A DNA stretch of 63,133 bases. Source: an uncultured Lachnospira sp. (GTDB lineage Bacteria > Bacillota > Clostridia > Lachnospirales > Lachnospiraceae). Below the pieces are notes generated by a model. That model worked only from the letters and a program-made list of their open reading frames with translations. It was not told the origin of the DNA and searched no databases. The DNA lies in NCBI GenBank assembly GCA_944381165.1, contig CALWKC010000013.1:1-63133 (forward strand), in the 5' to 3' direction. The position numbers and the translations under genes are program-made. Within the stretch, counting starts at the first letter, position 1. The number at the start of each line of letters is the position of its first letter. Positions 1 through 63,133 of the stretch are shown piece after piece.

Positions 1-4
1 CGTT

Positions 5-1957
5 TTACAGTGGCTTATAATTGAAAAAATCAAACTCGGCGTAAAGCATATTATCGCCGCAGGCTTTGGCTTCGTCCGAGTATCCGCCTCCAAAATCGCC
101 CGCATATGCATACATTCCAAGCATAGCGCCGGTAAACCGCTTACCCTTTTTTAACCCCTCGTCACAGAGATAATATACATTCTCAAGCACATCGAGTTTG
201 GTATAATTTTCACCGTCATAGCTGAAATAAAATGTCCTCTTAAGATAGTTAGTCTCAACCTTAAGCCAAAGCTGCGAACAGCTTAAATCTATTTGCACAG
301 AATTTCCATCCTTATAGCCGTCTACATACTCCGTCACCTTGAGTATAATTCGTGACTGCTCTTCCTGCGTTGCAAACACTCCGAATTTCAAAAATGTATT
401 CTCATCATAGTAACATGTCATTCCTGCATCCTGCCCCGGGTACAGCTTGGGCAGTTTCATTTTGCAAACCGCCTCAAACTTAAAATCCTGCTGACGCCTT
501 AAAAGTATATTTCTCGCATGCATAGAATTTAAGTCCTCACGGCTTCCCTTAATTCTTACATGGGAATTGTCAAGCATAACTCCATTCGGCTCGGGTGCAC
601 GAGGAAATGTCCAGTCATAGCTTAATGAACTTCCGTCAAAGTCATCATCAAGACTCGATTCCCATACAGTTTCGGGCAAATCAGGTTTAATCTGGAGAGT
701 GCTTGGTCCGTTTAACCGGTTTACGACAGGCCAGCCGTCAGCTGTCCACTCTATAGGGTCAAGGGCTGTCTCTCGTCCGAGTATGCTGTATCCGTCTCCT
801 ATTTTGCGGCCGCACAGATAGACCATATACCATTCGCCGTTCTGCGTCTGTACCGGCTTTCCGTGTCCGCACCTCTGTATAATTGCGCCCTCGTCGTTCT
901 GTCTCATAATCGGATTGTACGGACATGGCGTGTATCTTCCCATAAGCTCTCTGCTCCTTGAGACTGTAATTCTGTGGCCCGGACCTGTGCCTCCCTCAGC
1001 CTCAAACAAATAATAATATCCGTCCTTTTTCAGCAAATGTGGTCCCTCCGGAGCTCTCTTGCAATCTCCGTAATATAAAAGCTGCGCCTCTCCCGTCTTT
1101 CTTGTCGCATCCTCGCTCAGAGGAAAAATACGTGCTCCCCTGTTTAAAAGCATGTATCTTCTTCCGTCGTCATCGGTAAATATAGACGGGTCTATTCCGT
1201 CCTCATCTATAACAGCAGGCTTGCTGTATGGTCCCTCAGGTTTATCTGAGCTTACTACTATCTGTTTCCTGTATACTGTTCCGTCATCATTGAGACGATA
1301 TGTGGCAGTTATGTAAAACCGACCTTTATAATATGAAATATCCGGCGCCCAATAGCCTCTTCCACCCTCCAGCTCGTCAAGAGCCGCCCATGAAGGCTCT
1401 GTAATTGCGTACCCGATAATCTTCCAGTGAACTAAATCCTTTGAGACAGACACAGGTATACATGGAAAATATACAAAAGATGAATTAACCATGTAATAAT
1501 CATCTCCCACCCTGACAACAGACGGGTCCGGATAAAATCCTGTTCTAATGGGATTTCTGTATAACTGTGAGTACTTTGCACCTATTTCCTGCTCAAAATA
1601 CTCCAAAAGGTCAAAAAATTTATTCTGATATGCAATATCAATCGGAGCTGACAAATTCAAATCACCGATAAGCGGCGACAAGCCAACCCTCTCTATAAGA
1701 TACTTACAGACATCAATACTTCCTGACATTGCAGCATAGTGAAGCATGTTGCGATGCTCATTATCCGTTATATCCATACTTGCTCTCGAATACTCGACAA
1801 TATATCGCACTAATTTTAAATTTCCGGTTTTTGCTGAAAGCAGCGCCATAGGCACTCCGTTTTCATCTCTCTCATCTATAAGATTCGGTTCCTCCTCGAG
1901 CATACGCTTAACCTCATCGATATTCTCAAGATAAATAGCATCCCTAATTGTACTCAC
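5..1957 (-). CDS. Ankyrin-repeat / GH43 glycoside hydrolase fusion
   Basis: Residues 1 to about 125 look like ankyrin-type helices (NLKLVRYIVEYSR, NMLHYAAMSGSIDVCKYLIE). From about 135 a GH43 five-bladed propeller begins, with catalytic Asp in YPDPS (~144), WAPD (~205), the second Asp in GIDPS (~256) and general acid Glu in APEGPHL (~304). The last ~200 residues resemble the beta-sandwich found after GH43 beta-xylosidases. There is no signal peptide, so the enzyme is probably cytoplasmic and acts on imported xylo- or arabino-oligosaccharides; the substrate is inference. AAGGAG lies 7 nt before a GTG at 1957, preferred over an upstream GTG at 1963 that is too close. The gene lies downstream of two sugar permeases but is separated from them by a terminator. 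Confidence 0.9.
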   Translation of the reverse strand: MSTIRDAIYLENIDEVKRMLEEEPNLIDERDENGVPMALLSAKTGNLKLVRYIVEYSRASMDITDNEHRNMLHYAAMSGSIDVCKYLIERVGLSPLIGDLNLSAPIDIAYQNKFFDLLEYFEQEIGAKYSQLYRNPIRTGFYPDPSVVRVGDDYYMVNSSFVYFPCIPVSVSKDLVHWKIIGYAITEPSWAALDELEGGRGYWAPDISYYKGRFYITATYRLNDDGTVYRKQIVVSSDKPEGPYSKPAVIDEDGIDPSIFTDDDGRRYMLLNRGARIFPLSEDATRKTGEAQLLYYGDCKRAPEGPHLLKKDGYYYLFEAEGGTGPGHRITVSRSRELMGRYTPCPYNPIMRQNDEGAIIQRCGHGKPVQTQNGEWYMVYLCGRKIGDGYSILGRETALDPIEWTADGWPVVNRLNGPSTLQIKPDLPETVWESSLDDDFDGSSLSYDWTFPRAPEPNGVMLDNSHVRIKGSREDLNSMHARNILLRRQQDFKFEAVCKMKLPKLYPGQDAGMTCYYDENTFLKFGVFATQEEQSRIILKVTEYVDGYKDGNSVQIDLSCSQLWLKVETNYLKRTFYFSYDGENYTKLDVLENVYYLCDEGLKKGKRFTGAMLGMYAYAGDFGGGYSDEAKACGDNMLYAEFDFFNYKPL

Positions 1958-1997
1958 AGGCACACTCCTTTCATAATTTCACCAATATGCTTTGAAC

Positions 1998-2021
1998 AAA
2001 GAGTTCGCTTGCGAACTCTTT
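1998..2021. repeat. 11-bp palindrome with 2-nt loop
   Basis: AAAGAGTTCGC and its exact complement are separated by TT. It sits in the leader of the ankyrin-GH43 gene. The 15-mer TTTGAACAAAGAGTT at 1991-2005 recurs at 60570-60584, so this is a copy of a dispersed intergenic element. Confidence 0.75.
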
Positions 2022-2110
2022 CGCGTAAAATAAAAATCTTTTTGTTTAAGTATAGCGCATTATGTCTGTATTTTCTACATATTAATACGTGTAAACGCAT
2101 TTTTTTACCG

Positions 2111-2146
2111 AAAAAAAGACTGACCTGCAATACACAGGTCAGCCTT
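2111..2146 (-). terminator. Rho-independent terminator after permease
   Basis: On the minus strand a 12-bp stem (one G-U pair, arms 2116-2127 and 2135-2146, 7-nt loop) is followed by a run of T. It ends the binding protein-permease unit, so the GH43 gene needs read-through or its own promoter in 1964-2110, where I see no convincing -35/-10 pair. A half-site like LacI-family operators, TGTAAACG, lies near 2090. Confidence 0.8.
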
Positions 2147-2171
2147 AAATTCTTTAAAATCTAAAATTAAA

Positions 2172-3035
2172 TCACTCTTTAACGGCGCCGACATTAACAC
2201 CCTGTACAAAATACTTCTGGCAGAACGGATAAATAATTGCGAAAGGCAATACTGCCACAATAACGGCTGCACTTGAAATTGTGTTAGGGTCAACCGAATC
2301 ATCATTAGGAATATCACTGTCCATAACCATGTTACGAAGCTTAATCTGGAAGTTAAACAATGCATTCTTATTGATGTAAATCTTGAAGTTAGTGTAATCG
2401 TTCCAGAACTGTACGGCAAACATCAAACCGATAGAAGCAAGAGCTGCCTTTGAAAGAGGAAGAACGATTCTGAAGAATATTCTCATAGGAGAACATCCGT
2501 CAATCTTGGCGGCTTCAAATAGCGACTCGGGGATACCTTCAAAGAAGTTCCTCATCAATACCAGGTTATAAACATTAATTGACAACGGCAGAATAACTGA
2601 CCAAAGCGTATTCAGCAAATGCAAATCCTTCATAACGAGGTACTTAGGAATCATACCACCATCGAAAATCATTGTGAAGAGCAGCATATACGCGAAGAAG
2701 TTTCTTCCCGGCATCTCCCACTGAATTAATACATAACCGCCTAATGTTACGAGCAGCAAACCAAGAAACGTACCAACAACTGTAACAAGACAAGATACAC
2801 CAAATGGTCTGTACAATGCAACTCGAGTTACGATTGCGCGGTAACCGCCGAGAGAGAACTCTGTCGGTATCCACTTAAAACCGTATGCCGATTTGGCATC
2901 AAGAGAATCAACAACAACCTTCCAAATAGGGAAAATAATTGCAAATGAAATCAGGATAAAAATCAAGCCATTAACAAGCGGGAAGATTTTAAATTTTTTC
3001 TTTTTCTTAGCAACTACAATCTGATTATCACTCAT
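2172..3035 (-). CDS. Carbohydrate ABC transporter permease (YtcP/LplC type)
   Basis: Second inner-membrane subunit of a CUT1 sugar importer. About six membrane helices are visible, the first at residues 20-40, and the EAA loop reads EAAKIDG (174-180) followed by a conserved LP, the contact for the ATPase. Length 287 matches the family. It starts 13 nt after the preceding permease with AAGGAGGG before ATG. As usual for this class no ATP-binding gene is nearby, so a shared MsmX-like ATPase elsewhere is expected. The specific sugar cannot be read from the sequence; the adjacent GH43 gene suggests plant-cell-wall oligosaccharides. Confidence 0.92.
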   Translation of the reverse strand: MSDNQIVVAKKKKKFKIFPLVNGLIFILISFAIIFPIWKVVVDSLDAKSAYGFKWIPTEFSLGGYRAIVTRVALYRPFGVSCLVTVVGTFLGLLLVTLGGYVLIQWEMPGRNFFAYMLLFTMIFDGGMIPKYLVMKDLHLLNTLWSVILPLSINVYNLVLMRNFFEGIPESLFEAAKIDGCSPMRIFFRIVLPLSKAALASIGLMFAVQFWNDYTNFKIYINKNALFNFQIKLRNMVMDSDIPNDDSVDPNTISSAAVIVAVLPFAIIYPFCQKYFVQGVNVGAVKE

Positions 3036-3048
3036 TATCTATCCCTCC

Positions 3049-4515
3049 TTATACAATACCGCGTCCGCGGACTTTCTTACTAGCATAATTACAGCCAAGT
3101 ACGAGAATCATTCCGACGAACGATTTAAACAAACCTACCGCTGTGGTATAACCATAATCCGAGTTACCGCTACTGAATGTCTTTCGGTATACGTATGTCT
3201 GCAATACCTCGGCAACATCCAATACAGCGTTGTTCATAGTAACAAATACTGACTCGAAAAGATTCATAACCTTAGCAAGGTTAAGAATGAATACTGTGAT
3301 GATTGTATTTGCCAATGCAGGAAGTGTGATATAAATCAAACGCTTCCAACGGTTAGCACCATCAATCTGTGCTGCTTCATATAAATCAGGGCTGATACCT
3401 GACAATGTAGCAAGGAAAAGAATTGTTCCCCAACCTGTATCTTTCCATATATTCATTACATAGAAAGTGCCTCTCCAATACTTAGTGTCACCAAGGAAGT
3501 ATATAGGCTCATTAATAATATTTGCCTTAAGTAAGAGACTGTTTACAACACCTGTAGTATTAGGGTCAAGAATCATCTTGAAAACGGATGCAACTACTAC
3601 CCATGACATGAAGTGAGGCAGATAAACAATTGTCTGAACTGACTTCTTAAATCCGAGTGTAACAATCTCATTCAGAAGAAGAGATATAATAACAGCAGCA
3701 CCTGTATTTAAAATCAACTTAATAATCGAAAGAATTAAAGTATTCCTAAACGCTGTCCAGAAATAAATATCGTTTGTGAACATCTGGGCAAAATGCTTAA
3801 GACCTATATAGTATGGATCAGTAATTACATATTTTGTGAACGCATACCGACAACCTGCCATCGGCCAATAATTAAACAGTAAAATCATTATAAACACAGG
3901 CAGGAACATAATATAGAAGCCTCTGTAATAATAGATTTTCTTCCATATACTCTTGTTAATTGAGTTAGAAAGATATCTCGTATCTACTCCGAGGTCCTTC
4001 TTGAAATGTTTCATAATATCAATGAAGCATCCGGCAACAGCCAAAATATATCCGATAATAAGAATATAAATGCCTAAGCCCAATACATAGGTTGAATCAT
4101 CGTAGTCATTACCAGAAGATAACAGTGTGGTCAGAGAATAAATATCATATTTATTTCTTCCATAATATCCTCTGAAATTCATACCTACAAATGAGGCAAT
4201 AAAAATGATTGCTGATATTGCTGTAGGAATAATTGACAGTACATCTTTTCTTGCAACAAGTAAAAGAATAGCAACTACAATAGCAATCATGAACAGATAC
4301 CACATAACAGGTAAATCAATGTTCATAAAACTGTAGGCATCAGAAATGTCACTTGTATTCTGAACAAAAGGCAAAAGCCCGCCTATAAAAGCAATAACTA
4401 AACCTATTACAGCAATCACCTTGAGATTTCCTGATTTGTCGCTCACAAGCGCTCCGCATCTCGGACATACCTTCGCATGCTTTGGTAACTCTGCATTACA
4501 AGACTTACATTGCAT
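3049..4515 (-). CDS. Zinc-ribbon-fused ABC sugar permease (LplB type)
   Basis: The C-terminal ~290 residues (from about 195) are an LplB-type CUT1 permease with EAA loop EAAQIDGANRW at 380-390. The first 190 residues are extra: a zinc ribbon with Cys3, Cys6, Cys17 and Cys20 (CKSC and CPRC), then about four membrane helices between 32 and 168. Usual length for this family is near 300, here 488. The reading frame is continuous and the start has a purine-rich site, so the fusion looks genuine. It pairs with the permease 13 nt downstream and the lipoprotein upstream. What the ribbon does is unknown; a cytoplasmic zinc-bound tag or regulator is one possibility. Confidence 0.9.
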   Translation of the reverse strand: MQCKSCNAELPKHAKVCPRCGALVSDKSGNLKVIAVIGLVIAFIGGLLPFVQNTSDISDAYSFMNIDLPVMWYLFMIAIVVAILLLVARKDVLSIIPTAISAIIFIASFVGMNFRGYYGRNKYDIYSLTTLLSSGNDYDDSTYVLGLGIYILIIGYILAVAGCFIDIMKHFKKDLGVDTRYLSNSINKSIWKKIYYYRGFYIMFLPVFIMILLFNYWPMAGCRYAFTKYVITDPYYIGLKHFAQMFTNDIYFWTAFRNTLILSIIKLILNTGAAVIISLLLNEIVTLGFKKSVQTIVYLPHFMSWVVVASVFKMILDPNTTGVVNSLLLKANIINEPIYFLGDTKYWRGTFYVMNIWKDTGWGTILFLATLSGISPDLYEAAQIDGANRWKRLIYITLPALANTIITVFILNLAKVMNLFESVFVTMNNAVLDVAEVLQTYVYRKTFSSGNSDYGYTTAVGLFKSFVGMILVLGCNYASKKVRGRGIV

Positions 4516-4589
4516 CTTCGTACCTTCTTTCCTAATATTTTTGTTTTAATTCTAAGCCTACATCTTGTCTGATAAATAAGCTAAAAATC

Positions 4590-4656
4590 GGAATCCACTT
4601 CCGGGAAGCAATGCCACCCTAAAGTGGATTCCTAAATACCGGTAATTATTATTACC
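4590..4656 (-). promoter_or_regulatory. Two intercistronic hairpins
   Basis: Between the binding-protein stop and the permease start are a 7-bp hairpin with a 4-nt loop (CGGTAAT type, about 4640-4657) and an 11-bp perfect stem (4590-4600 with 4622-4632). There is no T tract. Such structures commonly protect the 3' end of the binding-protein message or partly end transcription, giving more binding protein than permease; that role is inferred. Confidence 0.6.
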
Positions 4657-4676
4657 GCCTTTAATTATTCAATTGA

Positions 4677-6272
4677 TTATCTGCCGCTCTTCTTAGGATT
4701 GTTAAGAGAGTCAAGAACCTCTGCAACCTTGTCGCCAACTGTGCTGTTGTAGAAATCCATACCTTCCTGAACAGTCATGTTGCCAAGAGCAACCTCAGAA
4801 ATAACCTTATTTCTTGTTGTGTTAATATCTGTGCTGTTCTCACCAAGAGTCTCTGTCATTGGAAGAGGAACTGCAACTGTTGAGCACTTAGCGAAGAAAT
4901 CACCGTTTTCTATAGCAACCTCTGCCATTGAAGCAGCACCCGGATCATCACCGCTCTTGAATGTAGCCAAAGCAAGAATTGGGTCAATGTGGTTCTTCTG
5001 CATAAGCGTACTTGGCTTCTCAGGTGAAGGAAGCATATGGAATTCACCCTCTGAATATGTATACTCGCCCTTGCCTTCTGCAAGTGTTACAGTCTCAGCC
5101 TTTGTATCCCAGTGAGTTTCCTTAGCACCGTACTCCCAAGCTGTCTGAACGTCGCCGCCGTCAAGCATTGTGTCGATGAAGTACTTAAAGATGCCTTCCG
5201 GATTCTCAGCAGATGTTGTAATACACCATGCCGGAGCAATTCTCTCTACATATGTACCAAGCTCCTTGATTGGATTGATAGCGATAAGCTCACCGCTGAG
5301 ATCCTTAGATTCAAGGTTTGTCTTTAATGTGTTAGCCCATGTACCAGCCCAGTATGTAAATACGCCTGACTCTGATGCAGGATCTGTTGAATAGAACTTG
5401 TTACGGGCATCTGATGTCTTCTGACCAAGTGTAGCCTTGTCAATTACGCCTTCTGCAACAGCAGTCTGAATTCTCTGAAGAGCATCCTGCATAGCCTTCT
5501 CTGAGAAACCGTCAACATACTTTCCTGAAGAATTCTTATAGAATGTGTACTGTGCCTGCTGATAGAACTCTGGCAGGTAGTTAGTGTAAGGAGCTTCTGT
5601 TGAGATGAAGTCAGGAGCTGAAATTACGAAATGTCCCTTTGTCGCAGCCATCTGCTTTAAGTAGCCATAGTATGTATTGAAGTCCATTGTAACGCCATCA
5701 ACCTTAGATACATCGATGCCTGCATCCTCAAGCCAAGTCTTCTTAATGTATGTGCAGCATCCGTTACCACGGTATGGAGAGAAACCATACATAGCCTGAG
5801 TTCCGTCCTCACCGTTAACAAGAAGTGCCTGAAGAACGTTCTCAGCTGTGTCGATAAGTCTTCCTGAATTCTTTGTCTCAGAGTCGTTCCATGCATCTGT
5901 CATGTTCCAAAGGAAACCGTTAGAAGCATAAAGAGCATAGTAATCTGATGAAAGAAGAACTACATCAGGAATATCATCACTGTTGAATGCGTTAGCAACT
6001 GCATCATAGTAGTTACTGTGGTCCGGTCTAACCCACTCGATATCAAGACCTGTGAGCTCACCAAGGTAATCATAGAACTGCTGAGCACCATTTGACTCGG
6101 TTACAACTGTGCTGTCAACCATAACTGTGAATTTGCCAGGCTTTGTAACCTCGCCCGAAGCACTACCACCATCGCTGCTTCCGCCGCCATTGCTGTTGCC
6201 GCAGGCAACAAGGCTCATTACTGAAGTAAGTGTAAGACCTACAGCAGTAAGTTTCTTAATTGTTTTTTTCAT
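4677..6272 (-). CDS. Extracellular solute-binding lipoprotein
   Basis: A type II signal peptide is clear: basic start, hydrophobic stretch, lipobox LVAC with Cys24, then a Gly/Ser/Asn linker. The mature part (~500 residues) fits the large family 1 sugar-binding proteins that accompany LplB/YtcP permeases. It would sit on the outer face of the membrane and deliver oligosaccharides to the two downstream permeases. AGGAGGG lies 11 nt before the ATG and a good sigma-A promoter lies upstream. Ligand cannot be assigned from sequence; xylan- or arabinan-derived sugars are suggested only by the neighbouring GH43. Confidence 0.92.
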   Translation of the reverse strand: MKKTIKKLTAVGLTLTSVMSLVACGNSNGGGSSDGGSASGEVTKPGKFTVMVDSTVVTESNGAQQFYDYLGELTGLDIEWVRPDHSNYYDAVANAFNSDDIPDVVLLSSDYYALYASNGFLWNMTDAWNDSETKNSGRLIDTAENVLQALLVNGEDGTQAMYGFSPYRGNGCCTYIKKTWLEDAGIDVSKVDGVTMDFNTYYGYLKQMAATKGHFVISAPDFISTEAPYTNYLPEFYQQAQYTFYKNSSGKYVDGFSEKAMQDALQRIQTAVAEGVIDKATLGQKTSDARNKFYSTDPASESGVFTYWAGTWANTLKTNLESKDLSGELIAINPIKELGTYVERIAPAWCITTSAENPEGIFKYFIDTMLDGGDVQTAWEYGAKETHWDTKAETVTLAEGKGEYTYSEGEFHMLPSPEKPSTLMQKNHIDPILALATFKSGDDPGAASMAEVAIENGDFFAKCSTVAVPLPMTETLGENSTDINTTRNKVISEVALGNMTVQEGMDFYNSTVGDKVAEVLDSLNNPKKSGR

Positions 6273-6299
6273 AAACCTATAAACCCTCCTTTTGGTTTT

Positions 6300-6316
6300 A
6301 TGGGGATAACCCCCAT
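6300..6316. repeat. Operator-like palindrome in 5' leader
   Basis: ATGGGG and CCCCAT flank a 5-nt centre, between the -10 box and the ribosome site of the binding-protein gene. It could be an operator or an RNA hairpin; no regulator gene lies next to it. Confidence 0.4.
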
Positions 6317-6338
6317 GGCCAATTTATTTGACAAATGT

Positions 6339-6367
6339 ATAATAGCATTTTTGTACTATTTTAACAA
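6339..6367 (-). promoter_or_regulatory. Sigma-A promoter of sugar transport unit
   Basis: -35 TTGTTA (6362-6367), 17-nt spacer, -10 TATTAT (6339-6344) on the minus strand. The rest of the 372-nt gap 6273-6644 is AT-rich with no gene I can support. Confidence 0.7.
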
Positions 6368-6587
6368 GACTATTTTAAACAATTCTTGTATTTTTTTTGT
6401 ACATTTTGTGAACGCCCTGTATTTACGCGGTTTTTACGTTCATTATTTTTTCATTTTTATGGCAGGCGCAGCAGTTTATATATTGATACTATGATATATT
6501 TATCATTATTTTTTTAACACTTTCTGTTAATTTTGCACTATCACAATCTGCTTTAAGAGAAAAATTTACATCATTTTTACAACAAAC

Positions 6588-6624
6588 AGCACAAATTATT
6601 CAAAAATATTTTGAATTTTGTGCT
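6588..6624. terminator. Hairpin downstream of yigZ
   Basis: Arms AGCACAAA..ATTCAAAA (6588-6605) and TTTTGAATTTTGTGCT (6609-6624) pair with a 2-nt bulge and a 3-nt loop. The following T content is modest, so this is a weak terminator candidate for yigZ. Confidence 0.5.
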
Positions 6625-6644
6625 TTATTACTATTGTTAATTAT

Positions 6645-7298
6645 TTATTCACAATTTTCCGAAATAATATTTACTTCTCCGTCAAAAACGCCGTAAATTA
6701 CATCGTTAATTTTAACAGCCGAAAGTTTTGCCCCGAATACATCTGTCAGCAGTTTCTGAAAATCTGCATATGCAGACAGTTCAATCAGAAGCTCAAGCTG
6801 TACATTTTCACTATAGTCAATATTCCTTATAACAGCGCCTTCGTCCACACAAATATACTGAAGTTTTCCCAAACTGTTATAATCCGCATCTATACGAGCC
6901 GTTACGCCTCTGCGCACCTCCATGACTCCTGCATTGTCAAGACCGGCTTTCGCCGCAGCCGTATATGCTCTTATCAATCCGCCTGTTCCAAGCAGAGTCC
7001 CTCCGAAATATCTTGTAACAATTATAAGGCAGTTGCACACACCGCTTCTGTCAATAACCTCAAGGATAGGCTTTCCCGCAGTACCTGAAGGCTCGCCGTC
7101 ATCGCTGAATCTCTTGATTTCGTTTTTTTCTCCTATTACATATGCATAACAGTGGTGTCTTGCATCCCAGTATTTTTTCTTTGTTTCATTAATATAATGA
7201 AGCGCCTGCTCCTCATCAGTCAAATCATACACATCCGCTATAAAACGTGATTTTTTTTCAACAACCTCTCCTGTCCCGGCATTATGTATTCTTTTCAT
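6645..7298 (-). CDS. yigZ: YigZ/IMPACT family protein
   Basis: Member of the UPF0029/IMPACT family, 217 residues, the usual length for bacterial YigZ. The N-terminal domain has the typical KKSRFIA, ARHHCYAY and DDGEPSGTAGKPI stretches, then IIVTRYFGGTLLGTGGL, and a C-terminal alpha/beta domain. The family has been linked to translation and stress control in eukaryotes (IMPACT); the bacterial role is not settled. It is a single gene between the sugar operon promoter and the divergent penicillin-binding protein. Identification is by family signatures, not by context. Confidence 0.93.
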   Translation of the reverse strand: MKRIHNAGTGEVVEKKSRFIADVYDLTDEEQALHYINETKKKYWDARHHCYAYVIGEKNEIKRFSDDGEPSGTAGKPILEVIDRSGVCNCLIIVTRYFGGTLLGTGGLIRAYTAAAKAGLDNAGVMEVRRGVTARIDADYNSLGKLQYICVDEGAVIRNIDYSENVQLELLIELSAYADFQKLLTDVFGAKLSAVKINDVIYGVFDGEVNIISENCE

Positions 7299-7418
7299 AA
7301 TTAATAAAGGCTCCGCGCATCAATATATTTTACGTTCACACACAATGTATTTATTATGCTTAAGACATAGCGTTTTGTCAAGCAAATTATAACATTCCTG
7401 CATGCTAAATCTTTTCAC

Positions 7419-7448
7419 TTGAGACATTTACCATATTTATGTTATAAT
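7419..7448 (+). promoter_or_regulatory. Sigma-A promoter of PBP gene
   Basis: -35 TTGAGA (7419-7424), 18-nt spacer, -10 TATAAT (7443-7448). The predicted leader to the ATG at 7610 is about 155 nt, GC-richer than the promoter and able to form local stems, but I recognise no riboswitch in it. Confidence 0.7.
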
Positions 7449-7609
7449 AAACCAAACTCTGTCCGCATACAGGTTTGCAATACAAATCTGTTCTGCGCTG
7501 TATACGGCTCAAAGCCGGGCTGCCGCATCAGCCTGACAGGCACCGGCATCAGGGTTTTAACGCACAGGAGGCACATACTTAAATATACGTGCAGAATATG
7601 GAGGTTTAT

Positions 7610-10336
7610 ATGAATTATGGCAAAAAGGGCATAATACAAAAGAAAAAAAAGCTTAATTCCTCCCATACCAAAATGGAAACAAAACTCGGAGTTACAGCCA
7701 TAAAGCTTTTGTTTATTGTAGCCATTGCTTTTATAGTTGCAGGCTCCTGTCTTGCTTTGGGAGCAGCACAGGGAATTATAACAAGCGCACCGGATGTATC
7801 AACAATAGATGTATCTCCGGAGGGCTACGCCACAAAAATTTACGACAATAACGGAAATGAGATTCAGTCGCTTTCGACAACCGGCTCCAACCGAATATTT
7901 GTGGATATCGACAATATACCGCTCCAGCTGCAGAACGCTTTTATCGCGATAGAGGATGAGCGTTTCTATGAGCACAACGGAATAGACATCAAGGGTATCC
8001 TGCGTGCGGGAACTGTGTTTCTCACAACGGGACAATTATCGGAGGGCGCAAGCACGATTACTCAGCAGCTTCTGAAAAATAATGTATTTAAGGCTTACAA
8101 TGAGACAACCATTGAAAAGATCAAGCGAAAAATACAGGAACAATATCTGGCTGTAAAGCTGGAAACCGTCATGGACAAAAAAACAATACTGGGAAATTAC
8201 CTTAATACAATCAATCTCGGAAACGGTTATTACGGAGTGCAGACAGCGGCACAGGGCTATTTCGGAAAAGATGTTTCAGAGCTCACTCTCAGCGAGTGCG
8301 CCGTTATCGCTTCCATTACCCAGAGTCCGGCGGGATTAAATCCTATAAAGTATCCTACCGAGAATCAGAAGCGCCAGCTCAAGGTACTCAGAAATATGCT
8401 CGAGCAGGGATATATTTCACAGGAGGAATACGACGAAGCAGTGTCCGATGATGTGTATGCCAGAATACAGGACCGGGATATTGAGGTTGCAGATTCAACA
8501 TACTCTTATTTTGTGGATGCGACAATCGACCAGCTTATCGAGGACCTTGTAAACCAGAAGGGCTACACGGAGGAACAGGCAACAAATATGATTTACAAGG
8601 GTGGTCTTCAGGTGTATACAACTCAGGATACGGCAATGCAGGAAATAGCCGACAGAATTATAAATGACCCTGATTATTATCCGTCCAATACCGAATTGTC
8701 AATTTCATACTCTCTCGCTATAAAAGACACAAGCGGAAATGTAAATTATTATTCTCACTACGGGCTCCTTGATTACTTTAAAAAGGATAAGGGCATAAGC
8801 AATTTTACCCTGATTTTTGACAGCGAGGAGGACGCCCAGGTATATATTGACGAATACAAAAACGCACTGCTTGAAAACGGAGGCGAAGTAGTTCAGGAGA
8901 GCGTTTCGTATATAGTTCAGCCTCAGATGTCGTTTACGCTTATGGACCAGCACACAGGCTATGTCAAGGTTATTGTCGGCGGCAGAGGCGAAAAGAGCGG
9001 CAACCGTACACTGAACAGAGCGGTTGATACCACAAGACAGCCGGGCTCTTCAATTAAACCGCTGGCGGATTACGGTCCGGCTCTCGACATCGGCGCGATA
9101 ACACTCGCGACTGCAATCGATGACGCTCCGTATTACTATTCGGGTGAGGACGGACGTCTTGTAAAGAACTATTTTGAGGGCGAATACCGCGGTCTTATGT
9201 CTGTGAGAACTGCTCTTAAGCTGTCGCAAAATGTTCCAGCGGTAAAAGTTCTGACACAGATTACGCCTCAGGTAGGTTTTAACTATCTGCTGAAATTCGG
9301 CTTCACTACACTGATCTCACCTAAAGAGGCAGTAAACGGGAACCATGACGTAGTTCAGTCTCTCGCTCTCGGCGGTCTCACCTACGGCGTTCACAATATT
9401 GAAATGTGTGCAGCCTACGCCACAATAGCAAATGAGGGTGTCTACACAAAACCTGTTTACTACACTCAGGTAAAAGACAAGGACGGAAATGTTATTTTGG
9501 ATAACACTACTCCTCAGACCCACACGGTATTAAAGAAGTCTACCGCATGGCTTCTCACAAATGCGCTCGAATCGGTTACAGCCAACGGTACTGCCGAGGC
9601 TGCGCAGCTCAATAATCAGCCTACAGCCGGAAAGACAGGTACAACTCAGAACGTAACCGACAAATGGTTCTGCGGATATACTCCGTACTATACAGCAGCA
9701 ATATGGCTTGGCTACGATGACAACTCAAAAGAGCTTTCGGGATATATTGACCACAGAAGAATGTGGCGCACAATAATGCAGGAAATTCATGATAATTTAG
9801 AGACAGGCTCCTTTAAAAAGCCTGATGACATTGTGGAGACTACTGTGTGCTCACAGTCAGGAAAGCTTCCTGTCGAGGGACTCTGCGACCAGGACCCTAG
9901 AGGCTCTCAGCTGACGACGGAATATTTCTCTAAAGACAATAACCCTACTGAACAGTGTGACGTTCATATAAAGGTTACTATATGTGACGATACCGGTGAG
10001 ATAGCTTCAGCAAACTGCCCTCATAAGACAACTAAGATTATGATTAAAAAGGCAGAGATTGTAAGCAATCCTTCAGGCGAGGACGAGACCACATACACAA
10101 CATGGGATCAGGAGTATTCAATCACAGAAGAACAGCTATCCAAAGTGTGCAGCGTTCACAATGGCTCAGGCAGCTCCGCACAGACTGTCGAGCCTTCAAC
10201 GCAGAAGCCTGATGAGACGACGGCGCCTGCTCAGACACAGACGCGCTCAGACACCTCAAATACTTCGGTATTTAACACAATGAGCAGCGCTCTTTTGCCC
10301 GAAGACAGACTCAGACTTCTGAACAAAGTATCATAA
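7610..10336 (+). CDS. Class A penicillin-binding protein 1A
   Basis: Bifunctional peptidoglycan synthase of 908 residues. Short basic cytoplasmic tail, membrane anchor at about 31-55, glycosyltransferase family 51 domain with EDERFYEH (115-122) and GASTITQQLLKN, then the transpeptidase with SxxK at Ser480-Lys483, SQN at 539-541 and KTGTT at 675-679. All catalytic motifs are intact. The C-terminus is Thr/Gln/Ser-rich, probably a wall-facing tail. The ATG at 7610 is chosen because GGAGG lies 5 nt upstream; an in-frame GTG at 7589 has no such site. It is convergent with the spoVA genes across a bidirectional terminator. Confidence 0.96.
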   Translation: MNYGKKGIIQKKKKLNSSHTKMETKLGVTAIKLLFIVAIAFIVAGSCLALGAAQGIITSAPDVSTIDVSPEGYATKIYDNNGNEIQSLSTTGSNRIFVDIDNIPLQLQNAFIAIEDERFYEHNGIDIKGILRAGTVFLTTGQLSEGASTITQQLLKNNVFKAYNETTIEKIKRKIQEQYLAVKLETVMDKKTILGNYLNTINLGNGYYGVQTAAQGYFGKDVSELTLSECAVIASITQSPAGLNPIKYPTENQKRQLKVLRNMLEQGYISQEEYDEAVSDDVYARIQDRDIEVADSTYSYFVDATIDQLIEDLVNQKGYTEEQATNMIYKGGLQVYTTQDTAMQEIADRIINDPDYYPSNTELSISYSLAIKDTSGNVNYYSHYGLLDYFKKDKGISNFTLIFDSEEDAQVYIDEYKNALLENGGEVVQESVSYIVQPQMSFTLMDQHTGYVKVIVGGRGEKSGNRTLNRAVDTTRQPGSSIKPLADYGPALDIGAITLATAIDDAPYYYSGEDGRLVKNYFEGEYRGLMSVRTALKLSQNVPAVKVLTQITPQVGFNYLLKFGFTTLISPKEAVNGNHDVVQSLALGGLTYGVHNIEMCAAYATIANEGVYTKPVYYTQVKDKDGNVILDNTTPQTHTVLKKSTAWLLTNALESVTANGTAEAAQLNNQPTAGKTGTTQNVTDKWFCGYTPYYTAAIWLGYDDNSKELSGYIDHRRMWRTIMQEIHDNLETGSFKKPDDIVETTVCSQSGKLPVEGLCDQDPRGSQLTTEYFSKDNNPTEQCDVHIKVTICDDTGEIASANCPHKTTKIMIKKAEIVSNPSGEDETTYTTWDQEYSITEEQLSKVCSVHNGSGSSAQTVEPSTQKPDETTAPAQTQTRSDTSNTSVFNTMSSALLPEDRLRLLNKVS

Positions 10337-10358
10337 CTTTATATTCTCAGCTCAAACT

Positions 10359-10407
10359 AACGAGCCCATATAAGTCAAATTTTGAAAATGACTTATATGG
10401 GCTCGTT
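10359..10407. terminator. Bidirectional terminator, PBP / spoVAE
   Basis: A perfect 19-bp stem (10359-10377 with 10389-10407) with an 11-nt loop lies between two convergent genes and is followed by AATTATT on the plus side. Confidence 0.85.
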
Positions 10408-10433
10408 AATTATTGAATACATTTCTTCATTTA

Positions 10434-10808
10434 TTATTTCTTTTTCATATGAGGCTTAAAAATCCATGATGCAATATATCCAAACAGCAACGCCGCCGAT
10501 ACGCCGACCGCACATGCGGTAAAACCGCCTTTAAAAAGCCCCAGCACTCCTTCTTCATCCACGGCAGTTTTAATTCCCTTCCACAAAACATTTCCGAAGC
10601 CCAAAAGAGGAACGGAAGCTCCCGCTCCTGCAAACTCCTGAAAAGGCTCATACAGTCCGACAGCACCAAGAACAACCCCGCTGCACACCAAAAGCACCAT
10701 TATCCGCCCGGGCATCAGTTTTGTCTTTTCCATTAAAATCTGGACAAGCACACAGATAAGTCCTCCGACTATAAATGCTTTTATAAATTCCATTTTTTCC
10801 TTCTCCAT
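10434..10808 (-). CDS. spoVAE: Stage V sporulation protein AE
   Basis: Small membrane protein, 124 residues, with three to four hydrophobic helices and the GGxxC...Q...KTKLMPGRIM pattern shared with SpoVAC and SpoVAEb. SpoVA proteins form the forespore-membrane channel that takes up dipicolinic acid during sporulation and releases it at germination. It is the last gene of the cluster, 10 nt after spoVAD, and ends just before the shared terminator. The version resembles SpoVAEb rather than the longer two-part forms. Confidence 0.92.
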   Translation of the reverse strand: MEKEKMEFIKAFIVGGLICVLVQILMEKTKLMPGRIMVLLVCSGVVLGAVGLYEPFQEFAGAGASVPLLGFGNVLWKGIKTAVDEEGVLGLFKGGFTACAVGVSAALLFGYIASWIFKPHMKKK

Positions 10809-10818
10809 TCTGCAAATA

Positions 10819-11838
10819 TTAATTGCTTTGCGAACTTAAGTTTTCAACAATAACTCCGTGTGCAATTCCGGGAACACTCTCTCCCTCATTGTAGCTCACT
10901 GTTGATAAAAGTGCCCCCGTCGGCACAAACAGCACGCGTTTCCATTTTCCGCCGGTTATATTTTTCATTATATACGCGCAGAAAGTGACTGCCGAACAGC
11001 CGCAGCCGCTCCCTCCCGCCTGAGTATTCTGGCTTGCGGCATCAAATATCTCAATTCCGCAATCAGTATAGCGCCCCGATATGTCATGACCTTTTTCGTG
11101 AAGCAAATCTATAAGAATTTTTCTCCCCACAATTCCTAAATCGCCTGTAATAATGCAGTCATAATACTTTTCGTCAACTCCTAAATCCTCAAAATTCGCA
11201 AGAATTAAATCAGCAGCGGCAGGCGCCATACAAGCCCCCATATTCATAGAATCCTTTACGCCGTAATCAATGATTTTTCCCGTTGTAATTCCGGTGATCG
11301 CAACAGGCTGTGTTTCGTTTGTGAGCGCCGCAGCGCCGCAGCCGGTCACAGTCCATGTCGAGGCAGGCGGTCTCTGATTGCCATACTCAAGAGGAAATCT
11401 GAACTGCTTCTCGGCACTCGCAAAATGGCTGGATGCAGCCGCTATAACCTGATTTGCAGCTCCGCTTGAAACTGTAATTGCTCCGAGCGCCAGCGCTTCT
11501 CCGAATGTGGAACATGCGCCGTACAGACCGAACACAGGTATCTCATATCTTCTCACTCCGAATGACGTGGCAATGAGCTGCCCCAGCAAATCTCCGGCGA
11601 ACATATATCTGAAATCCTCTTTTTTATACCTCGTTTTCACAAGAAGCTTATCCACTGCCTGTTCCAAAAGAGCGCTCTCAGCTTTCTCCCAGTTTTCTTT
11701 TCCGGACATTTCATCCTCTACCACAACGTCAAACAGCTCTCCGAGCGGTCCCTCGCTCTCCTTCTTCCCCACAACCGAAGACACAGTCTCTATGAATATC
11801 GGTTTATCAAACAATACACTTTGCTTTCCCTTTTGCAT
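10819..11838 (-). CDS. spoVAD: Stage V sporulation protein AD
   Basis: 339 residues, full length for SpoVAD, a soluble thiolase-fold protein that binds dipicolinic acid and works with the SpoVAC/AE channel at the forespore membrane. Recognisable stretches are YGACSTFGEALALGA and GSGCGCSAVTFCAYIM near the C-terminus. It starts 10 nt downstream of spoVAC and precedes spoVAE by 10 nt, the canonical order. Function is assigned from family and gene order. Confidence 0.96.
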   Translation of the reverse strand: MQKGKQSVLFDKPIFIETVSSVVGKKESEGPLGELFDVVVEDEMSGKENWEKAESALLEQAVDKLLVKTRYKKEDFRYMFAGDLLGQLIATSFGVRRYEIPVFGLYGACSTFGEALALGAITVSSGAANQVIAAASSHFASAEKQFRFPLEYGNQRPPASTWTVTGCGAAALTNETQPVAITGITTGKIIDYGVKDSMNMGACMAPAAADLILANFEDLGVDEKYYDCIITGDLGIVGRKILIDLLHEKGHDISGRYTDCGIEIFDAASQNTQAGGSGCGCSAVTFCAYIMKNITGGKWKRVLFVPTGALLSTVSYNEGESVPGIAHGVIVENLSSQSN

Positions 11839-11848
11839 ACAGCCTCCT

Positions 11849-12307
11849 TCACATCCAAAGCTTTGTCAGCAGATATAAAATTCCTGCTATCCACGAGGAA
11901 AAGATACCGTAGAGTATAACAGGCCCGGCTATTGTAAATATTTTACAGCCTATACCGAACACCTCTCCCTCTGCCTTATACTCAATCGCAGGAGCCGCAA
12001 CACTGTTTGCAAACCCCGTTATCGGCACAAGGCTTCCGGCTCCGCCCCAGCTTGTAATAAGAGGGTAGATATTTAACCCCGTAAGAATAATGCTTCCCAA
12101 AACAAGGCAGACTGTAGTCCACGATGCGGCGTCATCCTTATTTAACCCCGCGTTCTTAAATGTCCAGAGCAGCACCTGTCCTATCGTACATATTGTACCG
12201 CCTGTAATAAATGCTTTTACGCAGTTTTTAAGACAGCTGGCCTTTGGCGTCACCTGCTCAACATAAGCATTGTAATTTTTATTCCTTTTTTGCTCATCGA
12301 CAGCCAT
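11849..12307 (-). CDS. spoVAC: Stage V sporulation protein AC
   Basis: 152 residues with several membrane helices after a Lys/Asn-rich start; the KAFITGGTICTIGQ and TGFANSVAAPAIEYKAEG segments are typical of SpoVAC. The family forms a mechanosensitive channel for dipicolinic acid in the inner spore membrane. It lies between spoVAB (~90 nt gap) and spoVAD. Confidence 0.95.
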   Translation of the reverse strand: MAVDEQKRNKNYNAYVEQVTPKASCLKNCVKAFITGGTICTIGQVLLWTFKNAGLNKDDAASWTTVCLVLGSIILTGLNIYPLITSWGGAGSLVPITGFANSVAAPAIEYKAEGEVFGIGCKIFTIAGPVILYGIFSSWIAGILYLLTKLWM

Positions 12308-12396
12308 AACACACCTTCTTTCTCAATAAATCATTTTTCTGCTGATTGGGGGCTCCTCACGCATTTTACATTATCGTACACAAAATACATTGCCCT

Positions 12397-12828
12397 TCAG
12401 TCGTATATTAAAAGATAATAGACGAGATGTCCGACAGACTTTCCAAGTCCGACCATAAGGATTACAATTCCAAGCCCCGAGCCTATCCGCACACGCCTTA
12501 TAAAAATCGGCAGCGCTTTCAGCGTCTCGGCAAGACTTACAACCAGCAGCCCGACAAACATTCCGGCAAACAGTCCGTATATAATAAGACCAAAATCCCC
12601 CACAGGCAGCGACACCTCAAATACCGAGAGAAGCGTTCCTGCAACAGCCCCGAACAGCAATACCTCCTCGTAAAAAAAAACTGCCTTTGTAGTACCCGTC
12701 ACCGCCGCCGCCCTGTTAATCATGCCGACGCTTGTAATCAGAGCAAAATATCCTGCCGCCGTGAGAGCCCCCGCACACAGACCGAATAGTCCGAGCCCCA
12801 GCCAAATCAACCCCTGTTCCATTACCAT
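12397..12828 (-). CDS. spoVAB: Stage V sporulation protein AB
   Basis: About 143 residues, strongly hydrophobic, four membrane helices, with GxFxGxCAGALTAAGYFALIT at the start and GLGKSVGHLVYYL at the end. It is named from its fit to SpoVAB and its position between spoVAA and spoVAC. The ATG at 12828 follows AAGGG by 5 nt; a GTG at 12831 and an ATG at 12822 are alternatives. It is needed with the rest of SpoVA for dipicolinate movement; its own biochemical role is unclear in the literature I know. Confidence 0.9.
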   Translation of the reverse strand: MVMEQGLIWLGLGLFGLCAGALTAAGYFALITSVGMINRAAAVTGTTKAVFFYEEVLLFGAVAGTLLSVFEVSLPVGDFGLIIYGLFAGMFVGLLVVSLAETLKALPIFIRRVRIGSGLGIVILMVGLGKSVGHLVYYLLIYD

Positions 12829-12867
12829 CACATCCCTTTTTATTACATCTCCAACACCTTTGCAGCC

Positions 12868-13503
12868 TTAACTTATCTCCTCATTTACAGCCGCGCTTCT
12901 GTCAATAAGCGTATCATCCACATCCTTCTCATACTTGTCCATTTCAACCTCAATAGGTGTCGGGTCGCTGCTGAATCTCACGCCTGCAAAGTGGTTGTAA
13001 AATACCATTATTCCAAGTGCAAGCCCTATGCCATAGGTAATTTCAAGCAGCTTCGCCCCCTGAGCTTCCTGTGCTCCGAATATCTCATACACCTTGTCGA
13101 AAATCTCAATAGTATTTACATCATTGTTGTACGCCATAATAGCATACATGCTTCCTAGAAATGTAAATAACGCTACAAACGCTATCAAAATAACCTGCAA
13201 TGTCTTGGAATGCTTTTTCTCACAGATATAATCAACAATAAAATCATTTTCACCCAGATTATTGACCTCTATGTCGGGATATTCCCGGCTGATTGCCTTA
13301 ACGACTGCCAGAAAAGACATGCATACCCTCTCCTTTTTTCTTTTGTTTTCCCCTGCATCTTTAAGCTCAAGAATACAGATATGCTTTATATCATTCTCAA
13401 TTTTTTTATCATTGCAGTACACGCCGGCAACATCACCTATTGTAATATTGCGCTTGGAAACCTCGATATTTCTGTTAATCTGAATATAAACCACTTCACT
13501 CAT
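12868..13503 (-). CDS. spoVAA: Stage V sporulation protein AA
   Basis: 211 residues with a soluble N-terminal half (beta-rich, VYIQINRNIEVSKRNITIGDVAGVYC) and two membrane helices at roughly 115-135 and 160-180, as in SpoVAA. The ATG at 13503 is preferred because GAGGAG precedes it and the length then matches the ~206 residues of the Bacillus protein; upstream ATGs overlap or precede that site. First of the spoVA genes, 47 nt after sigF. A candidate sigma-G promoter lies in that gap. Confidence 0.9.
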   Translation of the reverse strand: MSEVVYIQINRNIEVSKRNITIGDVAGVYCNDKKIENDIKHICILELKDAGENKRKKERVCMSFLAVVKAISREYPDIEVNNLGENDFIVDYICEKKHSKTLQVILIAFVALFTFLGSMYAIMAYNNDVNTIEIFDKVYEIFGAQEAQGAKLLEITYGIGLALGIMVFYNHFAGVRFSSDPTPIEVEMDKYEKDVDDTLIDRSAAVNEEIS

Positions 13504-13527
13504 TTTGTGCTTCATCTCCTCTTTTCT

Positions 13528-13556
13528 TAGCATGGCAGACAAAGCCGGTTTTATTC
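13528..13556 (-). promoter_or_regulatory. Candidate sigma-G promoter of spoVA
   Basis: On the minus strand GAATA (13552-13556, overlapping the sigF stop), 17 nt, then CATGCTA (13528-13534). This is close to the sigma-G consensus GHATR-N17/18-CATWHTA, with one mismatch in the -10. It would give a very short leader before the spoVAA ribosome site. Confidence 0.45.
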
Positions 13557-14264
13557 ACCGCATTTCATTTTTTTTAATATTTTCTTTTCAAGACGCGATA
13601 CCTGCACCTGGGAAACGCCCATAACCTTCGCTATTTCCGTCTGCGTCTTGTCCTGATAATACCTCATGTAAATAAGCTGGCGCTCCTTTTTGTCAAGCTT
13701 TGCCAGCATCTCCTCGAGAAGCATATGGTTCATAAGCTCTTCGCACGGGTCGCCCTGCTGAGGAAGCTTGTCCATAAGCGAAATATCGCTTCCGTCTCCC
13801 TGATAAATCACCTTGTGAAGAGACTCTATCTCTGCCGAGGCGTCAATAGCCTGAGCAAGTTCCTCGGAGGTCACGCCGATCTCGGCGGCAATCTCCGACA
13901 GAGCAGGCTCGCGTTTCAATTTTCTCTCAAGCTGCTCCCTTGCAAGATACGCCTTATAAGCAATCTCCTTCATGCTTCTGCTGACCTTAATCATTCCGTC
14001 GTCTCTCAAAAATCTTTTAATTTCTCCGGCAATCATCGGCACCGCGTATGTGGAAAACTGCACGTCATAGCTGGTATCGAATTTATCCACAGCCTTGATA
14101 AGCCCAATGCTTCCAATCTGAAACAAATCCTCCTGCTCATAGCCTCTTCCCGCGAAACGTCTTACAATGCTCCAGATAAGCCCCATATTTTCAACAATCA
14201 GTTTCTCTCTAGCCTCTTTATCCCCTCCGTGCGCTCTCTCTATCAGCTCCTTAGTATGATTCAT
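13551..14264 (-). CDS. sigF: Forespore sigma factor SigF
   Basis: 237 residues, sigma-70 family with region 2 (EDLFQIGSIGLIKAVDKFD, FSTYAVPMIAGEIKRFLRDD), region 3 and region 4 helix-turn-helix (TQTEIAKVMGVSQVQVSRLEKKIL). It is named SigF rather than SigG or SigB because it directly follows spoIIAA and spoIIAB, the standard spoIIA order. It directs the first forespore-specific transcription after asymmetric division and is held inactive by SpoIIAB until SpoIIAA is dephosphorylated. Confidence 0.96.
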   Translation of the reverse strand: MNHTKELIERAHGGDKEAREKLIVENMGLIWSIVRRFAGRGYEQEDLFQIGSIGLIKAVDKFDTSYDVQFSTYAVPMIAGEIKRFLRDDGMIKVSRSMKEIAYKAYLAREQLERKLKREPALSEIAAEIGVTSEELAQAIDASAEIESLHKVIYQGDGSDISLMDKLPQQGDPCEELMNHMLLEEMLAKLDKKERQLIYMRYYQDKTQTEIAKVMGVSQVQVSRLEKKILKKMKCGE

Positions 14265-14282
14265 ATAACCACACCCAATCCA

Positions 14283-14735
14283 CTAATTATTTACTCCTAT
14301 TCTCTTTTTCATCGTCACGGTAGTGCCGCAGTGCTTTCCGGATTTCACCTCAAGCTCATCCATAAATGCCTCCATAAAAGAAAAGCCCATACCAGAACGC
14401 TCAAGCTGAGGCTTTGACGTATACATAGGCTCCATTGCCTGACCAATATCATCTATACCGACTCCGTCATCATGTACCTCTACAGTCAGCTCGTTTTCGT
14501 CCAGAATACATTTAAGCCTGATTTTTCCGGGACCGCCCTCATATCCGTGAACAACACAGTTTGTAACCGCTTCCGACACGGCTGTTTTTATATCTGAAAT
14601 CTCTTCGAGAGTGGGGTCAAGCCTGGCGCAAAATGCAGCTACCACAACTCTGGCAAAGCTCTCGTTCTCGGATTTGGAATCAAAAATAAGTTCCATAGAA
14701 TTAGTATGATTTTCGCTGTTATTGTTATTTTTCAT
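14283..14735 (-). CDS. spoIIAB: Anti-sigma F factor SpoIIAB
   Basis: 150-residue GHKL-type serine kinase that binds SigF and phosphorylates SpoIIAA. The N-box EAVTNCVVHGY and the ATP-lid motif DDGVGI and ERSGMGFSFMEAF are intact. It starts 4 nt after the spoIIAA stop with GAGAGG as ribosome site, so the two are probably translationally linked. Length and motifs agree with Bacillus SpoIIAB. Confidence 0.96.
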   Translation of the reverse strand: MKNNNNSENHTNSMELIFDSKSENESFARVVVAAFCARLDPTLEEISDIKTAVSEAVTNCVVHGYEGGPGKIRLKCILDENELTVEVHDDGVGIDDIGQAMEPMYTSKPQLERSGMGFSFMEAFMDELEVKSGKHCGTTVTMKKRIGVNN

Positions 14736-14739
14736 TATT

Positions 14740-15141
14740 TTACCTCTCCCTTGCTTTTTCTATTATTTTCTTTGCCGCATCGCTTACGTCGCTGCAGGAG
14801 GTAACAAGCTTATGTAAACCCGAAATCAAAAGAATTCTCGAAATTCCGTCACCAGCTCCTGCAACATAAATATTGCCCCTGTCGCGTATTTTTTTATAGC
14901 GCCCCATTATAAGACCTATTCCCGCGCTGTCCATAAACCCTATTCTGCTGAAATCGAAAATAATATCATTAACGCCTCTCTCGTCAATAACATGGTCAAT
15001 TACCTCCCTCATCTCATCCGCAAGATGATGGTCAAGCTCCGCAATCATGCTTATAACCAGCATTTTATCGGTAACCATATAGAGATAATCCGTATGCTTG
15101 ACTTCGCTTTTTTCATTTGGTGATACATTTGCTTCCTGCAT
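14740..15141 (-). CDS. spoIIAA: Anti-anti-sigma factor SpoIIAA
   Basis: 133-residue STAS-domain protein. The phosphorylated Ser lies in FMDSAGIGLIMGRYK at residue 72. A ~15-residue N-terminal extension is present compared with Bacillus SpoIIAA. It releases SigF by capturing SpoIIAB. GGAGG lies upstream of the ATG. A sigma-H promoter would be expected in 15142-15195, but I could not find a convincing one. Confidence 0.95.
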   Translation of the reverse strand: MQEANVSPNEKSEVKHTDYLYMVTDKMLVISMIAELDHHLADEMREVIDHVIDERGVNDIIFDFSRIGFMDSAGIGLIMGRYKKIRDRGNIYVAGAGDGISRILLISGLHKLVTSCSDVSDAAKKIIEKARER

Positions 15142-15195
15142 TATCTAACCAATCCTCCATTTTCTTTATTAAAATACTGCCTGTCCCCGACAAAC

Positions 15196-15230
15196 ACAAA
15201 AACCCGACAGACTTATTGGTCCGTCAGGTT
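15196..15230 (-). terminator. Terminator of folC/TPR unit
   Basis: On the minus strand a 12-bp stem (two G-U pairs; 15201-15212 with 15219-15230, 6-nt loop) is followed by TTTTT. The wobble pairs favour the minus strand, placing the stop of the TPR gene transcript before spoIIAA. Confidence 0.85.
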
Positions 15231-15258
15231 TTTTCTTTAAAGAGTATATTGCTCAAGC

Positions 15259-16650
15259 TCAATGCGAGTTTACATAGTTCTCTGCCTCAGACAGATATCC
15301 GCTTGTCTTGAATTCATCTACAATAATTTGATAGTATCTTTTTGCGTCGTCGGTCTGATTAAGTGACACATAAGACCTCGCGGCATAATATACCGCATCT
15401 GCTCTCGTTTTGTCGCATTTGTAAGACCTCGCAAGATAATCCGCCGCGCTTGTATAATCAGCGCTGTAATAAGCGTTCATTCCCCTGCTGTACAAATCGT
15501 TTGCAGCGGCTGTCATCGTCGCTCCTGAAATTGTATTATACAGCGTCTTTGCCTCCTCAAGCGGAAGAGAGCTTACATCAACGTCCGCTATTGCCTCCGC
15601 TGCTGCCGTATTATCATTAGAAATATATAGGTTAGCTGCCGTTATAACAGCAGATAACAGCTTGTTGTTCCCGTCTGTTCCGCTCACCTCAGCCAATCTC
15701 TCCTCAAGAGCAGCCTTTTCCTCTTTAACTGAATCGAGCTGGCTCTGAAGCGAATTCAGCTCCACGTTGCCTGACGAGAGCTGCTCGCTGTACTCCTGAA
15801 TACTCTTATTGTATTCTGCGGTAAGTCCCCTGTATCTCGACGGAATAATCAAAAACCAAATCAACGCCGCTCCTATCACAACACCGACAAGAATATTAAT
15901 TACGGTAATAGCGCCGTTGCTTGGCTCTTTGTAAGAAGAGCGCGGCATAATTACATCATTTCCGCTCAGCGGTCTGCGCTCGTCCTCCCTGTTCTTTTTC
16001 TTAAGGTGCGCCTGCTGACTGTCCTTCTTCCTGCTCTGAAGCTCCTCGTCAATCTCCTGAAGATAGAGAAGCGCAAGCGTATTGTTTCTGTCAATCTTCA
16101 GCACTGCGTTCAGATGCTTTCTGGCTCTGCTGTACTCCTTGTCTTTAATATACAGAAGAGCAAGAAGCTGCTGCGCTTTTAAAAGTCTCGGATTCTGCGA
16201 CACGACTTTTTTAAGCTGTATTGTCGCCATGTCATAATTTCCGTCCTTCGCATACCGCAGAGACAGATTATATTTTTTTACGGTCGTCGTAATCATCTCA
16301 AATCTGTTCTGGTTTGACTGAATATCAGTTATATAGTCACTGGCTGCATTTCCGTCAGGCTGAATATTCTTGCTGATAACCCATTCACTCAGGGCCTCAA
16401 CGACATCCCCCATCTCGCAGTACACAAGTCCCAGAAGATTTCTGGCATCTATGTTTTTCTTATTTATTAAAATACTCATCTTAAGGCTTTCCACGGCGCC
16501 CGACAAATCCCTTATCCTGGCCTTTGAGAGACCAAGATTATAATATGCGTTTGATGCCATAACAGCTTTTTTGTACATTGAGACATCAACGCCGCACGCA
16601 GGACAATGCCCTTCCTTTGTAAGAACCGCATCACATTTAAAGCATCTCAT
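15259..16650 (-). CDS. Zinc-ribbon TPR membrane protein
   Basis: 463 residues. N-terminal zinc ribbon (CFKC and CPAC, residues 3-19), TPR helices to about 210, a charged linker, one membrane helix near 250-270, a predicted coiled coil (~280-320), then further TPR-like repeats ending in SYVSLNQTDDAKRYYQ. The layout suggests a scaffold with repeats on both sides of the membrane. It is translated right after a 46-codon gene whose stop overlaps its ribosome site. No known pathway can be assigned; co-transcription with folC is likely. Confidence 0.85.
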   Translation of the reverse strand: MRCFKCDAVLTKEGHCPACGVDVSMYKKAVMASNAYYNLGLSKARIRDLSGAVESLKMSILINKKNIDARNLLGLVYCEMGDVVEALSEWVISKNIQPDGNAASDYITDIQSNQNRFEMITTTVKKYNLSLRYAKDGNYDMATIQLKKVVSQNPRLLKAQQLLALLYIKDKEYSRARKHLNAVLKIDRNNTLALLYLQEIDEELQSRKKDSQQAHLKKKNREDERRPLSGNDVIMPRSSYKEPSNGAITVINILVGVVIGAALIWFLIIPSRYRGLTAEYNKSIQEYSEQLSSGNVELNSLQSQLDSVKEEKAALEERLAEVSGTDGNNKLLSAVITAANLYISNDNTAAAEAIADVDVSSLPLEEAKTLYNTISGATMTAAANDLYSRGMNAYYSADYTSAADYLARSYKCDKTRADAVYYAARSYVSLNQTDDAKRYYQIIVDEFKTSGYLSEAENYVNSH

Positions 16651-16660
16651 TATTTTTCTC

Positions 16661-16801
16661 CTACTTGCCTGCTATATCCTCAACAATTTTATTTATAAGG
16701 TCTGTAATATCCGGAACATCATTATTATATATGGCATCCTCGGCGTCATCAACCTCTAAACTCGGCTTAAACTTCTTAATTTCCTCATCAAAATCAATCA
16801 T
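16661..16801 (-). CDS. Small acidic protein, 46 residues
   Basis: An open frame of 46 codons, starting MIDFDEEIKKFKPSLEV and ending INKIVEDIAGK. AAGGAG lies 7 nt before ATG, and its TAG stop is part of the AGGAG that serves the next gene, so the two appear translationally coupled. It is acidic, probably helical at the C-terminus, without a membrane segment. I recognise no family. Spacing and ribosome site make a real gene likely. Confidence 0.7.
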   Translation of the reverse strand: MIDFDEEIKKFKPSLEVDDAEDAIYNNDVPDITDLINKIVEDIAGK

Positions 16802-16862
16802 AACTTACTCCTTTTTTGCTTCACACGTCACTCTCGCCACAGACCGAAAAGTCCGCTTAGCC

Positions 16863-18200
16863 TTATTGTCTGTTTTCTGCATATTTCTTGATCTCACCGA
16901 CCAAATAAAGCGATCCGGTACAAAAAAGTACTCCCCCGCTTTTTCTTCTCAGCTCGCATGCTCCGTCAAATGCCTTGCAGACATCCTTGTAATCCGTTAC
17001 CGGCTGTCCGGTATATTTATCAAAAACTTTGTAAATCTGCGTATCGCTCAGCTTCCTTCTGCCCTCTATCTGAGTGACTACAAATTCATCAAACTCACCG
17101 CACTCACACAGTCTCTTTATCATTTTATCGTAATCCTTGTCATTAACGGCAGAAAACATTAATATTCGTCTCCTGTTCCCCGCAATAGACGGCACTGACT
17201 TAATAAGCGCATCTATACCTTCCGGATTATGCGCACCGTCAACATAGACAAACGGTAAAATCTCTTCCATTCTGCCCTGCCAGCAAACGGCGCTTACAGC
17301 CGCATGGACCGGCTCCTCTGAAAGTCTGATATAACCGTGCTTCTCCATAACCGCTGCCGCCGTAAGCGCAAGCGCACAGTTTTCAACCTGATAGACTGCA
17401 CCTGTACCTATCGAAAAGCAATCATTCTTATAATACCCATTACTAAGAGAAAAATCAATACGCTTTCCACAGTTTTTAATTACCGCATAATCCTCCTGCG
17501 ATACACCGAATGCCTCGCTCCGGTTATTCTCAGCCGCTCCTTTTATAACACCGAAGGACTCATCGACTCTCTCAAGAAAAACAACAGGCACTCCGGGCTT
17601 TATAATTCCCGCCTTTTCACCTGCAATTTTTTCTATTGTATCGCCCAGAACTGCAGTGTGCTCAAGGCTTATTGTTGCAATGACGGTGAGCAGGGGATTT
17701 CTCACAGCATTTGTAGCGTCCAGCCTTCCCCCAAGTCCCGTCTCAATTATACAGAAATCAACCTCACGCCTCAAAAATATCAAAAGCGCCATGCCGAAGT
17801 AAAAATCAAAATACGCAAGACTGTCTTTTCCAAGCCTGTCCTGCACTGCTCTGATCTCAGAGAACGCCCGCACAAAATCCTCCATGCATACAGGCTCGCC
17901 GTTTACCTGTATCCTCTCCCTCTCGTCCTCAAGATGCGGCGAGATAAACATTCCCGTTGTGTATCCGTTCTCCCTCAAAATCCTCTCCAAATATGCGCAT
18001 ACAGAGCCTTTTCCGTTGCTTCCGGCAACATGTATTATCTTCAATCTGCTCTCCGGATGTCCCAGAAGTTCCAGCATTTTCTCTGCCCGCGATACGCCTG
18101 TTCCGGGCAAAAACTGACCTGCCGCGTCAATATACGACACAGCTTCATTATACTGTCTTTCTGTGCTTCCGGAATTCACCAAATTAATATTATCTTTCAT
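16863..18200 (-). CDS. folC: Folylpolyglutamate / dihydrofolate synthase
   Basis: 445 residues, Mur-ligase superfamily. P-loop VAGSNGKGS at 58-66, then the FISPHLEDERERI segment, the ETGLGGRLDATN motif, the EHTAVLG...AGEKAGIIK stretch and the C-terminal YVDGAHNPEG box, all standard for FolC. It adds glutamates to folates in the cytosol and may also make dihydrofolate. It follows the coiled-coil gene by 12 nt and precedes the 46-codon gene, forming one operon. Confidence 0.96.
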   Translation of the reverse strand: MKDNINLVNSGSTERQYNEAVSYIDAAGQFLPGTGVSRAEKMLELLGHPESRLKIIHVAGSNGKGSVCAYLERILRENGYTTGMFISPHLEDERERIQVNGEPVCMEDFVRAFSEIRAVQDRLGKDSLAYFDFYFGMALLIFLRREVDFCIIETGLGGRLDATNAVRNPLLTVIATISLEHTAVLGDTIEKIAGEKAGIIKPGVPVVFLERVDESFGVIKGAAENNRSEAFGVSQEDYAVIKNCGKRIDFSLSNGYYKNDCFSIGTGAVYQVENCALALTAAAVMEKHGYIRLSEEPVHAAVSAVCWQGRMEEILPFVYVDGAHNPEGIDALIKSVPSIAGNRRRILMFSAVNDKDYDKMIKRLCECGEFDEFVVTQIEGRRKLSDTQIYKVFDKYTGQPVTDYKDVCKAFDGACELRRKSGGVLFCTGSLYLVGEIKKYAENRQ

Positions 18201-18212
18201 TGTATTAATATA

Positions 18213-19748
18213 TCATCCCTGCTTAATTATTTTTGTAATCTTTCTTTTCTCATGAAAAATCACAGCATTTTTTTTGTTTAAGAGTCCGCATATTATCTCT
18301 CCTGACGACAGCGACGTATCAAACGCCCCCGCATCAGAACTTTCATGAAGTTCTTTAAGCATCTCCTCCACTGTAAGCCTCTCACCCAAATCAAACTCCA
18401 AGACAGCCTGCTCAAACACCCCGCTGTCAAATGTAAATCTGAAGAAAAAGGCTGTCCACTTATTCATAAGCCTTTCTGACAGCTCCCTGAGCTTTTCGTC
18501 AGACTTTACCTCTGCTGCCTCAAGCTCCGTTCTCACAGCCTTTAATTCCGTCTCACAATCTCCGCTCTGCGTATCCAGCTCTCCAAGCTTTTTTTCAAGT
18601 CTGTCAACGGATGTTTCCAGCTGCTCGAGACGTCGGCTGGCTTCATTTACCCTTGAATAATAATTCTTAGTCTCGCTTTCTGTGTGCAGTCTGTTTGAAT
18701 ACTCGTCCTTCTGTGAAGCGAGCCTGTCGAACGCTTCCCTTGCATTTACAAGTCTCTCCCTCTCCTCATGAAGCTTTTCGCCGGTCTTTGACACCTGCTC
18801 GTCAACCCTGTCCATAAGCTTTTCACAGCCGGTAAGACGAGACCTGAGAGCAGCTGTGCTGCTTAAAAGCTCCCTGAATTCCTCATCATCCTTTTTTTGT
18901 TCATCCTCAATACCATCCGACGCATATGACGGCAGAGAGGAAACATTAACCCTGAAACTTCCGCCGTATCTTGCGGCACATTTCCATACAAGCTGAGCCA
19001 TGAGCGACTGAGAGATACGCTTCATATTTTTAATTACTCCCACTGCTGCCGCGACATGCACTGACGCCTCATCAAACGTATGTACTCCGAGTATTATCAC
19101 TGTCTGCTCAAGATACTTTGTTCCCCGCTCAAGTCTCAGTATCCTGCCTATTCCCCTGCCCGAAAATTCTTTCGGCATCAGCCTTTTATGAAGCTCTCTT
19201 TTATCCTCGATAGATATTTCATCTATTCTTTTCTGGAGTTTTCTGTCAAATTCCTGTATCTCATCCTCCGTCTGCCTGACTATACACTGATGTAAAGATA
19301 CAAGAAACGCCTTATTATAATGTATGCACACCTGTTCAATTTTATTAGCCGGAGTGGCATATTTTGTAATATTATACAAATTTGCCGCCTCATTTACAGC
19401 CAGAAACGACAATCTGTCATCTCCTGTTATCTCCGACTCTTCCTCCGGCACACCGCATTTTGCGGCGATAAGCCGCTTTAAACGCAAAACAAGCTCGGTC
19501 CGGGAAAGCCCTGCAAGCCGGTCCGCCTGCTCGTTGACCATGTCCGGCACCTTCACAGCCTGATAATCCATGGAACGCGTGCTGCCAAAGGACTGAAACA
19601 GGGAATTCGCCAGACCTGCGATACCGTTTACAACCCTGTTGCCGGTCTCTTTTGCGGCGTTTAATAGATTTGTTTGTGTAAAAAGCGCAATTTCAAGCCT
19701 TATTTCATCGTCCGACATTTTTCTTACACCGTCAAATATATTAGGCAT
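18213..19748 (-). CDS. Coiled-coil protein of unknown function
   Basis: 511 residues from an ATG at 19748 with GGAGG 9 nt upstream; an open frame continues further up but without a ribosome site. The first ~290 residues are mixed helical with no signal peptide or membrane segment; 320-460 form a long heptad-rich region (ESETKNYYSRVNEASRRLEQ) like SMC or kinetochore-type rods. The C-terminus is compact. It is the first gene of the folC unit. I recognise no family and assign no function. Confidence 0.8.
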   Translation of the reverse strand: MPNIFDGVRKMSDDEIRLEIALFTQTNLLNAAKETGNRVVNGIAGLANSLFQSFGSTRSMDYQAVKVPDMVNEQADRLAGLSRTELVLRLKRLIAAKCGVPEEESEITGDDRLSFLAVNEAANLYNITKYATPANKIEQVCIHYNKAFLVSLHQCIVRQTEDEIQEFDRKLQKRIDEISIEDKRELHKRLMPKEFSGRGIGRILRLERGTKYLEQTVIILGVHTFDEASVHVAAAVGVIKNMKRISQSLMAQLVWKCAARYGGSFRVNVSSLPSYASDGIEDEQKKDDEEFRELLSSTAALRSRLTGCEKLMDRVDEQVSKTGEKLHEERERLVNAREAFDRLASQKDEYSNRLHTESETKNYYSRVNEASRRLEQLETSVDRLEKKLGELDTQSGDCETELKAVRTELEAAEVKSDEKLRELSERLMNKWTAFFFRFTFDSGVFEQAVLEFDLGERLTVEEMLKELHESSDAGAFDTSLSSGEIICGLLNKKNAVIFHEKRKITKIIKQG

Positions 19749-19851
19749 TCGCACAAACCTCCGTAATAAAATAACTTTTAAACTTACGCTGCCTGAGGCT
19801 GGTACAGACCATACAACCCCGACAAATCCGCCATACAGCCCCAATGACGCT

Positions 19852-19857
19852 ATTATA
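19852..19857 (-). promoter_or_regulatory. Possible -10 box of coiled-coil/folC unit
   Basis: A perfect TATAAT on the minus strand lies ~100 nt before the start at 19748, just after the gdhA terminator. The -35 region is only a T-rich stretch, so this is tentative. Confidence 0.35.
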
Positions 19858-19881
19858 TCACCGATGACAGCAAAAGAAAAC

Positions 19882-19932
19882 AAAAAGCCCTGTAAACTTG
19901 TGCTGCCAAAACAGCTTAAGCTTACAGGGCTT
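19882..19932 (-). terminator. gdhA terminator
   Basis: A 15-bp stem with one G-U pair on the minus strand (19885-19899 with 19918-19932, 18-nt loop) followed by TTTTTG, 50 nt after the gdhA stop. Confidence 0.85.
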
Positions 19933-19982
19933 GTATAAATAATATTAAATATTAAATTCGGAGATTAGCTGTTAATCAGAGA

Positions 19983-21397
<1,415 letters not shown>

Positions 21398-21517
21398 GTT
21401 TTTTGTGTATTTCACTTAATTTTCTGTTGTTTTTTTAATAATATTAATTAATTTTGTTATTAAATAATACTCTACAATTTTTTTCACTTAAAATTATTAA
21501 GTCCTTCCATTATTTGT

Positions 21518-21697
21518 ATTTTATAGTAACAGTTCAGCCCGCTCATTCGCAAAGCCGCGCCTACGGCGCTTTCCCGCTGCTTTGCAGCTGACTTTGCTCA
21601 TAATTGGGCGCTCAGCTCATAAGCTGCATGACAGGCAAATTCATGCAAGCATGATTTGCCTGTCATGCAGCTTATGGCTGAACTGTTACATTTTATA
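21518..21697. mobile_element. 164-bp MITE with 8-bp target duplication
   Basis: The element spans 21526-21689. Its ends are perfect 14-bp inverted repeats, GTAACAGTTCAGCC, and it is flanked on both sides by the 8-bp direct repeat ATTTTATA (21518-21525 and 21690-21697). It encodes no protein. Inside is a near-perfect ~28-bp stem with a 2-nt loop (arms 21618-21646 and 21649-21676) plus small hairpins. IS66-family elements make 8-bp duplications and have ends beginning GTAA, so an IS66-type transposase is the likely mover; that link is inference. It occupies most of the 533-nt gap between gdhA and the LCP gene, between their promoters. Confidence 0.85.
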
Positions 21698-21718
21698 TAA
21701 AATTTCTTCTTTTTATTA

Positions 21719-21746
21719 TTGTTATTTACAATTTTTGTTGTATAAT
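21719..21746 (+). promoter_or_regulatory. Sigma-A promoter of LCP gene
   Basis: -35 TTGTTA (21719-21724), 16-nt spacer, -10 TATAAT (21741-21746). Confidence 0.7.
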
Positions 21747-21763
21747 TAAAAAATATCCATGCT

Positions 21764-21788
21764 CTCTATAATCAGCTGACTTATAGAG
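21764..21788 (+). promoter_or_regulatory. Leader hairpin of LCP gene
   Basis: CTCTATAA and TTATAGAG pair across a 9-nt loop holding CAGCTG, followed by a T-rich stretch. It could act as a weak attenuator in the leader; no evidence beyond the structure. Confidence 0.4.
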
Positions 21789-21850
21789 CTGTTATTTTTT
21801 AGAAAGCATTTACAATATATTATACTTTAAAACTGATAAAGGGGATAATT

Positions 21851-23440
21851 ATGTCAAACTTTTTTACGAAGACCAATAAAGACATGAAATATATATTTAA
21901 GAAAAGTTCCTCATTAAGCAAAAAGGAGAAACGCAGAAAAAAACGCGGTATAGCGGCTGTGATAGGTCTGCTTTTAGTTTTTTTGCAGCTTGTAATCTCA
22001 GGACTTTTTCTGTTTGAGATTTTCAAGCTCAACATTCTTCCAACAAAGTATTTAATTATGATGCTTATTGTTCTGATTTTAATACTTCTGTATAATTTTA
22101 CTTCTCAGTTTACCAGGGCGCACTACTTCGGAAAAATTCTGTCAGTTCTCATGTCGGCAGTGCTTGTTTTCGGTTATCTTGTAGGTTCAAAAGTAAACTG
22201 GGCATTCGGAAATATTACTAATATAAAAATCCAGACAGATGTTGTCGATGTAATTGTTCTGTCAAACGACAGCGCTCAGAGCATCAGCGACACCCTCTCA
22301 TACAGCTATGGCTACAACAGCACAATAGAAAATGATTTGTCAAACAAGGCAATAGAAGAGATAAATAATAAATATAAAACTACCTTAAACACATCAAAAT
22401 ATTTAAACTGGAATGATTTGACAGAGGCTCTCTATTCCGGAGAGATAAAAGCAATGCTTATGACTGAAGCAATGCGCTCTTCTATCTCCGAGGAGGATGA
22501 GACATTTTCGTCTCAGACAAGAGTTGTCGAACAGATAAAAATAACCTCCACTACAACAGTTCAGAGCGGTACAAAGAAAGCAAGCGGAGAGCCATTCATT
22601 TTATATATTTCAGGCAATGACGGCTACGGTGCAATTTCAGACGTCGGAAGAAGCGACGTAAACATACTTGCCGTTGTCAATCCTGAAACAAGACAGGTGC
22701 TTTTAATATCGACGCCTAGAGATTATTACATTACAATAAGCGACGCGAGAGGCAATACAGGTCTGGATAAGCTCACTCACGCCGGAAATGCCGGTATTCA
22801 GTATTCTATTGACGCTCTTGCCGACCTCTACGGAGTTACTGCAGATTATTTTATAAAAGTCAATTTTGACGGATGCGTAAAGATTGTAGATGCACTCGGC
22901 GGTATAACAATTAATTCCACTGTGGAATTTACAAACGGCTATAACGCCGCTCCTGCAAGGTATCACTTTGTTGTAGGTCCTAACGAATGTGACGGAGATA
23001 TGACGCTTGCCTTTGTACGTGAGAGAGAAGCATTTGCGACAGGCGATTTCCAGAGAGGGAAAAATCAGCAGGCAGCTATTGCCGCTATGATTGATAAGGC
23101 AACCTCTCCTGCAATTCTCACAAATTATGCTTCTGTGCTTGACGCCGCAACAGAGGTAATGTACACAAACATGCCTTCCAGCATGATTACCGACCTGATT
23201 AAAGACCAGCTCTCAGATTCTACAGCATGGAACGTCCAGTCATATTCGGTAAGCGGACGGACACAGACCAACAGATGTACGGTGTACGGTCTTACAGCCT
23301 CAACTGTAGTTCCTGACTATGATACCGTAAATATCGCAATCAAGCTTATAAACAGAGTTTACAACGGAGAAGTATTTGACGTTGACACTTATGTCGAAGG
23401 TCTTGAAAATCCAACCGAAGCGTCTGACGCAGTCAATTAA
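21851..23440 (+). CDS. LytR-CpsA-Psr (LCP) family ligase
   Basis: 529 residues. Basic cytoplasmic start, three membrane helices within about 30-120, an extracellular linker, then the LCP domain from about 250: GRSDVNILAVVNPETRQVLL, STPRDYYI, DKLTHAGNAG and the late AFVREREAF...GDFQRGKNQQ with its conserved arginines. LCP enzymes transfer undecaprenyl-linked polymers such as teichoic acid or capsule to peptidoglycan. AAAGGGG precedes the ATG by 7 nt. The polymer it attaches is not evident from neighbours. Confidence 0.94.
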   Translation: MSNFFTKTNKDMKYIFKKSSSLSKKEKRRKKRGIAAVIGLLLVFLQLVISGLFLFEIFKLNILPTKYLIMMLIVLILILLYNFTSQFTRAHYFGKILSVLMSAVLVFGYLVGSKVNWAFGNITNIKIQTDVVDVIVLSNDSAQSISDTLSYSYGYNSTIENDLSNKAIEEINNKYKTTLNTSKYLNWNDLTEALYSGEIKAMLMTEAMRSSISEEDETFSSQTRVVEQIKITSTTTVQSGTKKASGEPFILYISGNDGYGAISDVGRSDVNILAVVNPETRQVLLISTPRDYYITISDARGNTGLDKLTHAGNAGIQYSIDALADLYGVTADYFIKVNFDGCVKIVDALGGITINSTVEFTNGYNAAPARYHFVVGPNECDGDMTLAFVREREAFATGDFQRGKNQQAAIAAMIDKATSPAILTNYASVLDAATEVMYTNMPSSMITDLIKDQLSDSTAWNVQSYSVSGRTQTNRCTVYGLTASTVVPDYDTVNIAIKLINRVYNGEVFDVDTYVEGLENPTEASDAVN

Positions 23441-23449
23441 TTAACAGCA

Positions 23450-23490
23450 AAAAATCCCATGTATAGGCTTCGCCTATACATGGGATTTTT
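23450..23490. terminator. Bidirectional terminator, LCP / HAD
   Basis: A perfect 19-bp stem (23450-23468 with 23472-23490) around a TTC triloop, with A and T runs built into its base, lies between two convergent genes. Confidence 0.92.
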
Positions 23491-23491
23491 A

Positions 23492-24346
23492 TTACTTTAA
23501 AATAAATTCTTTTATAATCCGCGCAACTCCGTTTTCATCGTTTGAAACCGTAACATAATCAGCCCTGTCCCTGACCTCCGGATATGCATTTTCCATGGCA
23601 ATTCCAAGTCCCGCATAGGAAATCATCGATAAATCGTTAAGTCCGTCACCGCATGCGATAAGCTCCTTTTGCTCTATTCCGAGATTGTCAAGAAGGGCTG
23701 CTAAAGAAACGTCTTTCCCTACATTTTTCGGAACAATCTCAAGAAAATAGTCCTCTGAGAAAAACAGTTCCAGCACATTGCCGTACTGTTTTTCCAGCTC
23801 TTCCTTAACAGGCAAAAGCCTGCTGTGCTCTCCCACAACCAGAAGCTTAGCAACAGGATAATCCACAAATTCTGGTATATTGTCTACCTGCATAACCTCT
23901 GCGCTGTTGCAGAACGCCTCTCTTTGCACATACTCATCATCTGCCTTCTCCGATATTACTCTGTCCTCAAAATAAGTCAGCGGAGCAGCCTGATTTTTTC
24001 TCGCCGCATCACATATAGCTGCGATACACTCCGGAGGTATGTGTCTTTCATAAACCATTTTTGACGCTTTGCAGTCCCATATATTTCCACCGTTATACGC
24101 AAGAACATATCCTCCGCGTTTGTCGAGCTCAAGCTGTTTTGCCACCGGCATAACCCCGAACATAGGTCTGCCGGATGCAAGGACAACCGCTGTACCTGCC
24201 TCTATAGCCTGCCATACAGCGTGTTTATTCTCCTCGGACAGCTTTTTTTCGCTGTCCATAAGCGTTCCGTCCAAGTCAAGCGCCAGAGCCCTGTAAACGG
24301 TACCTTCACTCTTTATTTCCTCTAACCGTTTTTTTATTTCCGACAT
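23492..24346 (-). CDS. Cof-type HAD-IIB phosphatase
   Basis: 284 residues. Motif I DLDGTL with Asp24 and Asp26, motif II VVLASGRP, a C2B cap domain, a Lys in the region before motif IV, and GDGLNDLSMI (motif IV) are all present. Family members dephosphorylate sugar phosphates or flavin precursors; the substrate cannot be told from sequence. A single gene, convergent with the LCP ligase. Confidence 0.94.
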   Translation of the reverse strand: MSEIKKRLEEIKSEGTVYRALALDLDGTLMDSEKKLSEENKHAVWQAIEAGTAVVLASGRPMFGVMPVAKQLELDKRGGYVLAYNGGNIWDCKASKMVYERHIPPECIAAICDAARKNQAAPLTYFEDRVISEKADDEYVQREAFCNSAEVMQVDNIPEFVDYPVAKLLVVGEHSRLLPVKEELEKQYGNVLELFFSEDYFLEIVPKNVGKDVSLAALLDNLGIEQKELIACGDGLNDLSMISYAGLGIAMENAYPEVRDRADYVTVSNDENGVARIIKEFILK

Positions 24347-24432
24347 AAATTTAATAATCCTCTCTTAAATTTCATCTGCACAAGCCCATAATATTACAAA
24401 ACCGGGTCTGTGTAAATGTATTTATGTCCATT

Positions 24433-26190
24433 TCATGTAATTCTCAGCTCAAGAAATGAATTAATCAAACTCATCTTTCCGTAGCCCCACACATTGTTTG
24501 GAAAATCCTGCGAGCTCTCCGAAAGTACGCTTTCATCACGGACGGCTCCTCTGATAAGAATATATTTTACATCACTTGTACCCAGGAAACGTGCGTTTCC
24601 ATAGTAAACTCCCCATGTAAGAAGAAGCGCAGCAGCTCCTGCCACATGCGCCGCGGCTATACTCGTACCTGTCCGGTATGAATACCCTCCGCCGACAGAC
24701 GGACCGTAAACATTTACCCCGGGAGCCGCAAGCTCCGGCTTTACAATTCCTTCGGCATTATATCCGCGTCCCGAATCTATACTTATAGCCCCCGTCACAT
24801 GGTCATATGCCGCTGCGCTTATTATCCTGCTGTCGGCAGCGGGCTCCGTAAGCGTTGTATCGGGCGTTGAACTCAGAAAAAACGTATCGCCCTGCATAAA
24901 ATTTTTAATGGGAAGCCAAGCGTTAAAGCTGCCTTTTATGCTGGTCAGACTGTACACGTTTATTTTCCATATTCCCTGCGCCGGATTAATAAATCTGAAA
25001 AAAATAACCTCATTTCCCGACAGCGGGTCCACCACTCTGTAATCCACCTGAACCTCGGTATTTTCAAGAATAAATTTTAGAACATTTGTCGCTCCGGTAC
25101 GCGCAGGAAGTCTTGGAACGCTCTCACCTGATGGAGAGATAATTGAAACAGACAATACATCAAGCGTATTAGCCCAGATTTCCATTGCAAAGCCTCTATC
25201 CTGAATTCCCACGCTGAGTTCAATGGTGTAGGGCGAAACAGAGGACTGCGCCTGCCCTGAAATGTGAGCCCTGTTGTTTGCCTCATTTCCCATACACGTT
25301 ACAACCACAACATTAGTTCTTCTCGCAGCCATTCCAAGCACGCTCGCAAGCGGTGTCGCCCCGGTTCTGGGACCGCTTCCCGTTCCCAGTCCGAAACATA
25401 TTACAAGAGGAAGTCTCTTTGAACTTGCATAATCTAAAAGGAAACGGACGCCAAGCATAATATCCGTTTCCTCAAAAGCCTCCGCATTTTCATTTATCAG
25501 AAAATAATCTCTTAAATATTTTTTTGCAGGTTTCAGCTTTACAACAGCAATCTCACACTCGGGAGCCGCCCCGGTAAATGAAGGCTCTGAACTTCCCGCT
25601 GCAATCCCCGCCATAAAAGTACCGTGTCCGTTTTCATCGACGCTCGGAACGTAGTCATAGGGATTTTCCCCTCTCTCCTTCGCCGCAAGCGCCTCGTTGA
25701 TCTGATTTTTTGTATATATGGCGCCAAATTCATAGACGTCCCCGATGCTGCGCCTAAGCTCTGCATCCTCGGCGCTGCGCTGCTCCTCCGATATATTGAC
25801 AGACTGATCCCATATGACGTCTATTCTGCTCTGTGTGGCGCTGCTCTTAAACGCCTCGTGAGTATAGTCAATTCCGGTATCTATAAAACCGATAATCACC
25901 CCCTGACCCCTGACATTTAAAAACGGCTGATTCAGAGTCGCCGTAATCCCGGAGCTGTCCATGCTTGACGTATCCATAAGCCCGTAGAGCTTGGGGATTG
26001 TCTGATACCCTACATCGCTTACGGTTATATTTAATTCAGGAGGAAGAAGCCCGTATCCCACGGAAAAATTGTCGTCTATCTCTAATACACAGCCGCCCTC
26101 CAAATCAGCCGCCGGATTAAAATACCACGGATTATTGTAAACTACAAAATCCATAATATCTTCAGACATAATTAATTCGCCGCAAGTCAT
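24433..26190 (-). CDS. Subtilisin-like protease, Csp germination type
   Basis: Up to 585 residues, S8 family with intact triad: Asp104 (GFIDTGIDYTHEAF), His189 (ENGHGTFMAG) and Ser510 (RTGTSIAAAHVAGA). A ~90-residue propeptide-like region precedes the domain, and the central jelly-roll-like insert and overall length match clostridial Csp proteases, which activate the cortex hydrolase SleC during germination. There is no signal peptide, as in Csps. The start is uncertain: ATG at 26190 or at 26169, neither with a strong ribosome site. No other germination gene adjoins it, so the role rests on family resemblance. Confidence 0.85.
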   Translation of the reverse strand: MTCGELIMSEDIMDFVVYNNPWYFNPAADLEGGCVLEIDDNFSVGYGLLPPELNITVSDVGYQTIPKLYGLMDTSSMDSSGITATLNQPFLNVRGQGVIIGFIDTGIDYTHEAFKSSATQSRIDVIWDQSVNISEEQRSAEDAELRRSIGDVYEFGAIYTKNQINEALAAKERGENPYDYVPSVDENGHGTFMAGIAAGSSEPSFTGAAPECEIAVVKLKPAKKYLRDYFLINENAEAFEETDIMLGVRFLLDYASSKRLPLVICFGLGTGSGPRTGATPLASVLGMAARRTNVVVVTCMGNEANNRAHISGQAQSSVSPYTIELSVGIQDRGFAMEIWANTLDVLSVSIISPSGESVPRLPARTGATNVLKFILENTEVQVDYRVVDPLSGNEVIFFRFINPAQGIWKINVYSLTSIKGSFNAWLPIKNFMQGDTFFLSSTPDTTLTEPAADSRIISAAAYDHVTGAISIDSGRGYNAEGIVKPELAAPGVNVYGPSVGGGYSYRTGTSIAAAHVAGAAALLLTWGVYYGNARFLGTSDVKYILIRGAVRDESVLSESSQDFPNNVWGYGKMSLINSFLELRIT

Positions 26191-26255
26191 AAAATCATTT
26201 TTACCTTTTTATAGCTTTATTTATTATATTCAGCCTCATTGATAATATAACTTAA

Positions 26256-26290
26256 CTGAGCGCAGGTTTTACCATGAAACCTGCGCTCAG
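26256..26290. terminator. Hairpin downstream of clpX
   Basis: A perfect 14-bp stem (26256-26269 with 26277-26290) with a 7-nt loop lies just after the clpX stop. The T tract is better on the plus side, so it may act both ways. Confidence 0.65.
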
Positions 26291-26318
26291 CCTTATTTTT
26301 CTTATACTGTTTTATATT

Positions 26319-27773
26319 TTATGCGTTATGCGCACTCAGCAGAGGAGTCTCAAACCCCCGCATCTGTATAACCGGAGCTCCCTTTTTAAGAATATAATCA
26401 CCGGTAATTGTGACCTTTCCTATATTATTATCTTTCGGTATTTCATACATAATATCAAGCATATATTCCTCAATAATAGAGCGAAGCGCTCTTGCACCGG
26501 TTTTTTTCTCCATAGCCCTGTCGGCTATTGCCTCAAGAGCCGCATCATCAAACTCCAGCTTTACCTCGTCCATTTCAAGAAGCTTTTCATACTGCTTTAA
26601 TATTGCATTTTTAGGTTCCTTCATAATCTGTATAAGCATCTGTTTTGTGAGACTTTCAAGTGAAAATACAATAGGAAGCCTTCCGAGAAACTCCGGTATC
26701 ATTCCGTAGTTCCTTAAATCTTCAACCGTAACCTGGCTGCACAGATTTGGCTCATTGTCATATTTATCCTTTAAATCAGCGGTAAAGCCTATTGAGCCCT
26801 GCCTGTTAAGTCTCTCCTTGATAATATCCTCCAAATCAGGAAATGCGCCGCCGCAGATAAACAGAATATTTTTTGTATTCACGGTAACAAGAGGCACCAT
26901 TGCATTTTTGCTTGTCGCTCCCACAGGAACTTCCACATCGCTTCCCTCCAGCAGCTTAAGCATACCCTGCTGAACTGATTCACCGCTTACGTCGCGGCTT
27001 CTTGTCTCTTTCTTTTTGGCTATTTTATCTATCTCATCTATAAAAATAATTCCGTGCTCAGCTCTCTCCACATCATTATCTGCCGCAGCAAGCAGCTTTG
27101 ACACAACGCTCTCTATATCGTCTCCTATATATCCCGCCTCTGTGAGCGAGGTAGCGTCGGCAATGGCAAGCGGCACTGATAAAAGCTTTGCAAGCGTCTT
27201 GACCAGATACGTTTTTCCTGAACCTGTCGGTCCGATCATAAGCATATTTGACTTCTCAATCTCGACGTCTGAATCCGCATTGGCAACTCTCTTATAGTGG
27301 TTGTACACCGCAACGGACATTATCTTTTTTGCATGCTCCTGCCCTACTACATACTGGTCAAGCATCTCCTTTATATGGTGAGGCGCCGGAATTTTTGTAA
27401 GATCAATATCTTTTTTGGAGTCTGTCTTTTCCTTTTTCTTTTTGACCTTCTGCTTGTTTGTCATATTATCCTGCATATCACCAAACACAAAACCGCCTAT
27501 ATTGCCCATTCCCGGAATATTTTTCATCATGTCGTCATAATTAATTCCGCTGTTGTTAAGTGAATCAAATGTCCTCTGCATACAGTCAGCACATATGTAA
27601 ATATTATTAGGCATGCTTATCATCTTGCCTGCACGGCTCTCCGAACGCCTGCATATATAGCAGACCTTCTCATACTCATCCGCATTTTTCTTTCCGCCTG
27701 ATGTCTCTGATGTATTATTATTTATATTATTATTTTTTTCAATTTCATTATTATTCTTATCGTTATTATCCAT
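26319..27773 (-). CDS. clpX: ATP-dependent unfoldase ClpX, divergent N-terminus
   Basis: 484 residues from the ATG at 27773 (GGAGA 6 nt upstream). A 36-residue Asn-rich leader precedes the C4 zinc-binding domain (Cys38, 41, 61, 64), a low-complexity Lys linker, and the AAA+ module: Walker A GPTGSGKT (181-188), pore loop GYIG (usually GYVG), Walker B IIFIDE (242-247), and the ClpP-docking IGF (328-330). It therefore probably still feeds ClpP, but no clpP is adjacent and the sequence departs from standard ClpX, so a second ClpX paralogue is possible. Confidence 0.92.
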   Translation of the reverse strand: MDNNDKNNNEIEKNNNINNNTSETSGGKKNADEYEKVCYICRRSESRAGKMISMPNNIYICADCMQRTFDSLNNSGINYDDMMKNIPGMGNIGGFVFGDMQDNMTNKQKVKKKKEKTDSKKDIDLTKIPAPHHIKEMLDQYVVGQEHAKKIMSVAVYNHYKRVANADSDVEIEKSNMLMIGPTGSGKTYLVKTLAKLLSVPLAIADATSLTEAGYIGDDIESVVSKLLAAADNDVERAEHGIIFIDEIDKIAKKKETRSRDVSGESVQQGMLKLLEGSDVEVPVGATSKNAMVPLVTVNTKNILFICGGAFPDLEDIIKERLNRQGSIGFTADLKDKYDNEPNLCSQVTVEDLRNYGMIPEFLGRLPIVFSLESLTKQMLIQIMKEPKNAILKQYEKLLEMDEVKLEFDDAALEAIADRAMEKKTGARALRSIIEEYMLDIMYEIPKDNNIGKVTITGDYILKKGAPVIQMRGFETPLLSAHNA

Positions 27774-27824
27774 GATTTTCTCCATTCCTGCTGTATAGTA
27801 TACATTTCTCAATGGTACTTTTAA

Positions 27825-27853
27825 AGTATACCTACTGACATTAAATTTATCAA
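27825..27853 (-). promoter_or_regulatory. Sigma-A promoter of clpX
   Basis: -35 TTGATA (27848-27853), 17-nt spacer, -10 TATACT (27825-27830) on the minus strand. Confidence 0.7.
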
Positions 27854-27930
27854 TTAAATAATTCTAAAAAAGAACAAACAAAACAGAAAATAAAATATAT
27901 AAAAACTAATTTTATATCACTGACACCAAA

Positions 27931-27980
27931 AACGACACCGTAGTTTGAGGTGTGGGGTGACCCCAAACTACGGTGCCGTT
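27931..27980. terminator. Terminator downstream of HtrA-like gene
   Basis: A 17-bp stem with one mismatch (27931-27947 with 27964-27980) and T runs on both outer sides. Its loop contains TGGGGTGACCCCA, able to form an alternative small hairpin. Confidence 0.8.
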
Positions 27981-28005
27981 TTTTATTTACGTTATTCTGC
28001 CATTA

Positions 28006-29616
28006 TTAATTTTTGCTTCCCAGCGTAACATCAACCGACTTTAATACATACTGTGTACCCTCAGGGTGATAGTACTGAATTGTCACTGTCTCTCCGGCTT
28101 TGTAGTACTGCATAATACTCTGAAGTCCCGACATTGATGATACCGTCTGGTCGTCAAAGCTCACAATAATATCGTACTGTCCAAGTCCTGCCTTCTCTGC
28201 CGCCGAGCCCGATACAACCGAACGTATCTGCACTCCCTGCGGATACTTATAATATTCTGAAATCGCGCTCGTTATATCAACACCGGAAATACCAAGACTT
28301 ACCTTTGTTCTGGTTTCTCTGTTCATAAGTGAATCTATTAAATCTCTTACATTTGATACAGGAATAGCATATGCCATACCCTCGACACCTGACTCGGAAG
28401 TCTTGGCAAAGTTGATACCGATAACACGACCGTCTGCGTTTAAGAGCGCGCCGCCTGAGTTTCCTGAGTTGATAGCTGCATTTGTCATAAACAGCCCTTC
28501 AAATGTTACGTTGTCAACTGTAATAGAACGATTCAAGGCGCTGATAATGCCATTTGTAACAGACTGTCCCTCTCCAAGCGCATTGCCGATAGCGACAACC
28601 TCCTGACCGAGCACAACTTCATCCGAATCTCCAAGCTCCGCTATCGAAATCTGACTGAGTGTAGAGCTCTTTATATCATTTAAGTTTACGGCAACAACAG
28701 CTATATCCTTATCTGACTTTGAGCCTTTAACGTTACAGCTTACTGATTCACCGTCAACAAACACACACATAAGATTATTGACATTATCTACAACGTGCGC
28801 ATTTGTGAGGAGCAGAAGCTCGGTATCATTCTTTCCCACAATAATGCCGGTTCCGCTTGTGTTTGCCTCATAGCTCTGACCATATCCCCAGATTGATGAA
28901 CTGTTTGATGTCACGGTTGTTGTTCCTGTAAGAGCAACCATTGCAGGCATTGCTGCCTCAGCAACCGCTGATACATCCATCTGCGCGCTGCGGGCACTGC
29001 CCTCCTCATTCACAACGCTTGCCGTCGATGATATATTATTTGTCACCGTAGGTATATCTATATCGGAATTGCTGCTGACAGGATAAATTCTGTTAGCAGT
29101 ATAGTATACTCCATACATAGTTCCTCCGCCTATTGCACCGAACAAAACTGCCGCAGCAACAAGCGCCGCAATTCTCTTTCCCAGTCCCTTCTTTCCGGTT
29201 TTCTGTTTTTTCTGGCGCTTAGCCTTTTTTGTTTTTTGTGAAACACTGCCTGTTGTGTTTGAAGAATTATATCCGCCGTATGTTCCATAGCTGCCTGTTC
29301 CCTGAGCGCCTGATGAATTTGAATAGCTGCCCGTTCCGTAATTATAACTTCCTGAATTATATCCATACTGCCCCTGCTGGCTGTAATAACCTGTATTGCT
29401 GCTGTAGGAAGAAGAATTACTGTATGAACTGTTGTTATACGGTATATTGCTTCCCGAATATCTGTATTCACTGCTTCCCGACTGCTGAGTACTGTAACTG
29501 CCGTTCTGTGATGTCTGTGCAGTATTTGCCTCACCGCTTCCATCATTCATTGTGCTTTCAGTATTTGCGCTGCTGTCTTCTCTTACGCTTTCTCTATCTA
29601 AATCATTATCGTACAT
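28006..29616 (-). CDS. HtrA-like membrane serine protease with PDZ
   Basis: 536 residues. The first ~125 are low-complexity and rich in Tyr, Ser, Gly, Asn and Gln, followed by a Lys-rich stretch and a membrane helix at about 150-173. The extracytoplasmic trypsin-like domain has His274 (TNAHVVDN), Asp304 (DKDIAVVAV) and Ser387 (INSGNSGGAL), then one PDZ domain (QYDIIVSFDDQTVSSM). It is a DegP/HtrA-type quality-control protease at the cell surface. AAAGGAG precedes the ATG by 8 nt. The long disordered cytoplasmic tail is longer than usual. Confidence 0.93.
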   Translation of the reverse strand: MYDNDLDRESVREDSSANTESTMNDGSGEANTAQTSQNGSYSTQQSGSSEYRYSGSNIPYNNSSYSNSSSYSSNTGYYSQQGQYGYNSGSYNYGTGSYSNSSGAQGTGSYGTYGGYNSSNTTGSVSQKTKKAKRQKKQKTGKKGLGKRIAALVAAAVLFGAIGGGTMYGVYYTANRIYPVSSNSDIDIPTVTNNISSTASVVNEEGSARSAQMDVSAVAEAAMPAMVALTGTTTVTSNSSSIWGYGQSYEANTSGTGIIVGKNDTELLLLTNAHVVDNVNNLMCVFVDGESVSCNVKGSKSDKDIAVVAVNLNDIKSSTLSQISIAELGDSDEVVLGQEVVAIGNALGEGQSVTNGIISALNRSITVDNVTFEGLFMTNAAINSGNSGGALLNADGRVIGINFAKTSESGVEGMAYAIPVSNVRDLIDSLMNRETRTKVSLGISGVDITSAISEYYKYPQGVQIRSVVSGSAAEKAGLGQYDIIVSFDDQTVSSMSGLQSIMQYYKAGETVTIQYYHPEGTQYVLKSVDVTLGSKN

Positions 29617-29660
29617 TGCCGTTATCTCCTTTCTGTACCGATATGTTCATTAGAAACAGA

Positions 29661-29712
29661 ATGAACACATTTCCTTGTCTGTATCTGTATACTAACAATG
29701 AAATGTGTTCAT
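29661..29712. repeat. 13-bp inverted repeat upstream of HtrA-like gene
   Basis: ATGAACACATTTC (29661-29673) and its complement (29700-29712) are 26 nt apart, with a further TGTTCATTA at 29644-29652. No T tract follows, so an operator near the HtrA-like promoter is more likely than a terminator. Confidence 0.4.
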
Positions 29713-29743
29713 ATTGTGTTTTACTTGTTAAAAAATGTTGAAC

Positions 29744-31471
29744 TTATTGCCCTATCACATCCATAACAGCTTTTGTCAGCGCTTCCAGCTTTGCATCGGC
29801 GTCCTCAAGACTTTCGCCCTTAACGCCCATATAAAACTTAATTTTAGGCTCTGTTCCCGAAGGTCTTGCGCAACACCACGCATTGTCAGAAAGAGCATAA
29901 TACAGAACATTTGAGTTAGGAAGACCGGTGCTGTGCTTTTCTCCGGTAGAAAGTACAACACACTCATCCTTCTTGTAATCTCTGGCCTCAAGAACATCCC
30001 ATGCCCCGAATTTAGCCGGAGGATTATTTCTCAAGTCATCCATCATCTGAGCAATCTGGGCAGCTCCCTCAGCTCCCTTCATAGTAATAGCCTTCTGACC
30101 TTCTTTATAATATCCGTATTTATCAAAAATGTTAATCATCTGATCCCAGAGTGTAAGCCCCTTTGACTTATAATACGCCGCAGCCTCGCAAAGCGCCATA
30201 ACAGCTACAATCGCATCCTTATCCCTTGCATGTGTGCCCACAAGGCAGCCATAGCTCTCCTCAAAACCAAACTCGTACTCATATGTACCCTGCTGTTCAA
30301 AAAGCTTAATCTGCTCACCGATAAATTTAAAGCCCGTCAGAACCTCAATGAGCTTAATGCCGTACTCTGACGCTATAGCGTCAGCCATATTTGTTGAAAC
30401 TATCGTCTTTACAAACGCTCCGTTTTTATGTATCAGACCGCGCTCTTTTCTCTGCGAAAGAAGATACTCTGCAATAAGCATTCCTGACATATTTCCTGTA
30501 AATGACTTATATTCTCCGGTCTTTGTATCCTTTGAATACACCCCAAGTCTGTCAGCATCAGGGTCTGTCGCAAGAACAATATCCGCATCCTTCTCCTTAG
30601 CAAGCTTTAAAGCATATGTGAATGCCTTAGGATCTTCAGGATTAGGATAATCCAGCGTTGTAAAATCAGGGTCAGGTTTTTCCTGCTCAGGAACTACATA
30701 CACATTCTTGAAACCAAGCTCTTTGAGAATTCTCCTGACAGGAACATTTCCTGTTCCGTTAAAAGGCGTATATACAATCTTTATGTCATCGGCAACCTGT
30801 TTAATGACATCACCGTTAAGACTCATCTTTTTGAGAGCCGCAATATACTTATCGTCCATATCGTAGCCGATTACATTGTAAAGCCCGCAGGCTCTTGCCT
30901 CATCAATATCCATAGTCTTAACCGTATTGTAATCGGTTACCGCCTTTACCTCTGAAATTATCTGCACATCCTTCGGCGCTGTAATCTGTGCGCCGTCTTC
31001 CCAGTATACCTTGTATCCGTTGTATTCAGGCGGATTATGACTTGCCGTCACAACAATACCCGCTATACAGTGAAGCTCCCTGAGCGCAAATGATAACTCC
31101 GGCGTAGGTCTCAAAGTAGGAAATATGTATGCCTTAATCCCGTTTGCGTTAAGGCAGAGAGCCGCTTCGTCAGCAAACTCCTTAGACATTCTTCTTGAAT
31201 CGTATGCAATGGCAACACCTCTGTCAGCCGCATTCTCCTTTATAATAAAATTGGCAAGTCCCTGAGTAGCCTTCCTGACAGTATAAATATTCATTCTGTT
31301 AGTTCCGTTGCCTATTACTCCTCTGAGCCCTCCGGTACCGAACTCAAGATCCTTATAAAAACGGTCTTCAATCTCAGCCTCGTTCCCTGCTATCGATTTA
31401 AGCTCTTCCCTTGTTGCCTCATCAAAATATTCGTTGTCGCACCAAGCCTTATAGGTTTCCATATACCCCAT
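29744..31471 (-). CDS. Phosphoglucomutase / phosphomannomutase
   Basis: 575 residues of the alpha-phosphohexomutase family. Active-site TASHNP at 142-147 (phospho-Ser144), metal loop DPDADRLG, sugar loop FGFEESYG and phosphate-binding RPSGTEPKIKFY are intact. Length matches PgcA-type phosphoglucomutases (570-600), not GlmM (~450). It interconverts glucose 1- and 6-phosphate for glycogen and wall polymer synthesis. The ATG at 31471 follows GGAGG by 8 nt. It sits after cdaA-cdaR-HPr, where glmM is found in Bacilli, but has its own promoter. Confidence 0.94.
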   Translation of the reverse strand: MGYMETYKAWCDNEYFDEATREELKSIAGNEAEIEDRFYKDLEFGTGGLRGVIGNGTNRMNIYTVRKATQGLANFIIKENAADRGVAIAYDSRRMSKEFADEAALCLNANGIKAYIFPTLRPTPELSFALRELHCIAGIVVTASHNPPEYNGYKVYWEDGAQITAPKDVQIISEVKAVTDYNTVKTMDIDEARACGLYNVIGYDMDDKYIAALKKMSLNGDVIKQVADDIKIVYTPFNGTGNVPVRRILKELGFKNVYVVPEQEKPDPDFTTLDYPNPEDPKAFTYALKLAKEKDADIVLATDPDADRLGVYSKDTKTGEYKSFTGNMSGMLIAEYLLSQRKERGLIHKNGAFVKTIVSTNMADAIASEYGIKLIEVLTGFKFIGEQIKLFEQQGTYEYEFGFEESYGCLVGTHARDKDAIVAVMALCEAAAYYKSKGLTLWDQMINIFDKYGYYKEGQKAITMKGAEGAAQIAQMMDDLRNNPPAKFGAWDVLEARDYKKDECVVLSTGEKHSTGLPNSNVLYYALSDNAWCCARPSGTEPKIKFYMGVKGESLEDADAKLEALTKAVMDVIGQ

Positions 31472-31579
31472 ATTGTCATCCTCCATTTTTATTTTTTTAC
31501 GCTCCAAGCCTGTGAAGGCTTTTACCATACAGGAATAACAGCCTTACGGCATTCCTCCCGCACGGTTTAATATAAATAT

Positions 31580-31608
31580 ATTATAGTACTTTTGCCCGGG
31601 TAAAGCAA
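31580..31608 (-). promoter_or_regulatory. Sigma-A promoter of phosphohexomutase gene
   Basis: -35 TTGCTT (31603-31608), 17-nt spacer, -10 TATAAT (31580-31585) on the minus strand, just after the HPr gene. Confidence 0.75.
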
Positions 31609-31623
31609 TCAAATCATTGTATT

Positions 31624-31893
31624 TCAATCATTCTTAAGTGCTTCCTTAAAAGCCTCGGCTACTGCTTCAAGCGCCTCTTTTTCATCTTCTCCGTCAGCGC
31701 AAAGGACAATTTCCTGACCGCACTTAACGCCCGAGGCGAGTATTGAAATTACGCTTTTGGCGTTGGCAGTTTTTCCCTCCCCATAAGAGAAATTAACATT
31801 TGACTTAAATTTAATTGCCTGGTCGCACATTGCCCCCGCAGGCCGCAGATGAATTCCCAATTTACTGTCAATCAGTATCTTCTCACTTACCAT
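31624..31893 (-). CDS. ptsH: HPr phosphocarrier protein
   Basis: 89 residues. His15 in LGIHLRPAG is the PTS phosphorylation site and Ser47 in NAKSVISILASG corresponds to regulatory Ser46, so this is HPr rather than Crh. The ATG at 31893 has GGAGG 6 nt upstream. It lies 19 nt after cdaR, so co-transcription with the cyclic-di-AMP genes is likely. No PTS enzyme I is nearby. A genome may carry a second HPr gene; whether this is the main one is unknown. Confidence 0.93.
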   Translation of the reverse strand: MVSEKILIDSKLGIHLRPAGAMCDQAIKFKSNVNFSYGEGKTANAKSVISILASGVKCGQEIVLCADGEDEKEALEAVAEAFKEALKND

Positions 31894-31912
31894 TCCAAGC
31901 CTCCAACTTTTC

Positions 31913-33184
31913 CTAATTTGAACCCGTTGATTCGTTTTCACTCTGTTCTTCAGACTCTATTAATACCTGCACCTTGTATTCACCTGTTACACTGCATCCG
32001 TCGGGAACAGTGAAATTGACAAACACCGTGTGCTGTCCCTCAGAAAGCGCTGCAAGATTTGACACAGCCGTTATATCCTCCTCGGTAATACCCGCCAGCA
32101 GTTCGGCATCACCGCTGACTACAACAGGTATTGTCTGCCCCTCCTCAATTATAACCCTGCATCCTTGCTTTAAATTATCAAACCTGATTCTGCTAGTATC
32201 AAAAGAAATCTCCCTGCTGTTTATATCAGCGATTTTTACATTTATAACAAGCGTATTCTCCGACTTAACCTTAACTCCCGAATCTACATAATCTGAAATC
32301 CATACAGTATAGCTTCTCGATGCATTTAACCCGTCAACATTGACCGCGCTCGCCGGAATTACAATCTCAGAAATACCATTTAAAACATTTAAATCCCCGG
32401 TTAGCTCAACACTGTCAAAGCTAAGCTCAACTCCCATAATCATATACCCGTCTCTCACAGTGCCTGAAGTACCTCCGCTTTTTACCGGAACTACCTTTGA
32501 TGCGCTTACCGAGGCGGTAAAATCAACTTCATTCCTCGAGAATGTCAGATTTTCGCCGCTTATAGCATTTCCGTCGCTGTCATATGCAACAAGCTTTGCG
32601 CTCCCCGAAATATCGGAATTTGCTCTGCTGACATCACAGAGCGCCTTAACGGAATTTATACTTTCCACTAAAGAAGACGCGCCTGTAATCTTAATTATAT
32701 TAGGCGAGACATTCAAATTAGAAAGCACGTGCCCCTCCGCCACGCTTCCTGTCAGCTCCGGAGTTACGGTAAATTCCTTAGTGAGCCTGTTTTCGATGGA
32801 AAGCCTTACCGCCGTTGTCCTCGGAGTGACTTCAATATTTGTAATCTCTCTTCCGTCCTTGATTACCTTAACATCAATATCAACATAATCAGCAAACGCC
32901 GTAATCTGGCTTAAATCCGCCGTTGCAACTATATCACTCGACTTAATATCCGTGATAATGCTCTTGGGACCGCTTAAGTACACTGAAATCTTACTTCCGT
33001 CTATAACCTCATAGGTATAATCCTTGTCTGTAAGGCTCTCTGTGTTTATAAGCTCGACATTCACATTGCTTATCGTCACGCTGGTAGTCGGGTCATAAAT
33101 ATTGACAATAACCGCCCAAAGTACTATCGCACATAAAATTGAAAGAATTTTAAGAGAAAAGTTGTTAAATATTTTTTCCTTCAT
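31913..33184 (-). CDS. cdaR: CdaA regulator CdaR (YbbR repeats)
   Basis: 423 residues. An N-terminal membrane helix (ILSILCAIVLWAVIVNIY, 13-30) is followed by about four YbbR repeats outside the membrane, with typical VxLSGPKSIITDIKSSDI-like segments. CdaR modulates the diadenylate cyclase CdaA. Its ATG overlaps the end of cdaA by 20 nt, indicating coupled translation. The length is near the usual range. Confidence 0.95.
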   Translation of the reverse strand: MKEKIFNNFSLKILSILCAIVLWAVIVNIYDPTTSVTISNVNVELINTESLTDKDYTYEVIDGSKISVYLSGPKSIITDIKSSDIVATADLSQITAFADYVDIDVKVIKDGREITNIEVTPRTTAVRLSIENRLTKEFTVTPELTGSVAEGHVLSNLNVSPNIIKITGASSLVESINSVKALCDVSRANSDISGSAKLVAYDSDGNAISGENLTFSRNEVDFTASVSASKVVPVKSGGTSGTVRDGYMIMGVELSFDSVELTGDLNVLNGISEIVIPASAVNVDGLNASRSYTVWISDYVDSGVKVKSENTLVINVKIADINSREISFDTSRIRFDNLKQGCRVIIEEGQTIPVVVSGDAELLAGITEEDITAVSNLAALSEGQHTVFVNFTVPDGCSVTGEYKVQVLIESEEQSENESTGSN

Positions 33185-34043
33185 TCTTTATTCTTCCTCT
33201 CCATATTTTGAAAGACTTTACATCTATTGTTCTCTTTCTCAAATACTCAAGCTTATTCCTCAGCGAATGTTCATCAATATCGCGGATAAGCTCACCCCCG
33301 ACAGCCACTGACACAGCTCCCGTCTCCTCAGAGACAATTATCGTCATGCTGTCCGTAACCTCGCTTATTCCAATTCCGGCTCTGTGTCTGGTACCAAGCT
33401 CTTTGCTGACATTTACATTGTCTGAAAGAGGCAGGTAACATGTCGCCGCAACTATACGATTTCCTCTTATAATAACAGCTCCGTCATGCAGCGGAGTATT
33501 ATGCTCAAAAATATTAATCAGAAGCTGGCTTGTCACAATTCCGTCTACATCAATTCCCGTCCTTATATACTCCTCAAGCATCATATCCTGTTCAATTACA
33601 ATAAGAGCGCCTGTCTTTACCGCTCCCATCTCATATGCAGCCCTCACAATCTCATCGGCAGTCTTTACACTGTATCGCTCTCCCTTATCGTGGCCTTCTC
33701 CAAAATTAAACAGACCGAAAACGATTTTTTTGCGTCCGAGCTGCTCAAGCGCACGGCGAAGTTCAGGCTGAAAGATGATTACAAGGGCAATAATTCCCAC
33801 ACTGATTGTCTTTCCGGCAATCCAGAGAATAGTTTTGAGATTCAGAATATAAGCAAAAAGTGCAAAAATAATGACAATGATAATTCCCTTTAAAAGCGCC
33901 CATGCCTTTGTATTTTTAATCCATACCAAAAAACTGTAAAGTACAAATGCAATAATAATAATCTCAATGACATCCGTCCATGAAATTCTGGGCAGATAAA
34001 GATTTGACAAATAATTCTGTATGAAATTATTGACCGCAGTCAT
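33165..34043 (-). CDS. cdaA: Diadenylate cyclase CdaA
   Basis: 292 residues. Three membrane helices (about 24-95), then the DAC domain with DGA (187-189) in PLHDGAVIIRGNRI and RHR (219-221) in LGTRHRAGIGISE, the residues that define active cyclases. It makes cyclic di-AMP at the membrane to control potassium and osmolyte balance. It is followed with overlap by cdaR and preceded by two membrane proteins of unknown function in the same direction. Confidence 0.96.
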   Translation of the reverse strand: MTAVNNFIQNYLSNLYLPRISWTDVIEIIIIAFVLYSFLVWIKNTKAWALLKGIIIVIIFALFAYILNLKTILWIAGKTISVGIIALVIIFQPELRRALEQLGRKKIVFGLFNFGEGHDKGERYSVKTADEIVRAAYEMGAVKTGALIVIEQDMMLEEYIRTGIDVDGIVTSQLLINIFEHNTPLHDGAVIIRGNRIVAATCYLPLSDNVNVSKELGTRHRAGIGISEVTDSMTIIVSEETGAVSVAVGGELIRDIDEHSLRNKLEYLRKRTIDVKSFKIWRGRIKNEGKNI

Positions 34044-34070
34044 TTTTTCACTCCTTTCGCCTTTATAATT

Positions 34071-35099
34071 TTATTTATCGAAAAAAGTAATATCCTCATC
34101 CTCCTGCTCAAGCGCTGCGGCATGTTTGTCAACAGCACGTCTTATATCGCTTAAGTCGTCTGTCTTTCTTGTTTTTCGCGCGTTAATCTGTTTCACCCTG
34201 ACGTCCTGATTTACAAGACTGATTTTCGGAACAGCCTTTACATAGTAGTAATACTCGTCATCCTCATACTGAACAAATTCCGTTCTCTTATAGTCAACGC
34301 TGAAAAATACAACCTTGCAGATATATCCGACTGCCGCTCCCAGAAGAGTTCCGACAATCATAAGTACGATATTAATTTTGGCGTCAAGCGCGAGAATACC
34401 TACAATCATAATAATAAACTGAACTGCCGTTCCCGCTGCGATGGCATATGTCCATGAATTGTCGACAGACATTTTCTTTATAACATAAACCACAATAATA
34501 GTTACTGCCATAGCCGCAATTAAAACAATGCAGCTTTTATTATTTATGAAGCTCTCTGCAATATATGAAATCTGCTGTATGCTGTCTGACACTGAAGGAT
34601 TTGTGATAGCTGTCTCATATGCGCTGGCAGTCTGTATAACGTAATAAATCAGAACTCCAAATGAGACAGGAATAAAAGCTGTAATTCCGGCTCCGAGTCC
34701 GACCGCAACAGGAAGTACCTCCGGAATTTTAATCCAGCACAAAAATACAGTAAGTATTAAAATATACCCCTGCTTAGGCGCAAATCTGAAATATAAAAGA
34801 TACATAACAAGCACAATACAGAGCGCAAGCACCGCAAATTCCGCAGAAACCGCATAAAGATGAGCCAGCATAAACAAAGAAAGCGCAACTACCGTAAATC
34901 CGCTTGGCAGAAACGCACATACAACAGATACAAGAAGTGCAATCAGCGGATTTTTTATCTGCGACATATATCCTATCTGCATGTTAAGCATCAAAAATGA
35001 TAAAAAAGCAATTATAAACTTAAATGCAGGAACAAGATACACATTGTGCTTATTATAAAACCTGTTAATATTGTCCTTTAGCTCCAATAAAAAAACCAT
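34071..35099 (-). CDS. Polytopic membrane protein upstream of cdaA
   Basis: 342 residues, about eight to nine hydrophobic helices between 25 and 260, then an acidic soluble tail of ~75 residues containing DDEYYYYVKAVP. GGAGG precedes the ATG. The gap to cdaA is 27 nt and to the upstream gene 12 nt, so the three are probably one operon. I recognise no transporter signature. A link to wall or osmotic control through cyclic di-AMP is only suggested by position. Confidence 0.82.
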   Translation of the reverse strand: MVFLLELKDNINRFYNKHNVYLVPAFKFIIAFLSFLMLNMQIGYMSQIKNPLIALLVSVVCAFLPSGFTVVALSLFMLAHLYAVSAEFAVLALCIVLVMYLLYFRFAPKQGYILILTVFLCWIKIPEVLPVAVGLGAGITAFIPVSFGVLIYYVIQTASAYETAITNPSVSDSIQQISYIAESFINNKSCIVLIAAMAVTIIVVYVIKKMSVDNSWTYAIAAGTAVQFIIMIVGILALDAKINIVLMIVGTLLGAAVGYICKVVFFSVDYKRTEFVQYEDDEYYYYVKAVPKISLVNQDVRVKQINARKTRKTDDLSDIRRAVDKHAAALEQEDEDITFFDK

Positions 35100-35111
35100 C
35101 TGAGTCCTCCG

Positions 35112-35513
35112 TTACTTTCTGTTTTTTTGTCCGTTATAAAATCTTTCAAGCTTATTTAATCTTGAAAAATACTTTTTTAATCCGCTTCGCGAATGATTAT
35201 ACTGATACGCGCTGACTGCGCCCGAAATAACGGCAAACAGAACAAGCACAGCTATATAATACAGCCCGAGCTTTCTGCCGATGACAGCATAATCAAGGGT
35301 ATTGATTTCTGAGACAAGCTGCTCAATATCACACAGCACGTACATCAAAACAATAATAATATACGCAAATGTCGTAGCAATAGTGCTTTTTAAAACACTC
35401 AGGGCAATATAATCACTCTTATAATATCTCGCATTTTTAAGCATTCTGCGACCTTGACTTTTTTCATATATCGCCATTTTTGTCATCATTTTAACTTTAT
35501 TTTCGTTTAGCAA
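35112..35513 (-). CDS. Small two-helix membrane protein, TTG start
   Basis: 133 residues with two membrane helices (about 45-65 and 84-106) between basic ends. The start is TTG at 35513 with GGAGG 7 nt upstream; the first ATG downstream has no good site. It opens the operon leading to cdaA. No family recognised. Confidence 0.78.
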   Translation of the reverse strand: MLNENKVKMMTKMAIYEKSQGRRMLKNARYYKSDYIALSVLKSTIATTFAYIIIVLMYVLCDIEQLVSEINTLDYAVIGRKLGLYYIAVLVLFAVISGAVSAYQYNHSRSGLKKYFSRLNKLERFYNGQKNRK

Positions 35514-35804
35514 CAGTTATCCTCCATGCATAAAATTTACCGACGGAACAGTGCACGCCATCGCCATAGGTGCGAAGCACAGGCACTCTGTGCACATTAT
35601 ACCATAGCTTTGGGCATCTTTTTGCCCATAAACAAGTTTGCAAAGCAAACTTGAATGCGTCAGCTACGCTGACGCTATTATACCATGTCCGCAAAGCGGA
35701 CATGTAGCCTCCGGCGGATTTTCAGCGCTCTAATTTTTGCGGTGAACGCAAAAATTAATGCGCAGTATAATGTGCACTCTGTGCACATTATACCATATTA
35801 TTCC
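35514..35804. repeat. Array of six short palindromes
   Basis: A 291-nt gap made almost wholly of hairpins: TGGGCA (35611-35628), AAGTTTGC around AAA (35634-35652), GCGTCAGC around TAC (35657-35675), CATGTCCGC around AAA (35684-35704), TAATTTTTGCG around GTGAA (35731-35757), and GTATAATGTGCAC around TCT (35765-35793). TGGTATAAT occurs three times on the minus strand (35596-35604, 35677-35685, 35787-35795). No coding frame is credible. Confidence 0.85.
35596..35604 (-). promoter_or_regulatory. Extended -10 box facing the cdaA operon
   Basis: TGGTATAAT on the minus strand, about 80 nt before the TTG start at 35513. The -35 region is poor, as extended -10 promoters allow. It is part of the repeated module GTGCACATTATACCA also found near 60690. 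Confidence 0.45.
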
Positions 35805-36959
35805 CTAGTTGTATATTACAATTTGCGAATGCCCGCCTGCTGACGGCATTACAATCCTAATTCTTCTGTCGTCTATCGTAAAAGTTCTGTCGCTGTCCGC
35901 CGACACATAATTGTTCCAAATCTGCCCGGCGCCGCCCGGCACAAGAAGCTCAAGAACTTGTCCTATTGCGCCGTCAAACGCAGAGCTTCTTTGCATTATA
36001 TAGATAATCGCAACATTCGGCTGTGTGACAACCTCGCCGCAGTAGCTTCCCTCATCCTCATAGACATAAACATTGCTCATAATTCTTGAAAAACCAAGAC
36101 CCGGCAGCATACTGCCTATTGTGTCGCTTGTGTTTCCCTCACCGGTACCTGTATCCGAGCCGCTGCCGCCGTCTCCGCTTCCGGAATTGTTTCCTCCTCC
36201 GTTATTATTTCCGCCGCTTGTGGAATCTGTGCCGCCGGAATTAACATTTTCCTGACTCCCTCCGTTATCGCCTTCATCTCCGGAATTTCCGCTGTTTCCC
36301 GCATTTCCGCCGGTTACAGCCCCTCCGCCGCCGGAGCCTGTACCTCCTGTGTTGTTTAAGCTGCCGGCACTGCCGCCCGATGATGCCGAACTGCCGTCTG
36401 AGCCTGAGCTTCCGCTGTTTCCGTAGCTTCCGGTATCTGTGTTTCCTATGCTTACCCATCCGGAATCGTCAACCGCATAGACAGGCAAATCGTTGGCTGA
36501 GCCCGAGGCAGCATCTGATATTCCTTCAATTACAACCGCGTCAGACACATTTCCGACTGTCGCGGTAAGAACTGCCGTACCCACACCTTTTACTGTCACA
36601 ACCCCGGAATCGTCAACCAAAAGCACATTATCGTCACTGCTGCTCCACACAAGCGCCTTGTCCGTATCAGACGGCGTAACTGAAGCCGTAACCTTAAAAC
36701 TTGAGCCGACTGCCACAGCACAGTCATCAAACTCAATTTCAACCGTTGCCGCCACTCTGCTGCCGCTGTCACTGTTCTGCGGCGAATTATTTAAGGCACT
36801 TTTGTCTGAGTCCTCTATGCTTATTCCTGCTGTGTCATCGCTCTTTTTTGAGGCACTGTTAATAAAATATGCTGCAAACGCTGCGATAAGTACTAAAATC
36901 GCAGCAAAAATAAATATAATCTGCTTTTTTTTACTTTGAAGCAAGTTCTGTTCCGCCAT
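35805..36959 (-). CDS. Membrane-anchored BIG2-domain protein
   Basis: 384 residues. A membrane anchor at about 14-34 precedes an acidic linker, one bacterial Ig-like group 2 domain (about 75-150; VAVGSSFKVTASVTPSDTDK, VLLVDDSGVVTVKGVGTA), a long Gly/Ser/Asn-rich spacer (about 170-285) and a C-terminal globular domain of ~100 residues that I do not recognise. The ATG at 36959 has GGAGG 4 nt upstream. It is likely displayed outside the cell, the spacer crossing the wall. It ends next to the palindrome array. Confidence 0.82.
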   Translation of the reverse strand: MAEQNLLQSKKKQIIFIFAAILVLIAAFAAYFINSASKKSDDTAGISIEDSDKSALNNSPQNSDSGSRVAATVEIEFDDCAVAVGSSFKVTASVTPSDTDKALVWSSSDDNVLLVDDSGVVTVKGVGTAVLTATVGNVSDAVVIEGISDAASGSANDLPVYAVDDSGWVSIGNTDTGSYGNSGSSGSDGSSASSGGSAGSLNNTGGTGSGGGGAVTGGNAGNSGNSGDEGDNGGSQENVNSGGTDSTSGGNNNGGGNNSGSGDGGSGSDTGTGEGNTSDTIGSMLPGLGFSRIMSNVYVYEDEGSYCGEVVTQPNVAIIYIMQRSSAFDGAIGQVLELLVPGGAGQIWNNYVSADSDRTFTIDDRRIRIVMPSAGGHSQIVIYN

Positions 36960-37051
36960 TTTTCCTCCATTTCGAGATAAATTTATGTGCGTCCGCGAAA
37001 ACATTTTCTGACGCAAACGCACATTCTGATTTGAAAATTATGTTGATTTAA

Positions 37052-37825
37052 CTACTCATTAAGCTTTGTGATTGTCTCTGTAACTTCCTCGAGCGCTTTT
37101 TTAATATTCACGCTTGTAGTCGACATACCCTGTGCAAGTTTATTGACCTCTTCAGCCACCACGGCAAAACCCTTTCCTGCCTCTCCTGCGCGCGCGGCTT
37201 CAATGCTGGCGTTCAACGCGAGTATTCTCTGCCTGTGTCCGAATGCCTCTATCTGCTTTACATTGTCATTCGCCACAACTATCTGCTCAGCCGCATTGTT
37301 TATGCCATCCCTCAAATGCCCTAAAATCTTATTGTTGAGAGCTGTGGCATAGCTGGCACGCACAAACATATTAATAACATCTCCGAGAAGATTGGCTGCC
37401 GCATCAATCTCCTCTCTTGTCTTTACATTTACCTTCTTTAACGCTTCAATATATGTCTCTTCGTTTATTTTTAATTCCCTAGCGGTCTGCCTGAACTTGT
37501 CCTCGTCAGGATGTTCCGGAAGTACCTGTCCGCCGATAACACTGCCAAGAACAGTTCCGTCGTCGAGAGTAATCGGAATTCCAAAGTCAATAAGACCGGC
37601 ATGACACGGGTATACCCCGTTGCCCTCACGGTCACATTTTTCACATCTTCTTCGTCCTTCATCACTCCCCCTGGTGAGCTTGATACAAAAATCAGTGAAA
37701 TTATAACAATCGCTGATATACTTTCCGTCAGCGCCAACCGCAACTGTGGCAAGCCCTGTACTCTTAGCCCAGTTGCTCATAATTTCCTCAAATTTTTTCA
37801 TGTCGCAAAAATCTTCAATCCTCAT
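37052..37825 (-). CDS. PocR-domain mini chemoreceptor
   Basis: 257 residues, soluble. Residues 1-165 form a PocR-type sensory domain with the conserved Cys set (Cys40, 47, 61, 64, 74; [18 protein letters not shown]). Residues 170-257 carry only the tip of a methyl-accepting chemotaxis protein signalling coil ([29 protein letters not shown]). There is no membrane segment, HAMP or methylation helix. It may feed CheA/CheW from the cytoplasm in response to a small ligand; the cheX-cheY pair lies 16 kb away. It has its own promoter. Confidence 0.88.
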
Positions 37826-37901
37826 AAAAGCACCCCATTCACATCAAAATTATTGACAGACGACAAAACTGTAATCATGCACGCACACTTATTGTGAATA
37901 C

Positions 37902-37930
37902 ATTATAACTCTTATCAGACAACAATTCAA
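37902..37930 (-). promoter_or_regulatory. Sigma-A promoter of PocR gene
   Basis: -35 TTGAAT (37925-37930), 17-nt spacer, -10 TATAAT (37902-37907) on the minus strand. Confidence 0.78.
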
Positions 37931-37947
37931 ACTTTATTTAAGTTATC

Positions 37948-39999
37948 TTAATCAAACGGACGATTGAGTTCCTCACAGCCTTCCAGCACAAAACGTCCCG
38001 ATACGATAATATCCGTTCTCTCTCCGTCCTTTGCCACCGCTGTTATATTTCCTATTTCATCGTAGGGAATAGTTATGTCAGTGTGGCAGTTAAAATACGC
38101 CTTATCCGGCTGTGTATTTCTAAGCGCTGAAATCTCATTGTCCCTTGCTATAATCTCCTTGCCGTCCGGATTAAAGACACTGATGTCCTCAGCCCTGGAA
38201 TAACAGGTGTCTCCGAGAGCAAAATGAGGTCCCATTTTTTCAACAATCAAAATAGGCAGCTTGTAGACAATATCATATCTGTTCGCCATAACGTATGCCG
38301 TTGTATTGGTTCCAATCGCAAATTCACCAATAGGAAGAGTATCATGATTATACAGAACATTTTCTTTAAAAAACGCCCTGTTTTTCTGCTCATCATCAAA
38401 ATTATCACATGTATAACCGACAACCATTCCGTCTTTTAAGCTGACTTTAAGATTTTTAAACTTCAAATCATTTAAATACACGGCACTCACATTTATAACC
38501 CCGTCAGTCCCCGCAAGAACGGGCGACGTAAACACCTCTCCAAGCGGTATATTTACGTCTGCGAGACAATTTTCAAACACAGTCTGGCTCTCCGGGCTGC
38601 TTTTCTCCATAAGCTTAACTCTTATATCGGTCTCATTTCCGCGGCAGCCCTTGACCTCAACATAATCGGCAGTATCAAGCACGTCAATTATACGCTGCTG
38701 TATTTTGCGGTACGTATCATAATCAAGTGTATTTATCCTGACCGTCTCATCAAAAATTTTCTCGTAATTGCTGCCTATCTGAGGCACAGGATACGCAATA
38801 ATTGTAAAGCTGCGCTCCTCTCCCTTAATGTAAGAGTTTACAATCTCTGACGCCTCCCTGTCATATTTAACTGACAACGCCCTCTGTCTTGCGTCAAGCT
38901 GCACACATTCGGGCTTATCCTCAGGCTCAAAAGGCTCCTCGCCGAAAATCTCCATAACGGCAGGTCCTCCGAACACTGCGGCTGCATCTTTATTTTTTTC
39001 GTAGGCGAGTCTGAGCGCGCCAAGCTTTCTCTCAACAAAGTCACCGTCGAGATAAAGACCGCTGTCAAACCGGTGGTCATACTCCATTTGTCTGTTAGGG
39101 CTTGTACCGTAATAGCCGACCTTTATATGCATCTTCCTGTTAATCGTGTTTACGGCGGCACGGTATACTGTGGTCTTAAGTCCCATTTGCGAAAACTGCT
39201 TTATCTCCTCGCGCACAAGCCTCTCAAAGCCCAGACAGTACCGTATATTCACAGTCTTTTTCTTACTTATGTCCTTACCGGTAAGCTCAAACCCCTTCCT
39301 GTACCCTTCCGTAAAAGTATAAGCCATCTCCGAAATCTGCTGCTCAGACATGCTGTTTAAATGCTGCGCCGTCCTTATTTCATTTTCGGTAATGTAGTCG
39401 CCGAATTTGTACAGATACCTCAAATCCGATAAATCCTCGTTCATAATAATATCGACGGCAAAAGAGAGCGATGTGTCTATCTGCTCTCTTACTCTGTACT
39501 CAACGAATTCATCGCTGTAATCGCTCACATACCAGTAAATAATATCCCTCAGCTCCTTCGCAGACGGAAGTTCTGCTTCAAAGGCACAGTAGACCTCTAT
39601 AAAAAGTTCCATGAGCACAGTAAACTCAGCCTGACGCTGCTCATAGGCGTACACAATCATACCGCGAAGCTCCACATAAAGAAATGATAAAAGCCTGCCG
39701 TAATCCTCTCCAAACTGCTTAACTGCATATTCCGGATTTGCGTAGCTTTTATCATAATTATCTTCAAGTATATCAATATAAAGAGATTTATTATATTCTG
39801 CAAGCTCTTTAACAGACCAGTCGCTGAATACACCGTCCCTGACCATACATGCAAGCTCAGTCATATTATTAATAAATCCCGCTGTTTTTCTGAAGTATAT
39901 ACTCCACGGCTCACCCTGCTGACAGTCAGAGCCGACGCAGATTTCTTTTATTCTATCCGAAGCAAGCTGAAAACGCTCCGTCAGATTATCTCCAAACAT
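37948..39999 (-). CDS. M29-family aminopeptidase with long N-terminal extension
   Basis: 683 residues from the ATG at 39999 (AAGGAGG 6 nt upstream, overlapping the previous stop). The C-terminal ~370 residues match M29 aminopeptidases: LGEVFTSPV and IGEFAIGTNT supply Glu ligands, GPHFALGDTCY the His and Tyr, and NCHTDITIPY the His and Asp, so the dinuclear metal site looks complete. Typical family length is about 400; the first ~310 residues are an extra helical, acidic domain I do not recognise. Likely a cytoplasmic leucyl-type aminopeptidase. It ends the pyrE-led operon. Confidence 0.87.
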   Translation of the reverse strand: MFGDNLTERFQLASDRIKEICVGSDCQQGEPWSIYFRKTAGFINNMTELACMVRDGVFSDWSVKELAEYNKSLYIDILEDNYDKSYANPEYAVKQFGEDYGRLLSFLYVELRGMIVYAYEQRQAEFTVLMELFIEVYCAFEAELPSAKELRDIIYWYVSDYSDEFVEYRVREQIDTSLSFAVDIIMNEDLSDLRYLYKFGDYITENEIRTAQHLNSMSEQQISEMAYTFTEGYRKGFELTGKDISKKKTVNIRYCLGFERLVREEIKQFSQMGLKTTVYRAAVNTINRKMHIKVGYYGTSPNRQMEYDHRFDSGLYLDGDFVERKLGALRLAYEKNKDAAAVFGGPAVMEIFGEEPFEPEDKPECVQLDARQRALSVKYDREASEIVNSYIKGEERSFTIIAYPVPQIGSNYEKIFDETVRINTLDYDTYRKIQQRIIDVLDTADYVEVKGCRGNETDIRVKLMEKSSPESQTVFENCLADVNIPLGEVFTSPVLAGTDGVINVSAVYLNDLKFKNLKVSLKDGMVVGYTCDNFDDEQKNRAFFKENVLYNHDTLPIGEFAIGTNTTAYVMANRYDIVYKLPILIVEKMGPHFALGDTCYSRAEDISVFNPDGKEIIARDNEISALRNTQPDKAYFNCHTDITIPYDEIGNITAVAKDGERTDIIVSGRFVLEGCEELNRPFD

Positions 40000-40010
40000 A
40001 CCAGTCCTCC

Positions 40011-40331
40011 TTAAAAGCCAAGTCCCATTATAAACACCGCAATCATAAACACTGCCAGAATCCCGCACAGCATTGAGCCTATTTTTGACAATGTATAAAA
40101 TTTGTCATCCTCCTTGAAACTCAGCAGTCCGATTACAGTACCGATCACCGCCAGCATAAGCGCAAGAAGTCCCATGCTTCCGACTTCAATTCCTGCGTTT
40201 CCGCTCTTTTTGAACGCAACAAAAACGCCGTAAGACAGGCATCCCAAAGAAGCAAGTCCCATTACGGCAGAAATTGTCCCGCCAAGCGTCTGGCTTTTAT
40301 TGGAAAATTTATATTTGTTAAAAAATTTCAT
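40011..40331 (-). CDS. Small membrane protein (DUF6142-like)
   Basis: 106 residues with three hydrophobic helices (about 20-40, 50-70, 83-105) after a basic start. It resembles a small clostridial family I recall as DUF6142; that name is from memory. It starts 17 nt after the VanZ gene and its stop overlaps the ribosome site of the peptidase gene. Function unknown. Confidence 0.8.
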   Translation of the reverse strand: MKFFNKYKFSNKSQTLGGTISAVMGLASLGCLSYGVFVAFKKSGNAGIEVGSMGLLALMLAVIGTVIGLLSFKEDDKFYTLSKIGSMLCGILAVFMIAVFIMGLGF

Positions 40332-40348
40332 AATGTAAACCTGTTATT

Positions 40349-40813
40349 TTATTTTTTGCGGTTTCTGCACATCACTCTAAACTTTTTGTAAACGCAGAAA
40401 CACCAATAACCTAATATTCCCCCAAGCGTATTGAGCAGCAAATCATCCACATCGCAGCTTCCCACCTTTGACACAAGCTGTATAAGCTCAATAGCAAGAC
40501 TCAGGGCAAATGAGCTTAAAAACACCTTAAAAAACTTTGTCCTGTGTGCCGTAACCAGCGGAAGGAAGAAACCAAACGGCATAAACGCCACAACATTTCC
40601 CAGAAGGTTTAAGAGCACTGCCGTACTTCCAAGCTGGTCATAATATATCAAAAAACGCTTTATCTCCTTAAATGGCACAAGATTATATCTGTAATTATCG
40701 GGAACATGTACTCTTCCGAACATCTCGGCAAAAAACACAAAATACACAAGAGCCGCAATGTATAAAATAAAAGCACTCCACTTAAGAAGACTTCTTAATC
40801 TTTTATTTTTCAT
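40349..40813 (-). CDS. VanZ-family membrane protein
   Basis: 154 residues, four membrane helices and the family signature: NLVPFKEI, NLLGNVVAFMPFGFFLP, SSFALSLAIELIQL and CDVDDLLLNTLGGILGY. VanZ relatives are linked to low-level teicoplanin tolerance and phospholipid scrambling, but most are uncharacterised. The ATG at 40813 has GAGGG upstream; upstream codons overlap the preceding small gene. Part of the pyrE-led unit. Confidence 0.92.
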   Translation of the reverse strand: MKNKRLRSLLKWSAFILYIAALVYFVFFAEMFGRVHVPDNYRYNLVPFKEIKRFLIYYDQLGSTAVLLNLLGNVVAFMPFGFFLPLVTAHRTKFFKVFLSSFALSLAIELIQLVSKVGSCDVDDLLLNTLGGILGYWCFCVYKKFRVMCRNRKK

Positions 40814-40826
40814 GAAGCCCTCTTTA

Positions 40827-40979
40827 TCAAAATAGATTTTCTGATTTATGCGCCAGAAGCCTTGCGCCGTCAATTACCAATATCACACCCGCAGTTATTC
40901 CGAACACAAGCGTCACAATTCCGAAAACCAGATTTGACGCGCCTATTTTTTTCATTTTTTTATATAATTTTTCATCCAT
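40827..40979 (-). CDS. Small single-pass membrane protein, 50 residues
   Basis: A 50-codon frame beginning MDEKLYKKMKKIGASN, then one membrane helix (FGIVTLVFGITAGVILVI) and a short basic/polar end. GGAGGG lies 6 nt before the ATG, and the gene fits in the gap between pyrE and vanZ with its stop 13 nt before the vanZ ATG. The single helix, ribosome site and spacing support a real gene. No function known to me. Confidence 0.78.
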   Translation of the reverse strand: MDEKLYKKMKKIGASNLVFGIVTLVFGITAGVILVIDGARLLAHKSENLF

Positions 40980-41002
40980 GACAATCCCTCCAAAACTAAA
41001 TA

Positions 41003-41677
41003 TTATTTTGCTCCGTACTCTTCATAATATTTATCAATCGCCGTCTTGATGTCATCATTAATTACAATCTGCCCCTTATAAGGCTTATTGTACAAATGCT
41101 CGACAACATCCGCCATGCTTACTATCGCGTTGGCGTCAAAACCGTACTTTTCTTTGATTTCACAGAGCGCGCTCTTCTCTGACTTTCCTCTTTCCATTCT
41201 GTTCAGAGAAACCATAAGCCCCTTAATCGTGACATCTCCCTGAGCCTGTATAATCGGAAATGTCTCCTCTATCGACTTGCCGGAGGTCGTGACGTCCTCA
41301 ATTATGACTATTCTGTCGCCGTCATGTATTGGGCTTCCCAAAAGAATGCCGGCATCCCCGTGATCCTTTGCCTCTTTGCGGTTAGAACAGTATCGTATCT
41401 CTTTTCCGTAAAGTCTGCTGTAAGCCATTGTCGTTGCCACACTGAGCGGAATACCCTTGTAAGCCGGACCAAAAAGCACATCAAAATCATCGCCGTAGCT
41501 GTCATGAATAGCCTTTGCGTAATACTCGCCAAGCCTTTCAAGCTGCGAGCCTGTCACATAAAGTCCCGCATTCATAAAAAACGGAGATTTTCTTCCGCTT
41601 TTCAGCGTGAACTCTCCAAACCTCAGTACATCGCAGTCAACCATAAATTCGATAAACTCTTTTTTGTATTGTTCCAT
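41003..41677 (-). CDS. pyrE: Orotate phosphoribosyltransferase
   Basis: 224 residues. The PRPP-binding loop DRIVIIEDVTTSGKSIEET is intact, with the N-terminal FTLKSGRKSPFFMN motif typical of the clostridial form. It converts orotate and PRPP to OMP. Unlike the other pyr genes upstream it is behind the pyrD terminator and has its own promoter, and it leads a run of four unrelated small or membrane genes plus the M29 peptidase. Confidence 0.96.
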   Translation of the reverse strand: MEQYKKEFIEFMVDCDVLRFGEFTLKSGRKSPFFMNAGLYVTGSQLERLGEYYAKAIHDSYGDDFDVLFGPAYKGIPLSVATTMAYSRLYGKEIRYCSNRKEAKDHGDAGILLGSPIHDGDRIVIIEDVTTSGKSIEETFPIIQAQGDVTIKGLMVSLNRMERGKSEKSALCEIKEKYGFDANAIVSMADVVEHLYNKPYKGQIVINDDIKTAIDKYYEEYGAK

Positions 41678-41721
41678 TTTATTTTAATCTCCATTCCGAA
41701 GCGTTTCTCGCGGAGGAACGC

Positions 41722-41752
41722 GAAGAAAAATATGCGCAGGCGATTTTTCTTC
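41722..41752. repeat. Hairpins in pyrE leader
   Basis: GAAGAAAAAT pairs with ATTTTTCTTC across 11 nt; nearby are CATGC around TTT (41801-41813 region) and TTTGTG/CACAAA. They belong to the window's short-palindrome class and lie in the ~170-nt pyrE leader. No PyrR-type anti-terminator is evident. Confidence 0.6.
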
Positions 41753-41860
41753 TGCGATAGAGACAGTTTGTGACGCTCCTGCACAAACAGCAAGCCATGC
41801 TTTGCATGACTTTAATCTCCGTGTAATATTTTTCAAACAAAATCTTTAGATATTTATTTT

Positions 41861-41889
41861 AATCTACCATAAAGCAGTTATTTTTTCAA
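41861..41889 (-). promoter_or_regulatory. Sigma-A promoter of pyrE unit
   Basis: -35 TTGAAA (41884-41889), 17-nt spacer, -10 TAGATT (41861-41866) on the minus strand, just after the pyrD terminator. Confidence 0.65.
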
Positions 41890-41898
41890 TCAGTTTCA

Positions 41899-41942
41899 CA
41901 AAAAAGGCTCCGGACTGACTTATATTATATTTCAGCCCGGAG
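41899..41942 (-). terminator. pyrD terminator
   Basis: On the minus strand an 11-bp stem with one G-U pair (41908-41918 with 41932-41942) is followed by six T. Confidence 0.85.
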
Positions 41943-41959
41943 ATGTCTCAACATACCCT

Positions 41960-42904
41960 TTATCTTACGCAGCCTATAAGCTCGTTAATATCCTTCACAT
42001 TATTTTTTATCATGTAATCTTCAATTCCGTCAATCACGCGTATTGTCGTCATCGGGTCGCTGAAATTGGCTGTGCCGACAGAAACCATAGTCGCGCCTGC
42101 CATAATGAATTCAAGCGCGTCAGAAGCGTCCGCAATTCCGCCCATTCCGATAACAGGAAGTTTAACGGAGTTTGCAACCTGATAAACCATTCTCACAGCC
42201 ACAGGCTTAATTGCAGGACCCGAAAGTCCTCCCGTCTTGTTGGCAACGGCGAACGTGCGCCTGTTTATATCTATTTTCATCCCCGTGATAGTGTTAATCA
42301 GCGAGACAGCGTCAGCTCCTCCCGCCTCCACTGCTTTGGCCATTTCCGTAATATCTGTGACGTTAGGGCTCAGCTTCATAATCACAGGCTTCTTCGAAAC
42401 CTTTTTTACTGCTTTAGTAATGTCCTCCGCAAGGTCAGCGCGCTGTCCGAAGGCTATCCCGCCCTCTTTTACGTTAGGGCAGGAAATATTAATCTCAAGC
42501 ATATCCACAGGAGCCTCAGACAACTGCTCTACCGCATCGATATAATCCTCCTTGCTTCTGCCGCATACATTTACGATAATTCTGATGTCAAATTTATTTA
42601 AAAACGGAATGTCTCTTTTTAAGAAAGTCTCAAGTCCGGGATTCTGCAAGCCTATGGCGTTAATCATGCCACCGTATGTCTCCGCAATTCTCGGAGTTGG
42701 ATTTCCTGCCCACGGAATATTCGCAACACCCTTAGTGGTTACTGCTCCGAGCCTGTTTAAGTCAACATATTCGCAGTACTCCATTCCGGAGCCAAAGGTG
42801 CCCGATGCAACCGTAACGGGATTTTTAAACGACACGCCCGCAATCTCTACCGACATATTAACCGCTCTCTCTGACGCTTCTGCCGCCGAATTTAATGCTG
42901 CCAT
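41960..42904 (-). CDS. pyrD: Dihydroorotate dehydrogenase B, catalytic subunit
   Basis: 314 residues, class 1B enzyme. FMN-barrel segments NPVTVASGTFG, NISCPNVKEGG (with the active-site Cys loop) and IGMGGIADASDALEFIMAGA are present. It oxidises dihydroorotate using NAD through the PyrK subunit. Its ATG shares a base with the pyrK stop, a coupled arrangement expected for two subunits of one complex. Confidence 0.96.
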   Translation of the reverse strand: MAALNSAAEASERAVNMSVEIAGVSFKNPVTVASGTFGSGMEYCEYVDLNRLGAVTTKGVANIPWAGNPTPRIAETYGGMINAIGLQNPGLETFLKRDIPFLNKFDIRIIVNVCGRSKEDYIDAVEQLSEAPVDMLEINISCPNVKEGGIAFGQRADLAEDITKAVKKVSKKPVIMKLSPNVTDITEMAKAVEAGGADAVSLINTITGMKIDINRRTFAVANKTGGLSGPAIKPVAVRMVYQVANSVKLPVIGMGGIADASDALEFIMAGATMVSVGTANFSDPMTTIRVIDGIEDYMIKNNVKDINELIGCVR

Positions 42905-43671
42905 TAAAGCTCCACCTCCCTCGCGTTAAATACAGGTCCCTCTTTGCATACGCGCTTGTTATAAACCCTGGAATGCTCGTCAAGCTCCGTGGATTTACAT
43001 ACACATGCAAGGCATGCACCGATTCCGCACGCCATTTTTTCCTCCAGCGAAATATATGCCTGTATATTATTTTCCTGCGCATACGCCTTTATTGCACGAA
43101 GCATAGGCGTGGGACCGCAGGCATAGATAACCTCGCCTGTTATTCCGTTTTCACGGACAGCGTCAAGAACATTTCCCTTAGTTCCGCAGCTTCCGTCCTC
43201 GGTTGCAATAGTAACTCTGCCGTACTTTTCAAATTCCCTGTTCAGAAAAAGCTCGTCTCTGTAACCGAGAACAATTTCCTTTTCACAGTTAAGACGCTTT
43301 GCAAGCTCAAGCATAGGAGGTATTCCTATGCCGCCCCCGAAAATAACGGCTTTTTTTGACGCATAAGGCGCGCCCAGATCATATCCGTTTCCCAATGGTC
43401 CCTGAATCTCAAGGCTGTCTCCCGCCTCAAGCTTCGAAAACTCAAGCGTTCCGGCTCCGGCTACTCTATACACAATTCTAAGACAATCGCCATCAACGGC
43501 ACAAATGCTTACAGGTCTTGGAAGCAGTCTTGATCCGTCGCGTGAATATACAGAAATAAACTGTCCCGGCTTAGCCTCTGCCGCAATTTTTCCGGTATTA
43601 AACCACATTTCATAAACCCCTGCCGCAAGACACGAGGTTTTAATAATCTCCGCTCTCTCTCTGAATGACAT
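42904..43671 (-). CDS. pyrK: Dihydroorotate dehydrogenase electron transfer subunit
   Basis: 255 residues, FAD and [2Fe-2S] protein. FAD-binding RPVSICAVDG, NAD-binding GGGIGIPPMLELAK, and the cluster Cys in KMACGIGACLACVCK plus a later Cys (NKRVCKEGPVF) are visible. It passes electrons from PyrD to NAD. The ATG at 43671 has AAGGAGA upstream. Confidence 0.95.
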   Translation of the reverse strand: MSFRERAEIIKTSCLAAGVYEMWFNTGKIAAEAKPGQFISVYSRDGSRLLPRPVSICAVDGDCLRIVYRVAGAGTLEFSKLEAGDSLEIQGPLGNGYDLGAPYASKKAVIFGGGIGIPPMLELAKRLNCEKEIVLGYRDELFLNREFEKYGRVTIATEDGSCGTKGNVLDAVRENGITGEVIYACGPTPMLRAIKAYAQENNIQAYISLEEKMACGIGACLACVCKSTELDEHSRVYNKRVCKEGPVFNAREVEL

Positions 43672-43745
43672 CGAAATTCTCCTTCGCTTATATAAAATCG
43701 GCAAAGCCGCATAAGTTTTATTTTAAACTGACCGTTCAGCCCGTG

Positions 43746-44672
43746 CTATCTGGACTTAAGCGCTCCGTTAATGTCCGCAATCATATCCAGAGCCGCCTGC
43801 CTTGACGCCTCGGCAAAATTCTTCTCTCCGAATTCAGCATATTCCTCTTTTGTATACGCCGCAATAATACCTCTTGAACTGTTTACAATCGCGCCAAGCC
43901 CGTCCTCGTCAAAAAAATGCACCAAATCCTCAGCCTTTCCGCCCTGTGCTCCGTAACCCGGAACAAGAATAAACGACTTAGGCATAACCTTTCTCAGCGT
44001 CTTTCCCATTTCAGGGTATGTAGCTCCTACAACGGCGCCGACATAGCTGTACTTTCCGCCCATACACTCCGACGCCCACTCGTTTACCTTCTCTCCTACA
44101 AGCTCATACAGAGGCTTTCCGTCTATAAGCCTGTCCTGAAACTCGCCGCTTGACGGATTAGATGTCTTTACGAGTATAAAAATACCTTTTTTCTCCTCCG
44201 CACAAACCTTGAGAAACGGTTTAATTCCGTCTGAGCCAAGATAAGGATTTACTGTCGCAAAATCCTCGTCAAAGGCAGCAAGCGACTTAGAGCCCACCTG
44301 CACCCTGCCCAGATGCGCCGTAGCATACGCCTCAGACGTAGAGCCTATGTCGCCTCTCTTTACATCTCCGATTACCATCATATCCTTCTCATGGCAGTAG
44401 TCAACCGTCTTTTTAAAAGCAGCCATTCCCGGAAGCCCGAACTGCTCGTACATGGCAATCTGAGGCTTTACAGCCGGAACTATATCATAAATATTGTCAA
44501 TAATAGCTTTGTTAAACTGCCAAACAGCCTCCGCAGCTCCCTCGAGAGTCTCGCCGTACTGCTCAAAAGCAGCCTCCTTAAGATGCTTCGGAACAAACTT
44601 CATCATAGGGTCAAGCCCAACAACAACCGGAGCCCCCTGCTTTACGATTTTTTCAACAAGCTTATTAATCAT
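43746..44672 (-). CDS. pyrF: Orotidine 5'-phosphate decarboxylase, type 2
   Basis: 308 residues, the longer type 2 form. VVVGLDPMMKFVP at the start and the catalytic GDVKRGDIGSTSEAYA with its Asp-Lys-Asp set are intact. It makes UMP from OMP. It follows pyrC across a gap filled with palindromes and precedes pyrK by 74 nt, a gap that holds GTTCAGCC, an 8-nt match to the end of the MITE, too short to weigh. Confidence 0.95.
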   Translation of the reverse strand: MINKLVEKIVKQGAPVVVGLDPMMKFVPKHLKEAAFEQYGETLEGAAEAVWQFNKAIIDNIYDIVPAVKPQIAMYEQFGLPGMAAFKKTVDYCHEKDMMVIGDVKRGDIGSTSEAYATAHLGRVQVGSKSLAAFDEDFATVNPYLGSDGIKPFLKVCAEEKKGIFILVKTSNPSSGEFQDRLIDGKPLYELVGEKVNEWASECMGGKYSYVGAVVGATYPEMGKTLRKVMPKSFILVPGYGAQGGKAEDLVHFFDEDGLGAIVNSSRGIIAAYTKEEYAEFGEKNFAEASRQAALDMIADINGALKSR

Positions 44673-44701
44673 TACTCAATTTCCTTTCATATCAGATTAT
44701 T

Positions 44702-44825
44702 GTTTGCACTGCAAACTTGTGTGCGCCGGTAAAACCGGCGCTATTTTCCCTGCTCTTCGGCGGCTTACGCCGCCATACCAAGTTTGCGCTGCAAACTTGT
44801 ATGCGCCGGTAAAACCGGCGCTATT
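44702..44825. repeat. 80-bp-spaced hairpin repeat between pyrC and pyrF
   Basis: A 44-nt unit occurs at 44702-44745 and again at 44782-44825, differing at two positions. Each holds two palindromes with triloops: GTTTGC around ACT or GCT, and GCGCCGGT around AAA. Between the copies lies GGCGGC around TTAC. The array is transcribed within the pyr operon. Confidence 0.85.
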
Positions 44826-46143
44826 GGAGCTTAGGCACATCCTTATCCACAATGCACTCGCAGCCCGGTTTATATGAGTAGACCGTCTTGCCTCCGGAAA
44901 TAGTGTAGCGCACCCTGCCCTTAACCTTTCTGCCGTTAAACGGAGTATTCTTCCCCATTGACGCAAACATACTACTGTCTATAACATACTCATCGTCCGG
45001 GTCAATAATCGTAATATCAGCCGCACGACCCGGAAGAAGAGTTCCCCTGTCGCTCCTGATAATCTGAGCAGGCGTATAGCTCATTCTCTCCGCCATTTGC
45101 AGAGGAGTGAGAAGTCCGGTATTTACAAGCTCAGTAATCGTAAGGCTTACCGAAGTCTCAAGCCCTGTAATGCCAAACGGCGCGTCAACAAACGAACGCT
45201 CCTTTTCCGTCTTGTGATGAGGCGCATGGTCTGTCGAAATACAGTCTATAATTCCTCTTGAAAGTCCCTGTCTCAGCTCCTCCATATCCTCTTTTTTGCG
45301 AAGAGGCGGATTCATCTTAAAATTCGCGTCATCGCTGGTTATGGCATCCTCCGTAAGCGTAAAGTGATGCGGGGTAACCTCGGCGGTAACCTCCAAGCCC
45401 TCATTTTTCGCCAGCTCTATCATTCTGACGCTGTCCTTTGTCGAACAGTGGCACAAATGAAGCCTTGCTCCCGTATTTTTCGCAAGCAGAATATCTCTTG
45501 CGACAATAATATCCTCAACAGCATTCATTATTCCGAAAAAGCCCATTTCTTTCGCCTTTTCGCCGGCATTCATGACGCCTCTTGCCGCAAGATTTTTGTC
45601 CTCACAGTGAGCAAATACGGGAATATCTACCTCAGCTGCAAGCCTCATTGCCTGTCTTGCCACTCTCGCATTCATTACGGATTTTCCGTCCTCACTCACA
45701 GCGACAGCTCCGTTTGCCTTTAACTGCTCAAAATCGGTTATATACTCGCCGTCCTGTCCTGCAGTGATAGCCGCAATCGGAAGCACATTAATATCCGTAA
45801 CCTCCTTCGCCTTATCAATTATATAGCGCACCATCTCAACACTGTCCACAGCAGGCTTTGTGTTCGGCATTGCGCAGACTGTCGTAAATCCGCCTCTTGC
45901 GGCAGCTCTCGCCCCCGTGCGGATAGTCTCTTTATGCTCAAAGCCCGGCTCTCTGAAATGTACATGCAAATCAATAAGCCCCGGCATAACATAGAAGCCC
46001 TCCGCATCTATTACGTTCTCCGCCTCCTCATTGATATTGTCCTCAACCTTTACAATAACACCGTCTTCAAAAAGAACGTCCTTTACAGCATCCGTATTGC
46101 TTGCAGGGTCCAGCACCCTGCCTCCCTTAATCAATGTCCTCAT
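44821..46143 (-). CDS. pyrC: Dihydroorotase
   Basis: 440 residues, class I dihydroorotase. Metal ligands HVHFREPGFEHKE (HxH), DHAPHH and the intermediate His motifs (FAHCEDKN, HLCHCS) are present. It closes carbamoyl aspartate to dihydroorotate. It is first of the pyrC-F-K-D unit and begins 38 nt after the GGDEF-EAL gene, with AAAGGAG before the ATG. Its stop codon region runs into the palindrome array. Confidence 0.95.
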   Translation of the reverse strand: MRTLIKGGRVLDPASNTDAVKDVLFEDGVIVKVEDNINEEAENVIDAEGFYVMPGLIDLHVHFREPGFEHKETIRTGARAAARGGFTTVCAMPNTKPAVDSVEMVRYIIDKAKEVTDINVLPIAAITAGQDGEYITDFEQLKANGAVAVSEDGKSVMNARVARQAMRLAAEVDIPVFAHCEDKNLAARGVMNAGEKAKEMGFFGIMNAVEDIIVARDILLAKNTGARLHLCHCSTKDSVRMIELAKNEGLEVTAEVTPHHFTLTEDAITSDDANFKMNPPLRKKEDMEELRQGLSRGIIDCISTDHAPHHKTEKERSFVDAPFGITGLETSVSLTITELVNTGLLTPLQMAERMSYTPAQIIRSDRGTLLPGRAADITIIDPDDEYVIDSSMFASMGKNTPFNGRKVKGRVRYTISGGKTVYSYKPGCECIVDKDVPKLQ

Positions 46144-46180
46144 CTTTTCCTCTCCTTTCTGTCAGACACACCGAAAATAT

Positions 46181-48355
46181 TTAATTCCCATTTAAAATCT
46201 GTCCCAGATACTCGGTTTCAAACTTATCCGACGGAACAGGCTTCCCGAAAAAATATCCCTGTATGTAATTAACGCCTATCTCCTTCAGCAGCTCATACTG
46301 TTCCTGATTTTCTACTCCCTCCACAACAATCTGCGTTCCGATTGTCTTTGACAGGTCAGCAATCAGCTTTACAAACGCCTGAGCGTATTCGTCCTCCACT
46401 ATATCGTCAATAAAAGTCTTATCAACCTTAATAATATTCAGCGGAAGCTGTTTTATATAGTTGAGCGAAGAATACCCCGTACCAAAATCATCAAGTGCAA
46501 TCTTCGGTCCAAGCGCCTTAAGACCGGAAATAATCTTCATAACCCTTTCCATATCATTTATCGCAAACGACTCTGTGATTTCAAGAACTATATTGCGCGG
46601 GTTTACGCCTGTTCGGCTGAGTATAAGACCTATATTCTCAACTACATTTTTCTGAAGGAGCTGCACAACCGAAAGATTTACATTCACACGGAAATCCTTA
46701 TATCCAGCGTCGTTCCATGCTTTACACTGCCTGCACGACTCCTCCAGAACATAGTCCCCTATGTCTGTAATCAACCCCAGATACTCGGCAAGCGGAATAA
46801 AATCCCCCGGTCCCATAAATCCCAGCGCCTTGCTGTTCCAGCGCACCAGCGCCTCACACGAAACGCATTTTTTCGTAACCGCGTCAACAACCGGCTGATA
46901 AAAAACAATAAATTCCTGTATCTGCGAGGCAACTGCCTGACGCATATTATTTTCAATATCCAGCCGCTTTACTGAATTATGTTTTTTGCTTTTGTCATAA
47001 AAATTATATCTGTTTTTTCCCGACTTCTTGGCGTCATACATTGCCATATCAGCCATTTTTACAATATCGTGCACGTCTTCGCTGTTATCCGGAAACGTCG
47101 CAATACCCATACTCATAGTACAGAAATATTCCGTTCCCATTAAATACCACGGTCTGTTAAACAGCGCAAGAACATTCTTTATAATCTTTTGGAGCGAAGC
47201 GTACTGTTCGGGCTTAATAATGACAACAAACTCATCTCCGCCCATTCTGTAACAGCGTCCACGAAGCCCCGGAACTCCCTGAAGCGCAGCAGCAATCTGC
47301 TGAAGCAGCACGTCTCCGTACTGGTGCCCCAGACCGTCGTTGATATTTTTAAAATCATCCAGGTCAATAAAAAGAAGCGCTCCCTTCTGCCCGCTGCGCA
47401 GAGCCTCTTTTATAACTTCACGCAAATCTGCCTCGCACTTCATTCTGTTGTATAAGCCCGTCAAAAAATCATTGCTTGCCTGATATTCTATCTTCTGGCG
47501 GTTTTTCTTTTTCTGGGTAATATCAACCGCTGTACATACAATGACAGCACTGCCGTCAATCCAAGTAAGGTCGGAAAATTTTATTTCAAACCAGATACCG
47601 GATTCGGGGTCATAATGAACAACTGTTTTATCTGTCTGCCCGGCGTTTTCTTTCCCTATATACTCGCGCACACAGCCCTGTATGGTACGTCTGATTTCAT
47701 CCGTCTTTTTAGCCGCCTCATTCTCAAAGTATATATCTCCGTCAGCACGCCCAAAGACCATAATGCCCGACCCTATGCTGTTCAAAATCTCCCTCAGTAC
47801 CTCATATGAGGAAAGCAGCGAATTTTTCGCAAGTTTTTTCTGCGCAATACTCTGTATAATCTTTGACACATCACTTATAAACTGACGCTTAACCGCGTCA
47901 AACTTAATTTCGCTGTGGACGTCAAAAACCGCAAAATACATTCTGTTCTCATCATTTACAAAAACAGGAGCCACTGCGCTTGTCTGCACGCCGAAAATCT
48001 CCATAGCAGCGCGTTCCTCCCGGGTACAGGAGCTCAGCGTACAGTACTTTACACTGTCTGCGCCGATTGCAAACTTCCGTCTCGGGATATTATTTGCCTT
48101 AAGCGGCGCTTCCTCCTCAGCGATATAGCTTATAACAGTATTCACCAGTGTGTTGTCTGTACCCACCTGAAACAGCGCAGCATGTGAAGTGCAAAGATAA
48201 CGCTCTGCCTCAGAAAGTATTTCTTCTATAATCTCTATAAATGTTCCGTCGGACTCAAGCATACGGACAATCCTTGTCATAGCTTCATCCTTCATAATAT
48301 AATTATCCACGCTCTCCCTCATATACTTTCCTAATAAGAATTTTTCAAAAACCAA
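46181..48355 (-). CDS. GAF-PAS-GGDEF-EAL cyclic-di-GMP protein
   Basis: 724 residues, no membrane segment. GAF-like region about 37-170, PAS-like 185-285, diguanylate cyclase with GGDEF intact at 372-376 (RMGGDEFVV), phosphodiesterase with EAL at 501-503 (CEALVRW) and DDFGTGYSSL. Both active sites look competent, and no RxxD inhibitory site precedes GGDEF. The balance of activities cannot be predicted. The gene is directly upstream of pyrC with no terminator between, so the pyr genes may share its promoter. A start at 48322 is an alternative. Confidence 0.93.
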   Translation of the reverse strand: MVFEKFLLGKYMRESVDNYIMKDEAMTRIVRMLESDGTFIEIIEEILSEAERYLCTSHAALFQVGTDNTLVNTVISYIAEEEAPLKANNIPRRKFAIGADSVKYCTLSSCTREERAAMEIFGVQTSAVAPVFVNDENRMYFAVFDVHSEIKFDAVKRQFISDVSKIIQSIAQKKLAKNSLLSSYEVLREILNSIGSGIMVFGRADGDIYFENEAAKKTDEIRRTIQGCVREYIGKENAGQTDKTVVHYDPESGIWFEIKFSDLTWIDGSAVIVCTAVDITQKKKNRQKIEYQASNDFLTGLYNRMKCEADLREVIKEALRSGQKGALLFIDLDDFKNINDGLGHQYGDVLLQQIAAALQGVPGLRGRCYRMGGDEFVVIIKPEQYASLQKIIKNVLALFNRPWYLMGTEYFCTMSMGIATFPDNSEDVHDIVKMADMAMYDAKKSGKNRYNFYDKSKKHNSVKRLDIENNMRQAVASQIQEFIVFYQPVVDAVTKKCVSCEALVRWNSKALGFMGPGDFIPLAEYLGLITDIGDYVLEESCRQCKAWNDAGYKDFRVNVNLSVVQLLQKNVVENIGLILSRTGVNPRNIVLEITESFAINDMERVMKIISGLKALGPKIALDDFGTGYSSLNYIKQLPLNIIKVDKTFIDDIVEDEYAQAFVKLIADLSKTIGTQIVVEGVENQEQYELLKEIGVNYIQGYFFGKPVPSDKFETEYLGQILNGN

Positions 48356-48372
48356 TCTTCGTAATTTTATTT

Positions 48373-48400
48373 ATTATATCTTATTTTAAGAGGTTTGCAA
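48373..48400 (-). promoter_or_regulatory. Sigma-A promoter of GGDEF-EAL/pyr unit
   Basis: -35 TTGCAA (48395-48400), 16-nt spacer, -10 TATAAT (48373-48378) on the minus strand. It is back to back with the plus-strand promoter at 48406. Confidence 0.7.
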
Positions 48401-48405
48401 ACACC

Positions 48406-48434
48406 TTGTACAAAATTAAATATAATGTTATTAT
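48406..48434 (+). promoter_or_regulatory. Sigma-A promoter of YcxB-like gene
   Basis: -35 TTGTAC (48406-48411), 17-nt spacer, -10 TATTAT (48429-48434). Confidence 0.65.
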
Positions 48435-48528
48435 ATCAAAGTATCGCCGAATAAGCATACAGGCATTGATTTCCAATGTTCAAAGCAGGGATAAATGCCG
48501 CTATACTATTTTAAGAACGGAGTTATAT

Positions 48529-49050
48529 ATGGAATATATAAAATACGAGTCAACACTGAAGGCTGGCGGAGACGAATACAAAAAGATTGTTTTCTGGAAT
48601 CGTTTCATCAGAAACCCGATCGAGACAATTCTGACGTGGCTGCCTGCTGCCGCAACAATTGTTTTTATCTGTCTCGGGTACCTCAACACATACCTTGCCG
48701 TAATATACGCAGCCTGCTGGGCGTATCCCATTTACATCTTTTTCTTTCAGTTCAAAAGCAGCGTAAACTACCATTTAAAAAACCGCGAAGCCTCCGAGAG
48801 CGCACCATGTATCATTACTCTTACGCAGAACGGAATACTTGCGGAAATTCCCGACTATGACAAAACTCTCAGCTATGAATGGGATAATTTTACGACCATA
48901 TATAAAAAATTCGGATATTATATGCTGTTTGAGAAATCAAAGATGACAGCTATGCTGCGCGAAGCCGATATACCGAAGGATATTCAGGGCGCAGCGGCTG
49001 ATTTTATACGAACTCACGTTGATATGAATAAATGTAAGGTATTGTTTTAA
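48529..49050 (+). CDS. YcxB-like membrane protein
   Basis: 173 residues from the ATG at 48529 with CGGAG 8 nt upstream. Two membrane helices (about 33-75), then a C-terminal YcxB-type domain (TLTQNGILAEI, LSYEWDNFTTIYKKFGYYMLF). Function of the family is unknown. Single gene with its own promoter and terminator. Confidence 0.83.
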   Translation: MEYIKYESTLKAGGDEYKKIVFWNRFIRNPIETILTWLPAAATIVFICLGYLNTYLAVIYAACWAYPIYIFFFQFKSSVNYHLKNREASESAPCIITLTQNGILAEIPDYDKTLSYEWDNFTTIYKKFGYYMLFEKSKMTAMLREADIPKDIQGAAADFIRTHVDMNKCKVLF

Positions 49051-49089
49051 ACGGTTACCGCTCCTGTTGTAATTATTTTTAGCAATTTA

Positions 49090-49117
49090 TTGACATGGAC
49101 ACAAAAAAACGTATAAA
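49090..49117 (+). promoter_or_regulatory. Promoter-like site just before a terminator
   Basis: TTGACA (49090-49095), 16-nt spacer, TATAAA (49112-49117). Transcription would begin near 49124, exactly at the terminator stem, giving an RNA of about 50 nt. It may be fortuitous. Confidence 0.35.
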
Positions 49118-49123
49118 TAATTT

Positions 49124-49172
49124 ATGTGGCTGACGGAAAATATACCAAATTACCCGTCAGCCACATTTTTTT
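49124..49172. terminator. Terminator between YcxB-like gene and kduD
   Basis: A perfect 13-bp stem (49124-49136 with 49154-49166) followed by T7 on the plus strand; it may also serve kduD from the other side. Confidence 0.88.
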
Positions 49173-49181
49173 ACTCTTTTT

Positions 49182-49943
49182 TCAGCGAGCCAGCCAGCCG
49201 CCGTCAACTGCAACCGTGTAGCCGTTGACATAATCAGAAGCCTTTGACGCAAGATACACAACAGTTCCCTGCATATCCTCAGGAGTACCCCAGCGTCCGG
49301 CAGGAATTCTCTCAATAATAGCCTCGCTTCTGTCAGCGTCATCCCTTAGCTGTGAGGTGTTATTTGTAGCCATATACCCCGGAGCAATAGCGTTTACCTG
49401 TATTCCCTTTGGCGCCCACTCGTTTGCAAGCGCCTTGGTAAGCCCCATAACAGCGCTCTTGCTTGCCGTATACGCCGGCACCCGTATTCCGCCCTGAAAT
49501 GAAAGCATAGAGCAGACATTAATAATCTTTCCGCCTTCATTTTGTTTTTCAAACTGTCTGGCAAACGCCTGACTTAACAGAAATACCATTTTTAAATTTA
49601 CATTTATCACGGCATCCCAGTCCTGCTCAGAGACGTCAATCGCATCGCAGCGCTTTATTATTCCTGCGTTATTGACAAGAATATCCACTCGTCCGTATGC
49701 GCTCAAAGCACCGGAAAGCACTGCCTGAACGCTCTCCTTCAATGATAAGTCCGCAAGCACCTGCGTACATTCGCCTCCGAAGGCGGCTATCTTTCCAGCC
49801 GTCTCGTCACAGCTTCTTCTTCCCACAAGCACGACCTTTGCTCCCGCCTGTGCAAGCGCAACCGCCATTCCCTGTCCGAGTCCCGTATTCGCTCCCGTGA
49901 CAACAGCAACCTTTCCGTCCAGCTTAAACAAATCAAGTACCAT
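49182..49943 (-). CDS. kduD: 2-deoxy-D-gluconate 3-dehydrogenase (KduD type SDR)
   Basis: 253-residue short-chain dehydrogenase. Cofactor motif TGANTGLGQG, NNAG, catalytic Ser (CSMLSFQGG) and YTASK with Tyr and Lys. The IIKRCDAID and GYMATNNTSQLRDD segments are typical of KduD, which acts in the breakdown of pectin-derived uronates. No other pectin gene is adjacent, so substrate remains inferred. Confidence 0.9.
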   Translation of the reverse strand: MVLDLFKLDGKVAVVTGANTGLGQGMAVALAQAGAKVVLVGRRSCDETAGKIAAFGGECTQVLADLSLKESVQAVLSGALSAYGRVDILVNNAGIIKRCDAIDVSEQDWDAVINVNLKMVFLLSQAFARQFEKQNEGGKIINVCSMLSFQGGIRVPAYTASKSAVMGLTKALANEWAPKGIQVNAIAPGYMATNNTSQLRDDADRSEAIIERIPAGRWGTPEDMQGTVVYLASKASDYVNGYTVAVDGGWLAR

Positions 49944-49983
49944 AAATATGCCCTCCTCCTGCGCAGATAACTAAAACATTCCT

Positions 49984-51000
49984 CTAGTTAAATCCAATAA
50001 GCTTGTTCATAACCTTATATCCGCTCTTTGAAATCCAGCGTCCCGACTTGCCCGGAATATTTACCGTATGCCCAAGAATGCTGTATCGAAGCGAGCGAAA
50101 AAGCTTGACATCACGCTTCTTGACGTAATTCCAAAGCTCTTTCTTCTTTGCAAGATTTTCCGGAGTCCCCGAAATAATAAGAAAAATAGATGAGACCTCC
50201 ATCATAATCCGCAGATAATTTCTCATATACATTCTGCATTTTTTATTTGACACATTACTTGCAAGAAATGAATCAATCATTCGCTTGGTCACGCCAATCT
50301 GCTGGTCAATTCTTGAAATCATCACCGACTCATTCACGGACTGGTCTTCTCTTCCTATAAAATACCTGTAAAAATTAGTATTTACATAATACATCTTCTT
50401 CACATACGGAAGCGGCTCAAAAACAAAAATATTGTCCACATAAAACGTATGCTTCGGAAGCTGAAGCGCACAGTCTTTTAAGAGCTGTGTTCTGTAAATA
50501 ACCGAGTGCATCAGTATATACTGGTCAATCTTAAACTTTCCTATATCATCCCAGCCGAACATCTGCTCAACCGGAAATACATTGTCATAGTGGATAACCT
50601 TCTTTCTCTTTGCACCAACCTTGTCATAAACATAGTTTGCAATAACCATATCCGGCTCTTCACCCTCAACAAAACCTTTAAGCGTAGCAAGAATTTTTTT
50701 GTAGCTTCTCGCATCCACCCAGTCGTCGCTGTCAACCACCTTGAAAAATTTACCTGTGGCATGTGCAAGACCTGTATTTACAGCCTGACCATGTCCCCCG
50801 TTCTCCTGGTGAACAGCCTTGACGATCGTCGGATACTGCGCCGCATAGCGGTCGGCGATTTCCGCCGTGTTATCCTTAGCAGAGCCGTCGTCAACTATTA
50901 TAACTTCAACCTCCTCGCCCCCGGCAAGCACTGATTTAATACACTTTTCCATATAAGCCGCAGAATTATAGCATGGAATCGCAAAAGACAAAATTTTCAT
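49984..51000 (-). CDS. Family 2 glycosyltransferase
   Basis: About 338 residues, GT-A fold: LSFAIPCYNSAAYMEKCIKS at the start, EVIIVDDGSAKDNT, and the metal-binding VDSDDWVDARSY. It transfers sugars from a nucleotide donor, probably to a surface polymer. There is no membrane segment. The start is uncertain (51000 or 51012): AGGAGGGG lies ~40 nt upstream, too far for either, and a small GC-rich stem lies between. It follows argS at the end of the cheX-led run. Confidence 0.88.
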   Translation of the reverse strand: MKILSFAIPCYNSAAYMEKCIKSVLAGGEEVEVIIVDDGSAKDNTAEIADRYAAQYPTIVKAVHQENGGHGQAVNTGLAHATGKFFKVVDSDDWVDARSYKKILATLKGFVEGEEPDMVIANYVYDKVGAKRKKVIHYDNVFPVEQMFGWDDIGKFKIDQYILMHSVIYRTQLLKDCALQLPKHTFYVDNIFVFEPLPYVKKMYYVNTNFYRYFIGREDQSVNESVMISRIDQQIGVTKRMIDSFLASNVSNKKCRMYMRNYLRIMMEVSSIFLIISGTPENLAKKKELWNYVKKRDVKLFRSLRYSILGHTVNIPGKSGRWISKSGYKVMNKLIGFN

Positions 51001-51048
51001 ATAATTATGCAAAATGCCGTATATACCGGCAAACCTGCCCCTCCTTTT

Positions 51049-52815
51049 TTACATCCTTTCAGGACACTCAATACCCAATAAATCTATACAGTCAAGCAAA
51101 ATCTCCTTTGTGAGAGAAATCAAGGCAATATAGCTTTCCTTCTGTTCTCTGTTCTGCTCGGAAAGGATTTTGGTGTCATGATAAAAACCGTTAAAAGCAT
51201 TCGACACGTCATAAATATACTGACATATCTTGTGCGGCGCCTTCTCCATATATGCCGCTTCCATAACGTCGAAAAACCTCACAAGCGAAAGGCTTAAATT
51301 TTTCTCCGAAACACCCGCAGCCGGAATAAGCTTTAATCCGCTTACAGAGCCGCCCTCCTGAATATATTTTGCAAGTATCGACTTTATTCTAACAATAGTA
51401 TAAAGAATATACGGTCCGGTATTTCCCTCAAATGAGGCAAACCTCTCGACGTCAAACACATAATCCTTAGACGCCTGATTGGACAAATCGCCGTACTTTA
51501 ATGCGGCAAGTCCTACAATTCTCGCGGTGTCCCTCGCCTCAGCCTCATCCATTGTGCGGTTTTCCGTTATCTTTGCATAGACGGCATCCTGAATATCAGA
51601 AATAAGGTTTTCAAGACGCATGACGCCGCCGGAGCGGGTCTTAAATGGCTTTCCGTCCTTGCCGTTCATCGTGCCGAAGCCGACAAACGTCATATCCGTC
51701 TCAGGCTTTACAATTCCAGCCTTTTTTGCAACTCTGAATACCTGCGTAAAGTGAAGCTCCTGCCTCTTATCTGCAAGATAAATATATGCATCGGGATGAT
51801 ACAGCTTTTCTCTCTCCACCAGTGTAGCCAAATCCGATGTGGCATAGAGAGCCGCTCCGTCAGATTTGCGTATAATACAAGGCGGCAGTTCTTTTGTATC
51901 TGTATCCTCCTGAATGTCGACAACAACCGCTCCCTGACTCTCATATGCAAGACCGCTGTCAAGCATTGACTGTACCATATCTGAAATATACGGCTCGGCG
52001 TCACTCTCGCCCTTCCAGATTTCAAAATTCACATTAAGATTGTCATAATTTTTCTTCAGGTCTGCCTTGGACAGATTCATAATGTGCTCCCAGATAGCCC
52101 TGCAAGCCCTGTCGCCTCTCTGAAGCTTCAGCGTCGACTCATGCGCGCGTGCCAGGAAATGCTCGTCCTCCTTCGACTTAGCGCTCGCCGCCGGATAAAT
52201 CTCTTCAAGCTCCGAAATAGTAAACGGCGGTTCCTGAGGATATTCGCCCGTATAATTCTCATCAAAATACACGAGCTCAGGCTCTCTGTCCCTTAACTCC
52301 TCAATTATAAGCCCCATCTGAAGCCCCCAGTCTCCAAGATGTACATCGCCTATCGCATTGTTTCCGGCATATTTCTGAATTCTCTTAACGCTCTCACCGA
52401 TTACAGCCGAGCGAAGATGTCCCACATGAAGAGGCTTTGCGGCATTTGCTCCGCCGTAGTCCACAATAACGGTTTTGCCGCTCACCTTTGGAACATATCC
52501 AAATTTTTCTGAGACAGACATTTCTTCAAGATATTGCGCCAAAAATTGTGATGATACGTTTATATTGATAAATCCGGGCTTTACGCTCTCAAGCTTCTCA
52601 AAAATTTCGTCACCCTTAAGCTTCCCGACTATTTCGTCCGCAATTACAAACGGGGCTTTCCCGTAAGCCTTTGCCGCAGCCATAGCCCCGCTGCACTGGT
52701 ACTCGCACAAATCCGGCCTGTTTGACAGCGTTATCTTGGCGTACTTCGTGTCATATCCGCACTCCTCAAACGCCCTGCTCACAGAGTCCGCAATATGCTC
52801 TATAATTGTTTTCAT
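51049..52815 (-). CDS. argS: Arginyl-tRNA synthetase
   Basis: 588 residues, class I. HIGH-type motif AAKPLHVGHLRSAVIGES, a KMSKS-like loop KPFKTRSGGVM, the N-terminal Arg-specific domain and the C-terminal DALR anticodon-binding domain. It charges tRNA-Arg. It starts 6 nt after truA. Confidence 0.96.
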   Translation of the reverse strand: MKTIIEHIADSVSRAFEECGYDTKYAKITLSNRPDLCEYQCSGAMAAAKAYGKAPFVIADEIVGKLKGDEIFEKLESVKPGFININVSSQFLAQYLEEMSVSEKFGYVPKVSGKTVIVDYGGANAAKPLHVGHLRSAVIGESVKRIQKYAGNNAIGDVHLGDWGLQMGLIIEELRDREPELVYFDENYTGEYPQEPPFTISELEEIYPAASAKSKEDEHFLARAHESTLKLQRGDRACRAIWEHIMNLSKADLKKNYDNLNVNFEIWKGESDAEPYISDMVQSMLDSGLAYESQGAVVVDIQEDTDTKELPPCIIRKSDGAALYATSDLATLVEREKLYHPDAYIYLADKRQELHFTQVFRVAKKAGIVKPETDMTFVGFGTMNGKDGKPFKTRSGGVMRLENLISDIQDAVYAKITENRTMDEAEARDTARIVGLAALKYGDLSNQASKDYVFDVERFASFEGNTGPYILYTIVRIKSILAKYIQEGGSVSGLKLIPAAGVSEKNLSLSLVRFFDVMEAAYMEKAPHKICQYIYDVSNAFNGFYHDTKILSEQNREQKESYIALISLTKEILLDCIDLLGIECPERM

Positions 52816-52821
52816 ATATTT

Positions 52822-53568
52822 TTATGCCTCCTGATATACGATTTTTTCAAGAAAAAGCGCATAGCTTTCCGCCGGCAGAGACATCTGCACCGGCTTTCCT
52901 TCAAGAATATCCCTTACAGCCTCCGGCTTTTTCAACCCGTTTCCGACGTCAAGCAGCATGCCCGCCATAAAGCGCGCCATATTGTGAAGAAAATCGTCCG
53001 CCGCAATTCTTATCTGAGCTTTGTCTCCCACGCTTTCAATTTCAATGCCGCTTATATTTCTGACGGTTGATTTGCTTTTTCTTGCCGTTGTAAATGCCTT
53101 AAAATCATGGCTTCCCTCAAAATACCGCGCTGCCTTCCTCATGGCCTCGAAATCCGGTTTTTCAAATGTATGGTATCTGTATCTTCTCTCAAACACATCC
53201 GCGACATCACCTGTGTCTAACTGATATACATAAACCTTTTGCTTCGCGTTTAACTGGCTGTGAAATCGCTCGCCGACCTCGCATGCGTCAAGCACCGCTA
53301 TGTCTCTTGGCAGATACCGGTTGAGATAGTTGCGTATCTCATATGGCTTCTTTCGTTCCTCCAGCTTAAAATTAATCGTCTGCTGTCTTGCATGTACGCC
53401 CTTTTCCGTTCTGCACCCGCAGAAAATCTGCACAGTCTCACCCGTCATCTTTCTGATGACCTCTGAAATCTTATATTCAACAGTGTTTAATGATTCATCT
53501 TTCCCCATTCTCTGCCAGCCGTCATACCTGCCGCCGTCATATTGGAGAAGCAGTTTGTAATTATACAT
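52822..53568 (-). CDS. truA: TruA-family pseudouridine synthase, atypical active site
   Basis: 248 residues with the TruA fold: YDGGRYDGWQR at the start, FHSQLNAKQKVYVYQ, GSHDFKAFTTARKS, DFLHNMARFMAGMLLDVG. The catalytic motif, normally GRTDAGVHA, reads CRTEKGVHA (residues ~52-60), so the nucleophilic Asp is Glu (codon gaa near 53398). Standard TruA modifies U38-40 of tRNAs. Whether this protein is active is open; Clostridia often carry two TruA paralogues. It sits between cheY (8 nt) and argS (6 nt). Confidence 0.88.
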   Translation of the reverse strand: MYNYKLLLQYDGGRYDGWQRMGKDESLNTVEYKISEVIRKMTGETVQIFCGCRTEKGVHARQQTINFKLEERKKPYEIRNYLNRYLPRDIAVLDACEVGERFHSQLNAKQKVYVYQLDTGDVADVFERRYRYHTFEKPDFEAMRKAARYFEGSHDFKAFTTARKSKSTVRNISGIEIESVGDKAQIRIAADDFLHNMARFMAGMLLDVGNGLKKPEAVRDILEGKPVQMSLPAESYALFLEKIVYQEA

Positions 53569-53576
53569 TCTATTAC

Positions 53577-53939
53577 CTATTCTTCCAAAACTTTTTCTAC
53601 CACCTTCAGAATAACCTCGCTCTCGAAAGGCTTTTGAATAAAATCAGCCGCCCCGCGCTTGAGCGCCTCTACCATGTTGGTTTTCTGACCTGCCGCAGTG
53701 ACCATAATGACTTTGGCATCTGCATCGTACTCCATAATCTCTCCGACAGCCTCAATTCCGTCCAAAACAGGCATTGTTATATCCATAGTAACCAAATCAG
53801 GCTTTAACTGCTTATACTTATCTATACCTTCCTGTCCGTTGACCGCCTCGCCTACTATCTGATGTCCCGCCTCTTCAAGCATATTTCTCAAAAATCTTCT
53901 CGACGTCTTAGAGTCATCTACAATCAATATCTTTGCCAT
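53577..53939 (-). CDS. CheY-like response regulator
   Basis: 120-residue stand-alone receiver. Acid pocket Asp8/Asp9, phosphorylated Asp53 (LVTMDITMP), Thr81 and Lys103 (IQKPF) are all intact. With no output domain it probably signals to the flagellar switch or to a partner. It directly follows the cheX-like gene (21 nt), a CheY-P phosphatase class, so the two likely form a module. Confidence 0.93.
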   Translation of the reverse strand: MAKILIVDDSKTSRRFLRNMLEEAGHQIVGEAVNGQEGIDKYKQLKPDLVTMDITMPVLDGIEAVGEIMEYDADAKVIMVTAAGQKTNMVEALKRGAADFIQKPFESEVILKVVEKVLEE

Positions 53940-53960
53940 ACCAAATCTCCCTCATTTTGA

Positions 53961-54557
53961 CTAATTACTTTTTAAACTTTTTAACCGTATCTCGTCAGAC
54001 ACTGACATAATCACATTAAATTTTACATCGGGCAGTCCCATCGTCACCACGTAGAAGCCGTTTTTCCCCGAAATATGCGCATCGCCGTAAAAAACCGGAG
54101 GTCTGAGCACAACTTCTACCGACTGGTCGCTAAGTTTTGTGGCAAACATACCATTTGTACAATTAATAAACTCGCAGACCGCATCGTACGCGTCCGCATC
54201 AAACTCTTCAAAATCCTCTCCCGCAAATCTTGACGCCACGCTCAGAAGCGCGTCGTCACTTCCCCCTATTGCAAAAAAGACTTCTTCGTCACCGTCCATC
54301 ATCTGACATCCCACAAAATGTTCCTTATATTCATCCTCCATATTAACCTGCTCAAGATAAACTTCATTTCCCATATAGTACTTCATGCTTTTAAGCACAC
54401 ACTGAAGCTGAAGATTATATCTTTCATTCTTGAGCGGCACAAAGGTGGAAACCATACTCTCAAGATTTCCGTCCTTAAGCACCTTAAGCTCGTCATCCGT
54501 GAATTTCTCTCCCTTGTGTTTCTTTGCTATGTAGCTGCTAAGCAAAACGTCTCTCAT
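53961..54557 (-). CDS. CheX-like phosphatase
   Basis: 198 residues from the ATG at 54557 (GGAGA upstream). The C-terminal half is a CheC/CheX-type domain with the signature EFINCTNGMFAT (ExxN), needed for CheY-P hydrolysis; the N-terminal ~70 residues are a separate helical part. It leads the cheX-cheY-truA-argS run and has its own promoter. Confidence 0.85.
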   Translation of the reverse strand: MRDVLLSSYIAKKHKGEKFTDDELKVLKDGNLESMVSTFVPLKNERYNLQLQCVLKSMKYYMGNEVYLEQVNMEDEYKEHFVGCQMMDGDEEVFFAIGGSDDALLSVASRFAGEDFEEFDADAYDAVCEFINCTNGMFATKLSDQSVEVVLRPPVFYGDAHISGKNGFYVVTMGLPDVKFNVIMSVSDEIRLKSLKSN

Positions 54558-54670
54558 AAAAATCTCCGTTTCTGTTCGTTTTAACACAAATAAAACCTAT
54601 GCGCCTCACAGGGCTCATTTGTATCAAAAACTTTATGCATTTTCTGCAAGTATACGACAATATCAAAATA

Positions 54671-54699
54671 AGTATACTCTAATCACCTGTATTGTGCAA
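54671..54699 (-). promoter_or_regulatory. Sigma-A promoter of cheX-led unit
   Basis: -35 TTGCAC (54694-54699), 17-nt spacer, -10 TATACT (54671-54676) on the minus strand, immediately after the guaB terminator. Confidence 0.75.
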
Positions 54700-54701
54700 G
54701 C

Positions 54702-54744
54702 AAAAAGAGAGCCCCGAAGCTCATTTCCGAGCCGGAACTCTCTT
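54702..54744 (-). terminator. guaB terminator
   Basis: A long stem with AAGAGAG and CTCTCTT at its base (54705-54711 with 54738-54744) and a paired GAGC/GCTC core, followed by T5 on the minus strand. Confidence 0.8.
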
Positions 54745-54749
54745 GATTT

Positions 54750-56335
<1,586 letters not shown>

Positions 56336-56341
56336 GTATAA

Positions 56342-56370
56342 ATATTATGTGACAATATAACAAATAGCAA
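56342..56370 (-). promoter_or_regulatory. Sigma-A promoter of guaB
   Basis: -35 TTGCTA (56365-56370), 17-nt spacer, -10 TAATAT (56342-56347) on the minus strand. Confidence 0.7.
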
Positions 56371-56404
56371 ATTAAAAGTCAAGAAATTTCCCAAAGAAAA
56401 TATG

Positions 56405-56486
56405 AACAAATGCATCAGCTCAGGCAGCGCCGTCCGCAAAGATGCCTGTGGCGCCCTCCCGCCGCTGAGCAGCTGACTTTGCTCAT
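56405..56486. repeat. Decayed copy of MITE internal module
   Basis: GCAGCTGACTTTGCTCAT (56469-56486) is identical to 21584-21601 inside the MITE, and the preceding ~50 nt show the same order of CGCAAAG, GGCGC and TCCCGC. The terminal inverted repeats are not seen here. Confidence 0.7.
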
Positions 56487-56514
56487 CTATATTAAACTAA
56501 ATTGCTGCGCTATA

Positions 56515-57063
56515 TTATTTTGTGTTTTCTGTCCTGCGCGTATAAGGCTTAAAATCATCCGGCACCTTATAAGCCTGTTTTGAGACACATTCCATGAATG
56601 CATTAAGCATTTCCTCCGACGGCTCAATATAAATTCTTTCAAGCTCATTGTTTGAATTAAATGTATATATTACCACACATGATTCATTTCCCTCATTCGA
56701 TGTATAATCATGAGTCCTCAGCTGTCTGTGCTCGAGTCTGAGTGCATCCTGCGAGCCAACCTGCGCCACAAGCTCTGCTTTGCTTATATCGTACACCCCG
56801 CATCTTCTTCTCCTGGTCCTCGCCATAATTCTGTCCACCGTCATCTCGCCGTCCACAAATGAATATTCATACTCGGCGTTGTAATATCTAAAAACAAAAA
56901 CAGTGAAAACGACCAGCACCGCAAACAATATTATTCCAAAAGCATTTGTCGCAGGAATAGTCGTTGCGGCAAGTATACAGGCGATAATCATAACTGCCTT
57001 GAATATAATTGAGTTCTTGGGAGCCTTTACTTTAATTATCTGTTCTGTTGATACGTTATACAT
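56515..57063 (-). CDS. Two-helix membrane protein (DUF6106-like)
   Basis: 182 residues. N-terminal ~20 residues, two membrane helices within about 20-60, then a PH-like soluble domain with EYEYSFVDGEMTVDRIMAR and RRRRCGVYDIS. I recall a clostridial family, DUF6106, with this layout; the number is from memory. The ATG at 57063 has GAGG 6 nt upstream. Function unknown. Confidence 0.82.
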   Translation of the reverse strand: MYNVSTEQIIKVKAPKNSIIFKAVMIIACILAATTIPATNAFGIILFAVLVVFTVFVFRYYNAEYEYSFVDGEMTVDRIMARTRRRRCGVYDISKAELVAQVGSQDALRLEHRQLRTHDYTSNEGNESCVVIYTFNSNNELERIYIEPSEEMLNAFMECVSKQAYKVPDDFKPYTRRTENTK

Positions 57064-57110
57064 AACCGTCCTCATTTCCTGAATATTTATTAAACATATT
57101 TTCTTTTTTT

Positions 57111-57139
57111 AATATACATCATCTGATACATTATGTCAA
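57111..57139 (-). promoter_or_regulatory. Sigma-A promoter of the DUF6106-like gene
   Basis: -35 TTGACA (57134-57139), 17-nt spacer, -10 TATATT (57111-57116) on the minus strand. Confidence 0.75.
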
Positions 57140-57149
57140 TGCATGAGCG

Positions 57150-57365
57150 CTGCGTTATCTCCCATATCGCTTCGCGATACGGGAGATACGCGCTGTCGCG
57201 CCCTTACCTCCTCCACTTTATCCTACGAACACTGCGTTATCTCCCATATCGCTTCGCGATACGGGAGATACGCGCTGTCGCGCCCTTACCTCCTCCACTT
57301 TATCCTACGAGCACTGCGTTATCTCCCATATCGCTTCGCGATACGGGAGATACGCGCTGTCGCGC
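57150..57365. repeat. 82-bp tandem repeat, two full copies and a partial
   Basis: Copies at 57150-57231, 57232-57313 and 57314-57365 are nearly identical. Each holds a 33-nt hairpin with TATCTCCC/GGGAGATA outer arms, a TATCGC/GCGATA inner stem and a TTC loop, then CGCGCTGTCGCG. TATCCTACGAGC (57301-57312) is also inverted at 57439-57450, enclosing the last copy and the groEL terminator. With the terminator this fills the 391-nt gap 57064-57454. Confidence 0.9.
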
Positions 57366-57370
57366 TATGT

Positions 57371-57432
57371 CATAACAAAAATAAGACCGCACTGATGTGC
57401 AAGCACATCGTGCGGTCTTATTTTTGTTATGT
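57371..57432. terminator. groEL terminator
   Basis: A perfect 20-bp outer stem, ATAACAAAAATAAGACCGCAC with its complement, encloses an inner 7-bp stem GATGTGC/GCACATC. A and T runs lie within the arms, so it can act on both strands. Confidence 0.88.
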
Positions 57433-57454
57433 CGCAGCGCTCGTAGGATACGCG

Positions 57455-59125
<1,671 letters not shown>

Positions 59126-59162
59126 TTAATTATTATAAAAATGTATTGGTCTGCAACAGCTT

Positions 59163-59447
59163 TTATTCGATAACAGCAAGAATATCTGACTGTTTAACAA
59201 TTATATACTCTTCGTCATCCAGCTTAACCTCTGTTCCCGCATACTTAGAATAAATAATCTTATCGCCGACCTTAACCTGCATTGTAACTTCTTTTCCGTC
59301 AACCATTCCGCCAGGTCCTACTGCCACAACCTCTGCCTGCTGCGGCTTTTCCTTTGCCTGACCAGGCAAAACAATTCCTGACTTTGTTGTCTCCTCTGCA
59401 ATTAATGCTTTAATTACGACTCTGTCGCCCAACGGTACTAACTTCAT
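59163..59447 (-). CDS. groES: Co-chaperonin GroES
   Basis: 94 residues, full length, with the mobile loop [20 protein letters not shown] and the roof segment. It caps GroEL. GGAGG precedes the ATG. It is the first gene of groES-groEL. Confidence 0.98.
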
Positions 59448-59507
59448 AATTAATATTCCTCCATTCTGCTGTCATTTATTCTGTCTGTGCTGGCAGCCTA
59501 TATTTTG

Positions 59508-59534
59508 TTAGCACTCATTTATTTTGAGTGCTAA
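59508..59534. promoter_or_regulatory. CIRCE operator
   Basis: TTAGCACTC, nine bases, GAGTGCTAA: a perfect match to the HrcA operator, lying between the groES promoter and its start. Heat-shock control by HrcA is expected. Confidence 0.97.
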
Positions 59535-59547
59535 TCGCGATAACATT

Positions 59548-59576
59548 AAAATATCACTACCCTTTTTGTTTGTCAA
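59548..59576 (-). promoter_or_regulatory. Sigma-A promoter of groESL
   Basis: -35 TTGACA (59571-59576), 17-nt spacer, -10 TATTTT (59548-59553) on the minus strand, directly upstream of CIRCE. Confidence 0.85.
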
Positions 59577-59665
59577 CAGCTAATTCAAATATATTAATTA
59601 TTTAATGATTTGATTATATATTTTTTATAAATCTGTTCACTGCGACAAAGAAGAATAAAGACTAT

Positions 59666-60544
59666 CTATTTGCCTATTTTTTCAGTCTTTCCGTAATAGA
59701 ACAAATACTGCTGCGCATATCCGCCGTAGTTTCCGAAATGTCTGACTCCGTACTCCTCAATTTCTTTATTTGAGTGCTCCTTACCGTTAAAGTACATAAC
59801 CTCCATAATTCTCTTTATCCATACGTCCACCGGAAAAGCCTCTCTGTGTCCAAGTCCGAAAAGACTCACGCAGTTCGCCACCTTCATGCCTACGCCTTTA
59901 ATCTGCATAAGTCTGTTTCTGCACTCCTCTATGCCGCAGCTTTTCAGCTCTTCCTCGTTTAAAATACCGTCTTTTACAAACTGAACGGCATTCCATATGT
60001 AAGGAGCCCGAAAGCCCGTCTTGCACGCTCTCAATTCCTCCTCGCTCGCTGCGCTCAATTCCTCCGCCGTCGGAAATCTGTAAAACTCATTACCGTCTAT
60101 ACTTCCGAGATACTCGCCGTACCCCTTTGAAATATTTGCGACAATTTGCTTAATATGCGGTATCTGCTTATTCTGAGAAATTATAAACGAAATCAGCGTT
60201 TCAAAAAACTCCTGATTTAAAATACGCACGCCCCACATAGTCTCCACAGCCTCGCGGAGCTTTTCGTCATCATTAAGCAGAAAAGCTTTTATTTCACCGT
60301 AATCTCTGTCCAAATCAAAATAATGGCGCCATATGTTATCAAATTCTTCTATTCCGGTATTATAAAGGTACAGGCTGTTTCCATCCTGTTTCGCATGGAG
60401 CAGGTGCCCGTATGCGCTTATCCCGTATTCATTTTCTCCAAGCTTTATAAAATGAAAACACTGTCCGCACTCCATCGTCTGCCCCAAATCAAAATCCTTT
60501 AAATCACTTACGACAACTGTATTTTTTATTTCTTCTGCTTTCAT
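59666..60544 (-). CDS. 8-oxoguanine DNA glycosylase (OGG type)
   Basis: 292 residues from the ATG at 60544. N-terminal OGG domain (FDLGQTMECGQCFHF), helix-hairpin-helix with the catalytic Lys in IKGVGMKVANC and the Asp in FPVDVWIKRIM. It removes 8-oxoguanine from DNA and can cut the strand. GGGAGA lies 10 nt before the ATG. The preceding gap carries the repeated module with an extended -10 box. Confidence 0.94.
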   Translation of the reverse strand: MKAEEIKNTVVVSDLKDFDLGQTMECGQCFHFIKLGENEYGISAYGHLLHAKQDGNSLYLYNTGIEEFDNIWRHYFDLDRDYGEIKAFLLNDDEKLREAVETMWGVRILNQEFFETLISFIISQNKQIPHIKQIVANISKGYGEYLGSIDGNEFYRFPTAEELSAASEEELRACKTGFRAPYIWNAVQFVKDGILNEEELKSCGIEECRNRLMQIKGVGMKVANCVSLFGLGHREAFPVDVWIKRIMEVMYFNGKEHSNKEIEEYGVRHFGNYGGYAQQYLFYYGKTEKIGK

Positions 60545-60569
60545 ATCAATATATTCTCCCAAATGTAAT

Positions 60570-60701
60570 TTTGAACAAAGAGTTAGCAAGCGAACCCTCT
60601 CGCAAGGCGCGGATTCATAAGAATAATTGTCTTTCCGCTCCTCTGCAAGCCGGCAAAGCTGGCGCAGTGCCAGCCATAGGCGCTTTGTGCACATTATACC
60701 A
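60570..60701. repeat. Composite palindromic element upstream of OGG gene
   Basis: TTTGAACAAAGAGTT (60570-60584) recurs at 1991-2005. Further on are GCCGGC around AAA, CTGGC around GCAGT, and GTGCACATTATACCA (60687-60701), which recurs in the array at 35.6-35.8 kb. The end carries TGGTATAAT on the minus strand (60693-60701), facing the glycosylase gene. It fills much of the 333-nt gap 60545-60877. Confidence 0.75.
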
Positions 60702-60877
60702 CATCACCGGAAATGTACTGCAATTTTATTATTATTTTATAATTTATACTGTTTTGAGACTTTTCAATCTAAATTTAATGGAGTAATATAACAGCAGAAA
60801 GTTTAAAAAGGTATATGTACGCAGATAATCTTAATGTACTGTACCACAAAAACTTATTATAGCAGGAGGTTAATAAA

Positions 60878-61147
60878 ATGGCTAAAAAATTCAAAAAGAT
60901 ACTTGCAGCCACAGCTATCGCCGGAGCCATAGCCGCTGCCGTCACTGCACTCATAAACAGACACAGTAAAAAACAAAGTCAGAAACAATCCGAGGAAGAG
61001 GAACAGACACCCTCAACTGAAGATAATCTCAACACCTTAGATTTTGCGTCTATAAATAACGATACTCCGAGAGAATATGTATCGATAAGCATTAACCCGT
61101 ACCAAGAGGCGGACACGCAGACTCAGCCAGCACAGAAGCAGGCTTGA
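60878..61147 (+). CDS. Small secreted or anchored hypothetical protein
   Basis: 89 residues. Basic start, hydrophobic stretch (ILAATAIAGAIAAAVTALI, 8-26), then a Gln/Glu/Lys-rich low-complexity tail ending in TQTQPAQKQA. AGGAGG lies 8 nt before the ATG. The hydrophobic part could be an anchor or signal sequence without a clear cleavage site. No family recognised. Confidence 0.75.
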   Translation: MAKKFKKILAATAIAGAIAAAVTALINRHSKKQSQKQSEEEEQTPSTEDNLNTLDFASINNDTPREYVSISINPYQEADTQTQPAQKQA

Positions 61148-61195
61148 AACAGCATACGGCCTTCCTCCGGTACAGACAGGCGGCATTTTATACCT

Positions 61196-61314
61196 GAAAA
61201 AAATAAAAATGACAGCAGACAAGGGAAATAACAGCTGATATATATGTCCTAAGTAAATTCGGCAAACCGCCGGCTTAACCCGGATATATCACTTCTCTCT
61301 CAATGTCTGCTGTC
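61196..61314 (-). ncRNA. Structured element with terminator, candidate 3' RNA
   Basis: GACAGCAGACA (61211-61221) and its complement (61304-61314) enclose 82 nt that can form nested stems: AGGGAA/TTCTCT, GATATAT/ATATATC, TAAG/CTTA and CGGC/GCCG with an AAACC loop. On the minus strand the structure is followed by ATTTTTATTTTTTTC. It could be a small RNA made from the 3' end of the DUF6062 transcript, or just a complex terminator. It matches no RNA family that I know. Confidence 0.45.
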
Positions 61315-61330
61315 TTTAATTTATTGTCAG

Positions 61331-62065
61331 TTAATTCTTTTTACTCTTAGGCTCTTCAGGAAGTACAGACTCAGTCTTTATCATAGCCCTTACAAGAGAA
61401 TCCTTTGCGTTCTTCCACGGCTCCTGTGCATATTTATGGTCAAATTTATTAATAAACCATTCAACGTCATCACGGACTCTTTTCATATTTTCCAGATAAA
61501 GCCTGTTGGTTGTCTCAACAAACTCTGTCAGGTTCTGTCCGCTGAGCTTTCCCGATGCCGTCTCGATAAGCTCCCCGTAATGAGCTGTACAGAAGCCCTT
61601 GCAGCTTTGATATTTCCGGCGGAAACTCTCATCCTGCTTATACAGGTATATTATCGTATCCATATACCGCCTGAATGTATTTTCAATACGGTCGCATACA
61701 AAGCATTTCTGATGAAGTGATTTGGTATAATCCGTAACCGACAGCGGCTGCATCTTGCCAAACAGTGTTTTTCCCTTAACCGGCTCTGCCGATTTTGCCT
61801 CAATCTCGGCAATAACGCGGTCCATGTGCGTCTTCATCACAAGAGCAAAGCCAAGACGGTTTTCACAGTCATAGACAGCCTTAATATGCTTCTCGCAAAA
61901 CCCCATCTCGTCTGTCTTTGCCCTTATATCATCCTCCATATAGCTCGGTCCCATAGTGTACTCCACCGCAGCCTGCTCCAAAACATTTTTCATATAGCAG
62001 ACCGGACATTCACAGTCGCTGTCAAACGCATCATTTACCGGTATTGTAAATATTTTCTCTTTCAT
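61331..62065 (-). CDS. DUF6062-type Cys-rich protein
   Basis: 244 residues, soluble. Two similar halves: CPVCYM with GFCEKH, and CFVCDR with GFCTAH, suggesting two metal sites of CxxC plus Cys/His. I recall this as DUF6062, a clostridial family of unknown function. A good AAGGAAA ribosome site precedes the ATG. It follows the truncated cotJC-like gene in the same direction. Confidence 0.87.
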   Translation of the reverse strand: MKEKIFTIPVNDAFDSDCECPVCYMKNVLEQAAVEYTMGPSYMEDDIRAKTDEMGFCEKHIKAVYDCENRLGFALVMKTHMDRVIAEIEAKSAEPVKGKTLFGKMQPLSVTDYTKSLHQKCFVCDRIENTFRRYMDTIIYLYKQDESFRRKYQSCKGFCTAHYGELIETASGKLSGQNLTEFVETTNRLYLENMKRVRDDVEWFINKFDHKYAQEPWKNAKDSLVRAMIKTESVLPEEPKSKKN

Positions 62066-62147
62066 GATATGTTTCCTTTCCTTTTACGTCTGTATATTCT
62101 CATGCGTAAACATATGTTTATTGTTATTTTTATTATTCACTGTAATT

Positions 62148-62573
62148 CTATTTGCAATTCTTGTCAAATGCCGGATTAAACGCATAGAAATTTTTAGAAT
62201 TCAGTTTATCCTGAACTATTGACAAAGCTTCACCGAAACGCTGGAAATGCACAATCTCGCGCTCTCTCAAAAATCTTAACGGATCAAGCACATCCGGGTC
62301 ATCAGTGAGACGTATGAGATTGTCATATGTCGTTCGCGCCTTTTGCTCTGCTGCCATATCCTCTGTTAGGTCGGTAATCGCGTCGCCCTTTGACTGGAAC
62401 TCGCATGCGTTAAAAGGAATTCCTCCCGCCGCCTGCGGCCAGATAGCAGCCGTGTGGTCAACATAATACGCCTCAAACGGCGTTCCCTTCAACTGCTCAA
62501 CCGTCATATTTCTGGTGAGCTGATGCACCATTGTGCTTATCATTTCAAAATGTGCCAGTTCATCAGAACACAT
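62148..62573 (-). pseudogene. cotJC: N-terminally truncated CotJC-type manganese catalase
   Basis: 141 residues matching the C-terminal three quarters of CotJC/manganese catalase: SDELAHFEM (Glu and His ligands), YYVDHTAAIWP, FQSKGDAITDL, AAEQKARTTYDNL and FLREREIVHFQRFGEAL (Glu and His). The first ~50 residues, with the first Glu ligand, are absent. In frame upstream are ATG, four codons, GAA, TAA, then ERVIQG running into the ATG at 62573, so an N-terminal deletion with a new junction is likely. A good promoter remains upstream. It may be a decayed gene or a short protein lacking catalysis. Confidence 0.65.
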
Positions 62574-62631
62574 ACCTTGAATAACCCGCTCTTATTCTAT
62601 GTTTTTTGACATAATCTTCTCACATGGACAA

Positions 62632-62660
62632 ATCATATAACAATCCCGTTTTTATTACAA
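62632..62660 (-). promoter_or_regulatory. Sigma-A-like promoter of the truncated cotJC
   Basis: -35 TTGTAA (62655-62660), 17-nt spacer, -10 TATGAT (62632-62637) on the minus strand. Confidence 0.55.
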
Positions 62661-62700
62661 TAATTTTGACAATATTAAAAATAATTTTGCTTGTGATCGA

Positions 62701-62716
62701 GCGCTCAGCTCATAAG
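62701..62716. repeat. 16-nt fragment of MITE sequence
   Basis: GCGCTCAGCTCATAAG is identical to 21608-21623 inside the MITE, followed by a similar TGCAT.A stretch. The rest of the element is missing. Confidence 0.6.
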
Positions 62717-62826
62717 ATGCATAAATCTTAAAAATATGCACACCCTAAAAATGAAATCGGTTTAAACGATAGCAAGCACAGAAAAATGTTTATGCCGTCT
62801 TTCAAAGGCGGCGGAATGGAGAGTAT

Positions 62827-63018
62827 ATGGAAAATCTTGACGAAATCGTATGTACATGTCTTGGTGTTACAGGCAAAATGATTAAGGATGCCGTTGACGC
62901 CGGCGCCGGAACAGTCGAAGAGGTTCAGGACGCCACCGGAGCAGGAACAATATGCGGCTCATGTCTTGACGAGGTTTCTCGTCTTGTAGATATATTTGTG
63001 TCTGAACGCAGCAAATAA
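62827..63018 (+). CDS. BFD-like [2Fe-2S] protein
   Basis: 63 residues matching the bacterioferritin-associated ferredoxin-like domain: CTCLGVT near the start and CGSCLDEV later provide four Cys for a [2Fe-2S] cluster. Members act in iron release or as domains of larger redox enzymes. GGAG lies upstream of the ATG. Stand-alone gene with a terminator downstream. Confidence 0.9.
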   Translation: MENLDEIVCTCLGVTGKMIKDAVDAGAGTVEEVQDATGAGTICGSCLDEVSRLVDIFVSERSK

Positions 63019-63063
63019 ATGCTTAATTCAAGGCAAAAATACGAATTGCCTCTTAGAATAAAA

Positions 63064-63118
63064 AAGTGTCTTCGACACTTCAACCCCCTGTCCCCCATTC
63101 ATGGGGGAATTAGGGGTT
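63064..63118 (+). terminator. Hairpin pair after BFD-like gene
   Basis: AAGTGTC around a TTC loop (63064-63080), then a stem of AACCCC/GGGGTT enclosing CCCCCAT/ATGGGGG with a 2-nt loop (63082-63118), followed by TCTTTTT. Confidence 0.85.
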
Positions 63119-63133
63119 TCTTTTTGCTCCATT

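Follow-up and report, generated by a model that had tools for sequence, protein, structure and literature searches.

In the window, i.e. the whole stretch of 63,133 nucleotides that was analysed, a 164-bp element at 21526-21689 is located between gdhA (19983-21317, minus strand), whose product is an NADP-specific glutamate dehydrogenase, and a gene of the LCP family (21851-23440, plus strand). Both neighbours were identified by profile matches, which confirms the position between gdhA and LCP given in an earlier note on this DNA. The element is bounded by perfect 14-bp inverted repeats, GTAACAGTTCAGCC at 21526-21539 on the plus strand and its exact complement at 21676-21689 on the minus strand, and is flanked by two copies of the 8-bp target duplication ATTTTATA, at 21518-21525 and 21690-21697. 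No ORF of 60 or more amino acids overlapping the element was found. The length, the perfect terminal repeats, the duplication and the lack of a coding frame had all been described in the earlier note, and they are present in the sequence as described. The exact 14-bp end occurs twice in the whole window, both times at this element. The two strands of the element have folding energies of -96.4 and -99.0 kcal/mol compared with shuffle means of -49.6 and -53.4, i.e. 11-12 standard deviations below the shuffles; together with an end sequence unique to the element, this indicates that the structure is not due to chance. At the gathering score, Rfam gave no match anywhere in the window. Within 21300-21870, 7 promoter-like sites were counted, where shuffles gave 3.4 (sd 2.0), and a terminator was not predicted. 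A phage search with the gdhA-LCP stretch returned its sole match on the gdhA side.

The interior can be drawn as two arms. The branched arm (21540-21611) has an outer helix, a helix CAAAG/CTTTG and two inner hairpins. It contains the conserved motifs ATTCG (21545-21549) and CTCAT (21597-21601), whose minus-strand forms CGAAU and AUGAG we read as a tandem G.A loop. The long hairpin (21618-21676) is formed by 23 uninterrupted pairs, 21618-21640 with 21654-21676, with the arms 13 nt apart; beyond a one-base bulge there are 4 more pairs and a 4-nt loop, and the loop region reads GCAAGC (GCUUGC on the minus strand). The internal stem of the earlier note is therefore present, with 23 + 4 pairs and a 4-nt loop instead of the 28 bp and 2-nt loop proposed. 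Among the copies described below, the pairing of the long hairpin is kept though its sequence varies.

Further copies, for which the earlier note had advised a search, exist in the own genome and in many others. In the own genome (G000, 2.57 Mb in 60 contigs), a 180-bp query gave 38 matches, some of them reverse self-matches of the palindrome, and the 14-bp end with at most 2 mismatches occurs 75 times compared with 12 for the reversed pattern. When 41 genomes (the own and 40 relatives) were searched, matches were obtained in four: G000, its sister species G020, G010 of the same genus (a single weak match), and G024, from a different genus, which carries many copies with identical 14-bp ends and full-length interiors about 70% identical. 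A scan of the genome contig collection for exact end pairs 129-189 bp apart yielded at least 118 stretches. Their hosts are mostly titled Lachnospiraceae, or genera of that family; the other titles are Clostridiales, Eubacteriales, Eubacterium, Clostridium, Clostridiaceae, Ruminococcus, Bacillus or just bacterium. The viral contigs scanned for exact end pairs gave 0. At L158, L161, L166, L199 and similar loci, the same 14-bp ends enclose other folded interiors, and some of these elements carry extra internal copies of the end sequence.

For the analysis of target duplications, the elements counted were end pairs that do not overlap, are separated by 36-260 bp and have no more than 3 end mismatches in total; they come from the fetched loci, which include 80 of the at least 118 genome-contig stretches. 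This gave 139 elements (15 in G000, 14 in G020, 26 in G024 and 84 elsewhere), with five insertions common to G000 and G020 counted twice. Perfect repeats at exactly 8 bp flank 52 of the 139 elements, compared with 0.10 expected when flanks are swapped between elements. When one mismatch is allowed, the count becomes 88 compared with 0.82 under the same swapping, and so the search for 8-bp flanking repeats suggested in the earlier note was borne out. For G000 alone, 1 of 15 is perfect and 11 of 15 have no more than one mismatch, where 0.00 and 0.14 would be expected. The excesses at other lengths are far smaller, for example 9 versus 2.19 at 7 bp with at most one mismatch, and 2 versus 0.01 for perfect repeats of 9 bp. 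Where an 8-bp duplication has a single mismatch, it falls at position 1 or 8 in 24 of 36 elements (binomial p 1.7e-7), or in 20 of 32 by our own count when four pairs shared by G000 and G020 are counted once. The first or last base is affected in 14 of 16 cases in G000 and G020 together (these four pairs counted twice), and the pattern is absent in G024 (1 of 3). At L012 and L131, comparison with the empty allele shows that the changed base is the one adjoining the element; at L010, the element and the duplication are separated by one extra base. These joint changes may result from error-prone repair, or from one donor base carried over.

The earlier note had also proposed a comparison for empty sites. 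The joined flanks of 19 insertions (10 in G000 and 9 in G020) that were unpaired in the shared-site comparison were searched in both genomes, and ten of the sites were inspected. Three clean empty sites with a single target copy were found between the sister species, two in G020 (at L012 and L010) and one in G000 (at L131); they concern family members other than the window copy. The L124 site is probably empty, with an imperfect repeat. At L032, L135 and L027 the element is absent from the other genome and the junction is ambiguous, at L138 one end only remains in G000, and L033 and L128 are occupied in both genomes. Among the remaining nine, judged from the flank matches, L016, L023, L028, L125 and L127 either show a gap as long as an element or have an end next to the flank, and these insertions are probably common to both genomes. 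L126 appears to be empty, with little right flank to judge from, and L011, L014 and L132 are ambiguous. The earlier note had named a lack of further copies, or orthologous loci without any empty site, as results that would speak against its reading; both further copies and empty sites exist.

The insertion in the window is itself found in G020, again between two copies of ATTTTATA, and the 200-bp flanks of the two genomes are 91.5% and 95.5% identical. The insertion therefore predates the split of the two species, and the description of the element as inserted recently had to be given up. In the gdhA loci of 20 relatives of the same genus, gdhA recognisably adjoins LCP in 13, while the neighbour is unrecognised in 7. 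Among the 13, the element is present in G020 and absent in 12, which are too divergent for a single target copy to be identified. Copies also differ in length at shared sites: one measures 165 bp in G000 and 56 bp in G020 (L009, L148), and the remaining shared G000/G020 sites measure 182/165, 115/163, 164/180 and 55/54 bp. A short form can thus arise when a copy that is already inserted loses part of its interior.

These observations bear on whether the element moves at all. It might be a stationary structured RNA gene or cis-regulatory leader related to Clostridiales-1 (Rfam RF01699), with a closing stem that merely resembles transposon ends. The 8-bp duplications, the empty sites and the dozens of copies at unrelated loci contradict such a gene, and so does the absence from 12 of the 13 recognisable gdhA-LCP loci, even though a full-length RF01699 match and strong covariation, both described below, would suit it. 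In the available excerpt of PMC2864571, Clostridiales-1, which occurs in Clostridiales and the human gut, is tabulated as a probable RNA that is probably not cis-regulatory. We consider the stationary gene extremely improbable.

With the element taken as mobile, the next matter is its transposase. The earlier note had looked to an IS66 copy with the same ends in the host genome; no IS66-type transposase was found in G000, where PF03050 (IS66 DDE) has no match at E 0.001. Among 24 relatives, PF03050 matches occur in 5, including G024 and not G020. The loci in G024, G008, G012, G013 and G015 were rejected as partner, with no end of at most 2 mismatches; both G024 loci lie at or near contig ends, and the absence of ends there is not decisive. 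An end pair 1795 bp apart in G000 (C14:41879-43673) was likewise rejected as an autonomous copy, as it holds no transposase and its ORFs include an aminotransferase-like gene (named by eye). In 41 MITE-bearing genomes, located through the genome-contig scan, PF03050 matches were present in 17 and none at E 0.001 in 24. One of these searches led to Sporofaciens musculi WCA-9-b2, which we take to belong to Lachnospiraceae, where three weak-scoring PF03050 loci are elements of 1814-1817 bp with the ends GTAACAGTTCAGCCTTGCGA and perfect 8-bp repeats. A search with the transposase gave 11 match rows representing six copies, some intact and some broken. Each of the six is bounded by GTAACAGTTCAGCCTTGCGA at its two ends and flanked by perfect 8-bp repeats; this count leaves out two further PF03050 fragments of the genome. 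The outer 14 bp of this 1.8-kb IS are identical to the terminal repeat GTAACAGTTCAGCC of the window element, and by inspection only the ends are common to the two.

The S. musculi IS has one long ORF and no tnpA or tnpB. Its 494-aa transposase scores 69.5 bits with PF03050 (cut-off 23.1) and 137.1 bits with the NCBIfam IS66 equivalog, below the cut-off of 180. In a five-sequence alignment, D260, D311 and E437 are invariant with respect to four IS66 TnpC proteins, to which the identity is 18-21%. The IS thus has the DDE_Tnp_IS66 domain, the DDE residues, the GTAA ends and the 8-bp duplication of the IS66 family, and does not have the three-gene layout tnpA-tnpB-tnpC. As a single-ORF subgroup of the family is known, we call the partner IS66-type. 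No solved structure matches the transposase at E 0.01, and the nearest plasmid and phage proteins among the matches listed, several of them annotated as IS66 transposases, are about 28-31% identical. The S. musculi IS is the probable autonomous partner of the MITE, and the earlier view of a non-autonomous element with 8-bp duplications and IS66-type ends is supported by this IS and by the duplication counts of the family.

The partner is distributed unevenly. Transposase matches near the same exact 14-bp end occur in G044, G061, G064, G075 and G443; the G443 protein is 97-98% identical to the S. musculi transposase, and G061 has a 1.26-kb IS derivative with the same ends and AAGTTTTT on both sides. 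As G443 belongs to the family of the window's host, the near-identity of its protein suggests that this host is one of the Lachnospiraceae. When 66 genomes were searched at E 0.001, the transposase was found in 14, all among the 41 MITE carriers, with some of the matches weak and distant. An S. musculi-type transposase is present in 0 of 25 genomes comprising that of the window and 24 relatives (G000-G024), and, among the matches listed (at most three candidates scored per genome), one of E 1e-60 or better occurs in 1 of 397 genomes of the family. The MITE is therefore common in places where its partner is seldom found. Such a distribution would fit a mover from another transposase family that also generates 8-bp duplications, the ends being common with the S. 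musculi IS through convergence or capture, since most MITE carriers searched are without an IS66-type transposase. Against it, the outer 14 bp are identical, all six S. musculi copies have 8-bp duplications, and transposase matches lie beside the same exact end in the five genomes above. Besides, the 142-bp element L236 has these ends around a middle that consists, by eye, of the transposase gene's last codons and the downstream hairpin, which indicates that deletion of the IS can yield a MITE-sized element. We judge a mover of another family very unlikely.

The window element is short and gene-free, with terminal inverted repeats and a target duplication, while the family is multicopy with empty orthologous sites and shares its ends with an autonomous element. 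A transposase in the same genome is the MITE attribute not seen in G000 (0 matches); it is not essential to the definition, because movers can be lost or come from outside. It is close to certain in our assessment that the element is a MITE with IS66-type ends.

On the other hand, the interior needs an explanation of its own. The starting set was 90 elements of 140-172 bp. The motif [AT]TTCG near one end, together with a GCGCT-like motif, selected 59 of them, 37 of these were less than 92% alike, and 23 of the 37 interiors were aligned. RNAalifold predicts 44 pairs for the 23 interiors, with changes on both sides in 19 of the 44. Paired cells amount to 96.6% compared with 86.4 in the shuffled alignments, and the covariation score is 0.300 compared with 0.113 shuffled and at most 0.076 when slid, while further pair types show no excess (40 versus 39.0 in shuffles). 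ATTCG and CTCAT are invariant or nearly so in the alignment; the constancy of ATTCG is partly built in, as the interiors were selected partly by [AT]TTCG. A wobble test on 33 sequences gave 13 G.U and 11 A.C, favouring neither strand, and as no strand is singled out an RNA function is putative. The alignment suggests that the interior is a conserved two-armed fold and not leftover transposase sequence.

The fold resembles a catalogued family. With 221 bases around the element and a lowered threshold, a full-length match to RF01699 was obtained at 21529-21686 on the minus strand with 46.3 bits, below the gathering score of 48, and E 1.9e-9. The alignment spans the closing stem, the GCUUGC long hairpin and the AUGAG/CGAAU arm, leaving the model's third hairpin uncovered; matches to a microRNA, rli52 and snR11 in the same list were read as chance. 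One run on 20 MITE loci gave RF01699 matches at E 1e-5 in 3 of 20 (40-41 bits), and another run on 20 loci placed one MITE copy, L174, above gathering with 48.8 bits. G042 has at least 59 matches of up to 52.3 bits, and both loci inspected there are MITE copies with these ends. In the multi-genome search, the one match in G000 is a MITE copy (the L012 element, E 1.1e-6); the window copy was not reported, and so the counts from this search are lower bounds. At eight loci where the same MITE ends enclose a different or more strongly diverged interior, the MITE had no RF01699 match at E 0.01; one of these loci, L215, contains a separate strong RF01699 copy.

The reverse comparison employed a covariance model, R1, which was derived from the 23 interiors after removal of the ends and applied to 42 RF01699 locus ids together with 12 control loci. 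All 30 rows at E 0.01 or better are in RF01699 loci (28 ids, with L392 being the same place as L420). The best E-value is 4e-7 and the top nine rows are all from G023, with the E-values to be taken as rough. Up to E 1, the only control match is the MITE in L225 with E 0.13. Model R1 misses RF01699 loci L390, L411, L439 and the L215 copy, among others. From covariance-model matches in both directions, homology between the MITE interior and Clostridiales-1 appears likely.

Selection on the interior is a separate matter. Hairpin-templated repair or gene conversion could maintain the pairing of an unselected interior, and the RF01699 match would then reflect little more than a long stem within a closing stem. 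A long palindrome can correct itself, the wobble pairs show no strand preference, many MITE copies stay below the RF01699 cut-off and some RF01699 copies are missed by R1, all of which would agree with an interior free of selection. The covariation extends to the branched arm, however, and the eight loci with other interiors, some with equally long stems, lack an RF01699 match on the MITE at E 0.01. Also, R1 finds RF01699 copies at E-values down to the best one given above, on a rough calibration, despite having no ends in it. An unselected interior is thus unlikely, though it deserves more weight than either of the two alternatives discussed earlier.

Two further places in the window were noted in the course of this work. 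At 56433-56485 there is a decayed fragment of the element core without ends (R1, 23.8 bits, E 6.4e-4), overlapped by a BLAST match to the element query. The stretch 57219-57450, downstream of a groEL-like gene (57455-59074, minus strand, named by eye), contains a 31-nt inverted repeat (57362-57392/57410-57440) nested in the 18-nt repeat TATCCTACGAGCACTGCG, with a further TATCCTACGAGCACTGCG copy at 57219, and is perhaps another repeat element. R1 gives a weak match at 57353-57430 (E 0.0039).

RF01699 copies are themselves numerous. Matches were found in 21 of 26 chosen genomes, with at least 32 in G023, at least 41 in G024 and at least 46 in G074, and part of the weaker matches may stem from MITE copies; G024 houses both kinds of element. 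The outer ends of RF01699 copies are TGAT...ATCA, beyond an extra hairpin left out of the Rfam model. A second-end rule applied by script was fitted by 24 of 32 copies taken from the better matches, and perfect 5- or 6-bp flanking repeats surround 15 of these 24 compared with 0.70 expected. At L435 and L436 in G024, RF01699 copies follow one another head to tail in groups of three, at a spacing of about 130-150 nt. Judged from these sequence features, the RF01699 family itself looks mobile, and the same folded core seems to occur within two different types of transposon ends. It is possible, at slightly less than even chances, that the Clostridiales-1 fold is a selected module that moved between the IS66-type (8-bp) and the TGAT...ATCA (5-6-bp) transposon systems. 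The main text of PMC4081043 does not name RF01699.

Considering all the evidence, our best explanation, which we hold to be probable, is a MITE moved by an IS66-type transposase, with an interior that is a conserved fold related to Clostridiales-1. The IS66-type DDE transposase from a single-ORF 1.8-kb IS with the same ends would bind both GTAACAGTTCAGCC repeats and move the MITE into A+T-rich sites, where repair of an 8-nt stagger would give the 8-bp duplications; these cutting and repair steps are presumed. The window copy may have been moved by the S. musculi transposase or by a close relative of it that this genome has since lost. After insertion, copies can shrink in place by internal deletion, as seen at the shared site with 165 and 56 bp. 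The folded module would help the element itself by presenting or protecting the ends, or by giving a stable or harmless transcript. We infer that aiding the element is its most likely job, because the fold is also present in another repeat family, whose ends differ.

If the Clostridiales-1 fold has indeed moved as a selected module between the two transposon systems, a catalogued bacterial small RNA family is a mobile genomic repeat in Lachnospiraceae, and a folded RNA or DNA aids the spread of short elements even where no transposase remains. The present findings offer a mobile-element explanation, with a plausible transposase named, for an Rfam family listed in 2010 without function. They also reveal a MITE family in which the 14-bp ends are the same from one genus to another and the covarying fold of the interior is preserved, with the transposase seldom encountered; its copies could otherwise get annotated as small RNA genes. 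Whether bacterial MITE folds are kept by RNA selection, by DNA hairpins in transposition or by palindrome self-correction is testable now.

No published description of this element was found in the literature searched, part of which was available as excerpts. When compared with known systems, the element is similar to MITEPsy1 of Pseudomonas syringae in being short and gene-free, with the inverted ends of a known IS and a target duplication, whereas MITEPsy1 has 100 nt, 4-nt duplications and a probable IS5-type parent, and the available excerpt makes no mention of a conserved folded core such as the present one (PMC3189936). IStrons, in the available excerpt of PMC4227781, likewise join a structured RNA to an insertion sequence, and differ in carrying a self-splicing group I intron, while no ribozyme was recognised in the MITE. 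The element agrees with single-ORF IS66-type ISs in its GTAA ends and 8-bp duplications, unlike them it has no gene; the DDE_Tnp_IS66 domain with three invariant acidic residues is present in the partner IS. The partner IS departs from other IS66 elements in its single ORF, without tnpA and tnpB, and in the 18-21% identity to four TnpC proteins; its subgroup is presumably the ISBst12-like one. Finally, the MITE shares with the Clostridiales-1 RNA the long hairpin with the GCUUGC loop, the AUGAG/CGAAU arm and the closing stem. It is without the third hairpin and has IS66-type ends, while RF01699 copies have TGAT...ATCA ends and 5-6-bp repeats.
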